Assembly (NCBI RefSeq): GCF_011057715.1
Contig: NZ_LNGH01000002.1
Location: 124,001-188,000, forward strand
Direction: 5' to 3'
Length of the DNA: 64,000 bases
Source of the DNA: Marinitoga sp. 38H-ov
GTDB taxonomy: Bacteria > Thermotogota > Thermotogae > Petrotogales > Petrotogaceae
Part shown: positions 1-64,000 of the stretch, in pieces
Layout: every line of letters starts with the position of its first letter
How positions within the stretch are numbered: position 1 is the stretch's first letter
The notes under the pieces: model-generated
Seen by the model: only the letters and a program-made list of their open reading frames with translations
Told to the model about the DNA's origin: nothing
Database searches by the model: none
Position numbers and translations under genes: made by a program

Positions 1-187
1 TGAAGAATTAGTAGAAAATTATACAATAATAATTGTAACTCATAATTTATCTCAAGCTATTAGAATTTCAGATTATTTATACTTTATGTATCAAGGGGAA
101 TTAATAGAACATGGTTTAACTTCTAATATAATAAAGTCACCTAAAAATCAATTAACAGAAGATTATTTAAATGGAAGAATAGGATAA
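1..187 (+). CDS. pstB: Phosphate ABC transporter ATP-binding protein, C-terminal end only
   Basis: Only the last 61 codons are in the window, read from base 2 to a TAA ending at 187; the gene begins to the left of the edge. The visible part carries the post-Walker-B histidine switch (VTHNLSQAIRISD) followed by the PstB-type tail with a 'GELIEHG' strand, typical of ABC ATPases that energise phosphate uptake. PhoU follows 12 bases later, then a two-component pair, the usual order of a pst-pho operon. Assignment to PstB rather than another ABC ATPase rests partly on that context. Confidence 0.85.
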   Translation, partial: EELVENYTIIIVTHNLSQAIRISDYLYFMYQGELIEHGLTSNIIKSPKNQLTEDYLNGRIG

Positions 188-199
188 TGGGGGGATAAA

Positions 200-862
200 A
201 TGCAAAATTTACATCATTTTGAAAACGAATTATTAATATTAAAAGCCGATATATCAAAAATGTTATCTCTTGTTTTAAATTCATTTAATCTAGCCATATT
301 ATCTCTTGAAAAAAACGATGAAATATTAGCAAAAAATGTTTTTGAATTAGATGATAAAATAGATGACATTAATAGAAAAATAGAAGATGAAGTTTATCAA
401 ATTATTGCTAGATATAATCCGTTGGCAAAAGAATTACGATATATTATAACAATGATAAAATTTTCAAATAATTTAGAAAGAATAGGGGATTTATCTTGTA
501 ATATTTCGCAAAAGGTTTTTGAATTTAACAAAATAAATTTTAATCCCTCGTTAAATGAAAAAATACTAAAAATGATTGGTATGTCTTTAGAAATGTTAAA
601 AGAAGTTTTTAAAGCTTTTAATGAAAGAAATACTAATTCAGCAATTGAAATATGGAAAAAAGATAGCATTATAGACAATTTAGAAATTGAAATAAGAAAA
701 GATATATTAAAAAATTTTAAAGATGGAATATATGATGAAAATGTTATTATACCTTTTGTATTAATTGCACGAGACATTGAAAGAATTTCAGATCATATTA
801 CAAATTTATGCGAGGAAATTGTATATATAGAAAAAGGTGAAAAAATCACAAATCTATTATAA
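200..862 (+). CDS. phoU: Phosphate-signalling protein PhoU
   Basis: The 220-residue protein has the normal PhoU length and consists of two repeated three-helix bundles. Each repeat carries the acidic metal-binding pattern: 'ERIGDLSCNI' around residue 95 in the first and 'ERISDHITNL' around residue 195 in the second. PhoU couples the Pst transporter to the sensor kinase, repressing the Pho response when phosphate is sufficient. The ATG at 200 follows a GGGGGG ribosome binding site at 5-base spacing. It sits directly between pstB and the response regulator, in one transcription unit. Confidence 0.93.
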   Translation: MQNLHHFENELLILKADISKMLSLVLNSFNLAILSLEKNDEILAKNVFELDDKIDDINRKIEDEVYQIIARYNPLAKELRYIITMIKFSNNLERIGDLSCNISQKVFEFNKINFNPSLNEKILKMIGMSLEMLKEVFKAFNERNTNSAIEIWKKDSIIDNLEIEIRKDILKNFKDGIYDENVIIPFVLIARDIERISDHITNLCEEIVYIEKGEKITNLL

Positions 863-873
863 GGAGGAAAAAT

Positions 874-1548
874 ATGCCTTCAATCTTAATAGTTGAAGAT
901 GATAAGGATATTAGAGATATTTTAAAAGCTTATTTAGAAATTGAGAAATTTGATATATTTGAATGTGAAAATATAAATTGTATGAAAAATTTAATGAATA
1001 ATAATAAATTTGATATATTATTATTAGATATTATGTTACCTGATGGTGATTCTATTGATATATTACCTTTAATAAGAGCTAAAAATAAAAACACTGGAAT
1101 AATAATTATTTCTGCTAAAAATACTGATAGAGATAAAATATATGGTATAGAAATTGGCGCTGATGATTATATTACTAAACCCTTTAATCCCCGTGAAGTA
1201 ATAGCTAGAATCAGAGCATTATTAAAAAGAATTAAAAATGAAGATGATAAATTGAAATTTGGAAATTTAGAGATTTTTTCAAATAATTATACTGTAAAAT
1301 ATAATGGTAAATTTGTTGATTTAACCGCAAAAGAATTTGAAATTTTATACCTTTTAGCAAAAAATGATGATAAAATTTATACTAGAAATGAAATAATAGA
1401 AAAAATATGGTTTGATGATGAATTTATTACTGATAGAGTAATAGATGTTCATATTAGTATGATAAGATCTAAAATTGGGAAAAATTGGATAAAAACAATT
1501 AGGAATCTCGGATACAAATTTAACAAAAATTCTGAAGTTGGTGAATAA
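874..1548 (+). CDS. OmpR/PhoB-family response regulator
   Basis: The 224-residue protein has a receiver domain in residues 1-115 with the acidic pocket (ED near 8-9), the phosphoacceptor Asp52 (LLLDIMLP) and the conserved Lys102 (DDYITKPF). A winged-helix DNA-binding domain fills residues 125-220 (LTAKEFEILYLL; the RVIDVHISMIRSKIG recognition region). It lies immediately after phoU and just before a histidine kinase, so it is probably the PhoB-like regulator of phosphate genes. The ATG follows an AAGGAGG site. The DNA target cannot be seen in this window because the operon start is off the left edge. Confidence 0.9.
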   Translation: MPSILIVEDDKDIRDILKAYLEIEKFDIFECENINCMKNLMNNNKFDILLLDIMLPDGDSIDILPLIRAKNKNTGIIIISAKNTDRDKIYGIEIGADDYITKPFNPREVIARIRALLKRIKNEDDKLKFGNLEIFSNNYTVKYNGKFVDLTAKEFEILYLLAKNDDKIYTRNEIIEKIWFDDEFITDRVIDVHISMIRSKIGKNWIKTIRNLGYKFNKNSEVGE

Positions 1549-1549
1549 A

Positions 1550-2491
1550 ATGAATTTTTTAGATTATTTAAATGAAATAATTATTGAATTAGATGGATAT
1601 AAAATAAAATATTCAAATAAAACCGCAAAAGAATACGGCTTTAAAGAAAATATTGAAATAATAAACGTTTTTACATTTAATGAAATTGATAAATTAATAT
1701 ATCATATTATAAATAAAAAAGATTATTTTATAGAAACAACAATTTATTTTTTTCAAGGTTCTAGCAAATTTTGTAAAATTATTTATTTAAGTAATGAAAA
1801 CAAAATCATCATCGAGGATAAAACTGAAAAAGAATTAATTAAAAAAGTTAAATCTGATTTTATAACATCTTTATCTCATGAATTAAGAACTCCATTGTCT
1901 ATTTTAAAGGGGAATATATATTTAATTGAAGATTTAAATAAAAATAATTTATTAATTAAGCCCATTAATAATTCTAAAAAATCATTAAATAGAATCGAAA
2001 GAATATTAGATCAATTAAGTATTCTTTATATGGCAGAATTTGATAATTATATAATAAAAAATGAATTATTAGATACAAATAAAATATATAATGAAGTTAT
2101 TTCTGATTTAGAACATAAAATAAAAGAAAAAAACATTGAGGTGATAAATAAATTAGAAGTTGAATATTTGAATGGTGATCCATTCATAATATATACTTTA
2201 CTGAGAAACTTAATATCAAATTCAATAAAATACTCTTATAAAAATTCAAAAGTTTTTGTTACTATTTCCAAAAATGAAATAATTGTTGAAGATAATGGTA
2301 TAGGAATACGGGAAAATGAAAAAAATAGAATTTTTGAAAGATTTTATAGAGGAGTAGATTCAAGAAAATATGCTAAAGGTTCTGGATTAGGATTATCAAT
2401 AGTTAAGCATTTATGTGAATTAGCGGGATATAAAATAAATTTTAAATCAGAATGGATGGTTGGAAGTCGCTTCATAATAAAAATTGCTTGA
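1550..2491 (+). CDS. Sensor histidine kinase, PhoR-like, without membrane segments
   Basis: I chose ATG 1550, one base after the regulator stop with GGTG upstream; in-frame TTG 1538 and GTG 1541 would overlap the previous gene. The product is 313 residues. About 90 N-terminal residues look like a small PAS-type sensor. They are followed by the H-box (SHELRTPLS, His about 110), an N-box (NLISNSIKYS), a G1 box (DNGIGI), an F-box (IFERFYRG) and a G2 box (GSGLGLSIV). There is no hydrophobic segment, so the kinase is probably cytoplasmic and receives its phosphate signal through PhoU and the Pst complex. The last codons form part of a terminator stem shared with the opposing gene. Confidence 0.88.
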   Translation: MNFLDYLNEIIIELDGYKIKYSNKTAKEYGFKENIEIINVFTFNEIDKLIYHIINKKDYFIETTIYFFQGSSKFCKIIYLSNENKIIIEDKTEKELIKKVKSDFITSLSHELRTPLSILKGNIYLIEDLNKNNLLIKPINNSKKSLNRIERILDQLSILYMAEFDNYIIKNELLDTNKIYNEVISDLEHKIKEKNIEVINKLEVEYLNGDPFIIYTLLRNLISNSIKYSYKNSKVFVTISKNEIIVEDNGIGIRENEKNRIFERFYRGVDSRKYAKGSGLGLSIVKHLCELAGYKINFKSEWMVGSRFIIKIA

Positions 2492-2507
2492 GATTACTCA
2501 AGCAATT
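2482..2507. terminator. Bidirectional terminator embedded in both converging coding ends
   Basis: An 11-bp perfect inverted repeat (2482-2492 with 2497-2507, 4-base loop ATTA) is flanked by an A-run on the left and T-rich sequence on the right, so it can end transcription in both directions. The two stop codons are only two bases apart (kinase TGA 2489-2491, helicase stop 2494-2496), and the stem codes for the last residues of both proteins. Confidence 0.8.
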
Positions 2508-4284
2508 TGTTAATATCAAAATCAAATATATTTTCATTTGAATAAAATAATACTTTTTTCTTTGCTCTTGTTAAAGCAACATAAAATAAATTTATTTCAT
2601 CAATTATATTTTGATGTTTAAATTTATCGTTTAAACCATTTATTATTTTATCAATATGTTTCTTAAAAGATTTTGTAAATTCCTTTATACTTTTATATTT
2701 TTCCTTTTTTATTAAATCAATAATATTTGGAAAATCATGAGTAATAATCACTTTATCCCATTCTAAACCTTTACTTGTATGTGCTGTAGTTAAATAAATT
2801 TTCCCATTATTAATGTTATATTTTTCTTCTGCAATTTTTAATAAATCAAATAATTTATTATCATATTCTTCTGCTATATTAATAGCTGATATTAATTCAT
2901 AATCTTCAAAATCTTCTGCATAATCTTTTAATTCTTCTAAATCTTTAAAATTCAAAATCCATTTTTCTTTTATTTTATCCTTATGCTTTCCTGTATTTAA
3001 ATATTTTATATAATAATATATACTTAAAGGTAATTTGAATATTTCAGTTGGTGCTCTTACCAATGTAATTTCATAATTTTTAAATTCATCTATTAATTTT
3101 ATTAAGGTAGAATTTGTTCTTGTTATATAACAAATAGTATTAAATTCATTATCATTTTCACTTTTAGATGAAATAATTTCTTTTTCTTCTCCCTTAAAAT
3201 TTCTTAAAATATAATTTGCTTTTTCTGCTATATATTTAGGAAATCTAAATGTTTCAGTTAAGTATAACACTTTCGCTTCCATTTCATTTCTAATTTTGTA
3301 CATAGCATTTATCGACCCTCTAAATGAATATATTTGTTGATGAGGATCACCAACAATAATTTTTTTTCCATTCAATTTATTAAAAATATCTAAAACTACA
3401 TCATTAGTATCTTGAGCTTCATCTAAAAGTATATAATCAAAATTAATTCTATACCTCTCTATATTCAATTGAAAATATTTTAAATAAACATTATGTGAAA
3501 CGTCCAATTTATTATCCATGTACATATTCCAAATAATATTTAATTTATCTTTTAAATATTCCTTATTTTCATCAATAAATTTTAGTTTAATGTTATTTTT
3601 TATTATTTCTTCAATTGTTTCATCCGAAATATATCTATAACTTCCATTACAAAAATCATTAAAAGCTATTCTAACTAAATCTGCAATGAATATATCTATT
3701 TCTAAAATTTTAGAAATTTCTGAAGTATTTAATTCTTTTCCAATTTTATTAAACTTCAGATCTTTTTTAACAAATTTATATGCCAATCCATGTGTAGTCA
3801 TTACTTTTATATTTTTTAAATTAGATCTTCTTATTTTATTTTCAATGTCTTTTTTTACTGAATTATTAAAAGCCAAAAATAAAAATGTTTTACTCTTTAA
3901 TGCATAAGCAATACTTAAAAGCGTAGTAGATTTTCCAGAACCAGCAAAAGCATTTATTATTAAATTATTTTCTTTTGCATTTTTTATTATATCTATTTGT
4001 TCATCAGTTAATCTAATATATTTATTATTGTTTTTATTAATGGTTTCTATAAATTTTGTATTTTTTAATTCGTCTAAATATTTATCATATACATTTGATT
4101 TTATATTTTTTTTATTTTTAAGAGAGAAATCGTAACCACAATACCAGCATTTTTTTATATTATCTTTCATTATTTCATCACATTTTGGACATTTCTTTTT
4201 TAAAAAAAATCCATCACAATTAGGACATATTTTTTCATTATTTTCAACTAATTCATTACAATTTATACATTTTTTAACAGACAA
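2494..4284 (-). CDS. UvrD/Rep-type superfamily 1 helicase with N-terminal zinc ribbons
   Basis: The 596-residue protein starts with two zinc ribbons made of four CxxC pairs in residues 6-55. It then has the SF1 helicase motifs: Walker A (AFAGSGKST), Walker B (LLDEAQD), motif III (GDPHQQIYSFRGS), motif IV (ETFRFP), motif V (TAHTSKGLEWD) and motif VI (YVALTRAKK). It is shorter than UvrD or PcrA (about 720 residues). Such stand-alone zinc-ribbon helicases are probably DNA-repair or remodelling enzymes, but the substrate is not evident. It is the last gene of a minus-strand operon, 9 bases after the cysteine desulfidase-like gene. Confidence 0.88.
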   Translation of the reverse strand: MSVKKCINCNELVENNEKICPNCDGFFLKKKCPKCDEIMKDNIKKCWYCGYDFSLKNKKNIKSNVYDKYLDELKNTKFIETINKNNNKYIRLTDEQIDIIKNAKENNLIINAFAGSGKSTTLLSIAYALKSKTFLFLAFNNSVKKDIENKIRRSNLKNIKVMTTHGLAYKFVKKDLKFNKIGKELNTSEISKILEIDIFIADLVRIAFNDFCNGSYRYISDETIEEIIKNNIKLKFIDENKEYLKDKLNIIWNMYMDNKLDVSHNVYLKYFQLNIERYRINFDYILLDEAQDTNDVVLDIFNKLNGKKIIVGDPHQQIYSFRGSINAMYKIRNEMEAKVLYLTETFRFPKYIAEKANYILRNFKGEEKEIISSKSENDNEFNTICYITRTNSTLIKLIDEFKNYEITLVRAPTEIFKLPLSIYYYIKYLNTGKHKDKIKEKWILNFKDLEELKDYAEDFEDYELISAINIAEEYDNKLFDLLKIAEEKYNINNGKIYLTTAHTSKGLEWDKVIITHDFPNIIDLIKKEKYKSIKEFTKSFKKHIDKIINGLNDKFKHQNIIDEINLFYVALTRAKKKVLFYSNENIFDFDINKLLE

Positions 4285-4293
4285 TATTTCACC

Positions 4294-5490
4294 TCAACAT
4301 TTTCCTATATAGTCTAAAACGTCTTCATCAAATTTTTTTATAGATTGTGTTAATTTACCAACTCTTTTAATAGTTTCTTCTACATCTTTCGCTGCAATAC
4401 CGTTTCCACATGGAACATTTATATTCTTTAAAGCCAATTCTGAACTTTGTAATGCTACAAATGTTCCTGTTCCAGATTTTAATGCACAACTTTTTTTTGC
4501 ACCATCACAAGTTAAACCAAAAAGAGTAGATAGTACATTATTAATTGCATGTTTTATTTGTTCTGAATTTCCACCTTTTAAATATGTAATTCCAGCGGCA
4601 ACACCAGAAGATGAAATAGTACCAGCACCACAAATTGGAGTTAATAATCCCGTATATGATTTTATATATATAGTTATTAAAACACTTAATAATATAGATT
4701 TTTTCACTAATTCATCATCATATTTTCGTCCAATTTTTATTATTGGCAGTGTAGAAGATAAACCTTGATTACCACTCCCAGCAACAGTCATAACAGGCAT
4801 TAATTCACCACTCATCCTTGCGTCAACAGCAGCCTGAACAATATTAACAGGCTCAAAATCTAAAACATGACCAAAATTCCCATCTGTTTTTAATCCTTTT
4901 TCTGCAATTTTTGTATTTAATACTATTGTTTTTTCTAATAATTCATCTACATCCTTATCATATTTATCTAAATATTCTATTATATCATCTATATTATATT
5001 TTTTTATTTCATTTAGTAATGCTCCACCAGCTTCAAAATGAACATCAAATATTTTATTTCCATTTTCTTCAATATGTACTATATTATCATGTTTTCCCTC
5101 TATTATTACATTTACATAATTTTCTCCTTTTAATGTACAATCTACTTTTAAACCTAAAAATTCTTTATCTACTTTTAAATTTATTTTTCCTAAATATTTA
5201 TGAGAGGCATCTATACACTCCTGATTTATATCTTTTAAAACTTCAAGTCCATATTTTGAATCCCCACAAACATAGGAAAGCGCTGCAGCAACTTCGAGAC
5301 CTACAAACGAAGTCCCTGGAATATTTACCTCTAATCCATTTTTATATGTGTTTTTATCAAGTATAATATTTATACTATTTAATTCACCTTTTAAATATTT
5401 TTTTGCTGTTGCAACAGCCAATGCAACTGCTATGGGTTCTGTACAACCATATGCAGGTTTTACTTGATCAAATAAAATATCTTTTAACAT
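4294..5490 (-). CDS. L-cysteine desulfidase / serine-dehydratase-alpha-like protein (UPF0597, CyuA/YhaM type)
   Basis: The protein is 398 residues. The N-terminal 'PAYGCTEPIAVALA' and the later 'TPICGAGTISSSGVAAG' and 'LTCDGAKKSCALKSGTG' segments are hallmarks of this family, in which three cysteines hold a catalytic [4Fe-4S] cluster. The glycine-rich 'VAGSGNQGLSSTLP' is also conserved. Members degrade L-cysteine to pyruvate, ammonia and sulfide; some are annotated as serine dehydratases. The neighbour is a DMT-type exporter, which could move a cysteine-related metabolite, but this link is inference. The ATG follows a GGGGG site. Confidence 0.85.
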   Translation of the reverse strand: MLKDILFDQVKPAYGCTEPIAVALAVATAKKYLKGELNSINIILDKNTYKNGLEVNIPGTSFVGLEVAAALSYVCGDSKYGLEVLKDINQECIDASHKYLGKINLKVDKEFLGLKVDCTLKGENYVNVIIEGKHDNIVHIEENGNKIFDVHFEAGGALLNEIKKYNIDDIIEYLDKYDKDVDELLEKTIVLNTKIAEKGLKTDGNFGHVLDFEPVNIVQAAVDARMSGELMPVMTVAGSGNQGLSSTLPIIKIGRKYDDELVKKSILLSVLITIYIKSYTGLLTPICGAGTISSSGVAAGITYLKGGNSEQIKHAINNVLSTLFGLTCDGAKKSCALKSGTGTFVALQSSELALKNINVPCGNGIAAKDVEETIKRVGKLTQSIKKFDEDVLDYIGKC

Positions 5491-5509
5491 TTCATTCCCC
5501 CTTTTTAAA

Positions 5510-6373
5510 TTATGATTCTACACCAGTTATATCTATTATTGGTGCCATACCAACCATTATTAAACCTAAAACCTTTAAAACATTAAAGGACTCATTCATA
5601 AATATTCCTGATAAAATCGACGCAAACAAAAGTTCCAATGGCATTATTAAAGATAAGGTATGTGACTGTAATTTCTTTAAAGCAAAAAAATTTAGTGTTA
5701 ACGGAACAAATGTTGCTAATATTGCTAAAACAAAACCTGATAATAAATATCTTCCATTTAAAGTATATATTTCATTTGTTCTTATGACAAAAATAAAATA
5801 ATAAATAAAGACACCAGTAAATGTATAAAAAACGCTTTCAAAAGGTTTCGATTCATTTTGTTTTATATATTCACTGACAGAAACTATAAATATCGCATTT
5901 ACAAAAGAACTAAACAAAACTATTAATGTACCAAAGATTATACTTTCATTATTTCCAAAAGCCCGTTCTCCCATATTTGCTATTATTACTCCAACAAAAG
6001 ATAATGCTACTGCTATTATATTTACTATATTTATTTTTCTTTTTGTTAATCTATGTTGAAAAAAAGAGACAAATATTGGATTTGTAAAATAAAGTACCGT
6101 TGCATATGCTGGATTTAAATATTGCAATCCAACAAAAAAAGCATATGCTGCTATCCCGTAATTTAAAATACCTAAAACAGAATATAACAAAAATTTTTTG
6201 AAATCAAATTTATATCCTAAAAAAATAAAAATAATTCCCGAAATAATAAACGAAAATAAAAATCTCAAAAATAATATTTGCGATGGTGATGCTCCTATAT
6301 TAAAAGAATATTTGCCTAAAATAGATGTAACAGATGAAGAAAATGCTGATAATATAGCAAATAAATAATGCAA
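5510..6373 (-). CDS. DMT-superfamily (EamA) transporter
   Basis: The 287-residue protein has ten predicted membrane helices in two EamA repeats, the usual length and layout for drug/metabolite exporters. The N-terminus 'HYLFAILSAFSSSVTSILGKYSF' and the second-repeat entry near residue 145 are typical. The substrate cannot be told from sequence. It is translated between an FAD oxidoreductase and a cysteine desulfidase-like enzyme with gaps of 9 and 19 bases, so it is operonic and may export an amino acid or related compound. Confidence 0.85.
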   Translation of the reverse strand: MHYLFAILSAFSSSVTSILGKYSFNIGASPSQILFLRFLFSFIISGIIFIFLGYKFDFKKFLLYSVLGILNYGIAAYAFFVGLQYLNPAYATVLYFTNPIFVSFFQHRLTKRKINIVNIIAVALSFVGVIIANMGERAFGNNESIIFGTLIVLFSSFVNAIFIVSVSEYIKQNESKPFESVFYTFTGVFIYYFIFVIRTNEIYTLNGRYLLSGFVLAILATFVPLTLNFFALKKLQSHTLSLIMPLELLFASILSGIFMNESFNVLKVLGLIMVGMAPIIDITGVES

Positions 6374-6382
6374 TATATCACC

Positions 6383-7837
6383 TCATTTTATATCTAATTG
6401 CTTAAAATAATTTAAATTCACTTTTTTTGGTAATATTCCTGATTTTTTACCTCTCAAAGGAATTTCATCTTCATTAATATTCAATGTTTCAGAAATTACT
6501 TTTTTAATTCTGGGGATACAGAACTCTCCTTGGCAAAAGCCCATTGTAGCTCTTGTTCTTCTTTTTATAGCATCTATAGATTTTATTGGAATTCCCCTTT
6601 TTAGTGCATCTATTATCTCTTTTTTGCTAACCATTTCACATCTACAAATAATTTGTTCATCAGAATTTAATTCTAACATATTATTTACTTCTTTATATGT
6701 CAGATCTTTTTTTATAATTATAGGTTTTCTATATGGATTAAAATCATTTTTTTCAATTAACTTTAATCCTGATTTTTTTAATATATTCAAAACCATTTTA
6801 GCAATTGCTGGTGAAGATGTCAACCCTGGAGATTCAATTCCTGCAACATTGATAAATCTTTCTTTAGATTCTTCTATTATAAAATCTCCTGTTGAAGGCG
6901 TGGGTCTAATACCAGAAAATGAAGTTAATACCTTTTTTAAGTCTATATTAGGAACAGATAGTTTTGCAGTTCTAATAATATATTTTAATGTTTCTATATC
7001 TGTATTTAAATCATATTTAGAACTTTCTTGTGCATCAGGTCCAATCATTAAATTCCCATGATATGTAGGAGTTACTAAAATACCTTTTCCTTTTTCTGTA
7101 GGAACTTGAAAAATTACTTTGTTTATTATTTCTCCGTATCCCTTATGAAAAATAATATATTGTCCTTTTCTTGGAATTATATGAAAATTTTTTATCCCAA
7201 CCATTTCCGATATCTTATCGCTAAATACTCCAGCCGCATTTATTATATACTTAGTTTCATACGAATTTTGATTAGTTATAACTATATAATAATCATTTTT
7301 CTCTTCAATTTTTATTACTTCATTTTCTAATTTTATTTCTACTCCATTATTCACTGCATTCTCCGCTAAAGCTATCGTCATTTCATACGGAGAAGTTATT
7401 CCCACATCTTTTGCTAATAAAGCTACTTTTACATCTTTATTTATATTTGGTTCAATTTTTAATATTTCATCACCATATAATATTTTCATTTCATTTTCGT
7501 TTACTCCATTATTTAAACCATTTTTATATAATTCAATTAATGTCTTTTCATCATTTTCATCAAATCCTATTACTAAAGCCCCTGTTCTTTTGAACCCAAA
7601 ATTGAGTTCTTTATTTAATTTATCATACATTCTATTTCCTTCAAAACACAATTTACCTTTTAACGTACCATATTTAGCAGCATATCCTCCATGAACAATA
7701 CCACTATTTGCTTTAGATGCGCCATTACTTACATCATCAGTTTTTTCTAACATTAAAATTTTTAAACTATATTTTGATAATTCACGTGCAATTGTACTAC
7801 CAACAACACCTGCACCTATTATAATAATATCATACAT
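6383..7837 (-). CDS. FAD-dependent oxidoreductase with C-terminal BFD-like [2Fe-2S] domain (GlpA/DAO family)
   Basis: I start at the ATG ending at 7837, which follows a GGAGGGG site; an upstream in-frame start would overlap that site. The 484-residue protein opens with a Rossmann FAD motif (IIIGAGVVGSTIAREL) and a DAO fold with 'GIVHGGYAAKYGTLKGKL' and the conserved 'GIRPTPSTGDFII'. The last 100 residues form a BFD-like domain with CRC and CQGEFC cysteine pairs. The family includes anaerobic glycerol-3-phosphate dehydrogenases and related hydroxy-acid dehydrogenases. Substrate is uncertain because no glycerol genes are adjacent. It is the first gene after the nqr operon terminator. Confidence 0.82.
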   Translation of the reverse strand: MYDIIIIGAGVVGSTIARELSKYSLKILMLEKTDDVSNGASKANSGIVHGGYAAKYGTLKGKLCFEGNRMYDKLNKELNFGFKRTGALVIGFDENDEKTLIELYKNGLNNGVNENEMKILYGDEILKIEPNINKDVKVALLAKDVGITSPYEMTIALAENAVNNGVEIKLENEVIKIEEKNDYYIVITNQNSYETKYIINAAGVFSDKISEMVGIKNFHIIPRKGQYIIFHKGYGEIINKVIFQVPTEKGKGILVTPTYHGNLMIGPDAQESSKYDLNTDIETLKYIIRTAKLSVPNIDLKKVLTSFSGIRPTPSTGDFIIEESKERFINVAGIESPGLTSSPAIAKMVLNILKKSGLKLIEKNDFNPYRKPIIIKKDLTYKEVNNMLELNSDEQIICRCEMVSKKEIIDALKRGIPIKSIDAIKRRTRATMGFCQGEFCIPRIKKVISETLNINEDEIPLRGKKSGILPKKVNLNYFKQLDIK

Positions 7838-7853
7838 ATTTCCCCTCCTATAC

Positions 7854-7878
7854 AAAAAGAGGTGGATTAACCACCTCT
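7854..7878 (-). terminator. Terminator at the end of the nqr operon
   Basis: On the minus strand a 7-bp stem (7871-7877 with 7859-7865, 5-base loop) is followed by five T residues. It overlaps the stop codon of the 150-residue gene by one base. The next gene's ribosome binding site follows within 10 bases, leaving no room for a separate promoter, so the downstream operon may rely on readthrough here. Confidence 0.8.
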
Positions 7879-8329
7879 ATAATTCAAATACTTTTTTTAA
7901 TTTTGCAGGATCAAGTCTAAAGGGTGAATCTTTCCCTTGAAAAAAATGATGCTTTTCTATTAAATGAATTGATAAATCGCTATATATTACACTTTCATTA
8001 TTTTTTAAATTAGTAACTTTTGTAACTACTTTTCTAAAAATACCATCTTCAAATGGACAAGGCAAATGACCTCTTGCTTCTCCTACTTGAACTTCCCAAT
8101 ACTCATCAACTGTTATTGGCTCTCCTAAACCTTTTTCACCTTTTTCTTTAAAATATTTCAATTTTCCAACAATAGATTCAATGGTAATATTCAACGTAGA
8201 AAGTAATTCTTCATCTTCAATTATTATATCAACTAAATTTCTATCGTCATTACCCATAAAGCCTTCTGCTGTTATAACTCCAGGTTTCATATTTTCCTGC
8301 GCCTTTTGAAATTCAGGAGTCATTTTCAT
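7877..8329 (-). CDS. Conserved protein of unknown function at the end of the nqr operon
   Basis: This 150-residue soluble protein has no signal peptide or membrane helix. It has a conserved-looking core with 'GHLPCPFEDGIFRK' (single Cys about residue 92) and a His-rich 'HLIEKHHFFQGKDSPFRLDP' near the C-terminus. I do not recognise the family. It begins 12 bases after nqrF with a GGGGGAG site and ends in the operon terminator, so it is co-transcribed with the sodium pump. It could be a cofactor, assembly or electron-acceptor partner, but this is guesswork from position. Confidence 0.75.
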   Translation of the reverse strand: MKMTPEFQKAQENMKPGVITAEGFMGNDDRNLVDIIIEDEELLSTLNITIESIVGKLKYFKEKGEKGLGEPITVDEYWEVQVGEARGHLPCPFEDGIFRKVVTKVTNLKNNESVIYSDLSIHLIEKHHFFQGKDSPFRLDPAKLKKVFEL

Positions 8330-8341
8330 ACTTCTCCCCCC

Positions 8342-9457
8342 TTAAGCAAATTTATCATAATAAATCTTATCTTCAGGTATTCCATTGTTTTTCATAACAT
8401 TAACACATGCATTTATCATTCCAGGGCTTCCACATAAATAACCTTCTTTGGGAGTATTTGGATCCATTTTTTCCTTAAAGTATTTATCTAATACATCTGT
8501 AATTAATCCAACTTCACCATCCCAGTTATCTTCAGGTAAAGGTTCTGATAAAGCAACAACAAAATGTAGGTTTGGCCATTTCTTTTCTAATTCTTTAAAT
8601 AAATCTATATAATACACATCTCTTAATGATCTAGCTCCAAAGAAATACCAAACATTTCTATTTGTCATTCCTTTTTCAAACATATCTAAAATTATTGATT
8701 TTAAAGGAGCCATACCAGATCCACCCGCAACACCAATAACATCTGCATCTGTATCTCTTAAATAAAAATCGCCAAAAGGTCCAATAACTTCCATTTCATC
8801 TCCTTCTTTTAAATAATTATGAACATATGTTGTTGCAATCCCTCCAGGAACTAACCTTATCAATAGTTCAAATGAATCTTTTTGAGATGGAATAGAAGAT
8901 ATTGAATATGCTCTTTGGGTAGGCTCTTTAATTTTTTCATATGGCGGAACAACTATTTGCATATATTGGCCCGCTTTAAAATTAACTTCATTTGGATCTA
9001 ATAATTTAAAACGAACTTCTTTAATGTCATGTGTGACATCAGTGATCTTTTCTATTCTTGTTTTATATTTTTTTACATTAAATAATTCTTCAGGTAACCA
9101 TATATCAATGTCCTTTTTAACTTTCACTTGACATGACAATCTAACATTTTCCTTCATTTCTTCTGGAGTTAATAACGGTGTTTCTGTAGGTAAATGAGGA
9201 CCTACATCAGATAATACTTTTACTTTACAAGCACCACAACTACCTCTTCCACCACAAGCAGAAGGAACAAAAATTCCTGTTTCTGATAATGTAGTTAAAA
9301 GTGATGCTCCTCCATTTACCGTTAATTCTTTTTCTCCATTTATTTTAACTTTAACTTCTCCATAATTATTTACAATTCCATCAACAACTGCAATAATTGC
9401 AGCTAAAACACCACTAATAATAGAAACAACTAATGGTGCAGTAATTATAGGACTCAT
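8342..9457 (-). CDS. nqrF: Na+-translocating NADH dehydrogenase subunit F (NADH/FAD/[2Fe-2S])
   Basis: The 371-residue protein matches NqrF domain for domain: one N-terminal membrane helix (residues 5-30), a plant-type ferredoxin domain with Cys68, Cys74, Cys77 and Cys109, an FAD domain (RAYSIS about 205) and an NADH domain (GGSGMAPLKSI), ending in DKFA. NqrF takes electrons from NADH and passes them to the membrane subunits. Its presence, rather than RnfB and RnfC, marks this as an Nqr-type complex. It lies last of the five nqr genes; no nqrA is seen. Confidence 0.93.
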   Translation of the reverse strand: MSPIITAPLVVSIISGVLAAIIAVVDGIVNNYGEVKVKINGEKELTVNGGASLLTTLSETGIFVPSACGGRGSCGACKVKVLSDVGPHLPTETPLLTPEEMKENVRLSCQVKVKKDIDIWLPEELFNVKKYKTRIEKITDVTHDIKEVRFKLLDPNEVNFKAGQYMQIVVPPYEKIKEPTQRAYSISSIPSQKDSFELLIRLVPGGIATTYVHNYLKEGDEMEVIGPFGDFYLRDTDADVIGVAGGSGMAPLKSIILDMFEKGMTNRNVWYFFGARSLRDVYYIDLFKELEKKWPNLHFVVALSEPLPEDNWDGEVGLITDVLDKYFKEKMDPNTPKEGYLCGSPGMINACVNVMKNNGIPEDKIYYDKFA

Positions 9458-9466
9458 TATATCACC

Positions 9467-10063
9467 TCACTGTACATTAAGCATTCCAGAAAAACCTATA
9501 AATGCCATAGCCATAATACCAATAATAATTAATGTTAAACCTGGTCCTTTTAGTGCTGCAGGAACATTAGGACTATTATCCACTCTCTTTCTTATAGCTG
9601 CTAATGCCATAATTGCAAGCCACCATCCTAATCCAGAACCTAAACCATAGAAAATTGATTGAATAAATGTATAATATCTTAATTGCATAAATAATGTTAC
9701 CCCTAATATAGCACAATTAACTGTAATTAAAGGTAAGAATATGCCTAAACTCATATATAAATTTGGAGATAATCTATCAATTAACATCTCTAAAATTTGT
9801 ACTACTGCAGCTATTACTATAATAAATATAATATATCTTAAATATTCAATTTCAAATGGAATTATTATCTTATGGTATACAATCCAGTTTAAGGCTGTAG
9901 TAATTGTCATAACCATTGTAACAGCCATACCTAAACCATTTGAAGATGTTATATCCTTTGAAACTGATATAAATGAACACATTCCTAAGAAATTTGCTAA
10001 TAATATATTACTAGTAAATATTGATGCAAAAAATAATACGAATGGACTTATATCTGGAGCCAT
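9467..10063 (-). CDS. nqrE: Na+-translocating NADH dehydrogenase subunit E (RnfA/NqrE family)
   Basis: The 198-residue integral membrane protein has six predicted helices. Cys29 (FLGMCSF) and Cys117 (VNCAILG) occupy the positions that bind the intramembrane iron-sulfur cluster shared by NqrD and NqrE, so the electron path through the membrane is intact. NqrE and RnfA are homologous; the NqrF gene next door decides the name. It follows nqrD by a one-base overlap and has an AGGAGG site. Confidence 0.9.
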   Translation of the reverse strand: MAPDISPFVLFFASIFTSNILLANFLGMCSFISVSKDITSSNGLGMAVTMVMTITTALNWIVYHKIIIPFEIEYLRYIIFIIVIAAVVQILEMLIDRLSPNLYMSLGIFLPLITVNCAILGVTLFMQLRYYTFIQSIFYGLGSGLGWWLAIMALAAIRKRVDNSPNVPAALKGPGLTLIIIGIMAMAFIGFSGMLNVQ

Positions 10064-10665
10064 TATTTAGCCTCCTTTCTTAACATAATCCCCTTAGCCA
10101 CCCAAATAAATATAGCTAACATAAAAAAAGCACTTGGTGCCATCAACATAATTGTCCATGACATAAATCCTTCAGGTAAAACTCTTATTCCAAACAAGGT
10201 GCCAAATCCAAGTAATTCTCTAAAGAAAGCAACTGAAATTAGAACAACTAAATAACCCAATCCAGATGTAAAACCGTCCCAAAATGATATTATTGGACCA
10301 TTAGATTGAGCAAATCCTTCAGCTCTTCCCATAATTATACAATTTGTTATTATTAAACCGACATAAGGTCCTAAAGCCTTACTAATATCGGGCAAATATG
10401 CCCTTAAAATAATATCAACTATAATAACATAAAAAGCAATGATTAACGTTTGAACAATCATCCTAACTTTTCTTGGTATAAATCCTTTTATTATTGATAC
10501 TGTTAAACTAGAAAAAGCAGTAACTAAACTAACAGCTATTGTCATAATAAATGTATTTGTAAGATTATTAGTTACAGCTAAAGCAGAACAAATACCTAAT
10601 ATTTGAACAAAAACAGGATTATTGTACCAAACATTTTCTTTTAATATCTTGTTATATTCACTCAT
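10063..10665 (-). CDS. nqrD: Na+-translocating NADH dehydrogenase subunit D (RnfE/NqrD family)
   Basis: The 200-residue membrane protein has six predicted helices. Cys26 (QILGICSALAV) and Cys109 (IITNCIIMGRAE) supply the other half of the NqrD/NqrE iron-sulfur site. The 'GRAEGFA' loop and 'DGFTSGLGY' are family signatures. Start and stop codons overlap with the genes on either side, as expected for a complex made in fixed stoichiometry. Confidence 0.9.
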   Translation of the reverse strand: MSEYNKILKENVWYNNPVFVQILGICSALAVTNNLTNTFIMTIAVSLVTAFSSLTVSIIKGFIPRKVRMIVQTLIIAFYVIIVDIILRAYLPDISKALGPYVGLIITNCIIMGRAEGFAQSNGPIISFWDGFTSGLGYLVVLISVAFFRELLGFGTLFGIRVLPEGFMSWTIMLMAPSAFFMLAIFIWVAKGIMLRKEAK

Positions 10666-11279
10666 TATAATTCACCTCCTAGGAGGTCTTTTAATATTGT
10701 TAAATAATTATTAATCATATTAGCTACAGATTCTGATGTTCTTGTTGCTCCAGTGATTGCTTCAAATTTACCATTTTCATGATCAAAATCTCCTTTACCT
10801 GTCCCACCAATAATCATTTCTATTTTTCCATCTTTGATTTTTTCAAATTTAAATTGCTCTTTAAACCATGCTTCTTCAATTCTTCCGCCTAATCCTGGAG
10901 TCTCACTTTGAGTAATAAAATCAATACCAACTATTTCTGTTAAATCACGATTTACTGCTAAAACACCTCTAATTGTACTCCATAATCCATTTCCAACAAA
11001 AATAACTGCATATACATCTTCTCCATCAACATTTGACATATATACATCAATATCATTTATTTTTTTCTTTGAAATCTTTTTATCAAAAAGCTTATATGCT
11101 TCTTCATCAGAATTATATTCTATACCCATTGCTGATAAAATCGCTTTCCTTTGAAATAACTCTTCATTAATTTGTACTTTTTCTTTAGTTAATTCATTTG
11201 CTAAGGCTAGTACAAAAACAAAAACAAATGAAACTATAAAGGTGAATAATACTACATATAATTTACTATCTTTTTTCAT
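10665..11279 (-). CDS. nqrC: Na+-translocating NADH dehydrogenase subunit C (RnfG/NqrC family, FMN-binding)
   Basis: The 204-residue protein has one N-terminal helix (residues 8-27) and an extracytoplasmic FMN-binding domain. The covalent-flavin motif is ITGATRT with the acceptor Thr179, and 'SETPGLGGRI' is the conserved loop before it. At 204 residues it is closer to RnfG than to the roughly 260-residue NqrC of Vibrio. It overlaps nqrB by four bases. Confidence 0.9.
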   Translation of the reverse strand: MKKDSKLYVVLFTFIVSFVFVFVLALANELTKEKVQINEELFQRKAILSAMGIEYNSDEEAYKLFDKKISKKKINDIDVYMSNVDGEDVYAVIFVGNGLWSTIRGVLAVNRDLTEIVGIDFITQSETPGLGGRIEEAWFKEQFKFEKIKDGKIEMIIGGTGKGDFDHENGKFEAITGATRTSESVANMINNYLTILKDLLGGEL

Positions 11280-12172
11280 TTTTTCACCTTCTTTTTTGCT
11301 AATAATTCATCCATTAATGGTGCAAATGTATTACCTAATAACACCGCAAAACTCGTTCCTTCTGGGAATAATGAAAAAGTTCTAATTAAAATTGTTACTG
11401 TACCAATTAATAATCCATAATACCAATGTGCTTTTTGATTTTTTGGACCACTTATTGGATCAGTAGCCATAAAAACAGTAACAAACAATAAACTACCAGA
11501 CATTATAAATTCTAATGGAAAATTAATAAACCCTGCAAAATAAAAAATATAAGTTAATGCAGTTGCACTTAAAAATGTTGATACAATAATTTTCCAACTT
11601 GCAGTTTTGGTGTAAATTAAATAAATTGCTGCTATAATAATTAAGAAAATAAAACTTTCACCCATAGATCCTGATCTAAAACCAAAAAATGCCTTTAACA
11701 AATCTATAGTTTCCCCAGAATCTCTCATGATTTTTAATGGAGTAGCTGTTGTTACTACATCAATACCAAAACCTCCCGGCTTCATCCATCCATATGTCAT
11801 GACATTTGGAAATGTTATGTAGATAAATAATCTTCCAACAATAGCAGGATTAAAAGGATTCCTTCCAAACCCACCAAAAACCTCTTTACCAAATAATACT
11901 CCAAAAATAATTCCAATTAATGCAATCCACCAAGGAGTTAACGGAGGCAGAGATAATACAAAAAGCATAGATGTTACTAAAACAGCTTCTGAAACCTTTT
12001 TATTTACTCTCTTTTCCATTATGTATTCTGTAAAAATACCTCCAGCAAAAACAACCACACTTAGGATTAGCAATCGAACCCCATAAAAATATAAAGCAAA
12101 TAAATATATTGGGGCTAATGCATACAAAACTCTTCTCATCATAGGTTGCTTTAAGAAAAAACTTTTTTTCAC
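11276..12172 (-). CDS. nqrB: Na+-translocating NADH dehydrogenase subunit B (RnfD/NqrB family, FMN-binding)
   Basis: The 298-residue membrane protein carries the family signature GRNPFNPAIVGR (about 103-114) and the covalent FMN motif D138-V-V-T-T-A-T144. It lacks the N-terminal extension of Vibrio NqrB (about 410 residues), the region implicated there in quinone chemistry, and so resembles RnfD in length. It is the first gene of the operon, preceded by a GGGGG-type site and a clear promoter at 12203-12232. No nqrA or rnfC lies upstream; the next gene beyond the promoter is icd. Confidence 0.9.
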   Translation of the reverse strand: MKKSFFLKQPMMRRVLYALAPIYLFALYFYGVRLLILSVVVFAGGIFTEYIMEKRVNKKVSEAVLVTSMLFVLSLPPLTPWWIALIGIIFGVLFGKEVFGGFGRNPFNPAIVGRLFIYITFPNVMTYGWMKPGGFGIDVVTTATPLKIMRDSGETIDLLKAFFGFRSGSMGESFIFLIIIAAIYLIYTKTASWKIIVSTFLSATALTYIFYFAGFINFPLEFIMSGSLLFVTVFMATDPISGPKNQKAHWYYGLLIGTVTILIRTFSLFPEGTSFAVLLGNTFAPLMDELLAKKKVKK

Positions 12173-12202
12173 TAAATCACCCCCATTTTCTTTTTCTATA
12201 AA

Positions 12203-12237
12203 ATTATATCACATTTTTTTCGAAAATGTCACATTTT
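12203..12237 (-). promoter_or_regulatory. nqr operon promoter overlapped by a perfect palindrome
   Basis: Minus-strand -10 TATAAT occupies 12203-12208 and a -35-like GTGACA occupies 12227-12232, 18 bases apart. A perfect 7+1+7 palindrome (12223-12237, arms AAAATGT and ACATTTT) covers the -35, and its right half AAAAAAATGTGA recurs as a direct repeat running into the -10. This looks like an operator; the regulator (Rex-, CRP/FNR-type or other) cannot be named from the sequence. The gap 12173-12355 otherwise holds only the icd terminator. Confidence 0.6.
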
Positions 12238-12322
12238 TTTTATGCAACAATTTTTATCATATATTTATATTATAATTAATATTGTTTTAAATTCATTTCA
12301 ATTTTTCTTTTTAATAAAAAAA

Positions 12323-12348
12323 CAATTCCCACCGCTAGGTGAGAATTG
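12323..12348 (-). terminator. Terminator of the citrate-to-proline operon
   Basis: An 11-bp stem (12338-12348 with 12323-12333, one G-U pair, 4-base loop) followed on the minus strand by seven T residues lies 8 bases after the icd stop codon. Confidence 0.85.
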
Positions 12349-12355
12349 ATATTGA

Positions 12356-13456
12356 TTAAAAATTCTCTATAATTTTATCCACATATTCATTAGTTGATAA
12401 GGCTTTAGGAGATATATCAATTGTTGCATACCCATCTAAAATTGTTTTTTCAATTGAATTCTTAATCAAATTAGCGACTTCATTAAATCCGATATATTCA
12501 AACATCATAACTCCAGATAAAATCAATGAAGTTGGATTGGCCATTTCAGGATTTTTTATTCCTGGAGCTGTACCATGTGTTGGTTCAAATAATGCAATTT
12601 TATCTCCTATATTAGCTCCTGGAACAAGTCCAACACCACCAATTTGAGCAGATGCTGCATCAGACAAATAATCTCCATTTAGATTGGTTGTTATTAATAT
12701 GTCAAAATTTGAAGGATTTAACAATAATTGTTGAAACATATTATCTGCAATAATATCATTTATTTCAAGATGATTTATTTGATTATTAAATCCATTAAAA
12801 ACTTCATAGCACCATTTTCTAAAGTTTCCTTCTGTATATTTCATTATATTCCCTTTATGTACTATAGTTATTTTTTTTCTATTTTTCTTTATAGCATACT
12901 CAATAGCTTTTCTCATAAGTCTTTTAGTTTTATATTCGCTAATTGGTTTTATTCCAATTGATGCTTTGTTTAAATTTGTTCCAAATTTTTTATTCAAAAT
13001 TCTTATTAATTCATTTGATTCTTCAGAATTTTCTTCCCATTCAATACCACAATATACATCTTCTGTATTTTCCCTAAATATAATAATGTCAATTTTTTCT
13101 GGATTTTTTACAGGTGAATTTATACCTTTTATATATTTAACGGGTCTTATACATGCATATAAGTCCAATTCTTGTCTTAAAGCAACATTTAAGCTTCTAT
13201 ATCCGCTTCCAACTTGTGTTTCAAGAGGACCCTTAATCCCTATTTTAAATTCTTTCAATAATTTTATTGTTTCTTCCGGCAAAGGAGTTCCAAATTTTTC
13301 TATTGCTTTTTTACCTGCATATATTTCTTTCCAAATAATTTTCTTTTTACCTTTATATATAAAATCCATTGCTGAATTCCAAACTTTCATTGCTGATTTC
13401 ATAATATATGGACCTATCCCATCTCCTTCTATATATAAAATTTGAATTTTTTCCAT
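12356..13456 (-). CDS. icd: Isocitrate dehydrogenase, decarboxylating
   Basis: The 366-residue protein has the isocitrate/isopropylmalate dehydrogenase fold. The substrate motif 'GYRSLNVALRQELDLYACIRPVKY' (about 83-107) with phosphate-binding Ser and Asn and the Arg series is specific to isocitrate dehydrogenase. Metal and active-site residues appear in 'DIIIFRENTEDVYCGIEW' and near 'ADAASAQIGG', and the cofactor loop is 'FEPTHGTAPG'. It makes 2-oxoglutarate, the precursor of glutamate, and is the last gene of an operon that starts with citrate synthase. NADP use is likely but I did not establish it. Confidence 0.9.
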   Translation of the reverse strand: MEKIQILYIEGDGIGPYIMKSAMKVWNSAMDFIYKGKKKIIWKEIYAGKKAIEKFGTPLPEETIKLLKEFKIGIKGPLETQVGSGYRSLNVALRQELDLYACIRPVKYIKGINSPVKNPEKIDIIIFRENTEDVYCGIEWEENSEESNELIRILNKKFGTNLNKASIGIKPISEYKTKRLMRKAIEYAIKKNRKKITIVHKGNIMKYTEGNFRKWCYEVFNGFNNQINHLEINDIIADNMFQQLLLNPSNFDILITTNLNGDYLSDAASAQIGGVGLVPGANIGDKIALFEPTHGTAPGIKNPEMANPTSLILSGVMMFEYIGFNEVANLIKNSIEKTILDGYATIDISPKALSTNEYVDKIIENF

Positions 13457-13467
13457 TTTACCACCCC

Positions 13468-14499
13468 TTAAAATAATACTAAATTATCAGCATGTATAAA
13501 TTCTTCATAATCATTATCTATACTTTTTTTTCCAATAATATTTTTCCCTTCTAAAAAAGAGTAATTGCTAATTCCTTTTGCTATCAATTTATTATTATAA
13601 TAAACATTTACTGAATCCCCTTTTAAAAATTTGCCTTCTATTTTTTCAATACCAATAGGCAATAAACTTTTTCTTTCAAGAATAGCTTCTTTTGCACCTT
13701 TGTTTATAAATAATTTTCCTTTACTTTTAGATAAATATGCTATCCAGGCTTTTTTATTTTTTATTTTTTTATGTGGCAGAAAAATCGTCCCAATATTTTC
13801 TCCATTTATAAATTTTTCAATATTTTCTAAATTTTTACCATTACAAATACAAGTTTTTACTCCTGAATTTGAGGCTATTTTTCCAGCCTCTATTTTTGAA
13901 TTTATGCCTCCTGTTCCTAAAGATGTATTTTTTATTTTTAATAAATCAATTGCATTATTATAATTTTCTATTATTTTTTTATCCTTATCATATATCCCAT
14001 CAACAGAAGTTAATATTATCAAAGAATCAGCTCCCCATCCAATAGCAAAATAAGCTGAAAGAATATCATTATCTCCAAATTTAATTTCTTCAACAGACAC
14101 TGTATCATTCTCATTAATTATAGGTATTATTTTTAATTGATTTAAACCTATTAAAGTATTTTTCAAATTAATAAATCTAGACCTATTTGAAAAATCATCT
14201 CTTGTTAATAAAACCTGTGCAACTTTTTTATTATAAAAATTAAAAGCTTGTTCATATATTTTCATTAATTGCACTTGACCAATTGCACACAATGCCTGTT
14301 TTTGAGATAAACTTTTAATTGGATTTAATTTTAAATATTTTAAACCAACTGCTTTTGCACCAGAAGATACTAGAACAACTTTTTTATTATTATCTATTAA
14401 TCTTGATACAACTGAACTTAATTTAAAAACAAAAGATTCATCGATTTTATCTTCTTTAATTAATATGTTACTCCCTATTTTTATTACAATCTTTTCCAT
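13468..14499 (-). CDS. proB: Glutamate 5-kinase
   Basis: The 343-residue protein has an amino-acid kinase domain: 'KIGSNILI' at the N-terminus, 'VSSGAKAVGL' about residue 45, 'INENDTVSVEEIKFGDND' about 135 and 'GTGGINSKIEAGKIA' about 205. A PUA domain fills the C-terminal 80 residues. It phosphorylates glutamate in the first step of proline synthesis. It lies 2 bases downstream of proA and upstream of icd, so the proline branch and glutamate supply are co-transcribed. Confidence 0.93.
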   Translation of the reverse strand: MEKIVIKIGSNILIKEDKIDESFVFKLSSVVSRLIDNNKKVVLVSSGAKAVGLKYLKLNPIKSLSQKQALCAIGQVQLMKIYEQAFNFYNKKVAQVLLTRDDFSNRSRFINLKNTLIGLNQLKIIPIINENDTVSVEEIKFGDNDILSAYFAIGWGADSLIILTSVDGIYDKDKKIIENYNNAIDLLKIKNTSLGTGGINSKIEAGKIASNSGVKTCICNGKNLENIEKFINGENIGTIFLPHKKIKNKKAWIAYLSKSKGKLFINKGAKEAILERKSLLPIGIEKIEGKFLKGDSVNVYYNNKLIAKGISNYSFLEGKNIIGKKSIDNDYEEFIHADNLVLF

Positions 14500-14501
14500 T
14501 T

Positions 14502-15746
14502 TTAATCCCTCACATTATAATTACCTTGAATTACATATTTATAGGTAGTTAATTCCCTTAACCCTATTGGACCTCTTGCATGTATTTTTTGAGTACTAAT
14601 ACCCATTTCTGCTCCCATTCCAAATTCTCCACCATCTGTAAATCTAGTAGATGCATTAATGTATACTGTTGCAGAATCTATTTCATTAATAAATTTCATA
14701 GCATTAAAATAATTTTCCGTTAAAATAGATTCTGAATGACCTGTTGAATATTTTTTTATATGATTAATTGCATCATTAACATCTTCAACTACCTTTATTG
14801 AAAGAATTAAATCTAAATATTCTGTTTCCCAATCTTCTTCTATAGCTTTCTTCACATTAATAATATTTAGTACTTTTTCGCATCCTCTAATTTCTACATT
14901 TTTATCTTCCAATCTTTTTTTTAATATAGGAAGAATTTCCTCTGCAATATTTTTATGAATCAATACAGTTTCAACGGTATTGCATGTTCCTGGCCTCTGA
15001 GTTTTTGAATTAACAATAATTTCAGCAGATTTTTCTATATTAGCACTTTCATCTACATATATATGACAAACACCAACACCTGTTTCTAAAACAGGGACTG
15101 TAGAATTTTCTATAACAAATTCAATGAGACCTTTCCCCCCCCTAGGAATAATCAAATCCAAATAATTATTTAATTTAAGCATTTCATACACTAAATCTTT
15201 ATTTGTATTTTCCAGTAATTCTACTGCATTATCTGGTATCTCAGATTTTTTTAATGCTTCTTTTATAGATTTTACTATAGCCTTATTAGAATTAATTGCA
15301 TCAGATCCTCCTCTTAACATAATGGAATTCCCTGATTTCAAGGCTAATATTGTTGCTTCTAAGGTTACATTAGGTCTAGATTCATATATTATCCCTATTA
15401 CTCCTAGAGGAACTCTTATTTTGCTTATTCTCAAACCATCTTCTCTTAAAAAAGAGTCATATATTTCACCAACTGGATCATTTAAGTTCATTACTGTTTT
15501 ACAAGCATCTATCATTCCATTTATCCTTTTTTCATTTAAAACTAATCTATCTATTAAAGATTTCTTTATTCCTTTTTTTCTAGCATTTTCAATATCTAAT
15601 ATATTCACTTTTAATATACTATCTATATTTTTTTCAATTGTTTTGGATATTTCTAATATTGCATTATTTTTTTGTTTAGCGTTTAAGTTTTTCAAAATTT
15701 CAAAACTTTTTTTTAATTTCTTCGCTTTTACAAGTAATTCATTCAT
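14502..15746 (-). CDS. proA: Glutamate-5-semialdehyde dehydrogenase (gamma-glutamyl phosphate reductase)
   Basis: The 414-residue protein is full length. It shows the aldehyde-dehydrogenase fold with 'GVIGIIYESRPNVT' near residue 117, the catalytic cysteine in 'TQRPGTCNTVET' and the C-terminal 'FTDGGEFGMGAEMGISTQK' and 'ARGPIGLRELTTYKY' signatures. It reduces glutamyl-5-phosphate to the semialdehyde, the second step of proline synthesis. It begins 9 bases after proC. Confidence 0.95.
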   Translation of the reverse strand: MNELLVKAKKLKKSFEILKNLNAKQKNNAILEISKTIEKNIDSILKVNILDIENARKKGIKKSLIDRLVLNEKRINGMIDACKTVMNLNDPVGEIYDSFLREDGLRISKIRVPLGVIGIIYESRPNVTLEATILALKSGNSIMLRGGSDAINSNKAIVKSIKEALKKSEIPDNAVELLENTNKDLVYEMLKLNNYLDLIIPRGGKGLIEFVIENSTVPVLETGVGVCHIYVDESANIEKSAEIIVNSKTQRPGTCNTVETVLIHKNIAEEILPILKKRLEDKNVEIRGCEKVLNIINVKKAIEEDWETEYLDLILSIKVVEDVNDAINHIKKYSTGHSESILTENYFNAMKFINEIDSATVYINASTRFTDGGEFGMGAEMGISTQKIHARGPIGLRELTTYKYVIQGNYNVRD

Positions 15747-15755
15747 TTTATCACC

Positions 15756-16535
15756 TCAAAATTTATTATTCTTTAAATACGCTTCATATAGTGACTTCAT
15801 AATCGCTCCCTTTACACTTTTCTGCTCTAATTCATATAATCCTTTAATTGTAACACCTCCAGGTGAAGATACCCTATATTTTAATTGAGATAATTCAATA
15901 TTTTCTTTTTTTATAAATTCTATAGTTCCTTCAAAAGTTTTTAAAATAATTTCTTTTGCATCTTCTACATTGAATCCAATATTTATTGCTCCTTCAATAT
16001 AGCTTTCGAGTATATAAGCAGCGAATGCTGGACCACTACTATTTAAAATAGTAAAAGCATCAAATTTTTTTTCATCTATTTCCATAATTTCTCCTAATGG
16101 TCTTAGCATAGATATAACCTCTTCCTTTACGTCACTTTTTATTGAATTATTAAATGTTATAGCAGTTATACCTTTTCCTATTTTTGAAATAATAGTTGGC
16201 ATAATTCTTATTACATTTTTTTTATTAGATTTTTTTAATATTTCATTAAGACTTTTCCCAGCTGCAGTACTAATAATTACTGCATTATCATTATCTATTT
16301 TTGATATTTCATTTAATACATCATCCATATCTTTTGGTTTTACAGTTACAAAAATATATTTGGAATTTGAATAAATATCCTCAATATTTTCTCCTATTTT
16401 AACTCTACATTTTTTTTCATATTTTTTTATTTTTTCTCTATTTTTATCTATTATATAAAAATCATGTTCTTCATTTTGTAATATTTCTAATAACATACTT
16501 CCTATATTCCCAATACCAATTATTCCTAATTTCAT
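15756..16535 (-). CDS. proC: Pyrroline-5-carboxylate reductase
   Basis: I start at the ATG ending at 16535 (GGAG 8 bases upstream); a longer frame would overlap the preceding gene. The 259-residue protein has the NAD(P) motif 'GIIGIGNIGSML', the 'IRIMPTIISKIGKGITAI' segment and the C-terminal 'LKYRVSSPGGVTIKGLYELE' signature that forms the proline/P5C site. It completes proline synthesis. Its place between the aconitase small subunit and proA makes the operon run without a break from citrate to proline. Confidence 0.93.
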   Translation of the reverse strand: MKLGIIGIGNIGSMLLEILQNEEHDFYIIDKNREKIKKYEKKCRVKIGENIEDIYSNSKYIFVTVKPKDMDDVLNEISKIDNDNAVIISTAAGKSLNEILKKSNKKNVIRIMPTIISKIGKGITAITFNNSIKSDVKEEVISMLRPLGEIMEIDEKKFDAFTILNSSGPAFAAYILESYIEGAINIGFNVEDAKEIILKTFEGTIEFIKKENIELSQLKYRVSSPGGVTIKGLYELEQKSVKGAIMKSLYEAYLKNNKF

Positions 16536-16539
16536 ATTT

Positions 16540-17046
16540 TCACACTCCATAACCATTATATTTTTTTACATATTTATCTATTCCGCCAATTTCTAATAAT
16601 GCATTAATAAAATCCGGAAATGGTATAAATGTATATTTCTTATTTTGAGTTAAATTTAATACAATCCCTTTTTCAGTATCTATTTCTAACAAATCTTTTT
16701 CATTTATTTCATCTATTCCATTATCTTTTAACTCTATAACTGGTAACCCTATATTTATTGAGTTTCTATAAAAAATTCTTGCAAAAGATTTAGCAATTAT
16801 ACAGGAAACACCTGCAACTTTAATTATTCTAGGTGCATGTTCTCTTGAAGATCCTAAACCAAAGTTTTTTCCTCCAACAATAATGTCACCTTTCTCTACA
16901 TTTTTAGGAAAATCTTCCCTTGAATCTTCTAATACATGTTTTGCTAATTCTGGAAGATTAGATCTTAAATGAAAATATCTACCTGGTGCTATATGATCAG
17001 TAGATATATTTTCACCAAATTTCCATACTTTACCTTTTAAAATCAT
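16540..17046 (-). CDS. Aconitase/isopropylmalate-isomerase-family small subunit (LeuD type)
   Basis: The 168-residue swivel domain has the conserved 'GGKNFGLGSSREHAP' anion-binding loop and 'AKSFARIFYRNSINIGLP'. Family members pair with a large Fe-S subunit to isomerise citrate, isopropylmalate or homocitrate; specificity is set by the loop after 'PGRYFH', here LRSN. Because it lies between citrate synthase and icd and no leuA or leuB is near, I infer that it is the aconitase of the glutamate route. It overlaps the large-subunit gene by 4 bases. Confidence 0.85.
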   Translation of the reverse strand: MILKGKVWKFGENISTDHIAPGRYFHLRSNLPELAKHVLEDSREDFPKNVEKGDIIVGGKNFGLGSSREHAPRIIKVAGVSCIIAKSFARIFYRNSINIGLPVIELKDNGIDEINEKDLLEIDTEKGIVLNLTQNKKYTFIPFPDFINALLEIGGIDKYVKKYNGYGV

Positions 17047-18293
17047 TTCAACACCTCCCTTGGATCTGTAATATATCCAGTTATAGCAGTAGCAGCTGCT
17101 GTTGCTGGTGATGCTAAATAGATTTCACTATTTGGATTCCCAGCTCTCCCTTTGAAATTCCTATTTTGTGTAGATAATAATTTTTCTCCATCAGCAAGTA
17201 CTCCTGCATGAACTCCAACACATGGTCCACAACCAGGTGGAAGTATTGTTGCCCCAGAATTAACAAATATATCTATTAATCCTTCTCTAAGTGCTTTTAA
17301 ATAAATATGTTTAGATGCTGGAGCTATTAATAATCTTACTTCTTCTGCCTTTTTTTTATTTTTTAATATTGATGCAACTATTCTTAAATCTTCCATTCTT
17401 CCATTTGTACATGTACCTATATATACTTGGTCTATTTTTATATTTTTCACTTCACTAATATTCTTCGTGTTATCTACAGTATGAGGAAATGAAACTTGAG
17501 GTTCTATTTTCGATATATCTATTTCTATTACCTTTTCATATATTGCATCTTTATCAGGAAATATTTCTTTAAAATCTTTTATTCTATCATAAGTTTTTAA
17601 AAATTCTTTTGTTTTTTCATCTGTTGGAAACAAACCAACCTTAGCTCCTGCTTCTACAGCCATATTTGATATTGTTAATCTTGATTCCATACTTAAATAC
17701 TTTAATGCATCTCCAGAAAATTCTAATGCTTTATATGTAGCTCCATCTGATCCAATTAATCCTATTAAATATAATATTATATCTTTAGCATACACACCTT
17801 TTTCCAAATACCCATTTAGTACAATATTATAGCTTTCTGGAACTTTAATCCAAACTTTTCCTAATCCGTATGCTAAAGCGACATCAGTTGAACCCATACC
17901 TGTAGCAAATGCTCCTAATGCACCAGATGTGCATGAATGAGAATCAGCTCCTACTATAACATCTCCTGGTCTTGCATATTTTTCTACTACTATTTGATGG
18001 GATATTCCCTCCCCAACATCAAATATTTTTGCTGATGTTTTTTTGCAAAAATCCCTTAATTTAATTTGTGTATTTGATAATTCTTTTCTTGGGCTAGGAG
18101 AAGCATGATCTATAAATACTAAAGATTTTGTTTTTACATTATTAAAATCTAATTTTTCAAATTGGTCTATAGTTAAAGGTCCTGTCCCATCTTGTACAAA
18201 TGCTAAATCAACATTTACAGTAATAATTTCTCCAGGTATTACATCTTTTTTTGTATGAAAACTTAATATTTTTTCTACCATTGTTTTACCCAT
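17043..18293 (-). CDS. Aconitase/isopropylmalate-isomerase-family large subunit (LeuC type)
   Basis: The 416-residue protein is the size of a two-subunit LeuC/HacA dehydratase rather than a one-chain aconitase (about 650-890). The [4Fe-4S] cysteines appear in 'VYIGTCTNGRMEDL' and 'LPPGCGPCVGVHAG', and substrate residues in 'GADSHSCTSGALGAFATGMGSTD'. The start ATG ends at 18293 after a GGAGGT site and overlaps the citrate synthase gene by 8 bases. Context argues for aconitase activity (citrate to isocitrate), though isopropylmalate or homocitrate specificity cannot be ruled out from sequence alone. Confidence 0.87.
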   Translation of the reverse strand: MGKTMVEKILSFHTKKDVIPGEIITVNVDLAFVQDGTGPLTIDQFEKLDFNNVKTKSLVFIDHASPSPRKELSNTQIKLRDFCKKTSAKIFDVGEGISHQIVVEKYARPGDVIVGADSHSCTSGALGAFATGMGSTDVALAYGLGKVWIKVPESYNIVLNGYLEKGVYAKDIILYLIGLIGSDGATYKALEFSGDALKYLSMESRLTISNMAVEAGAKVGLFPTDEKTKEFLKTYDRIKDFKEIFPDKDAIYEKVIEIDISKIEPQVSFPHTVDNTKNISEVKNIKIDQVYIGTCTNGRMEDLRIVASILKNKKKAEEVRLLIAPASKHIYLKALREGLIDIFVNSGATILPPGCGPCVGVHAGVLADGEKLLSTQNRNFKGRAGNPNSEIYLASPATAAATAITGYITDPREVLK

Positions 18294-19407
18294 TAATTTT
18301 TACCTCCTTTATTTTTTTATAATCTAAGTTTTTTGGACCATTATATATTGATCTAGGTCTAAAAATTCTATTGTTTTTACAATATTCCATCGCATGCGCT
18401 GTCCAACCTACAATTCTAGCCATTGCAAAAATTGTTGTAAAAAAATCTTTAGGAATGTTAAAGTAGTTATATAATATACCTGAATAAAAATCTACGTTAG
18501 GATATATCTTCTTGCCTTTAAAATTTTTTAATACTACTTCTTCTACTTTTAAAGCTATTTTATAATATCTTATTTCTTCTTTGATCTCATTTAGCCATTT
18601 TTTCAATATTTTTGCTCTTGGATCAAAAGTTTTATATATTCTATGCCCAAATCCCATTATTTTTTTTCTTTTTAATATTAAATCATTAACATATTTTTCA
18701 ACATAATCAATTGTTCTTATTTCTTCTAACATCATTAATACTTTCTCATTTGCACCCCCATGTAATTGACCTTTCAATGTGCCTAATGCCGTTGTTATAA
18801 TTGAATAAACATCTGATAATGTAGAAGCTGTCACAGTAGATGCAAATGTTGACGCATTCATTCCTTGCTCCATATGAAGTATTAAACTTTTATCAAACAA
18901 TTCTTTTTCCTGTGGAATATCTCCAAACATCATATATAGAAAATTTTCTGAATGTTTTAAATCTTCATTAGGGTGAATAAGTGAGAAATTATTTTTTATT
19001 CTATACCAATATGCAATAATTGTTGGGATTTTCGCAGTTAAATTTATCGCATCTTCAAACGTAGAATTATTATCACTAGAATACATTCCTAATACTGAAA
19101 CTACGCTTCTCAAGACTTCCATTGGATGTGCATTTTTAGGAAATAGATACATTAATCGAATTATATTTTTTGGCAATTCTCTTTTTTTAGTTAACATCGC
19201 ATTAATAAAATCTAATTCATTTTCATTAGGCAAATTACCAAACCATATTAGATACGCAGTTTCTTCAAAATTTGAATATTCAACTAAATCTTCAATACTA
19301 AAGCCTCTATATATTAACTCCCCCTTTTCACCATCAACATAAGAAATAGAACTTATAGCAACTGCAACTCCCTCGAGTCCATGTTTTACTTCGCATTTCG
19401 TTTCCAT
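18286..19407 (-). CDS. Citrate synthase
   Basis: I start at the ATG ending at 19407, after GGGGGTG; a longer in-frame start would run into the terminator stem. The 373-residue protein is a short (type II) citrate synthase with the catalytic histidines in 'GQLHGGANEKVL' and 'GFGHRIYK' and the Asp in 'NVDFYSG'. It condenses acetyl-CoA and oxaloacetate, starting the route to glutamate and proline encoded by the rest of the operon. It is the first structural gene after the leader-peptide attenuator, so the attenuator would control the whole set. Confidence 0.92.
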   Translation of the reverse strand: METKCEVKHGLEGVAVAISSISYVDGEKGELIYRGFSIEDLVEYSNFEETAYLIWFGNLPNENELDFINAMLTKKRELPKNIIRLMYLFPKNAHPMEVLRSVVSVLGMYSSDNNSTFEDAINLTAKIPTIIAYWYRIKNNFSLIHPNEDLKHSENFLYMMFGDIPQEKELFDKSLILHMEQGMNASTFASTVTASTLSDVYSIITTALGTLKGQLHGGANEKVLMMLEEIRTIDYVEKYVNDLILKRKKIMGFGHRIYKTFDPRAKILKKWLNEIKEEIRYYKIALKVEEVVLKNFKGKKIYPNVDFYSGILYNYFNIPKDFFTTIFAMARIVGWTAHAMEYCKNNRIFRPRSIYNGPKNLDYKKIKEVKING

Positions 19408-19432
19408 AATTTCACCCCCAAATTTAAAATAA

Positions 19433-19534
19433 AAAGGCCACACTTAATAAGTGTGGCCTTTGATTCCCTTAAGATTTATAACAATGGAAATATACCGAAC
19501 TTAAGGTGTTTCAAAGACCTCACCTTTTGTTCGG
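19433..19534 (-). promoter_or_regulatory. Leader-peptide attenuator of the citrate-to-proline operon
   Basis: Read on the minus strand, three helices compete. (a) An anti-antiterminator hairpin pairs 19529-19534 with 19495-19500 and 19521-19526 with 19503-19508. (b) An antiterminator pairs 19511-19524 with 19450-19463 (11 Watson-Crick, 2 G-U, 1 mismatch). (c) A terminator pairs 19449-19461 with 19433-19445, 13 bp with a 3-base loop, then TTTTTATTTT. Helix b uses one strand of each of the others. The leader ORF runs through helix a, so ribosome position can decide the outcome, as in trp- or his-type attenuation. Confidence 0.75.
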
Positions 19535-19592
19535 GTTCATTATTTAATGTATTATTAACTTTTATATTGGATATTTTTATAATGTATTTCAT
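19476..19592 (-). CDS. Leader peptide (38 residues) of the citrate-to-proline operon
   Basis: The ORF runs from an ATG ending at 19592 to a TAA at 19476-19478, with a strong TAGGAGG site 7 bases upstream. Residues 19-22 are Glu-Pro-Glu-Gln, encoded at 19527-19538 directly before the region that switches between helices. A ribosome slowed there would cover the anti-antiterminator and free the antiterminator. Glutamate, glutamine and proline are the amino acids whose supply the operon controls. The peptide has no recognisable function of its own. That it is translated is inferred from the site and the fit with the RNA structure. Confidence 0.65.
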   Translation of the reverse strand: MKYIIKISNIKVNNTLNNEPEQKVRSLKHLKFGIFPLL

Positions 19593-19617
19593 TTTTATTC
19601 CTCCTAATTTTTTTTTG

Positions 19618-19647
19618 ATTTTATCATGATATATTATTATTTGTCAA
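19618..19647 (-). promoter_or_regulatory. Promoter of the citrate-to-proline operon
   Basis: On the minus strand a perfect -35 TTGACA (19642-19647) is followed, 18 bases later, by -10 TAAAAT (19618-19623). Transcription would start about 15-20 bases before the leader peptide's ribosome binding site. Confidence 0.7.
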
Positions 19648-19697
19648 GTATTTTTTTACAAATATATTAATGTAATTTTTTATTAACTATTTATTTA

Positions 19698-20463
19698 TCA
19701 ATTATATTCTATAATCCATTTTTGTTTTAATTTTTCTAATGTTCCATCAGTTTTAAAACATTCAATTACTGTATTTAACCATAATAATAAATCAATATCT
19801 TCTTTTTTTACAGCTATACCTAAATTTTCTTTTGTTAATAATTCTGGAACCATCTTTATTGAATTATATTTTTTTACAAGAGTTCCAAAATATAAATCAT
19901 CAAAAACTATTGCATCTGCTTTATTTATTATTATTTGATATGCAGCATTATCAACCGTTTCAAATGTTAGTATTTTTGCCTTTGGAAATTTTTTTCGAGC
20001 AACAATTTCTCCCGTAGATCCCAATTGAACAGCTATTTTAGCCTTTTCTCCCATATTTATTATATCTTTTATTGTAAGATTATTATATTTTTTGGAATTA
20101 TACATTAAGGCTTGTCCAGTTTGAAAATAGGAATTTGTAAAGTTAACTCTTAAAGCTCTTTCAGGAGTAATTGTCATTGCCGCTAATATAACATCAAATT
20201 TATTTGTCATCAATGCAGGTATTATTCCATCCCAATTTGTTATTACATATTCAACCCTCACTCCCAACAACTCACCTATTAATTCAGCAAATTCAATATC
20301 ATGCCCTATTCTATTTCCTTTTTCATCAATACCATAAAACGGTGCATATGCCGGATCTTGACCAATTAATAATACTCCTCGTTTTTTGAATTTCTTCTAT
20401 TTTCCCACCAAAAATAGCTAAACTTATTACCAAAATAACAAATACTAATGCTAACTTTTTCAT
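19698..20463 (-). pseudogene. Polar amino-acid ABC transporter substrate-binding protein, with a frameshift after the signal peptide
   Basis: The natural ATG ends at 20463 behind a GGAGG site and encodes a signal peptide (MKKLALVFVILVISLAIFGG). The frame breaks at an A6 run (20382-20387 on the plus strand). Removing one base there joins it to the complete binding domain, giving about 254 residues, the normal length. The second frame shows the family pattern (IGQDPAYAPFY, GHDIEFAELIGELLGV, then DGIIPALMTNKFDVI). Nothing else is damaged, so a sequencing error, a slippage site or a very recent mutation all fit. The protein should deliver a polar amino acid to the permease encoded upstream. Confidence 0.85.
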
Positions 20464-20516
20464 AATCTTACCTCCTTTTTATTATATAAACATAATATAA
20501 TTTTCTTAATTACACA

Positions 20517-21212
20517 CTATGCAAATTCATATTTTAACTTATTATTAAAAAATAATTCAGGATCAACATTTTCTAGAATTTTTCCATCTTTCATAAATAT
20601 TATTCTATCTCCTGCTTTCTTAGCAAAATTTACTTCATGAGTAACTATAACCATAGTTTTTCCAAGTCTTGCTAAAAACATCATTACTTCTGTTACTTCA
20701 TGAACTAAACTAGGATCTAAAGAGGATGTTGGTTCATCAAATAAAATAATTTCTGGATCCATCGCTAAAGCTCTTGCTATTCCCGCTCTTTGTTGTTGCC
20801 CACCAGATAAATGTGAAGGATAATTATATGCCTTATCTTTTAATTGAACTTTTTCTAAAACTTCAAAAGAAATATTATAAGCTTCTTCTTTTTTTATTTT
20901 TTTTGTCCTTATTAATCCCAGAGCTATATTCTCTATAATTTTCAAATGTGGAAAAAGATTATGTTGTTGAAATACAAACCCAATTTTTTGAACTAATATA
21001 TTTCTAGAATAATTCAAAATATTTTTTCCATCTAAATTAATTAATCCACTTTGATATTCTTCTAATCCAGCTATACACCTTAAAAGTGTTGATTTCCCAG
21101 ATCCCGAAGGGCCCATAATAATTAACACTTCTCCTTTTAAAATTGATAAATTTACACCTTTTAGAACATTTAAATCTCCAAAACTTTTTTTTAAATCAAA
21201 TATTTTTATCAT
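20517..21212 (-). CDS. Polar amino-acid ABC transporter ATP-binding protein
   Basis: The 231-residue ATPase has Walker A (GPSGSGKST), Q-loop (FVFQQHNLFPH), signature (LSGGQQQRAGIARAL), Walker B (IILFDEPTSSLD) and H-switch (VTHEVNFAKKAGDRI). The 'QHNLFPH' and 'LDP' patterns are those of the GlnQ/HisP group. It is shorter than usual by about 10 residues at the C-terminus. It lies between the permease gene (4-base overlap) and the binding-protein gene in one operon under the attenuator at 21985-22069. Confidence 0.92.
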   Translation of the reverse strand: MIKIFDLKKSFGDLNVLKGVNLSILKGEVLIIMGPSGSGKSTLLRCIAGLEEYQSGLINLDGKNILNYSRNILVQKIGFVFQQHNLFPHLKIIENIALGLIRTKKIKKEEAYNISFEVLEKVQLKDKAYNYPSHLSGGQQQRAGIARALAMDPEIILFDEPTSSLDPSLVHEVTEVMMFLARLGKTMVIVTHEVNFAKKAGDRIIFMKDGKILENVDPELFFNNKLKYEFA

Positions 21213-21949
21213 ATAATAGAATACCTCCTTTCAAAATATTTTCCTAAAACTTGCAAAAATGCATTTACTGAAAAATACAGTATAGCTACGGTAATATATG
21301 ATTCAAAAGAGGCAAATGATGATGTTGCAATCTGTCTTCCAACCATCGTTAATTCCTGTAAAGCTATTACTGATGCTAACGAACTATCTTTTACTAAACT
21401 AATAAACTGTCCTGTCAATGAAGGTAAAGTCATCCTAAACGCTTGAGGCAATAATATGTCTGTATATAAATAAAAATCATTTAATCCAATTGTTTTAGCA
21501 GCTTCAATTTGTCCCTTTGAAATAGATTCTATACCACCTCTAATTATCTCTGATATATAAGCTCCTTCAAACAAAGAAAGAGAAATTATTGAACCAATAA
21601 TTGCACTTATATCCATTATTGAACCCATACCATAATATACTATTAAAATAATTACTAATAATGGAATATTTCTAAAAATAGTTGTATATATATTTGAAAT
21701 TTCTTTCAAAATAATATTTTTAGTAGTTTTTATTACACCAAATATTATTCCTATTATCATTGCAAAAAACATAGAAAAACATGAAATAATTAATGTCATA
21801 TAAAATCCTTTTAAATATAATAAAATATAATTAAATGGCACTTTTGTCCAATTAAAAGGATATGATTTTGATATTTCAATATATAATAAACATACTAAAA
21901 AAAAGAAAAGAAAAGATGAGATTGCCTTTTGTAAAAAATTGTTTTTCAT
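21209..21949 (-). CDS. Polar amino-acid ABC transporter permease
   Basis: I start at the ATG ending at 21949 after an AAGGAG site, since a longer frame would begin inside the terminator stem. The 246-residue protein has five or six membrane helices and the EAA loop 'ESISKGQIEAAKTIGLNDFYLYTDILLPQAF' typical of HisM/GlnP permeases. It forms the membrane channel of the transporter. It is the first structural gene after the second leader-peptide attenuator, whose leader is rich in Arg and His codons, hinting at a basic amino acid as substrate. Confidence 0.9.
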   Translation of the reverse strand: MKNNFLQKAISSFLFFFLVCLLYIEISKSYPFNWTKVPFNYILLYLKGFYMTLIISCFSMFFAMIIGIIFGVIKTTKNIILKEISNIYTTIFRNIPLLVIILIVYYGMGSIMDISAIIGSIISLSLFEGAYISEIIRGGIESISKGQIEAAKTIGLNDFYLYTDILLPQAFRMTLPSLTGQFISLVKDSSLASVIALQELTMVGRQIATSSFASFESYITVAILYFSVNAFLQVLGKYFERRYSII

Positions 21950-21984
21950 ATAAATTCTCCTTTCTAGAATTTTATAAATAAAAA

Positions 21985-22069
21985 AGGCCACACTTAAAAA
22001 AAGTGTGGCCTAGGATTCCTCGAGATAAAATACGACAACTCAAGGTGTTAGCCTTAGGCCACACCTTGA
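21985..22069 (-). promoter_or_regulatory. Leader-peptide attenuator of the amino-acid transporter operon
   Basis: Read on the minus strand: the anti-antiterminator pairs 22061-22069 with 22040-22048 (9 bp perfect, 12-base loop). The antiterminator pairs 22055-22064 with 22003-22012 (10 bp perfect, extendable past a one-base bulge). The terminator pairs 22001-22011 with 21985-21995 (11 bp, 5-base loop) followed by TTTTTATTTATA. The antiterminator shares strands with both other helices. The leader stop codon lies in the second arm of the first hairpin, so translation to the end favours termination and a stall upstream favours readthrough. Confidence 0.78.
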
Positions 22070-22111
22070 ATGATGTCTTATATTAATATTTAATGAATAT
22101 ATTTTTTTCAT
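22040..22111 (-). CDS. Leader peptide (23 residues, Arg/His-rich) of the amino-acid transporter operon
   Basis: The ORF runs from an ATG ending at 22111 to a TGA at 22040-22042, behind a GGAGGAG site. Residues 12-16 are Arg-His-His-Ser-Arg, followed by Cys-Gly-Leu-Arg. There are three Arg and two His codons in nine, directly before the switching helices. A ribosome waiting for charged tRNA-His or tRNA-Arg would mask the first hairpin arm and allow the antiterminator. This suggests the transporter takes up histidine or arginine. Translation and the sensed amino acid are inferred. Confidence 0.68.
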   Translation of the reverse strand: MKKIYSLNINIRHHSRCGLRLTP

Positions 22112-22136
22112 AATATCTCCTCCAAAATTTTTCACG

Positions 22137-22165
22137 ATTATACCACAATATTTTTTCTTTGTCAA
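22137..22165 (-). promoter_or_regulatory. Consensus promoter of the amino-acid transporter operon
   Basis: On the minus strand TTGACA (22160-22165) and TATAAT (22137-22142) are separated by 17 bases, with an extended TGG just before the -10. It is a perfect sigma-70-type promoter and begins one base after the stop codon of the GH1-like gene. High basal initiation fits control by attenuation downstream. Confidence 0.88.
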
Positions 22166-23287
22166 CTACAAAGTATATTTTTCTAAATATGCTGGAATAG
22201 CATTATTTTTTATAATTTTACTAAGTATTTTACCACTTGATCTAATATGAGATTTTGAATTTTCATAATCAAACTCATACAAACCGTATTTTGCTAGAAA
22301 ACCATTATCCCACTCAAATGTATCAAATATACTTTTATGTAAAAAACCAAATATTTTTATGTTATTTTTTAACAAAAAATACATTTTAGATAATATATTT
22401 ATTAGAAAAACAGATCTATATATATCATTTTCATCAGCTATTCCTAAAGAATGAATTAATATAGGTTTATCAAATTTTTTTAATTTTAATAATGAATTAT
22501 AAAAAAAATCTGGATTAATTATTTTTCCTATATCATCTTTTTGATATGGTTTTTTTGTTTCATAATCACTATTACCTTCATAACTTAATGATATAAAATC
22601 TAAATATTTTAATAGATTACTTTCTTTAATGTCAATATTATATTCAATATTTTTTGTTATAGAAACTTTGGCATATTTATTTTTCTTTTTAATTAATAAA
22701 TATGCTTCTTTATGCAAATTATATATATTTTCTAAAATATTCTCTTTTTCAGATATCGGGGGAAAAAAATTATTAATTGATTTTTCAACGAATTTTACGG
22801 GTTCAAAAAAAGTAATGTAATAATCTACTAACCCACCTAGATAATCTAGAATTAATCTTATATAATCAATAAAAAATTTTAAATTTTCTTCTTTACTAAA
22901 TCCACCTTTTTCTTCAAACCAGAATGGAATTGTATAATAATTCAATATTATTATTGGTTCAATATTATTATTTTTTAAGTTTAGAACAAAATTCTTATAA
23001 CTCTCTATTTTTTTATAATTAATTAAATTAATCTCAGGCATAATCTTTGCCCACTCAATTGAAAAAGAAAGAGAATTAAATTTCATTTCTTTTGATTTTT
23101 CAACTGTTTCATTAAATAAATTTATATTAACCTCATTTAATATCTGCAAACCACTACCATCTTTTATATGACCTTTGTTTTGCCATATATCCCAATTGGT
23201 TTTATTATTTTTTTTCTCAATTTGATACGATGAAAATGTCCCTCCCCATAAAAAACCTTTGGGAAAAACTATACTATTTTTATTCAC
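22166..23287 (-). CDS. Degenerate glycoside hydrolase family 1 protein, probably inactive as a retaining glycosidase
   Basis: The 373-residue protein opens with the GH1 signature FPKGFLWGGTFSSYQIE (8-24) and keeps the overall order of GH1 motifs. It is about 70-100 residues shorter than active beta-glucosidases. The acid/base glutamate is kept (FFEP, Glu162), though the usual NEP asparagine is Phe. The nucleophile motif ITENG is replaced by I-H-S-L-G (278-282), so Ser280 stands where the catalytic Glu should be, and the HF(D/N) histidine is lost in NYYTIPFW. It may be a binding protein or a gene in decay; the intact frame argues for use. Confidence 0.8.
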   Translation of the reverse strand: MNKNSIVFPKGFLWGGTFSSYQIEKKNNKTNWDIWQNKGHIKDGSGLQILNEVNINLFNETVEKSKEMKFNSLSFSIEWAKIMPEINLINYKKIESYKNFVLNLKNNNIEPIIILNYYTIPFWFEEKGGFSKEENLKFFIDYIRLILDYLGGLVDYYITFFEPVKFVEKSINNFFPPISEKENILENIYNLHKEAYLLIKKKNKYAKVSITKNIEYNIDIKESNLLKYLDFISLSYEGNSDYETKKPYQKDDIGKIINPDFFYNSLLKLKKFDKPILIHSLGIADENDIYRSVFLINILSKMYFLLKNNIKIFGFLHKSIFDTFEWDNGFLAKYGLYEFDYENSKSHIRSSGKILSKIIKNNAIPAYLEKYTL

Positions 23288-23303
23288 AAAACCCCCCCAA
23301 AAA

Positions 23304-23759
23304 CTATTCTTTTGTTATACCAAATGCCTTTAAAATAACTCTCTTTCTCCTTTGTCCATCAAATTCCGCATAGAAAATTTCTTGCCATGGTCCTAAATCC
23401 AATTCTCCGTTAGTAATAGGAACTATAACTTGATGATGCATTAATAGATTTTTTAAATGCGCATGTCCATTAATTTCTCCTGTTCTATGATGTTTATATG
23501 GATAATTCTCTGGAGCTAATTTTTCTAACCATTCTTTTATATCTTCCATTAATCCAGATTCATAATCATTAATGTATATTGATGCTGTTAAATGCATAGC
23601 AGAAACCATAACATATCCATCAATAATATTTGATTCCCTGACAAAATTATTTACTTCATTTGTTAAATGAATAATTTCAATTTTATTTTTAGTATTAAAC
23701 CATAAGTATTTAGTAACACTTTTTACTTTATTCCCAAATACTTCTTTATCAAATGACAT
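23304..23759 (-). CDS. YjbQ/UPF0047 family protein (copy 1)
   Basis: The 151-residue protein matches the small UPF0047 family, often named secondary thiamine-phosphate synthase from a weak activity seen in vitro. Conserved points are '[15 protein letters not shown]', the Glu/His pattern near '[17 protein letters not shown]' and the closing '[22 protein letters not shown]'. The physiological role is unsettled. A paralogue lies at 38181. It follows the tandem HAD gene by 11 bases. Confidence 0.85.
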
Positions 23760-23770
23760 ATTTTCTCCCC

Positions 23771-24826
23771 CTAAAATTTTGGTTTTTCCCTCATAGTTTT
23801 AATACTAATTTTTTCGAAAAATCTTAATATTTTAGTAAATATTCTTTCTTTATTTGAGATAGGATTAACTTTAATAGTATAAAAACCACTCTTATTACCA
23901 GCTATTATATCAGTATATAATTGATCACCTATAAGCGCTACATGTGTTGGTTCAATTCCATATTCTTTTATTTTTCTTTTTATTTTATATGGAAAAGGTT
24001 TTAAGGAATATCCCATTACTTCTATATTATATTTTTTTAATGTTTTTTTTATATTATTAAATCTATATTCTTTTCCATTTGAGGCTATTAAGATTTTAAA
24101 ATCTTTTGATAATATTTCAAAAAGTTCAATAATCTCTTTTGGAAGTTCTTCAGATCTCCATGTAGTTAAAGTATTATCAAAATCAAAAATAATTAATTTA
24201 TAATTATTCTTTTTTAATTTTTTGTAATCTATATCAAAAACATTTTCTACAAATTCATTAGGAACCGCCAAATCCATAACTCTAAACAACCATCCAAAAG
24301 TATAAAAAAAGAGAAAATACATAATTTTTGAAATTACTGCAGCTATTTTTTTATACATGGAATCTATCTCATAAGTATATGGATTAACCAAAATCGTGTA
24401 AAAGCCATTTTTATTTCCAACTAACATGTCAGTAAAAAACAAATCCCCTATTAAAACAGTGCTACCAGGGTCAGACCTTAAATCTTCTAAAACCTTTTTT
24501 AATTTTCTTGAAAAAGGCTTTCTCATTCTCCAATATATTTTTACTTTACCTTTGGTTTTTTCTTCAACATTTTTAATTCTTTTCTCTGGACCATTCGAAA
24601 CTACAGCAACTTTAAATCCTAATTCATATAACTTATTAAATAGATTTAATGTTTTATCATCTATTTGCTGTTTCCAAGGAGCTAAAGTAAAGTCGTAATC
24701 AAAAAGTATAGTATTAAAACCCAATTTTTTCAATTTTAAGTAGTCAATATCAAATATGGTTGGATGATGTTCGTAGGGGATTGGAATATATTTATAGATA
24801 TTATACTTCCCCGTTATTTGGTTCAA
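23771..24826 (-). CDS. Tandem YqeG-like HAD-superfamily phosphatase (two fused domains)
   Basis: The 351-residue protein is an internal duplication of a unit of about 175 residues resembling YqeG (HAD IIIA, phosphatidylglycerophosphate phosphatase group). Each half begins '(I/V)FDIDYxKLKK' and has its own DxDxT motif: D43-Y-D45-F-T47 and D215-F-D217-N-T219. Each also has 'S/ASNG', a conserved Lys and a 'IGDxxxTDxxxGNKxGFYT' end. A hydrophobic stretch (about 165-183) joins them. The start is a TTG after GGAGGT, inside the end of the preceding gene. Both active sites look intact. Confidence 0.85.
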
Positions 24827-25049
24827 TCTTTGCTACCTCCAAATCAGTCATTTCTTTTAATGAGTTAATTAATTTTAAAGCTTCCTCTAAAGTATCCTTA
24901 GGACATATTATTTTCATCATATTATTTTCTACAACATTTCTCACATTCATCAAATTATCTACGGATTCCAATAAATAGGTTACAAGATGAATGTCTTCTT
25001 TTTTCACTTTTAAATATACATCATATTCTAACACTTTTTCTTCTATCAT
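24801..25049 (-). CDS. Small DUF4911-like protein
   Basis: This 82-residue protein has a ferredoxin-like alpha/beta pattern (YDVYLKVKKEDIHLVTYLLESVDNL, then a strand 'MMKIICPKDTLEEALKLINSLKE'). That matches my memory of DUF4911, a small domain of unknown role, with moderate certainty. It overlaps the HAD gene by 26 bases and lies downstream of phoH, so the genes are translationally coupled. Confidence 0.65.
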   Translation of the reverse strand: MIEEKVLEYDVYLKVKKEDIHLVTYLLESVDNLMNVRNVVENNMMKIICPKDTLEEALKLINSLKEMTDLEVAKIEPNNGEV

Positions 25050-25105
25050 AATTTCACCCTTTCTATTTTTTTACAATATTTTACAATATGTATCTTAAAA
25101 TTTTT

Positions 25106-26386
25106 TTACAAAAGTTCTGCAGCTTTAGTAGCTAATTCCGAACGCTCTCCTTTAACAAGATAAATATGAGCAGCCAAATCAGAATCTTTAAATTTTGAAG
25201 ATACATATATTAAACCATTTGATGAAAATCCTAAATAAGGATTATCAATTTGAAATGGATCTCCTGTTAAAATTATTTTTGTATTTTCACCAACTCTAGT
25301 AATTATTGTTTTTATTTCATGTGGGGTTAAATTTTGCGCCTCATCAATTATCATATATTGCTGCGGAATAGATCTACCTCTAATATAAGATAATACTTCT
25401 ATTTCTAAAATATCTTTTTTTTCCAAATATTCATCAGGTTTCTTACCTTTCCCTTGAAAAAGAAATTCTAAATTATCATATATTGGTTGTAACCAAGGTT
25501 TCATCTTTTCTTGAATAGAACCAGGTAAATATCCAATATCCTTACCAACAGGAACAACTGGTTTTGATACTAACAGTTTTTTATATTTTTTTTCTTCTAA
25601 TACTTTTCCCAAACCTATAGCCAAAGCTAATAATGTTTTACCAGTACCAGCACTCCCAACTAAAGTAACTAAAGGTATTTCATCATTTAACAATGCATCA
25701 AATGCAAAAATTTGTTCTCTATTTCTCGGATTTATCCCAAATACATTAGTAAATAGAGAAATATCTAGTTTTAATAATGATTTTTCTTTTTCTGAATATC
25801 TATAATAATTCCCTTCATTTAAATCAAAATATGTGTTTGGTGATGGTTTTTCATCTAAATTTAATAGATTGATATTTATTTTTTCTTTATCAATTAAAGA
25901 TTTTTCTACCTTAAGATCAATATATCCCGTAAAATAATTTTCATATTCTATTCTATCGGTTAAATAATCTTGAGTTTCCACACCAACAGCTTCAGCTTTT
26001 ATTCTTAAATTTAAATCTTTAGTTACTAAATAGGTGGGAATTTTACTTTCATTTTTTACATGCAAAGCATAATATAGAATAAAATCGTCAACTTTCTTTC
26101 CTAAATATTTAGGAATTTCTAAATTTTTACTGTCTAATGTGATAATCTTTAAAAGACCACCATTTTCAAGTTTAATTCCATCCCTTAAATTTCCATTTTT
26201 TCTTAAATTATCAAATATTCTATTAACTTCTCGAGCAGCAGCACCAGTTCTTTCACTTCTTGTTTTTAAATCATCTATTTCTTCTAATACAGGAAATGGA
26301 ATCAAAACATTGTTATCTTCAAAATTAAATATAGCTTTTGGATCATGAATTAAAACATTTGTGTCAAGAATATAATTTTTTATCAT
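25106..26386 (-). CDS. PIN domain plus PhoH-like ATPase
   Basis: The 426-residue protein has an N-terminal PIN nuclease domain (NYILDTNVLIHDPKAI; acidic residues near 8, 37 and in 'LVTKDLNLRIKAEA'). A PhoH ATPase domain follows, with Walker A (VGSAGTGKTLLALA, about 242) and Walker B (YMIIDEAQNLTPHEIKTI). PIN-PhoH proteins are RNA helicase/nucleases. It lies one base downstream of the DnaQ-like exonuclease gene. An RNA-processing role is known for the family only in outline. Confidence 0.92.
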   Translation of the reverse strand: MIKNYILDTNVLIHDPKAIFNFEDNNVLIPFPVLEEIDDLKTRSERTGAAAREVNRIFDNLRKNGNLRDGIKLENGGLLKIITLDSKNLEIPKYLGKKVDDFILYYALHVKNESKIPTYLVTKDLNLRIKAEAVGVETQDYLTDRIEYENYFTGYIDLKVEKSLIDKEKININLLNLDEKPSPNTYFDLNEGNYYRYSEKEKSLLKLDISLFTNVFGINPRNREQIFAFDALLNDEIPLVTLVGSAGTGKTLLALAIGLGKVLEEKKYKKLLVSKPVVPVGKDIGYLPGSIQEKMKPWLQPIYDNLEFLFQGKGKKPDEYLEKKDILEIEVLSYIRGRSIPQQYMIIDEAQNLTPHEIKTIITRVGENTKIILTGDPFQIDNPYLGFSSNGLIYVSSKFKDSDLAAHIYLVKGERSELATKAAELL

Positions 26387-26387
26387 A

Positions 26388-26945
26388 CTACCCCCTCCAT
26401 TTTTTTATGAAATCCCTTAAACTTTTTATCCCAAATTTATTAACAAAAAATAAAAACACTCTTGCTGTCATCAACGCATCTTCATATGCTCTATGTGATT
26501 TACCAACATATACATTAAATTTTTTAGCTAAATGTTCTAATGAGTAAGGTCCTTTACCTAATAGTTCTTTAGCAATTTCAAGTGTGTCAATATAATAATT
26601 ATCAACAGGTAAAATCCCACTTTCTTTTGCTGCTAAATCTAAAAACATCATATCCATTTTTATATTATGTGAAACTAAAATAGTGTCAGATATATATTCT
26701 TTAAACTTTGGAAAAACTTCAATTATTGTAGGAGCATTTTCAATATCTTTATTATTTAATTTATGAAATTGTGAACCTTCTACTGGAATTTTAATATTTG
26801 GATTAACTAATGTATGAAATTCATACTTTCTTTTTATTTTTCCATTGAAAATAGGTATTGCAGCTATTTCAATTATTCTATCTCCTAAATAAGGTTTTAA
26901 TCCTGTTGTTTCTAAATCAAAGGATACAAAAACTTGTTGATTCAT
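26388..26945 (-). CDS. DnaQ-like 3'-5' exonuclease (DEDDh)
   Basis: I start at the ATG ending at 26945, which follows GGAGG; a longer frame has no site. The 185-residue protein shows Exo I 'SFDLETTGL', Exo II 'LVSHNIKMDMMFLD' and Exo III 'HRAYEDALMTA', with the DEDDh acidic residues and His. It lacks the polymerase and other domains of PolC, so it is a stand-alone epsilon-like proofreading or repair exonuclease. Confidence 0.9.
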   Translation of the reverse strand: MNQQVFVSFDLETTGLKPYLGDRIIEIAAIPIFNGKIKRKYEFHTLVNPNIKIPVEGSQFHKLNNKDIENAPTIIEVFPKFKEYISDTILVSHNIKMDMMFLDLAAKESGILPVDNYYIDTLEIAKELLGKGPYSLEHLAKKFNVYVGKSHRAYEDALMTARVFLFFVNKFGIKSLRDFIKKWRG

Positions 26946-27059
26946 GTAATTACCTCCTAATTTAAGTATAGCATAATTTTGAATAACTTGCAATTTAGTT
27001 TCAATAAATTTTTATTTTGAATAAATTTATGTTAAATTCTTTTTATTTAGAATTTTTTT

Positions 27060-27068
27060 TGGTATAAT
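27060..27068 (+). promoter_or_regulatory. Extended -10 promoter of rpsF-ssb-rpsR
   Basis: TATAAT at 27063-27068 is preceded by TGG, an extended -10. No good -35 is visible in the A/T-rich upstream sequence. Transcription would start near 27075, giving a leader of about 50 bases before rpsF. Confidence 0.6.
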
Positions 27069-27080
27069 ACTATGGAAAAA

Positions 27081-27119
27081 AATTCCGCTCTTTTAAAGGG
27101 CCAAAATTGTCCGAGGAGG
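27081..27119 (+). promoter_or_regulatory. Possible S6:S18 autoregulatory leader of rpsF
   Basis: Between the start site and the ribosome binding site the leader is unusually GC-rich and contains CCG trinucleotides near 27083 and 27111 and a small GGGC/GTCC hairpin that reaches the ribosome binding site. Many bacteria carry an RNA here that binds the S6:S18 complex through a CCG element. The match is by position and the CCG only; I could not fit the whole consensus. Confidence 0.35.
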
Positions 27120-27125
27120 TGTAGT

Positions 27126-27512
27126 ATGAAGGAAAGAATTTACGAAGTTATGTTTATTGTTTCTCCTGAATTATCAGAAGAAGCAAGAAACGCGGAAGTT
27201 GAAAAGGTTAAAGGTTGGATAGAAGAGAAAGTTGGAGGAAATGTTCAACACTGGGAAAGATGGGGTATGAGAAAATTAGCTTATAGAACCCATCAAGGAT
27301 ATACTGAAGGAGATTATACTTGGGGTATTTTCAAAGCTTCTCCTGAAAAAGTTAATGAATTGGATGGATTATTTAGAATTAATAGCCAAAATACATTTAG
27401 ATGGCAAGTATTTAGAAGAGAAGATTTAGAAAAAGCAGAAAAAAATAAAGAAAATAAAGCTGTTGAAAATCAAGAAGTCGTTGTTGAAGAACCTGTAAAT
27501 ACAGAAGAATGA
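27126..27512 (+). CDS. rpsF: 30S ribosomal protein S6
   Basis: I start at ATG 27126 behind GAGGAGGTG, dropping an upstream in-frame ATG at 27072 that lies at the promoter. The 128-residue protein begins ERIYEVMFIVSPELSEE and contains 'WGMRKLAYRTHQGYTEGDY' and 'NTFRWQVFRRED', typical of S6, followed by an acidic tail rich in Glu. S6 pairs with S18, encoded two genes later. Confidence 0.95.
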   Translation: MKERIYEVMFIVSPELSEEARNAEVEKVKGWIEEKVGGNVQHWERWGMRKLAYRTHQGYTEGDYTWGIFKASPEKVNELDGLFRINSQNTFRWQVFRREDLEKAEKNKENKAVENQEVVVEEPVNTEE

Positions 27513-27525
27513 TAGGGATGAAAAT

Positions 27526-28032
27526 ATGAGTTATTCATTTAATAGAGTAATCTTAGTTGGGAGACTTACTCGCGATCCGGAAGTTAGGATGACTACTTCT
27601 GGTGACAAAGTGGCAAATTTTACTATTGCTGTTGATAGACCTAATTGGAACAGCGATTTCAATGGTCAAAAAACAGATTTTATAAGAATTGTAGTATTTG
27701 GGAAAAGAGCTGAATTTGCTGAAAATTATTTAAAAAAAGGTGTATTAATTTTAGTGGAAGGATCACTAAGAATTAATACTTGGAGAGACCAAAACAATAA
27801 TTATAAGGAAAGAGCTGAAGTTTCTGCATCAGCAATACAATTTATGGAATCAAAAGCTAGCAGAGATGCATATATAACAGATAATTTTGAAAATAATTCA
27901 AATATAGAAGTTATTGAACCGACAATAGATGAAGTATCTGATGATTTGGATGATTTCTCAAATGATAATTTTCCACAGTTTTTTCCAATTGACGATGTAA
28001 ATCCAGATGATGATACTCCACCAAATTTTTAG
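27526..28032 (+). CDS. ssb: Single-stranded DNA-binding protein
   Basis: The 168-residue protein has an OB fold in residues 1-110 (NRVILVGRLTRDPEVRMTTSGDKVANFTIAVDR, then 'FGKRAEFAENYLKKG') and a disordered acidic tail ending DDDTPPNF, close to the usual DDxIPF tip that recruits repair and replication proteins. It sits in the classic rpsF-ssb-rpsR order. Confidence 0.95.
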   Translation: MSYSFNRVILVGRLTRDPEVRMTTSGDKVANFTIAVDRPNWNSDFNGQKTDFIRIVVFGKRAEFAENYLKKGVLILVEGSLRINTWRDQNNNYKERAEVSASAIQFMESKASRDAYITDNFENNSNIEVIEPTIDEVSDDLDDFSNDNFPQFFPIDDVNPDDDTPPNF

Positions 28033-28044
28033 GAGGTGAATAAA

Positions 28045-28272
28045 ATGGCATTTAACAGAAGACCTAGAAGAGTTAAAAAATGTAAATTATGCTCAATGAA
28101 AGTTGAATATATAGATTATAAAAATACAGATTTATTAAAAGATTTCATGAACGAAAAAGGTAAAATTGTTCCAAAAAGATTAAATGGAAATTGTTCTAAA
28201 CATCAAAGAATGGTTAAAACAGCTATTAAAAGATCAAGACAAATGGCTTTATTACCTTTTGTAAGCGAATAA
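28045..28272 (+). CDS. rpsR: 30S ribosomal protein S18
   Basis: ATG 28045 follows AGGAGGTG; an upstream GTG at 28036 would sit on that site. The 75-residue basic protein has the S18 core '[29 protein letters not shown]' with a Cys pair often seen in zinc-binding S18 forms, and '[20 protein letters not shown]'. It closes the rpsF operon before a strong terminator. Confidence 0.95.
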
Positions 28273-28274
28273 TA

Positions 28275-28302
28275 GAAGGAGGCGTTGCCTCCTTCTTTTT
28301 TT
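28275..28302 (+). terminator. Terminator of rpsF-ssb-rpsR
   Basis: A 9-bp perfect GC-rich stem (28275-28283 with 28287-28295, 3-base loop) is followed by a run of seven T residues, two bases after the rpsR stop. Confidence 0.95.
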
Positions 28303-28333
28303 AATAATTGAAAACTATTTTTTAAAACAATTG

Positions 28334-28342
28334 TGGTATACT
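28334..28342 (+). promoter_or_regulatory. Extended -10 promoter of rplI
   Basis: TATACT (28337-28342) is preceded by TGG, as at rpsF. A TTGAAA at 28308-28313 is 23 bases away, too far for a normal -35. The gene's AGGAGGG site follows about 20 bases after. Confidence 0.5.
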
Positions 28343-28371
28343 TAAATTAAAATGATTAGGAGGGCGATAAT

Positions 28372-28821
28372 ATGAAGGTTATGTTATTAAAAGATGTTGC
28401 TAAAGTTGGAAAAAAAGGTGAAATTGTTAAGGTTTCTGATGGTTATGGAAGAAATTTTTTAATTCCAAGAGGATTAGCAGTAGAAGCTAAAGAAGGAGAG
28501 ATTAAACATGTTAAAAAAATCCAAGAAGTTAAAAATGAAGTAAAACAAAAAAGAAAAGAGAAAAATGAACAATTGTTGAAAAAATTGCAAGAAAGAGTTT
28601 ATATAATAAAAATTAAATCTGGTAGCAATGGTAAACTATTTGGTTCAATTACTGCAAATGATGTTGCTAAATTGATAAAAGAATCTACAAATTTAGAATT
28701 TGATAAAAGATGGTTTGATGAAAAAATTAATATAAAGGAAATTGGATTATATTCATTAAAAGTTAAATTACCAGAAGGTGTAAAAGGTGAAATCAAATTG
28801 AAAGTTGAGCCACTGGAATAG
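28372..28821 (+). CDS. rplI: 50S ribosomal protein L9
   Basis: The 149-residue protein has the L9 N-terminal domain ([39 protein letters not shown]), a long charged connecting helix (about 45-75) and the C-terminal rRNA-binding domain ([14 protein letters not shown]). The length matches the family. It is transcribed from its own promoter after the rpsR terminator and leads into the RNase Z gene. Confidence 0.96.
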
Positions 28822-28840
28822 ATATGGATGGTGAATTATA

Positions 28841-29671
28841 TTGGAATTTATAATACGTTCAAAAGCATTATATACAACATGGATTTATTATAAACCAGAT
28901 AGATTATTATTTGATGTCGGTGAAGGCATAAGTGCTGCATTAGGAAATAAAATATATAGTATAGAAAAAATTTTTCTTTCTCATTCACATGTTGATCATA
29001 TTGCAGGATTATGGGGATTTATTAATACCAGAAATAATGCTATGGGAAGCAGAGAAAAAGATTTAGAAATATATTTTCCTAAAAATTCAAAAAATATATC
29101 TGAATATCTAAATTTTATTAAATCCATGAATAGACATCTTAGATTTAATATAACTATAAAAGAGATTGAACACAATGATATTGTAGAATTAAGAAACAAT
29201 CGTTTTTTAAGTGCCTTTAAAACTAGACATACCCCCGGAGAAAAATCGTTAGGATTTCAAATTATTGAAAAAAGAAAAAAATTAAAAAACGAATTCATTA
29301 ATTTATCAGGTGAAAAAATTAAAAAACTTGTAAGTGATTATGGAAAAGATTATATTACAGAAGAATACACAAAAAAATTAATTACTATTAGCGGAGATTC
29401 TTTGCCAATATCTCCTGATATAATAGAAGATTCTGATATTCTATTACATGAATGTACATTCATAAAAGAATCTGATAGAAAATTAAGGAATCATACTTCT
29501 TTAGATGAAATAAAGGTTTTATTAAAACAAATATCACCAAAAAAAGTTATATTATATCATGTGTCTAGTAGGTATAATAAATTAATTGATAAAATATTAA
29601 AAGATTTAAAAAATGAATTTGATAATATAGAATTTCATATTGTTCACCCTGAAGAGATCTCTATAATATAA
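28841..29671 (+). CDS. Ribonuclease Z-like metallo-beta-lactamase-fold protein
   Basis: The 276-residue protein has the HxHxDH metal site H48-S-H50-V-D52-H53 (FLSHSHVDHIAGLWG), a second-site Asp in 'TISGDS' and late histidines in 'NHTS' and 'LYHVSSRY'. The layout resembles T. maritima-type RNase Z, which matures tRNA 3' ends. The start is TTG 28841 with GGTG upstream; no better start is in frame. Ribonuclease Z is the best call, though other MBL nucleases share the fold. Confidence 0.78.
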   Translation: MEFIIRSKALYTTWIYYKPDRLLFDVGEGISAALGNKIYSIEKIFLSHSHVDHIAGLWGFINTRNNAMGSREKDLEIYFPKNSKNISEYLNFIKSMNRHLRFNITIKEIEHNDIVELRNNRFLSAFKTRHTPGEKSLGFQIIEKRKKLKNEFINLSGEKIKKLVSDYGKDYITEEYTKKLITISGDSLPISPDIIEDSDILLHECTFIKESDRKLRNHTSLDEIKVLLKQISPKKVILYHVSSRYNKLIDKILKDLKNEFDNIEFHIVHPEEISII

Positions 29672-29692
29672 AAATAAAAAAGGGGGGATAAA

Positions 29693-30121
29693 ATGTTAGA
29701 ATGGCAATTTTGGCTTATTATGGGGATTATTTTTATAGTATTAGAAGTATTAACTCCTTCATTCTTTTTTTTATGGTTTGGTATTAGTGCTTTTATTACA
29801 TCAATTTTAGGTATATTTATTACAAACAAGTTTATTACATCAGCAGTTTTTATTATATTATCTGCAATACTATGGTTATTTTCTAAAAAAATTGTTAAAA
29901 AATGGCTAGAACCAAAACAAACTAAATTATTTCATTTAGATGAATTGATTGAAAAAAAAGGAATTGCATTAACTGATTTTAATACTGAAGAACCCGGAAT
30001 CGTTAAAGTTTATAGCGAGGAATGGAAAGCGTACTCTGATGAAGGAAATATAAATAAAGGGGATAAAATAATAGTTTTAAAAAGAGAATCTAATATTTTA
30101 ATTGTAAAGAAAATATCTTAA
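29693..30121 (+). CDS. NfeD-like membrane protein (short form)
   Basis: The 142-residue protein has two or three N-terminal membrane helices (residues 3-65) and a C-terminal OB-fold domain with 'KKGIALTDFNTEEPGIVKVYSEEWKAYSDEGNINKGDKIIV', the NfeD pattern. Short NfeD proteins act with SPFH proteins in membrane microdomains and quality control. An SPFH gene follows 12 bases later. Confidence 0.88.
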   Translation: MLEWQFWLIMGIIFIVLEVLTPSFFFLWFGISAFITSILGIFITNKFITSAVFIILSAILWLFSKKIVKKWLEPKQTKLFHLDELIEKKGIALTDFNTEEPGIVKVYSEEWKAYSDEGNINKGDKIIVLKRESNILIVKKIS

Positions 30122-30133
30122 GGAGGGGGTATT

Positions 30134-31066
30134 ATGTTTTATTATGGTATTATAGCTTTATTTTTATTATTTTTAGCATCTACTAGTTTAAAAATTATTA
30201 GACCATATGAAAAAGGTTTAATAGAAAGATTAGGTAAATTCCATAGAGAAGCTCAGCCTGGTTTACAATTTATTATACCTTTTCTTGATAGATTAATTAA
30301 AGTTGATATGAGAGAAAGAGTTATTGATGTTCCTCCACAAGAAGTTATTACAAAAGATAATGTAATTGTAACTGTTGATGCTGTAATATATTACGAAGTA
30401 ACAGAATCTTTTAGAGTTATATATAATGTTAATAATTTCGAAATTGCTGCAATTAAATTAGCTCAAACAAATTTAAGAAATGTTATAGGGGAATTGGAGT
30501 TAGATCAAACCTTAACTTCAAGAGAAATGATAAATACTAGACTAAGAGAAGTTTTGGATGAAGCTACAGATAAATGGGGAGTAAAAGTCACTAGAGTTGA
30601 AATAAAGAAAATAGATCCACCAAATGATATAATGGAAGCTATGAGCAAACAAATGAAAGCCGAAAGAATGAAAAGAGCTGCCGTTTTAGAAGCAGAAGGT
30701 TATAAGCAAGCTGCTATATTAAGAGCTGAAGGGGACAAAAGATCTGCAATTCTAAAAGCTGAAGGTCAAGCAGAATCTGTAAAAAGAGTTGCAGAAGCTC
30801 AAAAATACAAATATGAAGTCGAGGCTAAAGGTCAAGCACAGGCCATTATAAACGTATTTAATGCTATTCATGAAGGGAAACCTACTAAAGATCTACTAAC
30901 TGTAAAATATTTAGAAGCTCTTAAAGATATTGCTAACGGAAATGCTTCAAAATTATTTATTCCTTATGATGTAGTTGGAGTTTTAGGTTCAGTTGCTACA
31001 ATTTTTGAAGCAAAAGCTGATATAGAAAACAAAAATCAGAATATAAAAGGTAATAGAGAGGAGTAA
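30134..31066 (+). CDS. SPFH/stomatin-like protein (QmcA/HflK-type)
   Basis: The 310-residue protein has one N-terminal helix (1-18), an SPFH domain ([53 protein letters not shown]) and an Ala/Glu-rich coiled coil ([30 protein letters not shown] pattern, about 178-240) that drives ring assembly. It is the partner of the NfeD-like gene just upstream. The role in membrane organisation is known for the family. Confidence 0.93.
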
Positions 31067-31069
31067 TAT

Positions 31070-31582
31070 ATGTATTATCTTTTTTATATATTATTTGAAT
31101 GTTTTATAGCATCTTTTATAGCTTTTTTTATTGCACAATATTATATTATTACTAATAAAAAAATACCTTATTTTTTTGAAATGATGAATACTTATGTATT
31201 TACTTTATCGGTTATTATAATAAATATTTTAAAGGTGGAAAATTCCAAATTATCAAATTTTCTATTATATATTATATTAATTATTTTTTATGTTAGATCT
31301 TTTATTACTGCTAAAGATAAATTTGATAGTAGATTTAGGTCTATGATTTTATCTTTTGGATATACTAGAGAATCATATTTTTATAAATTTTTAATGAAAC
31401 GAATTCTTTTGAGAGGTTTGGAAGGATTTTCTTATTCTATTGCTTTAATTCTTTTATTGAACAAACTACCTTTTTGGGTAACTATGGGAAATAACTTTTC
31501 AGAATTCTTTTACATAATTCTATTTTTATTAATTGCTGGAATTGTTAAGAATACAAATTTTGGTAAAATATCCAGAATATAA
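31070..31582 (+). CDS. Membrane protein of unknown function
   Basis: The 170-residue protein has five or six hydrophobic segments (about 5-25, 40-60, 62-78, 118-130, 145-160) and a positively charged middle loop with 'SFGYTRESYFYKFLMKRILLRG', a little like the coupling loop of ABC permeases. I do not recognise a family. It starts 3 bases after the SPFH gene, so it may work with the NfeD/SPFH pair. Confidence 0.7.
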   Translation: MYYLFYILFECFIASFIAFFIAQYYIITNKKIPYFFEMMNTYVFTLSVIIINILKVENSKLSNFLLYIILIIFYVRSFITAKDKFDSRFRSMILSFGYTRESYFYKFLMKRILLRGLEGFSYSIALILLLNKLPFWVTMGNNFSEFFYIILFLLIAGIVKNTNFGKISRI

Positions 31583-31608
31583 TGGCCATCACTGGCCATT
31601 ATATTTTT
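31580..31608. terminator. Bidirectional terminator between converging operons
   Basis: A 9-bp perfect stem (31580-31588 with 31593-31601, 4-base loop) is followed by ATATTTTTT on the plus strand. It overlaps the stop codons of both the membrane protein and the opposing glycosyltransferase. Confidence 0.85.
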
Positions 31609-32717
31609 TCTCTTTTAACTTTATACCATTTATTTTCCTTATTTTTTAATGAAATAAAAGAATAAATCAAAATCACATATTCAAAAGATAACATAAAAGG
31701 TATTGTTATAATCAAATTAAATAAATACCTATTCCACCGAATATTTTTACTTATAAATAATGTTCCAGCAATAATCCCATAGATTATAACCAAGAATTTA
31801 AATAAATAGTTGAGTATCAAATATCCTTTAAATAGTGAAAAAATAATAGTGATTATAGGAAAGAATATTACAAAAAGAATAATAAATATTACCCACCATA
31901 AATTTTTATTACCTTTAGCAGCAAATTCAAATAATTCCGTTAAACCTCCTACATACCATCTTTTGTGTTGAAAAAATAAATCTTTAAAATTTGTAGCATA
32001 TTGAATTTTAGTTTTAGGTTCTAATATAAATCTTTGAGAAATTCCTATTTGATTTAATTTAATATATAAATTAACATCATCTACAAGTGTTTCATCTTTA
32101 AGAGGTATTACTTTATCTAATATTTTCTTTCTAATAAAAACCCCATTCCCCATAAATACAGCTTTAGAAAACAAATTCGAATATAAAATATTTCTAGCAA
32201 ATTCAAAATAAATTTCTTGAAAATCATATATCATTTTATTCCTATAATTATAAGCTTCAAAGTCAACATAAATCATATTAACTTTTTCATTAGAAAAATA
32301 TTTAATATGTTCTTCTATAAAGTTATCTGGTAATAACGTATCAGCATCTAAAAACAAAACTACATCCCCATCTATATATTTTATTGCTTCATTTATAGAT
32401 TGGGCTTTACCTTTTGCACCTAACTTTTTATAAATTTTTACTCTATCATCTTTTATATTTTTTACAATATCATATGTATTATCTTTTGAATTATCATCTA
32501 TTACTATTATTTCAAAATTATCGCACGTATTATTTAAAATAGTTCTTATACTTTTTTCAATTACTTCTTCTTCATTATAAACAGGAATAATTATTGATAC
32601 CTTTAAATCTTTTTCATTAATATATTTTTTTGCCATAAATGTCCTGTATAAGTTTAAATATTTACCTAACAATTGAAAAATCATTGAAAAAACAATTGAA
32701 AGAAATAGAATATTCAT
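31599..32717 (-). CDS. Membrane glycosyltransferase family 2
   Basis: The 372-residue protein has an N-terminal helix, then a GT2 domain with 'SIIIPVYNEEEVIEKSIRTIL', the DxD motif 'LFLDADTLLPDNF' (about 123), 'DDVNLYIKL' and the processive-type 'QHKRWYVGG' (QxxRW). Three C-terminal helices follow. QxxRW suggests a processive or lipid-linked polysaccharide synthase, as in hyaluronan or cellulose synthase relatives. The gene begins 23 bases after a tRNA gene in the same direction. Confidence 0.88.
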   Translation of the reverse strand: MNILFLSIVFSMIFQLLGKYLNLYRTFMAKKYINEKDLKVSIIIPVYNEEEVIEKSIRTILNNTCDNFEIIVIDDNSKDNTYDIVKNIKDDRVKIYKKLGAKGKAQSINEAIKYIDGDVVLFLDADTLLPDNFIEEHIKYFSNEKVNMIYVDFEAYNYRNKMIYDFQEIYFEFARNILYSNLFSKAVFMGNGVFIRKKILDKVIPLKDETLVDDVNLYIKLNQIGISQRFILEPKTKIQYATNFKDLFFQHKRWYVGGLTELFEFAAKGNKNLWWVIFIILFVIFFPIITIIFSLFKGYLILNYLFKFLVIIYGIIAGTLFISKNIRWNRYLFNLIITIPFMLSFEYVILIYSFISLKNKENKWYKVKREKI

Positions 32718-32740
32718 AATTTCTCCCCTTTATAAAAAAA

Positions 32741-32815
32741 TGGTGGGTGCTGCAGGGATTGAACCTGCGACCTCTTCCGCGTCAAGGAAGCGCTCTCCCA
32801 CTGAGCTAAGCACCC
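32741..32815 (-). tRNA. tRNA-Val (anticodon GAC)
   Basis: The minus strand gives a 75-base tRNA with a GGGTGCT/AGCACCC acceptor stem, an encoded CCA end, an anticodon stem CTTCC/GGAAG with the loop TTGACGC (anticodon GAC, valine GUC/GUU), and a T arm with GGTTCAATC. It lies between two glycosyltransferase genes on the same strand, with 28 and 23 bases either side, so it is likely cut from a longer transcript. Confidence 0.96.
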
Positions 32816-32842
32816 ACTACCAAGATTATTTTATCATAAAAG

Positions 32843-34003
32843 TTATTTTTTGTCAATATTTAAAAGGTTTTCATATACTTCTAAAATTCTTTTTACTGAT
32901 ACTTCAATTGAATAATTTTCTTTAACAAAATTAATTGCATTTTCTGATAATTTTTTATGCAAATCTTTATTTCTCAATACTCTTAATATCTCATGAGAAA
33001 AATCATCTTCATTTAATTCTTCAATCATTATTCCTCCGGCATTTTCATGATTCAATAAATCATATACTCCCATTTTCCCCAATGCAACTACAGGTGTACC
33101 AGCTGCCATAGACTCTAACACAACTAAACCTTGTGTTTCAGTATAGGAGGCAAATATAAATAAATCTGCTTGTTTATAGGCATCTAACACTTTTTCTCTA
33201 GGTTGCCCTCCTGTAAAGATGACTTTTTCATGTAAATCATAATCAATTACAATATCTTCTAATTTTTCCCTCTCAACACCATCTCCAACAATAACAAATT
33301 TTATATTTTTTTCCTCATGATATACTTTATGAATGACTTTAATTAAAAAATCTATATTCTTTTCAGGGCCAAGTCTTCCAACAAATAATATTATTTTTTC
33401 TTCTGAAGAAATATCGTATTCTTTTCTAATATCCCATTCAACTGGATTATTAAATTTATTAATATCTATTCCCGTAGGTATTACTACTATGTGTTCATCT
33501 GGAACACCATAACTAACTAATAATTCTTTAATATTATTAGTTGGTGAGATTACTTTATCTAATTTTAAGCACCAATTTTTAATCATTCTTTGTGTTTGTT
33601 TTAAAGTCGGTCTGATAATCAAAGGTAAATAGTTTCTATAATATTCATACATAGTATGATGAGTACCAACATGTTTTATTTTTAATAATTTTGCTAAAAA
33701 CTCTGCAAATATCCCCATAGAAAAAGGATCTTGTGAATGAATTATATCTAAATTTAAATCTTTAATCTTAAAAATATCTGTAGATATAGGTAATGCTATT
33801 CTTTGTTCTTTTTCAAATAAAAACTTTATTGCAGGAAATTCAAATACATTTTTTTCACTTCTTTTATAATCTTTTGAATATTTAGGAACAAATAAATATA
33901 CATTATGTCCTAGTTTTTCCATTTCTTCCTTATATAATTTTACTGCAGTTGAAACACCATTTTTTTGAGGGAAGTATACATCTGAAAATATACCTATATT
34001 CAT
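32843..34003 (-). CDS. Glycosyltransferase family 4 (possibly glycolipid synthase)
   Basis: I start at the ATG ending at 34003 after AGGGGTG. The 386-residue protein has the GT4 N-terminal pattern 'MNIGIFSDVYFPQKNGVSTAVKLY', 'HSQDPFSMG', 'HTMYEYYRNYLP', 'IPTGIDINKF', 'FVGRLGPEKN' and the E-x7-E 'ASYTETQGLVVLESMAAGTPVVA'. The N-terminus is much like alpha-glucosyl-diacylglycerol synthases, so glycolipid synthesis is a reasonable guess. It lies in a glycosyltransferase cluster. Confidence 0.87.
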   Translation of the reverse strand: MNIGIFSDVYFPQKNGVSTAVKLYKEEMEKLGHNVYLFVPKYSKDYKRSEKNVFEFPAIKFLFEKEQRIALPISTDIFKIKDLNLDIIHSQDPFSMGIFAEFLAKLLKIKHVGTHHTMYEYYRNYLPLIIRPTLKQTQRMIKNWCLKLDKVISPTNNIKELLVSYGVPDEHIVVIPTGIDINKFNNPVEWDIRKEYDISSEEKIILFVGRLGPEKNIDFLIKVIHKVYHEEKNIKFVIVGDGVEREKLEDIVIDYDLHEKVIFTGGQPREKVLDAYKQADLFIFASYTETQGLVVLESMAAGTPVVALGKMGVYDLLNHENAGGIMIEELNEDDFSHEILRVLRNKDLHKKLSENAINFVKENYSIEVSVKRILEVYENLLNIDKK

Positions 34004-34007
34004 TATT

Positions 34008-34844
34008 TCACACCCCTTTATTTCTATTAAAAACTTTATACACAAATCTCAAAGATTTAACTAAAGTTTTATTTAATCTAATCTTATTGTTTTTATATCC
34101 AAAATTTTTTAATGGTCTAAAAAAAGATTTTCCTCCAGCATTATGCACAATAGATACTAATTCCCCATTACTTTTGTATATTTTTCCATCTTTTATATCA
34201 AAAGAACTTATATGAGTGGTAGGAATGAAGTTATATTCATCATCTAATTCTTTAAATCCATATTTATATAGATAATAATTAATCAATAGTTGATCTAAAC
34301 CCCATACATTTAAATCTCTAATATTATTAATAATAAATTCTAGTAATGAAATAAAAGATTCTCTATTGCCAAAAATAACTCCAGCATTTATCATTTTTTT
34401 GTTTTCTAATAAATCTTTAATATCTTTTTTTAAATCATTAGATATATTATCATTATTTAAAATTATATCCATTGGTGGCTTTATATCTTCGCATACTGCC
34501 ATAAAATTTATTATTTCTGAATTTAATATTTTAGAAATATCATTTTGAAATATTATATCTCCAGAATCACAACTTAAAATATTTTTATAATTAACGTTTT
34601 CAGTTAAAAATTTATATAATTCAAAAAATCGTGCATTTACAATATTACCTTTAGTATTAGCCTTTTTTATAATTATATTTTTTTCCTTCTTTAACTTATT
34701 TATAATATTTTCACTTAGACCAAAATCAATAATTAATATGTCTATATTGTAAAGATTGACATTATTCTTTAACGACATATACCAATCATTATATAAAAAT
34801 TTTTCATATTTTTCATTACATGCTGTAACTATTAAATTTCTCAT
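34008..34844 (-). CDS. Putative GT-A-fold glycosyltransferase
   Basis: The 278-residue protein has a DxD-like motif 'SCDSGDIIFQND' (about 93-105) and 'NAGVIFGNRESFISLLEF' plus 'WGLDQLLINYYLY', a pattern shared by GT8-type and nucleotide-diphospho-sugar transferases. I cannot place it in a named family. It sits between a flippase-like gene and a GT4 gene with 4- and 8-base gaps, so it should act in the same glycan pathway. Confidence 0.68.
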   Translation of the reverse strand: MRNLIVTACNEKYEKFLYNDWYMSLKNNVNLYNIDILIIDFGLSENIINKLKKEKNIIIKKANTKGNIVNARFFELYKFLTENVNYKNILSCDSGDIIFQNDISKILNSEIINFMAVCEDIKPPMDIILNNDNISNDLKKDIKDLLENKKMINAGVIFGNRESFISLLEFIINNIRDLNVWGLDQLLINYYLYKYGFKELDDEYNFIPTTHISSFDIKDGKIYKSNGELVSIVHNAGGKSFFRPLKNFGYKNNKIRLNKTLVKSLRFVYKVFNRNKGV

Positions 34845-34852
34845 TTTCCCTC

Positions 34853-35872
34853 CTAATTTTCTTCTTTAATAAATGTTTTTACAAAAATTCTTAATAATAT
34901 TCCAAATAAGATTTGTAGATAATACGTTGCAAATCTCCAGCCTATAATAGATAAAAAAACGCCTTTATGTATTTTTAATATTGAAGAAAACACTAATTGA
35001 TATGTAGCTTCTATTGTTCCACTAGCTCCTGGTGTAGGTATATAATATACAACCATATTTAACAACATCATAGAACCAAAAACAATTATAAAATTATTAA
35101 AATTATTGTTTAAATTGGCATATTTCAAAAATAAATAATATAAAGCATATGATTGCAAAGATAAAATTATTATATTTAAAATAATATCTAAAATCATTAT
35201 ATGTAACTTTTCACTCCAAAGAAACTTAATACTTACTTTCAAATTATTTGACCATTTTAAATATTTGTCTTTTAGCTTTTTAATTTTCTTGGATTTGAAA
35301 TTATCAATCATATTTACAATAATATTAGAATTTATAAATACCAACATTATTAATATTGTAATCACAAATGAAACAATTAATCCAATATTAATAAGCGCTG
35401 ATTCAATTGTCGTTCCGTATAAAGAATTTATGACCTTTCTGTATGAGGTTAATGCTATTACTAAATTAAGTATCATTGCTGTTATAAATCTTGAAACAAC
35501 TATGTTAGTAGAATGTTCAATATCAAGACCATGCTTATTCAAATGATAAATTTGATAAGGTTGTCCTCCTGCAGCAAAGGGGGTTATTGATGAAAAAAAC
35601 AATCCCATTACATTATTATACAATAACTGAAAAAAACTGATTTTTGTTTCAAATTGTTTTAAGATGATTTTATATCTAATAGTATCAATAATATATCCAA
35701 TAAAATAAATTAAAAAAACTATAGCAATATCAGCTAATTTTAATTTTTTTATTTCATTAATTATACTAGTATTATATAGTTTCTCTAAAAATATTATCAC
35801 AAATATTCCTATTAGAATTGAAGAAATTATACCTATAATATCATTTTTCTTTTTTTTCATATATATCACCAT
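34853..35872 (-). CDS. UPF0104/AglD-like membrane protein (lysylphosphatidylglycerol-synthase membrane-domain family)
   Basis: The 339-residue protein has about eight membrane helices and the family patterns 'FSSITPFAAGGQPYQIYHLNKHG' (about 93-115) and 'PTPGASGTIEATYQLVF' (about 278-295). The first ATG or the one four codons later could be used; the gene overlaps the GT4 gene upstream by about 30 bases. Relatives flip or modify lipids, often next to glycosyltransferases. Confidence 0.82.
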   Translation of the reverse strand: MVIYMKKKKNDIIGIISSILIGIFVIIFLEKLYNTSIINEIKKLKLADIAIVFLIYFIGYIIDTIRYKIILKQFETKISFFQLLYNNVMGLFFSSITPFAAGGQPYQIYHLNKHGLDIEHSTNIVVSRFITAMILNLVIALTSYRKVINSLYGTTIESALINIGLIVSFVITILIMLVFINSNIIVNMIDNFKSKKIKKLKDKYLKWSNNLKVSIKFLWSEKLHIMILDIILNIIILSLQSYALYYLFLKYANLNNNFNNFIIVFGSMMLLNMVVYYIPTPGASGTIEATYQLVFSSILKIHKGVFLSIIGWRFATYYLQILFGILLRIFVKTFIKEEN

Positions 35873-36848
35873 ATATTTTTTTAAGCTTTAACCCTATTAT
35901 TTTTAAATCTCTCTCTTCTGCGATTTTTCTTCCATTTTCTCTTAATTTTTCAACATTAATATTTTTGTTTATAATAGAATTTATATTATTTATGAAATCT
36001 TCTAAATTTTTTGATTTTAAACAATTTTCTCCGTGTTTAAGCCAATTATTATAAACAGGTATATCTCTAATAATTAATGGTGTTTTTGATGACAAAGCTT
36101 CTAAAACCACAATACCTTCATTTTCCTCATAACTAGGAAATAAAAATATATCAGCTTCACAAAATGCCGACATTAACATTTCATCTGACAAAAAACCTGG
36201 AAATAATAAATTAGGTAATTCATTTTTTAATATCTTTTTTATCCTTTTAGGTATTACATTTAATTTTGCACCTACCCAAACAAAGTTATAATAAGGCAAC
36301 TCTTTTGCTAATTTATAAAAATCTAAAATACCTTTTCTTTCAAAAGGTAATCCAACTGATAAAATCAATGGTCCTTTTAAATTTAAATTTTTCTTAAAAT
36401 TTTTTTCTTTAAACTTTTCACAATTAAATTTATTTGTATCAACACCATTAGAAACAACTTCTATAGGATTTTTTATTCCATATGATTGAATTAAATGCTT
36501 AGTATATTCAGATGGTGAAATTAATAGATCTGCCATTTTATATATATTTATTAACCTTTTTTTCAAAATAGGAGCTAATTGATTACTTAAAATAAAACTA
36601 TTTTTGAAATCTTCATATGTTGTGTGTGTATGAACTATAACTTTTTTATTTCTTTTTTTTGCTTGTTTTATAACTTTTTCACTTAAAATACCCACTGTAT
36701 TTACATGAGCTATATCATATTCATCTTTTGGATCTAATGTAAAATCCACTCCTGCTAAATCCAATGCTTCCATTTGATGCTTTAAAGCTCTTCCAACTCC
36801 AGAAACATTAAATAAACTTTTTCCTTCAGAATATAATAGAACTTTCAT
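35841..36848 (-). CDS. Glycosyltransferase family 4
   Basis: The 335-residue protein has GT4 features: 'GVGRALKHQMEAL', 'AHVNTVGIL', 'SPSEYTKHLIQSYGI', 'VVSNGVDTNKF', 'LSVGLPFERKG' and 'FPSYEENEGIVVLEALSSKTPLII' (E-x7-E). The sugar donor and acceptor are unknown. It follows the cyclic-nucleotide-domain gene by 9 bases. Confidence 0.88.
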   Translation of the reverse strand: MKVLLYSEGKSLFNVSGVGRALKHQMEALDLAGVDFTLDPKDEYDIAHVNTVGILSEKVIKQAKKRNKKVIVHTHTTYEDFKNSFILSNQLAPILKKRLINIYKMADLLISPSEYTKHLIQSYGIKNPIEVVSNGVDTNKFNCEKFKEKNFKKNLNLKGPLILSVGLPFERKGILDFYKLAKELPYYNFVWVGAKLNVIPKRIKKILKNELPNLLFPGFLSDEMLMSAFCEADIFLFPSYEENEGIVVLEALSSKTPLIIRDIPVYNNWLKHGENCLKSKNLEDFINNINSIINKNINVEKLRENGRKIAEERDLKIIGLKLKKIYGDIYEKKEK

Positions 36849-36857
36849 TTTTCCCTC

Positions 36858-38126
36858 CTATAAAAACTTTAATGTACCATCTGGCCTCAAAGTAGCTATA
36901 TTCGATTTAAAAAGATATTTTACTAATTCATTTTTATTAATATTATTCAATCTAAATAAATCATATATTTCTTCAGATTTTAATTTTGAACTGTTCAATA
37001 TATTTTTACCATATTTTTTTATCATATAGTTTAATTTTTCTTCAAAAGACAATGGCGAATTCCAATATCTTTCAAAATCTAACCTTTTTATAAGATTCTT
37101 CACTATTTTTAAACCGAAATTTGGATTTCCTTTTACTAATTCATCTAAATTATCTTTTTCAATTATAATTATCTGTAAAGGAGTAGATGTAAATACGGTT
37201 GCTGTTCTTAATACATTTTTAAAACATGCAATTTCCCCTACTACTTCTTCATTTGATAATATAGCAAGTAATTTTTCCTCTTCGGCATTAATTTTAGATA
37301 CCCTTACATTTCCTGATAAAATCATAAATGCCCATTCTCCAAATTCTCCCTCATAAAATAAAACAGTATTTGCCGGAATCAAATACCCACTTTTTAAATA
37401 AGTTACTAAAGGTTTTTCCAAATGAGAATTTGTTATAATCCTTTCAAAAATTTCAAATGAAAATAACTCTCTAATAAAATGGTATTTCTCCTTTAATGTT
37501 TTTTCTAAATAGTATTTTTTATCCGGAAACAATAAAATTGTACATAAATATTTCCAAATTTCAATCTCAGCTTGGAAGTATATATCAAACTCTGAATAAT
37601 GTATCTTCTTTAATTCTTCCAAAGCTTCTTTTATATTACCTTTATTAAATAAATTTCTTGCTTTAAAGTATTTTTTTATTTCTTCATCCTCAATATGGTT
37701 AAATTTCTTTCTTCTATAAATATTTAAATATTTCTTAGATATTTCTTCTTTAGATAAATTTTTATCAGCAATATTTTCGTTTTCATTTTTCATAGAATTA
37801 AACATCTTATTATTTAAACTAATAATTTTTGAAATATATTTTTTTATTAAATAAACTATCAAACTATAATTTGAAAGTAAAAATTTTTCTATCAATTCTT
37901 TTTCCATTAAAACAACTCTGCTATTTTCAACAACTCTAACTGATTCAAATGATTTTATTCCTGGTAAAATAATTTCACTTCCAAAAATACCGTTATTTTC
38001 AATTGCTTTATAATCACAAAAATTAGAAAATGTTTCTAATTTTCCTTCTTTTAATAAAATTAAATATTCATTTATTTCTCCTTCGTTTATAAGTATTTTT
38101 TCAGGTGTATATAATATTTCTTGCAT
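36858..38126 (-). CDS. Protein with two cyclic-nucleotide-binding domains and a C-terminal helical/winged domain
   Basis: The 422-residue protein has a degenerate CNB domain at 1-95 (the cassette reads GSEI, with no matching Arg). A helical middle about 130-215 looks TPR-like (KARNLFNKGNIKEALEELKKI). A second CNB domain about 240-345 has a phosphate-binding cassette 'GEIACFKNVLRTATV' with the Glu and Arg needed for a cyclic nucleotide. The last 80 residues could form a winged helix (SEEIYDLFRLNNINKNELVKYLF). It is probably a second-messenger-responsive regulator of the downstream glycan genes, but the output is not proven. Confidence 0.8.
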   Translation of the reverse strand: MQEILYTPEKILINEGEINEYLILLKEGKLETFSNFCDYKAIENNGIFGSEIILPGIKSFESVRVVENSRVVLMEKELIEKFLLSNYSLIVYLIKKYISKIISLNNKMFNSMKNENENIADKNLSKEEISKKYLNIYRRKKFNHIEDEEIKKYFKARNLFNKGNIKEALEELKKIHYSEFDIYFQAEIEIWKYLCTILLFPDKKYYLEKTLKEKYHFIRELFSFEIFERIITNSHLEKPLVTYLKSGYLIPANTVLFYEGEFGEWAFMILSGNVRVSKINAEEEKLLAILSNEEVVGEIACFKNVLRTATVFTSTPLQIIIIEKDNLDELVKGNPNFGLKIVKNLIKRLDFERYWNSPLSFEEKLNYMIKKYGKNILNSSKLKSEEIYDLFRLNNINKNELVKYLFKSNIATLRPDGTLKFL

Positions 38127-38159
38127 TTTATCACTTCCAAATTAATATATTATATCAAA

Positions 38160-38184
38160 ATAATCCCTCAAAACGAGGGATTAT
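38160..38184 (-). terminator. Hairpin between the YjbQ and CNB-protein genes
   Basis: A 10-bp perfect stem (38175-38184 with 38160-38169, 5-base loop) begins in the YjbQ stop codon. The T-run after it is short (TTT), so termination may be partial. Confidence 0.55.
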
Positions 38185-38582
38185 TTATCTCTAAATATTT
38201 TAACGTAAAACTTTCTTCTTCTTGGTCCATCAAATTCACAAAAATATACACACTGCCAAGTTCCTAATAAAATATCATTATTTTCTATAATCAAAGTTAA
38301 TGACGGACCTACTAATGTAGATTTTATATGAGAATCAGAATTTCCTTCAAAATGATTAAAATATGGTTCCTCTGGTATTAACTTATTAAGAAATTGTTTC
38401 ATATCATTTTTAACTGATGGATCAGCATTTTCATTAATCGTTACCCCCGCTGTAGTGTGTGGGATATGAATTATTGCTATTCCATTATTTATTTTACTTT
38501 CTTTAATAAAATTTCTTATCTCATTTGTTATATCAATAAACTCACTTCTAGATGAAGTATTTAATGTGAATTCTTTTAACAT
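38181..38582 (-). CDS. YjbQ/UPF0047 family protein (copy 2)
   Basis: The 133-residue protein carries the family core: 'GIAIIHIPHTTAGVTINENAD', 'HIKSTLVGPSLTLI' and 'LLGTWQCVYFCEFDGPRRRKFYV'. It is closer to the common short UPF0047 form than the copy at 23304. The two differ enough to be old paralogues. It is 9 bases downstream of minE. Confidence 0.88.
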   Translation of the reverse strand: MLKEFTLNTSSRSEFIDITNEIRNFIKESKINNGIAIIHIPHTTAGVTINENADPSVKNDMKQFLNKLIPEEPYFNHFEGNSDSHIKSTLVGPSLTLIIENNDILLGTWQCVYFCEFDGPRRRKFYVKIFRDK

Positions 38583-38591
38583 TCTTTCACC

Positions 38592-38888
38592 TCATCTAAA
38601 AAATATATTTGTTACTATAGTATATCCATTTTCATCTTTACTAATATGAATTTTTACATTTTTATCATCTATTTTTGCTTTTTTTCTAACATAATCTCTA
38701 ATAACTTTAGTTATTTCATTAGTGTTTATTGATACATCATATCTATCAACTACTGCAACATTTCCAGAATTTCTAGATATATTAGAAATATTTTCTCTTC
38801 TTCCGCCAACTAAACTTTGCATTCTTTTTAAGGCTACATCTCTACTTGCTTTTTTTCTTCCAAAATTAAACCAACCCATCATCATCAC
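38592..38888 (-). CDS. minE: Cell-division topological factor MinE
   Basis: The protein is about 98 residues. The N-terminal 'FGRKKASRDVALKRMQSLVGGRR' is the amphipathic/MinD-binding helix, and the C-terminal half ends 'NGYTIVTNIFF', as in the MinE dimer domain. Three successive ATG codons after a GTG make the exact start uncertain by up to three codons. The gene overlaps the end of minD, which confirms identity by context. MinE drives MinD off the membrane to place the division site. Confidence 0.86.
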   Translation of the reverse strand: MMMMGWFNFGRKKASRDVALKRMQSLVGGRRENISNISRNSGNVAVVDRYDVSINTNEITKVIRDYVRKKAKIDDKNVKIHISKDENGYTIVTNIFFR

Positions 38889-39709
38889 CTGCCACCAAAC
38901 ATTTTTTGCAGGAATCCCTTAAAGCCTTTTTTACTATTTTCCTTTAACAATGCAAAATCATTATCTATAGGATTTTCCTTTCCAGAAATCCTTTGAGCTA
39001 TATTCATAAATATATTAGAAATTTTTGAACTGTCTTCCAATGTAATTGGTATTCCCTTATTTGTAGCAATTATAATATCTTCGCTATCAGGTATAATACC
39101 TAATAATTCAACAGCTAGTCCATTTCTAATATCTTCTGGCGAAAGCATTTCATTTTTATTAACCATATGCATTTTCACTCTATTTACTATTAAAGATATT
39201 CTATCTTCACTAAATTTTTCATTTTCTAATAATCCTATAACCCTATCCGCATCACTTATTGCAGTTAACTCTGGAGTGGTTACAACAATTGCATGTTGAG
39301 CTGCAACTACAGCGTTTTTAAATCCTCTTTCAATACCCGCTGGAGAATCAACTATTATATAATCAAAATGCTTTGATAATTCGTTTATAATCATTTTCAT
39401 ATCATCTGGAGATATCATATCCTTATTAGCAATTTGTGAAGAAGCTAATAAATTTAATTTTTTTATTTGCTTGTGTTTAACTACAGCTTCTAAAGGCGAC
39501 TTACCACCTTTTATAACATCTAATATAGTATATACAATTCTATTTTCTAATCCCAACACTAAATCTAAATTCTTTAATCCTATATCCGCATCAATTAAAC
39601 AAACATCATACCCCAATAAAGCTAAAGATGTTCCAATATTAGCTGAGATAGTAGTTTTACCTACCCCTCCCTTCCCCGAGGTAACTACTATAACTTTGCT
39701 TTTTTTCAT
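38885..39709 (-). CDS. minD: Septum-site-determining ATPase MinD
   Basis: The 274-residue protein has the deviant Walker A SGKGGVGKTT (about 11-20), 'LIDADIGLKNLDLVLGLENRIVYT', 'DYIIVDSPAGIERGF' and a C-terminal amphipathic end (KKGFKGFLQKMFGG) that would bind the membrane. MinC is not in the window. Confidence 0.95.
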   Translation of the reverse strand: MKKSKVIVVTSGKGGVGKTTISANIGTSLALLGYDVCLIDADIGLKNLDLVLGLENRIVYTILDVIKGGKSPLEAVVKHKQIKKLNLLASSQIANKDMISPDDMKMIINELSKHFDYIIVDSPAGIERGFKNAVVAAQHAIVVTTPELTAISDADRVIGLLENEKFSEDRISLIVNRVKMHMVNKNEMLSPEDIRNGLAVELLGIIPDSEDIIIATNKGIPITLEDSSKISNIFMNIAQRISGKENPIDNDFALLKENSKKGFKGFLQKMFGGR

Positions 39710-39780
39710 ATTTGCCCCTCCATATACACATATGTTTTATTTCATCCATATTATACAATATTTTTTTAAAATATCAAAAT

Positions 39781-39806
39781 AAAAAAAAGCAGCCCTTGCG
39801 GGCTGC
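39781..39806 (-). terminator. Terminator of the ferredoxin gene
   Basis: A 7-bp GC stem (39800-39806 with 39789-39795, 4-base loop) is followed on the minus strand by eight T residues, shortly after the ferredoxin stop codon. Confidence 0.93.
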
Positions 39807-39816
39807 CATAATGTGA

Positions 39817-40026
<210 letters not shown>

Positions 40027-40082
40027 TCACTGTATTATTATAACTCAAATTTTCTCAAAATATATTAAGTTATTTTAACAAA

Positions 40083-41012
40083 TTACGCATTCTTAACAAA
40101 CTCTATTATTTTATCAACTAACTCTAATCCTACTCTTTTTTGTGCCTCTTTTGTTGTAGCCCCAATATGAGGAGTACCAACAACCATAGGATGATTTAAC
40201 AATTTCATTTGGACATCAGTTTTTGGTGGTTCAGTTTCAAATACATCTAATCCAGCTCCTAACACTTTACCATTTTCTAAATACTTTAATAATGCTTCTT
40301 CGTCAACCACTCCACCACGTGCAGCATTAATAATAACTACATTATCTTTCATCATTTCAAACTCTTTTTCAGATATTAAATGTTTAGTTTTATCAGTTAA
40401 TGGAACATGTAATGTAATAATATCAGAATTCTTAATTAATTCTTCTAGTGAAACTTGTTTTACATTATGTTCTTTTTGAATTTCTTCAGGAATTTCAAAA
40501 ACATCAAAAACTAAAACATTCATATCAAAACCTGTAACTAATTTTCTCACTAATTTACCAATATTTCCAAATCCAACTATACCTAATGTTTTTCCTGTTA
40601 ATTCAAAGCCTTTTAAGTTTTTCTTTTCCCATTTACCTTCTCTTAAAGTAACTGTACCAGTAACAATATGTCTATAAATTGCCAATATATAACCAACAAC
40701 TAGTTCTGCAACAGATAAAGAATTAGCTCCAGGTGTATTTATTACTTTTATTCCTTTTTCTTTAGCAGCTTCCAAGTCAACATTATCTAAACCCATTCCC
40801 GCTCTAGCTATTAATTTTAAATTTTTACCATTTTCGATAATCTCTCTTGTAGCTTTGGTTGCGCTTCTAACTACTAAAACATCAAAATCTTTAACTTTTT
40901 CCTTTAACACACCTTGTTCAAAATGCTCTATTGTAATTTTTGCATTAGGTAATGCATTTTTTAATTTTTCTGTAGCTTCTGAATCTAATGGGTCATTAAT
41001 ATGTATCCACAT
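40083..41012 (-). CDS. serA: D-3-phosphoglycerate dehydrogenase (short form)
   Basis: The 309-residue 2-hydroxyacid dehydrogenase has the NAD motif 'TLGIVGFGNIGKLVRKL', catalytic Arg in 'INAARGGVVDEEALL', Glu in 'DVFETEPP' and His in 'GTPHIGATTKEAQ'. It lacks the regulatory ACT domain. I start at the ATG ending at 41012, one base after the upstream stop; a GTG three codons before lies on the ribosome binding site. With the aminotransferase upstream it forms the serine route from 3-phosphoglycerate. Confidence 0.9.
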   Translation of the reverse strand: MWIHINDPLDSEATEKLKNALPNAKITIEHFEQGVLKEKVKDFDVLVVRSATKATREIIENGKNLKLIARAGMGLDNVDLEAAKEKGIKVINTPGANSLSVAELVVGYILAIYRHIVTGTVTLREGKWEKKNLKGFELTGKTLGIVGFGNIGKLVRKLVTGFDMNVLVFDVFEIPEEIQKEHNVKQVSLEELIKNSDIITLHVPLTDKTKHLISEKEFEMMKDNVVIINAARGGVVDEEALLKYLENGKVLGAGLDVFETEPPKTDVQMKLLNHPMVVGTPHIGATTKEAQKRVGLELVDKIIEFVKNA

Positions 41013-41013
41013 A

Positions 41014-42162
41014 TTAAACACCTTCTTTCATAAATACTTCTTGAGCAGCTTTTACACCAGAACCTAATTCAACATCGTATCCAAATTTTTTCAATGCCAT
41101 TTCCAATGCACTAATTCCAACTATAACATCATATTTTGACATATAACCTAAATGTGCAATTCTAATAATTTTACCTTTTAAATGTTCTTGACCACCTGCA
41201 AATGTTACCCCTTCTTCATCTCTTAAATATTTTAATATCTTTCCTCCATCAACACCTTCAGGAACTTTTATTGATGTTAAAACATTACCAGGATTTTTAG
41301 CAAATAACTCTAATCCCATAGCTTGAACAGCTGCTCTAGTAGCATCAGCCATTATTCTATGTCTTTCCCAAACATTTTCTATTCCTTCTTCTTCTATCAT
41401 TTGTACAGATTTTGCTAATTGATATACCAAATTAACTGGTGGTGTATATGGTGAATCTGGATATTTTTTCTTGTAAGCTTTTAAATCAAAATAATAATGA
41501 TGATTTTTATTTTCTTCAATAACTTTCCAAGCTTTTTCACTTACACTTATTAACGCAATACCTGGAGGCATCATAAATCCTTTTTGTACTCCAGTTACAA
41601 CTATATCTAAGTTCCAAGCATCCATTTCTAATGGTTGAGCTAGCATACCACTAATCGCATCAACAGCTATAATTGCATTTGTTTCTTTAACTATATCAGC
41701 AATTTCTTTAATTGGGTGAACTGTTCCAGTAGATGTTTCACTTAATGTAGTAAATACAGCTTTAGTATCTGGATTTTTTTCTAATAACTCTTTAATAGTT
41801 TCAGGTCTTACATAATCTCCCCACTCTAAATCTACAACAATAGGATCTATTCCATATGCTTTACATATTTCCATCCATCTTTCTCCAAATTTTCCAGCTA
41901 CTACAACAATTGCTTTATCTCCAGGGTTTAATGTATTTGCAACTGCTGTTTCCATTGCTCCTGTACCTGAAGAAGATAATATAAATACAGGATTTTCTGT
42001 TCTAAATATATATTTTGCTCCTTCTAAAGCAATTTTTTGAATTTCTAAATATTGAGGTGTTCTGTGATGAATTGTATCTCTTGCTCCTTCTAATAATAAA
42101 TCAATAGGAACTGGTGTTGGTCCAGGTGCTAATAAATAATTTTTTCTAATCATTTTTGCCAT
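41014..42162 (-). CDS. Class V aminotransferase (serine pathway; serine-glyoxylate/alanine-glyoxylate type)
   Basis: The 382-residue PLP enzyme has '[10 protein letters not shown]' at the N-terminus, '[23 protein letters not shown]' and the PLP lysine in '[15 protein letters not shown]'. It belongs to the small class V group that in T. maritima pairs with SerA and likely takes the place of SerC. ATG 42162 follows GGAGGG. It heads the serine operon from a promoter in the divergent region 42163-42356. Confidence 0.87.
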
Positions 42163-42356
42163 CTATATCCCTCCTTGATATTTTTTTCCATTGTGATTAT
42201 ACCATACTTATTATACTTAAAAAACCTTGTATATTCTTAAATAAATCCAATTTAATTAAGATAATGAAAATTTTTTCATTATATTTATGATTTTCTCATA
42301 ATTATAGTATAATATATTTATATAATGAGTTATAGAATATATTTGGAGGTGATATT
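42163..42356. promoter_or_regulatory. Divergent promoter region with two palindromes (serine operon / nicotinamidase)
   Basis: On the plus strand TTATGA (42285-42290), a 17-base spacer and TATAAT (42308-42313) drive the nicotinamidase gene. On the minus strand an extended -10 (TGG before TATAAT, near 42210) drives the serine operon. Two dyads lie between: a perfect 10+2+10 palindrome at 42261-42282 and TTATGA/TCATAA at 42285-42301 that overlaps the -35. Their centres are about two helix turns apart and both contain ATGA..TCAT. Confidence 0.55.
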
Positions 42357-42947
42357 ATGGAAATTATAAAAAAATTAAAAGATTTAAATTTTAATTCTAA
42401 TAACACAGCTATTTTATGTGTCGACTGTCAAAACGGATTTACATTAAGGTGCGAAAATGAACTCCCAGTAAATGGAACAAATGAAGATTGGATAAATTCT
42501 GTAAACAACTTTTTATTTAGCGCAAAAAAAGAAAACTATTTAATAATTGCAAGTAAAGATGATCACCCTGAAAATCATATTTCTTTTAATACATGGCCAC
42601 CACATTGTATAAAAGGAACATATGGTAATGAATTATTTATAAATCAATACGATTATCTTGTAAAAAAAGGAACTACTGAAAGTACTGATAGTTATTCAGC
42701 ATTTTATGAAGACATTAATTTAAAAAATTCAAATGGATTAGAAGAATTTTTAAAAGAAAAAAATATTAAAAAATTAGCTATTTTAGGATTAGCAGGTGAC
42801 GTTTGTGTTTTAGCAACAATAAAAACCGCATTAGAAAAAAATTTTGAAGTTGTTGTTTTAAATGATTATATAAAAAGTGTCAATGAAAAAGATATGGAAT
42901 ATATTTTAAATTCAGAAAATTTAATAGACAATATAAAAATATTATAG
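42357..42947 (+). CDS. pncA: Nicotinamidase / isochorismatase family hydrolase
   Basis: The 196-residue protein has the catalytic Asp (ILCVDCQNGF), a metal-site Asp-His-His set (KDDHPENHISF), 'WPPHCIKGTYGNE', the Lys in 'VKKGT' and the nucleophile Cys in 'LAGDVCVLATIKTAL'. This combination is nicotinamidase rather than general isochorismatase. It turns nicotinamide into nicotinate for NAD salvage. It is alone in its transcription unit, divergent from the serine operon. Confidence 0.85.
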   Translation: MEIIKKLKDLNFNSNNTAILCVDCQNGFTLRCENELPVNGTNEDWINSVNNFLFSAKKENYLIIASKDDHPENHISFNTWPPHCIKGTYGNELFINQYDYLVKKGTTESTDSYSAFYEDINLKNSNGLEEFLKEKNIKKLAILGLAGDVCVLATIKTALEKNFEVVVLNDYIKSVNEKDMEYILNSENLIDNIKIL

Positions 42948-42997
42948 TATATTGTAATTTTTATTAAATATTATAATTCTATATTTAAAAATACTAA

Positions 42998-43034
42998 AAT
43001 ACCACTTGACTTTTTTAAAGTCAGGTGGTATTAT
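42998..43034 (+). promoter_or_regulatory. Promoter of the DUF2089 operon covered by a 16-bp palindrome
   Basis: TTGACT (43006-43011), a 17-base spacer and TATTAT (43029-43034) form a strong promoter. A dyad with 16-bp arms (42998-43013 and 43017-43032, 3-base loop, one T-G mismatch) exactly spans the -35 to the -10. Its position argues for an operator that blocks polymerase; it could also fold as a terminator-like hairpin for pncA, with a poor T-run. The first gene downstream encodes a small zinc-ribbon/HTH protein, the obvious candidate to bind it. Confidence 0.72.
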
Positions 43035-43066
43035 TTATATATACTCCTAAAAGGAAGGTGAAAAAA

Positions 43067-43438
43067 ATGAAGAAAAATAAAAGATTAACTCATTGTCCTG
43101 TTTGTGGAAAAGAGCTTATTATTTCTGAGCTAAAATGCCCAGAATGCGATGTTACTATTAAAGGAAGTTTTCATTTAGATGATTTTGCAAAATTATCTGA
43201 CGAACAGCTTTATTTTTTAAAAATTTTTATCAAAAATAGAGGAAATCTTTCTGATGTTCAAAAGGAAATTGGAATTTCATATCCAACAGCTAAGGCTCGT
43301 TTAGAAGGTGTAGTTAGAGCTATGGGATTTGAAGAGAAAAAATCTAATATTGATACTTTATTAATTTTAGAAAAAATAGAAAAAGGCGAAATCACTCCTG
43401 AAGAAGCAAAAGAACTTCTTAGAAGAGGTGATAAATAA
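43067..43438 (+). CDS. DUF2089-family zinc-ribbon/HTH regulator
   Basis: I start at ATG 43067 after AAGGAAGGTG; an upstream frame start would lie within the promoter. The 123-residue protein has a zinc ribbon (Cys10, 13, 24, 27) and a helix-turn-helix (GNLSDVQKEIGISYPTAKARLEGVVRAMGF, about 66-95). It ends in a short helical module (ILEKIEKGEITPEEAKELL). These features fit DUF2089 regulators. The palindrome over its own promoter suggests autoregulation. Its stop overlaps the next start by one base. Confidence 0.85.
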   Translation: MKKNKRLTHCPVCGKELIISELKCPECDVTIKGSFHLDDFAKLSDEQLYFLKIFIKNRGNLSDVQKEIGISYPTAKARLEGVVRAMGFEEKKSNIDTLLILEKIEKGEITPEEAKELLRRGDK

Positions 43439-44355
43439 TGATTTTAAAACCAGATAATACATTTTCAAATGTAGAAATAAATTGTGTTAATGTTGATATT
43501 ACTATTAATTCAAGTACTAATAATTCATTTGAAATAGAAGATTTAACAAAAAACATTGAAATAGAAAATTTTGTAAAAAACGATGTTTGGTATATAAATA
43601 TCAAACCAAAAAATGAAAGCTTTTTATCAAAAATTTTTGGTTTCCAATTTACTCAATCAAATGATTTAGACGCTAATTTATATATAAATCAAGATGTATT
43701 AAATATACGCATAAATACTGTTAGTTCAGATATTTCAGCAAATAACATATTACTTGACAAATTTAATATAAAAAATGTATCTGGAGATGTAGATATCAAT
43801 AATTCTAAAATAAACTCTCTCATTATTAACGGTACAAGCGGGGATTTAGAAACTCATAACTCTTCTATTAAATCATTTTATATAAAAACAGTTTCTGGAG
43901 ATTGCGTAATAGATTATTTGCACGAAAATTTTAAATTAGTAAAAATAAAGTCAGTTTCTGGAGATGCACATCTATATATTAATGGAGAAAAAGAAATTTA
44001 TTTAAAAAAAGAATCATCTTTATCCGGAGATATTAATACAAATATCCCTGTAAAATTTGAAGAATCTGATGAAAGATATATTATTTTTAACACATTAAGC
44101 GGGGATTTATTTATTGAAAGAACTAATATTAAAACAAATCAAAATAATGAGAAAACTATTAATCAAAATAGCAGTGTTCAGAAAAATAATAATTTACTAA
44201 ATGATAATTTATTAACTATTGAAGAACAAAAGATATTAGAGTTGTATATAAGCGGAAAAATCAATAAGGAATTTGCAATAGAACTACTTGAAAATATTGG
44301 ATATACAAAGGAAGATGCTTATATCTTTTTAAAAGAACATTTAGGAGGAGAATAA
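43438..44355 (+). CDS. DUF4097-like beta-helix protein with C-terminal helical module
   Basis: The 305-residue protein is a run of short beta strands with repeated 'SGD' turns (NVSGDVDI, GTSGDLET, TVSGDCVI, SVSGDAHL, SLSGDINT, TLSGDLFI about every 22-25 residues), the pattern of DUF4097 solenoids. It ends with a helical piece like that at the end of the DUF2089 protein. It has no signal peptide. It is coupled to the regulator gene and probably acts as a sensor or partner for it; this role is inferred. Confidence 0.82.
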   Translation: MILKPDNTFSNVEINCVNVDITINSSTNNSFEIEDLTKNIEIENFVKNDVWYINIKPKNESFLSKIFGFQFTQSNDLDANLYINQDVLNIRINTVSSDISANNILLDKFNIKNVSGDVDINNSKINSLIINGTSGDLETHNSSIKSFYIKTVSGDCVIDYLHENFKLVKIKSVSGDAHLYINGEKEIYLKKESSLSGDINTNIPVKFEESDERYIIFNTLSGDLFIERTNIKTNQNNEKTINQNSSVQKNNNLLNDNLLTIEEQKILELYISGKINKEFAIELLENIGYTKEDAYIFLKEHLGGE

Positions 44356-44356
44356 A

Positions 44357-46951
44357 ATGAAAAAAATAATTTTTTTTCTATTTATTTTTATAAACGTATT
44401 CTTATTTTCAGCAAATTATGATTTAAACATAGAATTATTAGAAAAAGAAAAAGCTATTTTAGGTGAATTAACTGTTATTTTAGAAAATGACGAAGAACCA
44501 TATTTTGCATTATTTCCAAATTTAGATAGCCATGAAAATCCATATATTAATGCATTATTTGAACCAAAGATTAAAAATAGAATTGAAATAATAAGTGTAA
44601 CTGATAAAAATAATGATAACTTAAATTTTTCTTTTTTAGATTATCATTCAAAAAAATTTAGAGATTATCAAAAGAAAAATGGAATTTTAAAAGTTGATAC
44701 AAATAAAAAAATTATAAAAATTACTTTTAAAACATATTTTTTGGATAAAAGTTCTCCTGATAATGTAGCTTTTAATGATATTTTTATTTGGAGATTTGGT
44801 TGGTACCCTATTCTAATTGATAAAAATAGTGATTATTCTCTTGTTCATCACAATATTGCGATAAAAGTTAAGAATAATAAGGTATATGCACCTATATTAT
44901 CTGGAAAAAAAATAAATGATAAATATTTTTCTGAAGGTAAATACGTTTCTATGCCCATTGTTTTTGTAAAAAAGGATTCGTATAGAAATTTAAAGTTAGA
45001 ATCTAAAGATTATTCAGTAAATATATGGTATAGAAAAGGGCAAGAACAAAGATCTGCTATAATGGCTTCACATGTAATTAAAGCTTTAGAATTACACACA
45101 ATAAATTTTGGAAAATTAAAGTATACAAATATTAATGTTTTTCAAGATCCTTATCCAGGAATGTATGGTATGGCTGCTGATGGAATGTTCCTATTAGGAG
45201 ACGGTTTTTTTACCACAGCAGATTTACTTTTACCTGGATTATTAGAACCTATGACTTTTTATGTAGTTTCTCATGAACTAGCTCATATGTGGTTTGGAAT
45301 TGGAGTTGGAGTTGATTTTGCTAAAAATAATTTTATGAGTGAATCTTTAGCTGATTATGCAGCTCAAATTTCTATGTATGAAAAATATGGCGATGATAGA
45401 TTATATAATATTTATTTACCTGATATTTTAACTGATAGTTTTTCTGAATTATTAGTAAAGAACTTTTCAGAATTAGATCAAAATGGATTATTTAACTTAA
45501 ATTATTATAATATAAATAATTCTATAACTGATGATATAGATAAAATACCTGCAAATTTTACTTCATATATATATTATAATAAGGGAAAAAGAGCTATGTT
45601 ATCTCTTGAAGATTTTTTAGGAAAAGAGAAATTTAAACACCTTCTTTCAGAATACTATTATAAATATAATGAAAAAAATCCTTCAGAAAATGATTTTATT
45701 GATTTTCTTTCAGAATATGTTGATAAAGATGTTTTACATGACTTATTTTTTAATCAAAATAACTTTGACGCATCTATAAAAAGCAAAGAAGATAAAATAA
45801 TTGTTGATCTAAATAATATGAAAATTCCAACAAAAGTTAGAATTTTAACAGAAGATGGAACTAAAGAAATTATTACAATAGAAAACATTGAATTAAACAA
45901 AAACGAAATAATAGCTATAGATATTGATCCACAAATGCATACTTTTGACGTCGAAAGACATAATAATCATTATCCAATTTTAATAAAGTCTAACTTACTA
46001 AATAATAATATATCAAAATTTGATGCTTATGAAATAAACTTTAAAACAAGTTTTGAATTTAATAATTATTATCGAAATTCATCAATACTATCTTTTGAAA
46101 AATTCCCATATTATAGTTTAGGACTAGGTTATTATTCATTATATTCTGAAAATTTTGATATGTTAGATTTAGGATTAAATTCAAAAATTTCCTTTAATCC
46201 AAATCCATGGTTTGGATTAAATTTGAGTTATTTAAAAAGTTTATACTATTCATATCAAAATTTAATAGGTCAATTTAAAATTTCAATTCCAAAAGATTTA
46301 GATATTGGTAGCTTCTCAAACGCATTAGCTTATTCAACAACATTTATTTTAAACGGTGAATTTACAGATACAGACAATTATTATTTAAATCCAACCATAA
46401 TTTATGATAACTTATACAATTTAGGATTATATTTTACTGGTAGTTATTATATTATTAATTCTGAAAATTCATTTACAAATGCATATACAGCTGATATTGC
46501 TTATTTATTTGATAATTATTTACCAATATTAAACTCTTTTAGTTTAGAATTAAAATATTCAAATAATGCTATTTTTAATCCGTTATTAGACAAAATTTCG
46601 TTATTATATGATAATGATCCTATGCTGTATAATTTTGTAAAAGAAATATATGGAATAAATTTAGAACTAATTAATTTTTCTGATAATTCAGATAATAGAA
46701 TAAATATATTTAACATATTGTCAATAGGTGACATGGATTATAATTTAAATGCCATATATAAACTAATAGATAATGAAAACTTATTTGGAATAACATTTAA
46801 TATTTCACCAGAATTTTATATTATTACTGATGAAAATATTCCTATAAATTTTGAATTCGGAACATATTATATACCTTCAAAAAATTTATATACATTAACT
46901 TTTTCATTTTCATCAGCCCTTGATACTTTAATAAGAACATCTATTAAATAA
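44357..46951 (+). CDS. Secreted M1-like gluzincin metallopeptidase with a C-terminal putative outer-membrane barrel
   Basis: The 864-residue protein has a signal peptide (1-18), an N-terminal beta domain (to about 220) and a catalytic domain with H306-E-L-A-H310 and Glu329 at HExxH-x18-E spacing. It ends with about 300 residues (555-864) of alternating aromatic and polar strands closing in a beta strand, as in outer-membrane barrels. The exopeptidase motif GxMEN of M1 enzymes is replaced by 'GMAADGMF', so substrate choice likely differs. It starts one base after the DUF4097 gene and is the apparent effector of this operon. Confidence 0.83.
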   Translation: MKKIIFFLFIFINVFLFSANYDLNIELLEKEKAILGELTVILENDEEPYFALFPNLDSHENPYINALFEPKIKNRIEIISVTDKNNDNLNFSFLDYHSKKFRDYQKKNGILKVDTNKKIIKITFKTYFLDKSSPDNVAFNDIFIWRFGWYPILIDKNSDYSLVHHNIAIKVKNNKVYAPILSGKKINDKYFSEGKYVSMPIVFVKKDSYRNLKLESKDYSVNIWYRKGQEQRSAIMASHVIKALELHTINFGKLKYTNINVFQDPYPGMYGMAADGMFLLGDGFFTTADLLLPGLLEPMTFYVVSHELAHMWFGIGVGVDFAKNNFMSESLADYAAQISMYEKYGDDRLYNIYLPDILTDSFSELLVKNFSELDQNGLFNLNYYNINNSITDDIDKIPANFTSYIYYNKGKRAMLSLEDFLGKEKFKHLLSEYYYKYNEKNPSENDFIDFLSEYVDKDVLHDLFFNQNNFDASIKSKEDKIIVDLNNMKIPTKVRILTEDGTKEIITIENIELNKNEIIAIDIDPQMHTFDVERHNNHYPILIKSNLLNNNISKFDAYEINFKTSFEFNNYYRNSSILSFEKFPYYSLGLGYYSLYSENFDMLDLGLNSKISFNPNPWFGLNLSYLKSLYYSYQNLIGQFKISIPKDLDIGSFSNALAYSTTFILNGEFTDTDNYYLNPTIIYDNLYNLGLYFTGSYYIINSENSFTNAYTADIAYLFDNYLPILNSFSLELKYSNNAIFNPLLDKISLLYDNDPMLYNFVKEIYGINLELINFSDNSDNRINIFNILSIGDMDYNLNAIYKLIDNENLFGITFNISPEFYIITDENIPINFEFGTYYIPSKNLYTLTFSFSSALDTLIRTSIK

Positions 46952-46956
46952 AAAAC

Positions 46957-46981
46957 AAATGCCAGCTTTTTGCTGGCATTT
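46957..46981. terminator. Terminator between the peptidase and wecB genes
   Basis: A 10-bp perfect stem (46957-46966 with 46972-46981, 5-base T loop) lies between converging stop codons. The T-run is good on the minus strand (GTTTTTT) and weaker on the plus strand, so it serves wecB best. Confidence 0.85.
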
Positions 46982-46986
46982 ATGAA

Positions 46987-48108
46987 CTATATATTAAATT
47001 CCTCAACAGGTTCTTTTAAAAGAATTTTTGCAATTCTCATTGAAGCTTTTCCATCACCAAATGGATTTTTTGCTTTTGACATTTTAGAATAATAATCATT
47101 ATCAAAAGATAGCTTATTTATATATTTTAAAACATTTTCTTTATTTGTACCTATTAATTTAGCAGTTCCAGCTTCAATAGCTTCAGGTCTTTCCGTAGTT
47201 TCTCTTAATACCAATGTAGGTTTTCCTAAAGCTGGAGCTTCTTCTTGAATGCCTCCTGAATCTGTCATAATAAAATATGCTCCAGACATTATTGCTGTAA
47301 ATTCGAGATATTCTAACGGATCTATTAATATTGCATTTTCTAACTTTTCTAATTCCGGAAAAACTATTTCTCTTACAGCTGGATTTAAATGAACTGGAAA
47401 TACTAAATAAATATCTTTGTTTTTTGATAAAAACTCTTTTATTGCTTGCATTACATTTTTCATTGGATCTCCCCAATTTTCTCTTCTATGCATAGTCATT
47501 AAAATATATTTTTTATCTAATAAATTATACTTTTTTAATATTTCTTCTATTTTATCTTTATTTTTATCTATAACCCATAACAATGCATCAATAACAGTAT
47601 TTCCAGTAATAAAAATATTTTCTTCGGAAATTCCTTCTTTTAATAAGTTATTTTTAGATATTTTAGTTGGTGGAAAATGTAAAGAACTAATAACACTAGT
47701 AAGCCTTCTATTCATTTCTTCAGGAAAAGGATTATATATATTATCAGTTCTTAAACCTGCCTCAATATGGCCAACTGGTATTTTATAGTAAAAAGAAATT
47801 AAAGCTCCTACAAAAGTTGATGTTGTATCACCTTGTACTAAAATATAATCAAAATTTTCATTTTTCATTATTTTATCTATTTTATCAATTAAATTTTTTG
47901 TTAGTTCTGGCAATGTTTGCCTATGAGTCATAACATTTAAATCATAATATGGAGATATTTCAAAAAGTTTTAAGACTTGATCTAGCATCTCTCTATGCTG
48001 TGCAGTTGCAATAATCTTTGTGTCAATCCCATATTCTTTTAAAGTATGATATACAGGCGCCATTTTAATAGCTTCAGGCCTAGTTCCAAATATTAATCCA
48101 ACTTTCAA
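46987..48108 (-). CDS. wecB: UDP-N-acetylglucosamine 2-epimerase (non-hydrolysing)
   Basis: I use the TTG ending at 48108, about 9 bases after GGAG; the TTG three codons upstream directly abuts that site. The 373-residue protein has 'GLIFGTRPEAIKMAPVY', 'TAQHREMLDQVL', 'VQGDTTSTFVGAL', 'HIEAGLRT', 'TMHRRENWG' and 'DSGGIQEEAPALGKP', all WecB signatures. It makes UDP-ManNAc for surface polysaccharide. It ends an operon of envelope genes. Confidence 0.93.
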   Translation of the reverse strand: MKVGLIFGTRPEAIKMAPVYHTLKEYGIDTKIIATAQHREMLDQVLKLFEISPYYDLNVMTHRQTLPELTKNLIDKIDKIMKNENFDYILVQGDTTSTFVGALISFYYKIPVGHIEAGLRTDNIYNPFPEEMNRRLTSVISSLHFPPTKISKNNLLKEGISEENIFITGNTVIDALLWVIDKNKDKIEEILKKYNLLDKKYILMTMHRRENWGDPMKNVMQAIKEFLSKNKDIYLVFPVHLNPAVREIVFPELEKLENAILIDPLEYLEFTAIMSGAYFIMTDSGGIQEEAPALGKPTLVLRETTERPEAIEAGTAKLIGTNKENVLKYINKLSFDNDYYSKMSKAKNPFGDGKASMRIAKILLKEPVEEFNI

Positions 48109-48122
48109 TCCCCTCAACTCCT

Positions 48123-49460
48123 TTAAAATATAATTTTATAATTTATTTTATATTCAATAGGCAAAAATTTATCAAATTTTACTTCGAAAAATAAGTTATT
48201 TAAATCTAGGTTTAATGTAGTATAATAATACTCTTTAATATCGCCATACGGCCCTTCCCATGTTTCTGTATTACCTTTTAAATCAGTATCAAAATAAGAT
48301 GTATTTAAATTAATCTCTCCTTGATTTATTTTTTCAAACATTATTTTTATATCAACATTACTTTTTAAAAACTCTAGAGAAATCAATTTACTTTCAATAC
48401 CACTTCCATAGTCATATCCCATTGGAATATCATAAATTTTATCATCAATATATCTTCCTGTGAATTTTAATAATTCTTGCCATCTATTATACATCCAAGA
48501 GTAAATTTTATATTCTTCATATTTAGCTGTAAAATAAAAATTATTTTTCTTAAAAGCTGATTTAATACCATATGCCCATGCTAATGCAGTAGGCTTATAA
48601 CTTTCTGCTCCAGATTCTGTCAAAGGAACAACAAAATCATCCATAGCCAATTCACCATATATTTTTATCCCATTTAAAGGTACTATTTCTCCATCAATGG
48701 CAAACATTGCATTGGAATATCCTTCACCATATGTATTATGAAGGATATTCATAAAATTTAAATCTACAATATCAGGGAGTTTACCGCCAATTAAATTAAG
48801 TTCATTTATTGAAACTCTAACAAAATTTAATGGTTTTAAATCTAATCTATGTATCATTAAAGTTTTATAAGGATCATAATATCCTTCATTTATACTTCGT
48901 CTATCAGAGTTTCCATCAATATGCATCCTTTGAATATTAAACTCTTCTTCTGTTAAATAAGAATTAAAGGAGTAAGCTCCAAAATATATTCCCATACTTC
49001 CTAAAAGAAAGTTAGTAGTAAAACCACCTGTTATGCCATCAACAAAAGGTAGTGAGTCTGATAAAAAAACTCCATGTTCCATTAATGACCAATCTGTTTG
49101 ATATCTACCTAATATAAACCAAAAAGAATTTATTCTTTTACCAAAATACATTTCTAATATTAAATTATGACTATTTGTCATATTAAATTTTAAACCAAAA
49201 TTATTATTTTTATATTCAAAAATAGGTGCTAACTCATAATTATTTGTATGAAAATATGGAATTTGAATATAAACATTAGAACTATTTTTTTTATAAATAT
49301 TTTTTTCTTTTGATGGATATGGAGAAATAGATGTATCTAATGCTTCAAAATTAAGCATTTTTTCTATTATATAAATCTTATAATCTATATCATTTTCAAA
49401 ATAAAATGGAAATGACGTTAATGAATAAAACAAAATCAATATTAAAAATATCTTTTTCAT
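48123..49460 (-). CDS. Outer-membrane beta-barrel protein, Wzi-like (copy A)
   Basis: I start at the ATG ending at 49460 after GGAG. The 445-residue protein has a signal peptide (KKIFLILILFYSLTSFPFYF) and a beta-rich body closing with an aromatic last strand. The segment 'ILGRYQTDWSLMEHGVFLSDSLPF' resembles the GR..W.P....LLSD region of the Wzi capsule-assembly porin family. It is a paralogue of the next gene. Wzi anchors polysaccharide at the surface, which fits wecB next door, but the match is remote. Confidence 0.6.
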   Translation of the reverse strand: MKKIFLILILFYSLTSFPFYFENDIDYKIYIIEKMLNFEALDTSISPYPSKEKNIYKKNSSNVYIQIPYFHTNNYELAPIFEYKNNNFGLKFNMTNSHNLILEMYFGKRINSFWFILGRYQTDWSLMEHGVFLSDSLPFVDGITGGFTTNFLLGSMGIYFGAYSFNSYLTEEEFNIQRMHIDGNSDRRSINEGYYDPYKTLMIHRLDLKPLNFVRVSINELNLIGGKLPDIVDLNFMNILHNTYGEGYSNAMFAIDGEIVPLNGIKIYGELAMDDFVVPLTESGAESYKPTALAWAYGIKSAFKKNNFYFTAKYEEYKIYSWMYNRWQELLKFTGRYIDDKIYDIPMGYDYGSGIESKLISLEFLKSNVDIKIMFEKINQGEINLNTSYFDTDLKGNTETWEGPYGDIKEYYYTTLNLDLNNLFFEVKFDKFLPIEYKINYKIIF

Positions 49461-49471
49461 TTTCCGCTCCA

Positions 49472-50830
49472 TTACCATTGAATTTTTATTGGAATTATCC
49501 AAAATAAAGAATAACTATTAAAGATTTCTTCATTGTATTTTGTATCTATATATTTAAACTGAATTTCACCATATGATAATTTTGAATATATCTTAAACTT
49601 TTTATTATAAAAAACATTTCCAAAAGATTTCCCAAATTCATTTTCATATAAAATTAATAAATTTTTAGCTGAAATATATGTTTGAAAAGAATTTACTTTT
49701 GAATTTTCATCATACTTAAATCCTAAAGGAAAATCATAAAAATATCTGGAACCTGGTTCATTAATTATTTCTAAGGATCTATTATATAACCTATTATATG
49801 GATATTTATCCTCATATATTCCACTTTCTACATTATAATTTTCATATAATAATGAAAAAAATATATCTTTAAAAATTTCTAAATTAATTTCTCCACCATA
49901 ACCAAAACTATTTTTATTTTTTATTGGATTATATGAATCTTGAAAATATACTCTTAAATTATTAATCTGCATTTGATAATCCATTGAAATCAAAGCATTA
50001 TTTAAGTCTAAAAATGAATTAGGAATTTTCCCTCCATATAAATTTAAATTTGAAAATCCTACATTAAAAATTCCAAAATCAAAATCAAATCTATTTACAA
50101 AAACTTCTTTTAATGCCATTGTCGCATCAGATGTAAATTGAATTTCATATTCTGCTTTTGTAAGCATGGGTTGCATTGATATTAAAATAAAGTTGTAAGT
50201 TAAATTTTCAATATTATATTTAAAATTTATATTTTCATAGTATTTTGATGCATCAGATAATATCAATGAATTTTTCATTGGCCCTAAAGAAATTTTATTT
50301 CTACCTAAAATAAAACTCCAAGTATTATTTTTCAAACTTAAATAGCTTAAAGAAGGCATATCTAATGTAGTTCTTTTGGATAATGAAAAATCATTATATA
50401 TATCTAATATATTTAGTGATTTATATTTAAAATATGGACTGTTACCTTCTTTAAAATCTCCAATAAATCTTGCATATAATTCATTATTATAGTAAAATTC
50501 AAATCCAAAATTCATCCATGAATAATATTCATTATATAAATCACTAAAATATATTTTACTTTTTTCTAAGGTGTAATATCCACCGCCATTAAATAAAACA
50601 TTATTTTCTAATCTATTTTCATATCCTATAGGAAATTCTAAAGTTATGTTAGATTTATAATCTGTATCTTCAGTAAAAAACAAAGGAATTCCGGTATATT
50701 TTATACCGGAATTAATATTTTTTGATCTTTGATAATAAAATTCTATACTACCTGGAAATAATAACTTTGCACTTGCAAATATATTGACAATAAAAATTAT
50801 AAAAATAAATAAATAAACTTTTTTTTTCAT
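49472..50830 (-). CDS. Outer-membrane beta-barrel protein, Wzi-like (copy B)
   Basis: The 452-residue protein has a signal peptide (residues 1-20) and a barrel-like strand pattern. 'ILGRNKISLGPMKNSLILSDASKYY' is closer to the Wzi pattern than copy A. Shared order of motifs, such as the 'LNLYGGKIPNSF' and 'LNLIGGKLPDIV' pair in the middle and 'FPLGFKYD'/'IPMGYDYG' later, shows that the two arose by tandem duplication. Confidence 0.6.
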   Translation of the reverse strand: MKKKVYLFIFIIFIVNIFASAKLLFPGSIEFYYQRSKNINSGIKYTGIPLFFTEDTDYKSNITLEFPIGYENRLENNVLFNGGGYYTLEKSKIYFSDLYNEYYSWMNFGFEFYYNNELYARFIGDFKEGNSPYFKYKSLNILDIYNDFSLSKRTTLDMPSLSYLSLKNNTWSFILGRNKISLGPMKNSLILSDASKYYENINFKYNIENLTYNFILISMQPMLTKAEYEIQFTSDATMALKEVFVNRFDFDFGIFNVGFSNLNLYGGKIPNSFLDLNNALISMDYQMQINNLRVYFQDSYNPIKNKNSFGYGGEINLEIFKDIFFSLLYENYNVESGIYEDKYPYNRLYNRSLEIINEPGSRYFYDFPLGFKYDENSKVNSFQTYISAKNLLILYENEFGKSFGNVFYNKKFKIYSKLSYGEIQFKYIDTKYNEEIFNSYSLFWIIPIKIQW

Positions 50831-51393
50831 TATTTTTTACCTGCTAACCATTTCTTTCTTTTTTCCAAATACATTTCTCTAATTACTGTTAAAATATCTT
50901 GATATTCTTTATCTTTAAAATTTTGATATGAATGATCAAATGCTTTCCATTGTTCATATACATACATTAAAGTTATTTCTGCGTAAATTCCCTTTGATAA
51001 ATAAATTCTATTTCCCCATGGTTTAGTACTTGCTAACACAAATTGCATATGATGAATATAACCAACATCTAAATTTACCTTTCTTTTTCCTTCAACAGCA
51101 TATTTAGCTTCAATGTTATTTGTTATAGTTTTTGCATCAGCTAAAAAACCTGGAGAATATAAATTTTTAAAACTAATCATTCTAGCCTTTATTTTTACAT
51201 TTTGTCCCATTTCCATATTATAATAATATGTGTACTTTTGAAAATCAAGTTCATCTGATATATAATCTATTTCACCAAAATGCTTTTCTAATTCCTCTAA
51301 AACATTTTCATGATATAGCCAATAATCTGTATCACCAGCAGTAAATATATGTATAACATAATTAACTCTATCGATATCTTTAATTTTCCCCAT
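50830..51393 (-). CDS. DUF4416 family protein
   Basis: The 187-residue soluble protein has 'YYNMEMGQNVKIKARMISFKNLYSPGFLADAKTITNNIE', 'VNLDVGYIHHMQFVLASTKPWGNRIYLSKGIYAEITLMY' and a 'WKAFDHSYQNFKDKEY' segment, which I recognise as DUF4416. Its function is unknown. It overlaps the Wzi-like gene start by one base. Confidence 0.82.
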   Translation of the reverse strand: MGKIKDIDRVNYVIHIFTAGDTDYWLYHENVLEELEKHFGEIDYISDELDFQKYTYYYNMEMGQNVKIKARMISFKNLYSPGFLADAKTITNNIEAKYAVEGKRKVNLDVGYIHHMQFVLASTKPWGNRIYLSKGIYAEITLMYVYEQWKAFDHSYQNFKDKEYQDILTVIREMYLEKRKKWLAGKK

Positions 51394-51712
51394 TTTCCAT
51401 CACCACCTCAAAAGATTTTAATTTAATTTTATAAATTTTCTCAAATGTGTATATAATAACAGTTCCAGTATTATTAGAAATCAAAAGTTTTTCATTAGGT
51501 TTCAAATTAATATTTATTTTTTTATTAGGTCCTAATTCTTTTTCATTAATTAATATTATATCATTACTGCTGTTTTCTATTTCTAAAGGAATTTCTTGTA
51601 ATGAGGCTATAGTAATCAAATCAGATGATTCATTTAATATTTTAATTATAAAAAAAATTGATATGCTTATAATAATTAATGAAATCAAAATATATGTTCT
51701 GTATTCATTCAT
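51380..51712 (-). CDS. Small membrane-anchored protein of unknown function
   Basis: The 110-residue protein has one N-terminal helix (residues 8-25) and a beta-rich outer part with no cysteines. I see no known family. It overlaps both neighbours (14 bases with DUF4416, 8 bases with the nucleotidyltransferase), so it is a real, co-translated gene. Confidence 0.65.
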   Translation of the reverse strand: MNEYRTYILISLIIISISIFFIIKILNESSDLITIASLQEIPLEIENSSNDIILINEKELGPNKKININLKPNEKLLISNNTGTVIIYTFEKIYKIKLKSFEVVMENGEN

Positions 51713-53702
51713 TTATGTCCCTCACAAATTTTTTTAAATATTCTCTTTCGTCAATATTATCATCAAGCTTTTTCAATTTTATTTCATTTAATATTTTCCC
51801 TATTTGTTTCCCATTTATACCTAAATTAATTAAATCCTTTCCAGATATATTTAATTTTAAATCTTTTATTTCTAATAGATATTTTTTATATAAAGATATA
51901 TTTTCTCCATCTATATATCCACCCAATGTAATTAATAATTCATTATCAAAATTCTCTACTAGTTTATATATATCAGATAATTTACTAAAATTACTTGATT
52001 TAATAATATAAATAACATTTTTTAATTTTTCAATATTATTTAAAAAATTTTTAGGAAGCCCATACTTTTCATATGAATACATAATAGCTTTATCAGTTTC
52101 ATTTAATAAATATGAATATAAAAATAAATGAAAATGCTTTATTTTATTTAAATATTCTGGAATGTTTTCATTTACCCACTCATAAAATTTTAATATTTTA
52201 TCATAATGTTTTATCTTATCAATTTTAAATTTTGAATATTTAAATAAATGATCTAAAATTTTTAGTTCGCCCATTTCGTTTAAAGATTCAATAATATTTT
52301 TCTCAGATAATATCTTTTCAAATTCCTCTCTTAATCTCATACCTGTTACTTTTTCAATGAAATTATTGTATACAGCATCTTTTAATAATTCTAAAGTACT
52401 ATTATCAATCTCAAAATTAAATCTTTTTTTAAACCTTATAGCCCTTAATATTCTTGTAGGATCTTCAATAAAGCTTAAATTATATAAAACTCTAATTATA
52501 CCTTTCTCAAGATCTCTCTTACATCCAAAAAAATCTAATAATACTCCAAATTCTTCAGCATTGAGTTTTATTGCCATAGCATTTATTGAAAAATCTCTCC
52601 TATATAAATCTTTTTTTATTGTACTTAATTCTACTTTTGGTAATTCAGCAGGTTTTTCATAATACTCTGTTCTCGCTGTTGCTATATCAATTCTAAAACC
52701 ATCTTTAAAAAATAATGATCCTGTATGAAATTCACTATGTTCTACAAATGTTGCTTTTAAATTTTTTGAAACATATTTTGCATATTTTAATCCATCACCT
52801 TCTACAACTATATCTATATCAAAATTTTTTCTTTCTAATAATAAATCTCTTACAAAACCTCCTACTAAATAAACTGGCATATTCAATTCAGTGCCATATA
52901 TACCTAATAATCTCAATAGATTCATATATTTAGGTTTGATTATTTTAACCATTTTTTTTAAAACATTATATTTGTGTAATTCCTCTTCATAATCAACAAT
53001 TATATTTGGTTTTGATCTATGGAAAATTTTACCCTTCAATATATCTGATCTAGTTATTATACCTACCAAAGTATTATTTTCATCAATTACTAAAACTCTT
53101 CCAATTCCATTTTCTAACATTTTCATTCTAATCTCTTCAATAGTTGATTTTGGAAAAACTGAAATTATATTTTTTGATATAAACTTTTTTACAGGGGATT
53201 TTGATAAACCGTGATTCATAGCTTTTTCAATATCTTTTCTAGTAATTAATCCAATAAGTTCATTATTATCGATTACTGGAAAACCATTATGCCCAGTTTG
53301 CATCATTAATCTATAAACTTTTTCAATAGACTCATCTGCTAATACAGTTCTAACAGGATACGACATTATATCTTTTGCTAAGATTACAGGGTCAAAATAA
53401 TTTTTTATATCATCAATTAAAGTACTAAGTAATAATTGAATATCTTTTTCATTTGATAAAAAGAAAAAAATATTATTTTTTCTTTTTATATTATACTTTC
53501 TGAAAATATCTAAAATATCAATTTTCCTTGAAGATAAATATACTTTTATATCATTTTCTACTTTGAATATAATTATTAAATCTGGAAAGTATGTATTATA
53601 TATATCTTCAAATATTTTTTCATTAATTTTATTTTCTGTAAAAGAAAAAAATATTTTATTATTATCTATTTTTATTATCTTCTTATTTTTTTCTAAATCC
53701 AC
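51705..53702 (-). CDS. tRNA nucleotidyltransferase/poly(A)-polymerase-family protein with CBS domains and a vestigial DHHA1 region
   Basis: The 665-residue protein has a remnant of a DHHA1 domain in residues 15-103, where the GGGGH motif is gone, then a CBS pair (about 112-225: DIMSYPVRTVLADESI; ISVFPKSTIEEI). A class II nucleotidyltransferase follows, with 'YLVGGFVRDLLL' (278-289), catalytic Asp295 and Asp297, and 'RRDFSINAMAI' and 'EDPTRILRAIRF'. Thermotoga relatives carry a full DHH-DHHA1 front end of about 300 residues, which is missing here. The enzyme probably adds A (or CCA) to tRNA ends. Confidence 0.88.
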   Translation of the reverse strand: MDLEKNKKIIKIDNNKIFFSFTENKINEKIFEDIYNTYFPDLIIIFKVENDIKVYLSSRKIDILDIFRKYNIKRKNNIFFFLSNEKDIQLLLSTLIDDIKNYFDPVILAKDIMSYPVRTVLADESIEKVYRLMMQTGHNGFPVIDNNELIGLITRKDIEKAMNHGLSKSPVKKFISKNIISVFPKSTIEEIRMKMLENGIGRVLVIDENNTLVGIITRSDILKGKIFHRSKPNIIVDYEEELHKYNVLKKMVKIIKPKYMNLLRLLGIYGTELNMPVYLVGGFVRDLLLERKNFDIDIVVEGDGLKYAKYVSKNLKATFVEHSEFHTGSLFFKDGFRIDIATARTEYYEKPAELPKVELSTIKKDLYRRDFSINAMAIKLNAEEFGVLLDFFGCKRDLEKGIIRVLYNLSFIEDPTRILRAIRFKKRFNFEIDNSTLELLKDAVYNNFIEKVTGMRLREEFEKILSEKNIIESLNEMGELKILDHLFKYSKFKIDKIKHYDKILKFYEWVNENIPEYLNKIKHFHLFLYSYLLNETDKAIMYSYEKYGLPKNFLNNIEKLKNVIYIIKSSNFSKLSDIYKLVENFDNELLITLGGYIDGENISLYKKYLLEIKDLKLNISGKDLINLGINGKQIGKILNEIKLKKLDDNIDEREYLKKFVRDINE

Positions 53703-53768
53703 TTTACCACTCTTTTCATTGAACTTTTTAAAAAATATATATTCTAAATATATAAAGGATTGGTTAAT

Positions 53769-54272
53769 ATGAAAATAAACCTTGATAACCCAATTTTAGG
53801 ATATAAGCTTGATCCCGGAGAACCAGGAATAGCATCATCTTCCCCAGCTTCTTTAAGTATTATTAGAGTATTATCTCAAGAAACAGGAAATTTAATAGCT
53901 TTTAAAAAACAAGCCGCCGTTGAAGGAGGATATGTTATTTATAGTAAAATTTCTCTAGATATGCAAAAAAGAGGTGCTTTTTTAGCTGCAGTTGCTGGAA
54001 AAACCGAGGTTAAGATAGCTTATAATGAAAAAAATAAAGAAATTATTTCTGATAACCAATCAAATAATTCAGAAAATAAAATTAAGGATCTAGAGAATTT
54101 AATCAAGAAATTAAAAAGTTTCATGACTAATGAAGATGATCCAATTATAAAAAAAGAATTAAAAAATAAAATTAATATTTTAGAATCTCAACTATTATTA
54201 TTAAAATTAGGAAATAATATAAATAATCAAAATGAATTAATACTTGGTATGATTTTTACTGCTTATTTTTAA
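53769..54272 (+). CDS. Protein of unknown function
   Basis: I use ATG 53769 rather than the TTG at 53760. The 167-residue protein has a glycine/serine-rich N-terminal half (LDPGEPGIASSSPASLSIIRVLSQETGNLIAF pattern) and a coiled-coil C-terminal half (about 95-150, KIKDLENLIKKLKSF pattern) ending in a hydrophobic tip. No family is recognised. It is the only plus-strand gene between two minus-strand operons, and its last 17 bases overlap the ComFB-like gene. Confidence 0.65.
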   Translation: MKINLDNPILGYKLDPGEPGIASSSPASLSIIRVLSQETGNLIAFKKQAAVEGGYVIYSKISLDMQKRGAFLAAVAGKTEVKIAYNEKNKEIISDNQSNNSENKIKDLENLIKKLKSFMTNEDDPIIKKELKNKINILESQLLLLKLGNNINNQNELILGMIFTAYF

Positions 54273-54621
54273 TGTCATCAAAATGTTTTTCAAGATCATC
54301 AACATCCATTTTTAAATCTTTATAAATTGACTCTTCTTTTGGATGTGATGGATTTTCCTTTATTTTTTCCATAGATTTTAAAACTTCCGATAAAACCTCT
54401 GCTCTTAACTGGAATGTATAAGTTTCTAATTCAGAAAAAATTCTACCTTTTTCAGAAACAACATATTTTGGATGCAAATTATTTAAAGATAAAGCAATTA
54501 CATCAGCTTTACATCTATCACATATGCAAATTTCAATATTTGGCATGTTAAACATTTCATTTGTAATCTCTTCTACTATCTCCTCCATCACATTAAAAAT
54601 ATGATATTTTTCAATAATCAT
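54256..54621 (-). CDS. ComFB-like protein
   Basis: The 121-residue protein has 'NVMEEIVEEITNEMFN' and the cysteine motif 'ICICDRCKADVIALSLNNLHPKYVVSEKG', which match the late-competence ComFB family; some ComFB proteins bind cyclic dinucleotides. The ATG ending at 54621 follows GGAAGGTG and starts one base after the rsmD stop. The C-terminal 35 residues are charged and helical. Confidence 0.83.
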   Translation of the reverse strand: MIIEKYHIFNVMEEIVEEITNEMFNMPNIEICICDRCKADVIALSLNNLHPKYVVSEKGRIFSELETYTFQLRAEVLSEVLKSMEKIKENPSHPKEESIYKDLKMDVDDLEKHFDDIKNKQ

Positions 54622-54622
54622 T

Positions 54623-55171
54623 TCAGTCACCTTCCTTTGTATAGAGAGATAATATTATATCACCATAATTATATTCTTTATATTTTATTAAATTATTATA
54701 TTTTTCTTTTAATAATTCTCTTTTAGAATGTTCAACAATTATTAATATATTTTCATCATAAATTTTATTATTTTCAGAAATTTTTATTAAAGCTTCTTCT
54801 GCTAATCCCATTTGAAAAGGTGGATCCATAAATATTATATCGTATTTTTCATTTAATTTTTCAATACTTTTTCTAAAATCCGAACATATTAATTTTATCC
54901 TATCTTTCACCCCTAAAAGATTTGCATTTTTTATTATAGTTGAACAAGCTTTTTTAGATGTTTCAATAATTGTCGAATGTATTGCACCTGAACTTAAAAA
55001 TTCAAAAGAAACTGAACCAGAACCACCAAAAATTTCTAAAGTATTCATATCACTAACATCAACTATATTTAATATTGCTCTTCTAACATTAGCAGGTGTA
55101 TATCTTGTTCTTTTATCTGGGACTATATTTATCTTTCTTCCTTTTAAATAACCATTTTCAATTATTAACAC
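54623..55171 (-). CDS. rsmD: 16S rRNA m2G966 methyltransferase
   Basis: The 182-residue protein has the RsmD opening 'GYLKGRKINIVPDKRTRYTPANVRRAILNIV', a SAM motif 'NTLEIFGGSGSVSFEFLSSGA' and the catalytic 'IIFMDPPFQMGLAEEAL' (DPPF). It methylates the guanine N2 in 16S rRNA helix 31. It follows recG by 16 bases. Confidence 0.92.
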   Translation of the reverse strand: MLIIENGYLKGRKINIVPDKRTRYTPANVRRAILNIVDVSDMNTLEIFGGSGSVSFEFLSSGAIHSTIIETSKKACSTIIKNANLLGVKDRIKLICSDFRKSIEKLNEKYDIIFMDPPFQMGLAEEALIKISENNKIYDENILIIVEHSKRELLKEKYNNLIKYKEYNYGDIILSLYTKEGD

Positions 55172-55187
55172 AATATCACCACACTTT

Positions 55188-57530
55188 TTAAGCTTCTAAC
55201 ATTTTTAATTTCTTTCCATATCTATTATATATTTCATTTTTTAAATTTATATGATTTTCTAAATTTGGGTCTTCTTTTAATATTTCTTCTGCATCTTTTC
55301 TTGCTTTAGATATTAATTCAGGATCATTTAAAATATCTATAAATTGAAAATCTGGTAAACCATGTTGTTCTGTACCAAAAAATTTCCCTGGCCCTCTCCA
55401 TTCTAAATCAATTTCAGAAACCTCAAAACCATTGTTAGTATTAGCAAATTTACGCAATTTTTCTTTTGTGTCTCCTGAAGTATTTTGACTAATAACCAAA
55501 AAACAATATGCTTGTTTTTTACTTCTACCTACTCTTCCTCTTAATTGGTGTAACTGTGATAATCCAAACCTTTCAGCATGTTCTATAACCATTACTGTAG
55601 CATCAGGTATATCAACTCCTACTTCAATAACTGTTGTAGAAACTAAAACCGAAAATTCTTTATTACTAAACTTTTCCATTACAGAATTTTTTTCATCAGG
55701 GGTCATTTTGCCATGTAAAAGTCCTACTCCATAATCTTTAAATTTGTTATTTAATATTTCATACATTTCAGTAGCTGCTTTCAAATCTAAAACTTCAGAT
55801 TCATCAATTAAAGGATAAACAAAAAAAGCTTGATTCCCATTTTTTAATTCATTCTCTATAAATTTATAGATTTCATTTATTTTATGTTCATTCACTAAAA
55901 CTGTCTTTATTTTTTTTCTTCCTGCAGGCATTTCATTTATTACTGTTACGTCCAAATCTCCATACAATGTCATAGCTAATGTTCTAGGAATTGGTGTTGC
56001 TGTCATAAATAATGTATCAGGCATTTTACTTTTACTAATTAAAGCTAATCTTTGTTTTACACCAAATCTATGTTGTTCATCTATTACCACTAATCCCAGA
56101 TTATTAAACATAACATCATCTTGTATCAATGCATGTGTGCCTATTAAAATGTCAATCTCATTATTTAAAAGTTTTTCCTTAATTACTTTTTTTTCAGAAT
56201 TTTTAGTTTCACCTAATAATAATTCTACATTTATATTTAATTTTTCCATATCCTTTTTAATCTTATTATATTGCTGTTTCGCTAAAACTGATGTTGGAAC
56301 CATTATTGCTCCTTGAAATCCACTTTCATAATTATCTATTAAAGCTATTTCAGAAACAACCGTTTTACCAGAACCAACATCTCCTTGTAATAATCTATTC
56401 ATTGGTGTATTTTTTCTCATATCTTCTCTAATTTCATTATATGCTTTTATCTGGGAATTTGTAAGTTTAAAAGGCAAAGAATCTATAAATTTATTAGCTA
56501 ATTCTCCTAAAATATTTTTCGCATATCCATCTCTTGATTGTATTTTTTGTTTTTGAATCAAAACAGAAAATTCAAATAAAAATATTTCTTCATATTTTAG
56601 TCCTTCTTTTGCTTTATTTAAATGGTAGTAACTTTTAGGAAAATGAATACCTTTTATTCTTTTTGGAAATTCTAAAATATCATATTTTTCCATTATATTT
56701 TTTGGTAAAAACTCTTCTTTTTTATTTGCATATTGAATAGTTTCTGAAAGAATAACCCTCATATTATTTTGATATAATCCTTTTTTTAACGGATATACTG
56801 GTAAAATTCCTTGTTTTATTTCATTTTCATTTGTTATAACTTGAAAATCTGGATTTTTCATTTGTTTTCTACCAAACTCAATTTCAACAATACCGTATAC
56901 AGCTACTTTCATGCCAACTTGCAAAAATTTTTTTATATAATCTTGATTAAACCATGTCAATATAATAACTGAATTATTTTTATCCTCTAAAGCATAAGAT
57001 AGAATTTTTAAATTACCAGTTTTCCGTTCTTCGTAATTTACAATATTACCTACAATTAAGCATGTTTGTCCATGATAACATTCTGAAATTAATTTAATTT
57101 CTCGCCTATCTTCATAATTTCTTGGTAAAAAATAAAAACTATCTTCAATATTATTTATTCCCAAATTTCTAAATAAAATTGCTCTTTTATTCCCTACTCC
57201 TTTAATGTATTTAATATCTGTCTTTAAAGGTAAATCTTTATATGGCATATCAGGTTTATCAATTAAAAATTCATCTTTTAATTTTTTTATTAGATCAAAT
57301 CCCATCTTTATCCTTTTAATAGCTCTTTCTTCTGATATTTTATCTAAAGGTTTATAATATGCCAAAAAGGAGCCTATTTTTTCTTTTAGGCCCTTTTCTT
57401 TTTCAATAATATTATAATTTTCTCTGCAAAAATTATATATTTCTGTAAAAAAACTTTTTTGAGATATTTTTTTTGATATACCCAAATTAAATAAATATTC
57501 TATTTCATTAAAAAAATCTTCAAGATGCAT
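55188..57530 (-). CDS. recG: ATP-dependent DNA helicase RecG
   Basis: The 780-residue protein has an N-terminal helical region of about 100 residues as in Thermotoga RecG. A wedge OB domain follows (IKYIKGVGNKRAILFRNLGI; about 160-260). Next come SF2 motifs: Walker A 'LLQGDVGSGKTVVSEIAL', 'VIDEQHRFGVKQR', 'TATPIPRTLAM', 'HGKMTPDEKNSVMEKFSN', 'VIEVGVDIPDATVMVIEHAERFGLSQLHQLRGRVGRS' and the C-terminal TRG motif region. It remodels stalled forks. ATG overlaps the DegV stop by one base. Confidence 0.96.
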   Translation of the reverse strand: MHLEDFFNEIEYLFNLGISKKISQKSFFTEIYNFCRENYNIIEKEKGLKEKIGSFLAYYKPLDKISEERAIKRIKMGFDLIKKLKDEFLIDKPDMPYKDLPLKTDIKYIKGVGNKRAILFRNLGINNIEDSFYFLPRNYEDRREIKLISECYHGQTCLIVGNIVNYEERKTGNLKILSYALEDKNNSVIILTWFNQDYIKKFLQVGMKVAVYGIVEIEFGRKQMKNPDFQVITNENEIKQGILPVYPLKKGLYQNNMRVILSETIQYANKKEEFLPKNIMEKYDILEFPKRIKGIHFPKSYYHLNKAKEGLKYEEIFLFEFSVLIQKQKIQSRDGYAKNILGELANKFIDSLPFKLTNSQIKAYNEIREDMRKNTPMNRLLQGDVGSGKTVVSEIALIDNYESGFQGAIMVPTSVLAKQQYNKIKKDMEKLNINVELLLGETKNSEKKVIKEKLLNNEIDILIGTHALIQDDVMFNNLGLVVIDEQHRFGVKQRLALISKSKMPDTLFMTATPIPRTLAMTLYGDLDVTVINEMPAGRKKIKTVLVNEHKINEIYKFIENELKNGNQAFFVYPLIDESEVLDLKAATEMYEILNNKFKDYGVGLLHGKMTPDEKNSVMEKFSNKEFSVLVSTTVIEVGVDIPDATVMVIEHAERFGLSQLHQLRGRVGRSKKQAYCFLVISQNTSGDTKEKLRKFANTNNGFEVSEIDLEWRGPGKFFGTEQHGLPDFQFIDILNDPELISKARKDAEEILKEDPNLENHINLKNEIYNRYGKKLKMLEA

Positions 57531-58405
57531 TATATAGGATTTTCCTCCCCATACACAGCTAAACCAAATACTTCAGGACCACTATGACAAGCAACTGTTG
57601 GCCAAATTCTTCCCTCAATTAATTCATAGTTATAATTTAATTTTTGAAATTTCTCCATGAACATATTAAATACAGCATCTTCCTGTTCTTTGTTTTTCTC
57701 AAATCCATGTACTTTATATATCTTTACATTATATGGTCTATTTTTAATAAATTCATACGCGTTATCAGCCATGACATTTAACGCCTTATTAATACCTCTA
57801 ACTTTTGTAAGAGGATAAATTTCACCATCTTCTACAGATAAAACAGGTACAATCTTCAATAATGTACCAGCCATACCAGCAGCTTTACCAATTCTTCCAT
57901 TTTTAATTAAATACTTTAATGTAGGTACTGTAAATTCCATAAATGTATTTTCTATAATTTTTGGAATATTCTTTTCAATTTCTTCAAAAGTTTTATTTTC
58001 ATCTTCTAATAATTCTACTATTCTTCTTGCAACAAAAGAAGCACCAATTGAAACCATTTTAGTATCAACGATTTTTACATCCAATTTTAACATATTTTTA
58101 GCCATTTGTGCTGTATTATACAACCCTGACATTTTAGATGAAAAATGAATATCTATAATTTCATCAAACCCTTCTTCTTTCAATCCTTCATATATATTCA
58201 TTATTTCTTTTAATGATGGTTGAGCAGTATAAATATCATCGGCACCTTTTACAATTTCATAAAATTCTTCTTTAAATAAATCAATCCCATCAGTATATTC
58301 TTTACCATCTATATATACCTTCATACCCATAAATTTTAAATTATATTTACTAATCCATTCAGGTGTTGGAGCACAACCAGAATCTACTATAATAGCTCTT
58401 TTCAT
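57530..58405 (-). CDS. DegV family fatty-acid-binding protein
   Basis: I start at the ATG ending at 58405 after GAGGAGG. The 291-residue protein has the DegV opening 'IIVDSGCAPTPEWISKYNL', 'IDIHFSSKMSGLYNTAQMA', 'VDTKMVSIGASF' and 'KYLIKNGRIGKAAGMAGTLLKIVPVLSVEDGEI'. DegV/FakB proteins hold a fatty acid for phosphorylation by FakA. No fakA is seen here. Confidence 0.92.
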   Translation of the reverse strand: MKRAIIVDSGCAPTPEWISKYNLKFMGMKVYIDGKEYTDGIDLFKEEFYEIVKGADDIYTAQPSLKEIMNIYEGLKEEGFDEIIDIHFSSKMSGLYNTAQMAKNMLKLDVKIVDTKMVSIGASFVARRIVELLEDENKTFEEIEKNIPKIIENTFMEFTVPTLKYLIKNGRIGKAAGMAGTLLKIVPVLSVEDGEIYPLTKVRGINKALNVMADNAYEFIKNRPYNVKIYKVHGFEKNKEQEDAVFNMFMEKFQKLNYNYELIEGRIWPTVACHSGPEVFGLAVYGEENPI

Positions 58406-58406
58406 T

Positions 58407-58655
58407 TTACTCCTCCTCAACTATAATTTCATTTCCATTTCTTTTAAAAATCAACCCATTTAATTCAACATTTTTCACATCTGGATGTTTAGACATAAAA
58501 ATAATCAATTTATCATAAAATCTAGTTTTCATATATACATCATATATAGAATACTTTGATTCTATTGATTCCATATTTTTAAATTTTAAATAAACATAAA
58601 ATGTTATTGAATTCAACAATATAACTATTATCAATAATATACTTGCTATTCTCAT
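58407..58655 (-). CDS. Small membrane-anchored protein of unknown function
   Basis: The 82-residue protein has one N-terminal helix (residues 3-22) and a short charged outer part. It overlaps the O-antigen-ligase-like gene by four bases and ends one base before the DegV start, so it is co-translated. No family is recognised. Confidence 0.62.
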   Translation of the reverse strand: MRIASILLIIVILLNSITFYVYLKFKNMESIESKYSIYDVYMKTRFYDKLIIFMSKHPDVKNVELNGLIFKRNGNEIIVEEE

Positions 58656-61276
58656 TTTAAAAATTTATAGACATTAATAAAAGTTTCTACTCTATCTCTA
58701 TATATATAGTCAGGATTCTTTTCTAAATAATCAACATAATAATTATATAATTCTTTGTAATTTTCTATTATATTATTAGCAAATCTATTTGCTAAATCTT
58801 CTTTTGATATAGATTTTAGGTGAAAATATAAATCTTCAAAAAATTCAAATGATTTATCTGGAATACCTCTAAATTTTTTTGCCATATAGTAATCTGCTTT
58901 AGCTTCTTTTTTAGATATTTCTAATACATTTTCTACTGTTTTTTCATATCCCAAATATTCGTTAAAGTTAAACATTATTTTCATATATTCTGTATATATA
59001 TCTTCCCATTCAGGAAATCTATTCCAACCACCAGGCAATATATATATTGCTTTTTCATACCAATGAACAAAATCATTATAATATTTTTCTTTTAATATAT
59101 TTATTTCTTTTATAACTTTTTCATTACTTGAAAAATATTTTTCAATATTTGTAAGATTTTGGAAAAGTAATACATTTAATTTAGATATAAGTCTATATGC
59201 ATTTTTTTCATTAAATGAAACATAGTTGCTTTCCAATTGATCTATTTCATCTTGAATAGATTGAATATATGCCAATGCCTGCAATAATTGATTATTATCT
59301 TCGTTTTTTAATAATTCATATAATTCTTTTATATCGTCTCTAATTTTTTTCCTACTAAATGGCATGAGATCCATAGATCCTTCAAATTCATTTAACATAT
59401 ATTTGTATTCAAATGTTTTCATATCCATATATTTTTCTAAATTATTATATTCTAATTCCATTAATCTATATGGAGTTTTTGCCATTAATTGAGCTAAATA
59501 AAAACCAGATTTGCCAAAAGCAGGATTTGAATCTAAAGATTTAATGAAATATTCCTTAGCCCTTTTATATGATTCAAAAGCTTTATTTTCATAATCAACT
59601 TTAGCAGATAAATATTTTTGTTTTTGTTCTTCTAAATTTTTTATTTCATTTGAAACTTTTTGTAAATCTAATGGATTTGTTATTTTTAAACTTTTATACT
59701 CATTAATTTTAGATTCTATTTGCTTAATTACGTTAGGTATTTGATTTTTTACAATATTTTCATATGCATCTATTTTCATATATTCTTCATTACCTTTTTT
59801 AAAATAAATCTCAGCAGCTGTAGATTGAATTTTTAAATAAGAAACTACAATTCCTAGTAAGATAAATATAACAAATATACTTTTCATTGTATTTTTACTA
59901 ATATTAATTTTTCTAGTATCTCCAAATTGTTCAGATACAGCTACTGAAATAATAAATAATGCTGACATAATGTTAGGATGCAAATGCATTGGAAATTCTG
60001 TAAAAGAATGAACTGCAACTATTGTTAAACTCCATGCAAACAAATTAAACATTAATAGTTTATCAAAATCAGAAATTTTAAACACTCTTTTTAAATATAT
60101 AGTAATAAGTCCAAATAATAACAATATAATAGAAACAAACCCTATAATACCAGTTTCTCCTAAAACTTGTAAATAATCATTATGTGCTCTTTTAAAATTA
60201 TTCCAAGCATAATAAAATTTTTCTGGGTTTCTTGCTTGTATATCCCCCATATATCTTACTGCATATACAGGATATGTACCAATTCCACCACCAATTATTC
60301 TATTTTCTATATGATTTGGATCTTTCCATTGTTCTACTGAAGCTAACCAAGATAAAGTTCTTTCATCCCAAGATGAAACAGAAGACATTGCTTGAAATCT
60401 TTTCGATGCAACAACTTCTCCACCTTTATTAAAAGGTGATGGAATATTAAACATTATTAATAAGAAGGAAATTATTATAATTATTAAAATTAACGGAATT
60501 AAAAAGTTTTTTGATTTCGAATATTTTTTATTATCTTTATTTTTTAAAACACTTATAACAAAAAATAAAGTAAAAATTATCATTCCTAAAAAGAAGGATA
60601 AATATATTGAACGCGTTTGAGCAAATAGAAGTACCCAAAACATAACAAATACTGAAACGATGGCAAATATTTTTTTATATAAATTTGATCTTTTAGAAAG
60701 AGCAAAATATATCCCTATAGGAATCATTTGTCCCATATAATCAGAAACAAAATTAGGATTACCAATTGTAGTTCTCAAAGTTATTCTTTGAGATGGATCA
60801 CCATATTTACCAAAAAATAAATCATATCCAAAAAATTTATTTAATAATCCGTCAAAACCAATTATAAATCCAGTTATTAAAAAAACAAACAATGCTGATT
60901 CAATATAATCAAATTTTTTTCCAAACCTATTAGTTAAAATATATGAAACCAAAACAATTATTAATGTGTATAATGAAACTTCAAAAGAATATCTAAAATA
61001 ATATTTATTCTGCAAAAAAACACTAATTAAAGAAAAAAGTGTTGCTAAACCAAAAAATGAAAAATAAATATGATTTAATGAATAATTAATTTCATAATTT
61101 TTATTTTGAATTTTATAAAAATAATAAAAAAACATACCTGTATAAAATATTGAAAAAACTAAATGTTTTTGAGTGGAATACTCATAAACCCAACTTGGAA
61201 TCATTAAAAAAGGTAATAACAAAAAAAACAATCCCATTAATAAAATATCCTTAGGATATTTAGATATTTTTTCCAT
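58652..61276 (-). CDS. O-antigen ligase-like membrane protein with a long C-terminal helical region
   Basis: The 874-residue protein has about 12 membrane helices in residues 1-480 with the Wzy/WaaL-type loop 'RAHNDYLQVLGETGIIGFVSI' and the arginine-rich 'RIIGGGIGTYPVYAVRYMG' before it. The last 390 residues are soluble, helical and repeat-like (coiled coil about 505-570, TPR-like later). Family members polymerise or ligate surface glycans. This form may also scaffold partners through its tail. Its operon otherwise holds unrelated genes (degV, recG, rsmD). Confidence 0.85.
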   Translation of the reverse strand: MEKISKYPKDILLMGLFFLLLPFLMIPSWVYEYSTQKHLVFSIFYTGMFFYYFYKIQNKNYEINYSLNHIYFSFFGLATLFSLISVFLQNKYYFRYSFEVSLYTLIIVLVSYILTNRFGKKFDYIESALFVFLITGFIIGFDGLLNKFFGYDLFFGKYGDPSQRITLRTTIGNPNFVSDYMGQMIPIGIYFALSKRSNLYKKIFAIVSVFVMFWVLLFAQTRSIYLSFFLGMIIFTLFFVISVLKNKDNKKYSKSKNFLIPLILIIIIISFLLIMFNIPSPFNKGGEVVASKRFQAMSSVSSWDERTLSWLASVEQWKDPNHIENRIIGGGIGTYPVYAVRYMGDIQARNPEKFYYAWNNFKRAHNDYLQVLGETGIIGFVSIILLLFGLITIYLKRVFKISDFDKLLMFNLFAWSLTIVAVHSFTEFPMHLHPNIMSALFIISVAVSEQFGDTRKINISKNTMKSIFVIFILLGIVVSYLKIQSTAAEIYFKKGNEEYMKIDAYENIVKNQIPNVIKQIESKINEYKSLKITNPLDLQKVSNEIKNLEEQKQKYLSAKVDYENKAFESYKRAKEYFIKSLDSNPAFGKSGFYLAQLMAKTPYRLMELEYNNLEKYMDMKTFEYKYMLNEFEGSMDLMPFSRKKIRDDIKELYELLKNEDNNQLLQALAYIQSIQDEIDQLESNYVSFNEKNAYRLISKLNVLLFQNLTNIEKYFSSNEKVIKEINILKEKYYNDFVHWYEKAIYILPGGWNRFPEWEDIYTEYMKIMFNFNEYLGYEKTVENVLEISKKEAKADYYMAKKFRGIPDKSFEFFEDLYFHLKSISKEDLANRFANNIIENYKELYNYYVDYLEKNPDYIYRDRVETFINVYKFLK

Positions 61277-61357
61277 AACCTACCTCCTCCATATTCTTTC
61301 TAATATATCATACCACAAAATTTTTATTTAGCAAACGAAATTATAATAAAAATACGT

Positions 61358-61385
61358 TATAATATAAATATACAAAATACTGTAT
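61358..61385 (+). promoter_or_regulatory. csoR promoter -10 with a small dyad
   Basis: TATAAT at 61358-61363 precedes a short dyad ATACA (61370-61374) and TGTAT (61381-61385) that runs up to the GGAGGG site. Such a place suits a repressor site. The gap 61277-61397 also faces the divergent O-antigen-ligase-like gene. Confidence 0.45.
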
Positions 61386-61397
61386 GGAGGGATTTAA

Positions 61398-61691
61398 ATG
61401 GATATGCATAAACATCATGTAAAACATAACAAATCTTTAAATGTTTTAAAAACAGCAAAAGGACAAGTTGAAGCAGTGATTAAAATGGTTGAAGATAATA
61501 GATATTGTATTGATATTTCAAAACAAATTCTTGCTTCTATCTCATTATTAAAAAAAGCTAACTCTCAAATTTTAAAAGAGCACCTTGAAACTTGTGTTAG
61601 AGAAGCTGCTTATTCAAAAGAAGTTTCGGAAATTGAAAGTAAAATAAAAGAGTTAGAAAATATTATTGAATATATCAATAAAACATTATAG
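61398..61691 (+). CDS. csoR: CsoR/FrmR-family metal-sensing repressor
   Basis: The 97-residue all-helical protein has Cys37, His62 and Cys66 at the exact positions of the copper(I) ligands of CsoR. The N-terminus is His-rich (MDMHKHHVKH). CsoR represses copper-efflux genes until copper binds. No copper exporter is adjacent; the next genes are for ferrous iron uptake, so the target is either itself or elsewhere. A nickel or other thiol-reactive sensor cannot be excluded. Confidence 0.87.
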   Translation: MDMHKHHVKHNKSLNVLKTAKGQVEAVIKMVEDNRYCIDISKQILASISLLKKANSQILKEHLETCVREAAYSKEVSEIESKIKELENIIEYINKTL

Positions 61692-61884
61692 TTAATTTAT
61701 ATATTAATCATGATTTTTTAAATAAAAAAATATAATATTTTCTTTAAATTTTATTACTTTTTTTATTATATAAAATATCAAGTAATCATATTTTTTTATT
61801 TAACCATTTAGCTTTTAACAATTCTCATGTAAAATATATAATGAAAAATATCACTAACAGAAATGGAATAATAAGGAGGATGCC
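61692..61884 (+). promoter_or_regulatory. feo operon upstream region
   Basis: TTAACA (61815-61820) and TATAAT (61837-61842) with a 16-base spacer form the likely feo promoter, about 30 bases before the AGGAGG site. I see no clear Fur- or DtxR-type dyad and no hairpin strong enough to end csoR; the rest is A/T-rich with nothing recognisable. Confidence 0.5.
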
Positions 61885-62337
61885 ATGGTAATACCCTTAA
61901 GCGGATTAAGAATAGGAATGAATGGAATAATTATTAGATTGGATTTTGATGAATCAATAAAGGAGAGATTTATTGCCATGGGATTAATCCCAGGAAAAAA
62001 TATAACCTATGTTCATGAATCTCCCTTTGGAGATCCCATGATCTTCAAAATAGATGATAATAAAATAATGATAAGAAAAGATGAAGCTAAAAAAATTTTT
62101 GTTGAGGTATCAGAAGAATTATTATTTTTATATGAAGCAACACCCGGAAAGTATAAAGTTTTTTCTTTACAAGGTGGATTATTGTTTAAAAGGGAAATGG
62201 AAAAATTAAATATTTTTGTTGGAGATGAAATTGAAGTTATTGAAAGCAATTCGCACAAATTAAGTATAAAAGTTAAAGAAAAAAATATTTTATTAGGTAA
62301 AGGGAAAGCTAAAAAAATTTTAGTGAGGAGATTATAA
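61885..62337 (+). CDS. feoA: FeoA with two fused SH3-like domains
   Basis: The 150-residue protein is twice the usual FeoA length. The first domain (1-75) has the FeoA core 'ERFIAMGLIPGKNITYVHESPFGDPMIFKI'. The second (about 82-150) repeats the fold more loosely (GKYKVFSLQGG, MEKLNIFVGDEIEVIESN, then LGKGKAKKILV). FeoA assists FeoB-driven ferrous iron uptake. It starts at ATG 61885 behind GGAGG and overlaps the next gene by one base. Confidence 0.9.
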   Translation: MVIPLSGLRIGMNGIIIRLDFDESIKERFIAMGLIPGKNITYVHESPFGDPMIFKIDDNKIMIRKDEAKKIFVEVSEELLFLYEATPGKYKVFSLQGGLLFKREMEKLNIFVGDEIEVIESNSHKLSIKVKEKNILLGKGKAKKILVRRL

Positions 62338-62558
62338 TGAATATAAATGAAATTATTTCTTATATACAAGAAAGCAAAGAGAATATTTCTATTGATGAAA
62401 TAAAAAGAAAATACAATTTATCTGATCAAAATTGGAAAATAATATTTCCATTTTTAATATCTAATGGCATTAAAATAAACTCCTTTTCTGATTTAGACTT
62501 AAGATGTTCTGATTGCCCCATTAACAATTTTTGTGATAAAAAAAGATGTGGAGGGTGA
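62337..62558 (+). CDS. feoC: FeoC-like winged-helix protein with four cysteines
   Basis: The 73-residue protein has a winged-helix core (NISIDEIKRKYNLSDQNWKIIFPFLISNG) and a C-terminal cysteine cluster 'CSDCPINNFCDKKRCGG' (CxxCx5Cx4C) that could hold an Fe-S cluster. This matches FeoC, which tunes FeoB stability or Feo expression. It sits between feoA and feoB, translationally coupled to both. Confidence 0.83.
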   Translation: MNINEIISYIQESKENISIDEIKRKYNLSDQNWKIIFPFLISNGIKINSFSDLDLRCSDCPINNFCDKKRCGG

Positions 62559-62561
62559 AAT

Positions 62562-64000
62562 ATGACTTTTGAAATAGCCGTTATAGGAAATCCAAATGTT
62601 GGTAAAACCTCTATTTTTAATATTATTACCGGTAGTAGACAATATATCGCTAATTGGCCTGGAGTTACTGTTGAAAAAAAGGTTGGTGCATTTAAGTATA
62701 AAGAACATAACTTTAAACTAATAGATTTACCTGGAATTTACACTCTTTCTGCTCAAAGCGAAGATGAAAAAGTTGCTAGAGATTATTTTCTAAACGAATC
62801 ACCAGATGCTGTAATTGTTGTTGCCGATGCATTAAATCTAGAAAGATCAATGTATCTATTAATGCAAATTTTAGAAATGAAATTACCAGTTGTTTTAGCT
62901 ATTAATTCTATAGATGAAGCTAATGAAAAAGGAAAAGAAATAAACCCTTATTTCATTTCAAAAACTTTAAATATACCTGTTATATTAACTTCAGCAAAAA
63001 AAAATATAGGTATAGATACTTTAATTGAAGAAGTACATAAAGTGGCTGAAAAAAAATTAATTCCTTCGAAAAAATTTCCATATCCTGAAAGTATAAATGA
63101 CTATATAAGTTTTTTTTCAGAAAAGATTAAAAATTTCGATTATCTAAGATCATATGATCCCGAATGGTTAGCTATATATTATTTAGAATTTGGTTCGAAA
63201 AATTTTGATTATCCTATTGATTTAACAAATGAAATTTCAAATAAATTTGATATGAAAAATTTAAAAATAGAATATATGAATTGGAAATTTAATTTTATAT
63301 CTTCAATAATAAAAAGTGCTGTTATTGAAGAAGGAAGAAGTTGGGCATTAAGAGATATACTTGATCATGTATTAACCCATAAATTTTTAGGTATTCTAAT
63401 ATATATTGTAGCTTTATTTTTTGTATTCTCCTTAACTTTTAATATTGCTAGTCCATTATCTGATTTAATAGATTTAGGATTTTCTAACTTAGGAAATGCA
63501 TTAAATGGATTAATAAAAGTTCCTTGGCTTAATTCGTTATTGATAGATGGTGTTATTGGTGGTGTTGGTGGTGTTTTAGTATTTATTCCACAACTATTTG
63601 TTTTATTTTTCTTTATGGGATTTTTAGAAGAATCAGGGTATTTACCGAGGGCTGCTTTTTTGGTGGATAAAATAGTTAGGAAATTTGGTTTAAGCGGTAG
63701 ATCTTTTATGTCAATTATATTGGGTTTTGGATGTAGTGTTCCTGCAATTATGTCTACGAAAACTATAGCAAATAAAAAAGAAAGAATGGCTTTAATTTTA
63801 AGTGTACCTTTTGCATCATGTTCTGCTAGATTACCAGTTTATGTATTATTAATAAGTGTATTTTTCAGTAAAAATGCTGCTACAATAATGCTTTTAGTTT
63901 ATATATCGAGTATAATATTAGTGTTATTATCTGCAAAAATTTTACAAATGTTTTTTATTAAAGGAGAAGGAATACCATTTACTATTGAACTACCACGTTT
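62562..64000 (+). CDS. feoB: Ferrous iron transport GTPase FeoB (cut by the right edge)
   Basis: ATG 62562 follows GAGGGTGA, three bases after feoC. The 479 codons seen cover the G domain (G1 GNPNVGKTS, G3 DLPGIYTL, G4 NSIDE) and a helical GDI region. The first Gate domain follows (GFLEESGYLPRAAFLVDKI and GFGCSVPAIMSTKTI with the conserved Cys), then 'VPFASCSARLPVYVLL'. It moves Fe(II) across the inner membrane. The rest, about 190-200 residues, lies off the edge. Confidence 0.95.
   Translation, partial: MTFEIAVIGNPNVGKTSIFNIITGSRQYIANWPGVTVEKKVGAFKYKEHNFKLIDLPGIYTLSAQSEDEKVARDYFLNESPDAVIVVADALNLERSMYLLMQILEMKLPVVLAINSIDEANEKGKEINPYFISKTLNIPVILTSAKKNIGIDTLIEEVHKVAEKKLIPSKKFPYPESINDYISFFSEKIKNFDYLRSYDPEWLAIYYLEFGSKNFDYPIDLTNEISNKFDMKNLKIEYMNWKFNFISSIIKSAVIEEGRSWALRDILDHVLTHKFLGILIYIVALFFVFSLTFNIASPLSDLIDLGFSNLGNALNGLIKVPWLNSLLIDGVIGGVGGVLVFIPQLFVLFFFMGFLEESGYLPRAAFLVDKIVRKFGLSGRSFMSIILGFGCSVPAIMSTKTIANKKERMALILSVPFASCSARLPVYVLLISVFFSKNAATIMLLVYISSIILVLLSAKILQMFFIKGEGIPFTIELPR

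Follow-up and report, generated by a model that had tools for sequence, protein, structure and literature searches.

Results

The citrate synthase and proline operon and its leader

The window, that is, the whole 64,000-nucleotide stretch of DNA from the heat-loving genus Marinitoga that was analysed, carries on its minus strand a seven-gene operon that begins with citrate synthase and continues with both subunits of an aconitase/isopropylmalate dehydratase-family enzyme, three proline biosynthesis genes and an isocitrate dehydrogenase-family gene (Table 1). We infer the exact substrate of the aconitase/isopropylmalate dehydratase-family enzyme from its context. With this gene content the products of the operon are proline and 2-oxoglutarate, from which the carbon skeleton of glutamate is derived. 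The citrate synthase gene most likely starts at the ATG at 19407, which places the start codon 3′ of an intrinsic terminator.

Table 1. Positions of the leader elements, the paralogous leader and the associated genes in the window
Feature	Positions	Strand	Details
Sigma-70-type promoter	19618-19647	minus	TTGACA (19647-19642), 18 bp, TAAAAT (19623-19618)
Shine-Dalgarno sequence of leader ORF	19600-19606	minus	TAGGAGG
Leader ORF, 38 codons	19476-19592	minus	MKYIIKISNIKVNNTLNNEPEQKVRSLKHLKFGIFPLL; ATG 19592, stop 19478-19476
ACATTAAATAAT block (Thr-Leu-Asn-Asn)	19539-19550	minus	directly before control codons
Control codons	19527-19538	minus	Glu-Pro-Glu-Gln
1:2 hairpin (anti-antiterminator)	19495-19534	minus	CCGAAC/GTTCGG and AAGGTG/CACCTT
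2:3 antiterminator	19451-19523	minus	outer helix 19523-19511/19463-19451; inner helix 19506-19500/19473-19467
3:4 intrinsic terminator	19425-19461	minus	13-bp stem (19461-19433) and U-run
Citrate synthase, first operon gene	18286-19407	minus	TIGR01800 above cut-off
Aconitase/isopropylmalate dehydratase-family large and small subunits	16540-18293	minus	subfamily cut-offs met
proC, proA, proB (proline biosynthesis)	13468-16556	minus	
Isocitrate dehydrogenase-family gene, last in operon	12356-13456	minus	
Paralogous attenuator	21980-22165	minus	2.5 kb from citrate leader; promoter 22165-22137, Shine-Dalgarno 22123-22119, terminator 22011-21985
Paralogous leader ORF	22111-22040	minus	MKKIYSLNINIRHHSRCGLRLTP; His-His codons 22075-22070
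Amino-acid ABC transporter (permease, ATPase, solute-binding protein) behind His-codon leader	19698-21949	minus	

The promoter of the leader matches the consensus at 11 of 12 positions. Together with the Shine-Dalgarno sequence, the 38-codon ORF, its Glu-Pro-Glu-Gln codons and the terminator, it was found exactly where the original prediction had placed it on the minus strand. The control codons sit in strand 1, at the 5′ arm of the 1:2 hairpin. The outer helix of the antiterminator pairs at 12 of 13 positions (13 of 14 had been claimed), and a second, inner helix of 7 bp, formed by CCTTAAG and the complementary CTTAAGG, had not been listed in the original description. The outer helix arises because 19523-19511 can pair with the 5′ arm of the terminator. 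Formation of the two-helix antiterminator is thus mutually exclusive with the terminator, and it is likewise mutually exclusive with the 1:2 hairpin. The leader RNA folds with z = −4.66 relative to shuffled sequences, and in each of seven Marinitoga genomes the complementarity of the outer antiterminator helix was equalled in 0 of 400 shuffles.

Conservation in Marinitoga

Promoter, leader ORF, antiterminator, terminator and operon were all kept in the seven Marinitoga genomes searched. In each of them the leader is present in a single copy ahead of citrate synthase, and the gene order citS-acnA-acnD-proC-proA-proB-icd is identical. The TTGAC and the −10 element of the promoter are invariant or nearly so. 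A Shine-Dalgarno sequence matching at least five of six positions precedes the leader ATG in all seven, and this ATG is always in frame with the control codons, while the N-terminal codons vary in both sequence and number. An in-frame combination of Shine-Dalgarno sequence, ATG and open frame arose in only 0.1–1.3% of shuffles per genome. In the G002 leader, a longer loop makes up for an insertion ahead of the stem and so brings the reading frame back, and in the same genome the leader is kept before citrate synthase even though the adjacent transporter genes are absent. The pattern that the original prediction had named as refuting, a terminator kept in relatives without the leader ORF or the antiterminator pairing, was seen in none of the seven. 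The presence of the ORF, the control codons, both alternative helices, the terminator and the operon in seven of seven genomes supports reading the leader as an attenuator.

Glu-Pro-Glu-Gln, which had been proposed as the control sequence, holds for the window and is not the pattern of the genus: the consensus, found in the other six genomes, is Gln-Pro-Glu-Pro. The prediction that the operon yields precursors of the control-codon amino acids agrees with the family matches of the genes for 2-oxoglutarate and proline. Some control codons change synonymously and leave the protein reading unchanged (Gln CAA/CAG; second Pro CCC/CCA/CCT). The first Pro codon is CCC in all seven leaders, yet only 4.5% of the prolines encoded in the complete genome G004 are specified by CCC. 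The outer stem of the 1:2 hairpin requires CCGAAC, which overlaps the first Pro and Glu codons, so the conservation of Pro-Glu is partly structural. A single Pro codon is present in the leader of the window, versus runs of two to four control codons in the leaders with Trp, Tyr or His codons described below. In all seven genomes GlnRS scored below and GatB above cut-off. Where GlnRS is missing and the GatB route is present, Gln-tRNA is made from Glu-tRNA; with no recognizable GlnRS and with GatB present, all of the control codons would report on the supply of the glutamate family.

When the RNA model was run on 103 genomes of the class, convincing homologs were confined to Marinitoga. The sub-threshold matches inspected outside the genus were terminators, except for a separate trp leader in genome G014, and the plasmid collection contained no match. 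Petrotogaceae relatives of other genera are without this citrate synthase, and no such leader was found in their proB regions. A Petrotogaceae cluster of aconitase/LeuCD-like, LeuB/Icd-like and ProB-like genes (L288-L292) represents an operon variant that has neither citrate synthase nor leader.

Paralogous leaders with histidine codons and covariation of the antiterminator

A covariance model built from the seven citrate leaders was used to search for further copies, and these were found in every Marinitoga genome. The copy in the window, which the original prediction does not list, lies ahead of an amino-acid ABC transporter and has the chassis of the citrate leader (AAGGTGTGGCC, CACCTTGAG, CTCGAGG and the AGGCCACAC terminator). 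More generally, the His-His(-His) leaders of the genus share the chassis AAGGTGTGG...CACCTTrAG, CTYrAGG and AGGCCACAC terminator with the citrate leaders, and differ from them in having His codons, a stop codon inside strand 2 and a transporter as target. His-His occupies the position homologous to Pro-Glu in all seven genomes (His-Arg in one), and three genomes have a third copy, with His-His-His, before a gene for a solute-binding protein. The N-terminal part of the His leader in G002 (NLINTLN) still resembles the citrate leaders, which identifies the copies as paralogs. Relative to the chassis, the citrate class and the His class are read in different frames, each uniformly in its own, which fits selection of the codons rather than of one peptide.

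The His-His codons suggest that the transporter carries histidine. The family matches of the transporter are by themselves ambiguous, with a Lys/Arg/Orn-type binding protein and a GlnQ-type ATPase. The window gene for the solute-binding protein contains a one-base frameshift in an A-run at about 20375-20385 on the minus strand, and for this reason its listed ORF begins late; homologs in relatives are intact, and the frameshift may be a sequencing error or real.

The seven citrate leaders alone gave modest covariation, since their helices are nearly constant, and the paralogs supplied the test. In the combined set of 17 leaders (7 citrate and 10 His), pairing was retained at 166 of 170 positions of the outer antiterminator helix and 118 of 119 of the inner helix. 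At inner pair 5, the seven citrate leaders have A-U and the ten His leaders G-C, and outer pairs 8 and 10 vary on both sides. When partners were permuted among leaders, the observed pairing was matched in 0 of 10,000 permutations for each helix; since the permutation leaves relatedness in, this is strong evidence of covariation and not evidence of independent events. One His copy also has a compensatory change in the inner stem of the 1:2 hairpin (AAAGTG/CACTTT). The check that the original prediction had proposed, covariation of the helices and leader codons in related genomes, thus came out in its favor: the antiterminator covaries, and the control codons are kept or, in the paralogs, swapped to His.

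It is conceivable, if rather unlikely, that the leaders are copies of a modular chassis that was duplicated and re-targeted by swapping control codons, with one copy acting as a sensor of the glutamate family that reads Gln, Pro and Glu codons jointly, Gln-tRNA being made from Glu-tRNA, and in which the invariant ACAUUAAAUAAU adds a second input.

A model of ribosome-mediated attenuation

The leader is very probably a classical ribosome-mediated attenuator that senses the charging of Pro and Glu (and possibly Gln) tRNAs. Transcription and translation of the leader, ribosome stalling and the response to starvation are steps that we infer from the sequence, and the amino acids sensed are most likely Pro and Glu. 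The proposed events are as follows. RNA polymerase would initiate near 19.61 kb, and translation of the leader ORF by a ribosome would follow; the leader has a 1:2 hairpin, where a pause of the polymerase could keep it in step with the ribosome. A shortage of Pro-tRNA, Glu-tRNA or, in the relatives, Gln-tRNA would stall the ribosome on the (Q/E)-P-E-(P/Q) codons, where it would mask the 5′ arm of this hairpin and leave strand 2 free to pair with strand 3. The resulting antiterminator would preclude the terminator, and the 2-oxoglutarate/proline operon would be transcribed. With charged tRNAs the ribosome would reach the stop codon, where it would block 2:3 pairing; the terminator would then form and transcription would end. 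In the citrate leaders the stop codon either follows strand 2 immediately or stands immediately ahead of strand 3; from these places, as from inside strand 2 in the His leaders, a terminating ribosome would block 2:3 pairing.

The effect of ribosome position was simulated with an equilibrium folding model in which the ribosome masked RNA as far as 16 nt from its P site. For several leaders, the predicted terminator probability fell when the A site was at the control codons or 0–2 codons before them, and the terminator was predicted to be restored in all leaders modelled when the ribosome was at the stop codon. The best window in the model thus fell 0–2 codons upstream of these codons. Leaders with Trp, Tyr or His codons behaved alike in this model, and the loss of the terminator was weak for G005 and G006. 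Since ribosome-free RNA favors the antiterminator until strand 4 has been made, shut-off without translation must rest on the order of folding.

Other leaders of the same type

The 2.40-Mb genome G004 contains 403 terminators, 16 of which have a short ORF preceded by a Shine-Dalgarno sequence and are followed by a gene. Strong antiterminator complementarity was found at four of the 403, in the citrate/proline, His-His-His, Tyr-rich and Trp-Trp-Trp leaders, by a scan that is not exhaustive, the filter having overlooked the genome's own His-His copy. The His-His-His leader precedes a gene for a transporter protein. The Tyr leader, with Tyr-Cys-Tyr-Tyr-Tyr (NYCYYYAGEH) and a terminator, lies before DAHP synthase and aroA (L237, about 6600-6790); the third gene behind it is probably a prephenate dehydrogenase, with no family match at the cut-off used. 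The Trp-Trp-Trp leader and its terminator precede a TrpB-like gene (L138, about 2690-2900), and the exact WWW motif is present in four of the seven Marinitoga genomes. In G014, which belongs to a related genus, a Trp-Trp-Trp leader lies before trpE and trpG, the latter assigned by eye (L131, about 1000-1300). This match between control codons and gene products suggests, at the level of sequence, that switches of this type are in general use in the lineage.

Constraint on the TLNN block and alternative explanations

The four codons of ACATTAAATAAT are identical in nucleotides in all seven citrate leaders and lie outside every helix; the remaining N-terminal part of the leader is under no such constraint. 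Among invariant residues of the seven operon proteins, 4.9% of Thr, 3.7% of Leu and 31% of Asn have one codon in all genomes, and only one of 470 operon windows of four conserved residues has four invariant codons. From the codon conservation of the operon, the expected chance of the invariance seen in the block is about 1.8 × 10−4. Third positions are thus conserved as well, which places the constraint at the nucleotide level, beyond the peptide. Attenuation does not require such conservation, and ACATTAAATAAT may serve as an RNA signal or as a pausing element, or may reflect codon-level tuning.

The invariance of TLNN in seven genomes amid otherwise variable N-terminal residues is also what would be expected if a conserved peptide, TLNN(Q/E)PE, arrested the ribosome in the manner of TnaC or SecM, in response to a small molecule or to EF-P or the state of translation rather than to uncharged tRNA. 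We downgraded this explanation to a slim chance because the constraint extends to the nucleotides and because the His paralogs carry a different peptide on the same RNA chassis; the window, moreover, has E-P-E-Q in place of Q-P-E-P. Strict conservation of ACATTAAATAAT outside all three helices could instead reflect a metabolite- or protein-binding RNA, a riboswitch or the target of an antiterminator protein, that works through hairpin 1:2 and the ACAUUAAAUAAU strand, with an ORF that is incidental or only aids the accessibility of the switch. In such an RNA, a variable hairpin loop and internal loop, as seen among the leaders, would not be expected, nor would retention of Shine-Dalgarno sequence, start codon and frame in seven of seven genomes, with codons that become His before a transporter. 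Neither leader reached the gathering threshold of any Rfam family, no riboswitch model was matched, and the Rfam scan of the window gave no T-box. We give the binding-RNA explanation an even slimmer chance. Two weak sub-threshold matches to Rfam sRNAs were judged to be due to chance or to resemblance between terminators.

The simplest arrangement, a terminator that is a constitutive attenuator or a leftover, next to a short ORF with no sensing role, is the most improbable of the three. It does not account for an antiterminator that covaries, for an ORF frame and control codons that are kept in all relatives, or for codons that fit the function of the operon in four leader types. Ribosome-mediated attenuation in response to tRNA charging therefore remains the preferred explanation.

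Discussion

Leader-peptide attenuation has so far been regarded as chiefly proteobacterial, with few amino acids covered. Here a single genus of Thermotogota appears to use it for a glutamate/proline operon, for a transporter that probably carries histidine and, it seems, also for genes of aromatic amino acids. The mechanism is already known; the lineage and the codon specificity appear to be undescribed. The original prediction that this attenuator had not been described holds insofar as the open-access literature searched contains no record of a Gln/Pro/Glu leader. A bioinformatic survey by Lopatovskaya and colleagues in 2010 reportedly may list Thermotogae, so that priority within the phylum is uncertain. 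That survey is among the references of PMC4833913. The two homologous leaders constitute a natural experiment, in which a shared RNA switch is combined with other codons and another target. The mixed Q/E-P-E codons make it testable whether a single attenuator integrates the charging of several tRNAs that belong to one metabolic family, and the His codons provide a testable prediction of substrate for an ambiguous ABC transporter.

T-box leader RNAs likewise sense uncharged tRNA and steer amino-acid operons through the choice between terminator and antiterminator; unlike the Marinitoga leader, they have no leader ORF. The nearest example involving proline is mgtP of the Salmonella mgtCBR operon, in which Pro codons of a leader ORF sense low charging of Pro-tRNA by transcription attenuation (PMC3641672). 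Sensing by Pro codons is shared with the Marinitoga leader; however, mgtP is unrelated in sequence, lies in tandem with an ATP-sensing ORF and does not precede an operon for proline or glutamate biosynthesis. According to a comparative survey, Rfam then contained attenuator families for His, Leu, Thr and Trp, with Ile/Val and Phe attenuators also known, and a gamma-proteobacterial origin of such families was proposed as possible (PMC3766115).

The trp, his, leu and thr attenuators of enterobacteria are built in the same way as the Marinitoga leader, with a leader ORF whose control codons lie in the 5′ arm of the 1:2 hairpin, a 2:3 antiterminator, a 3:4 terminator and a stop codon placed to block 2:3 pairing. 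Enterobacterial leaders contain a run of one amino acid, whereas the Marinitoga leader has a mixed Gln/Glu-Pro-Glu-Pro/Gln sequence, and it is found in Thermotogota, on an operon that joins the path from citrate to 2-oxoglutarate with proline biosynthesis.
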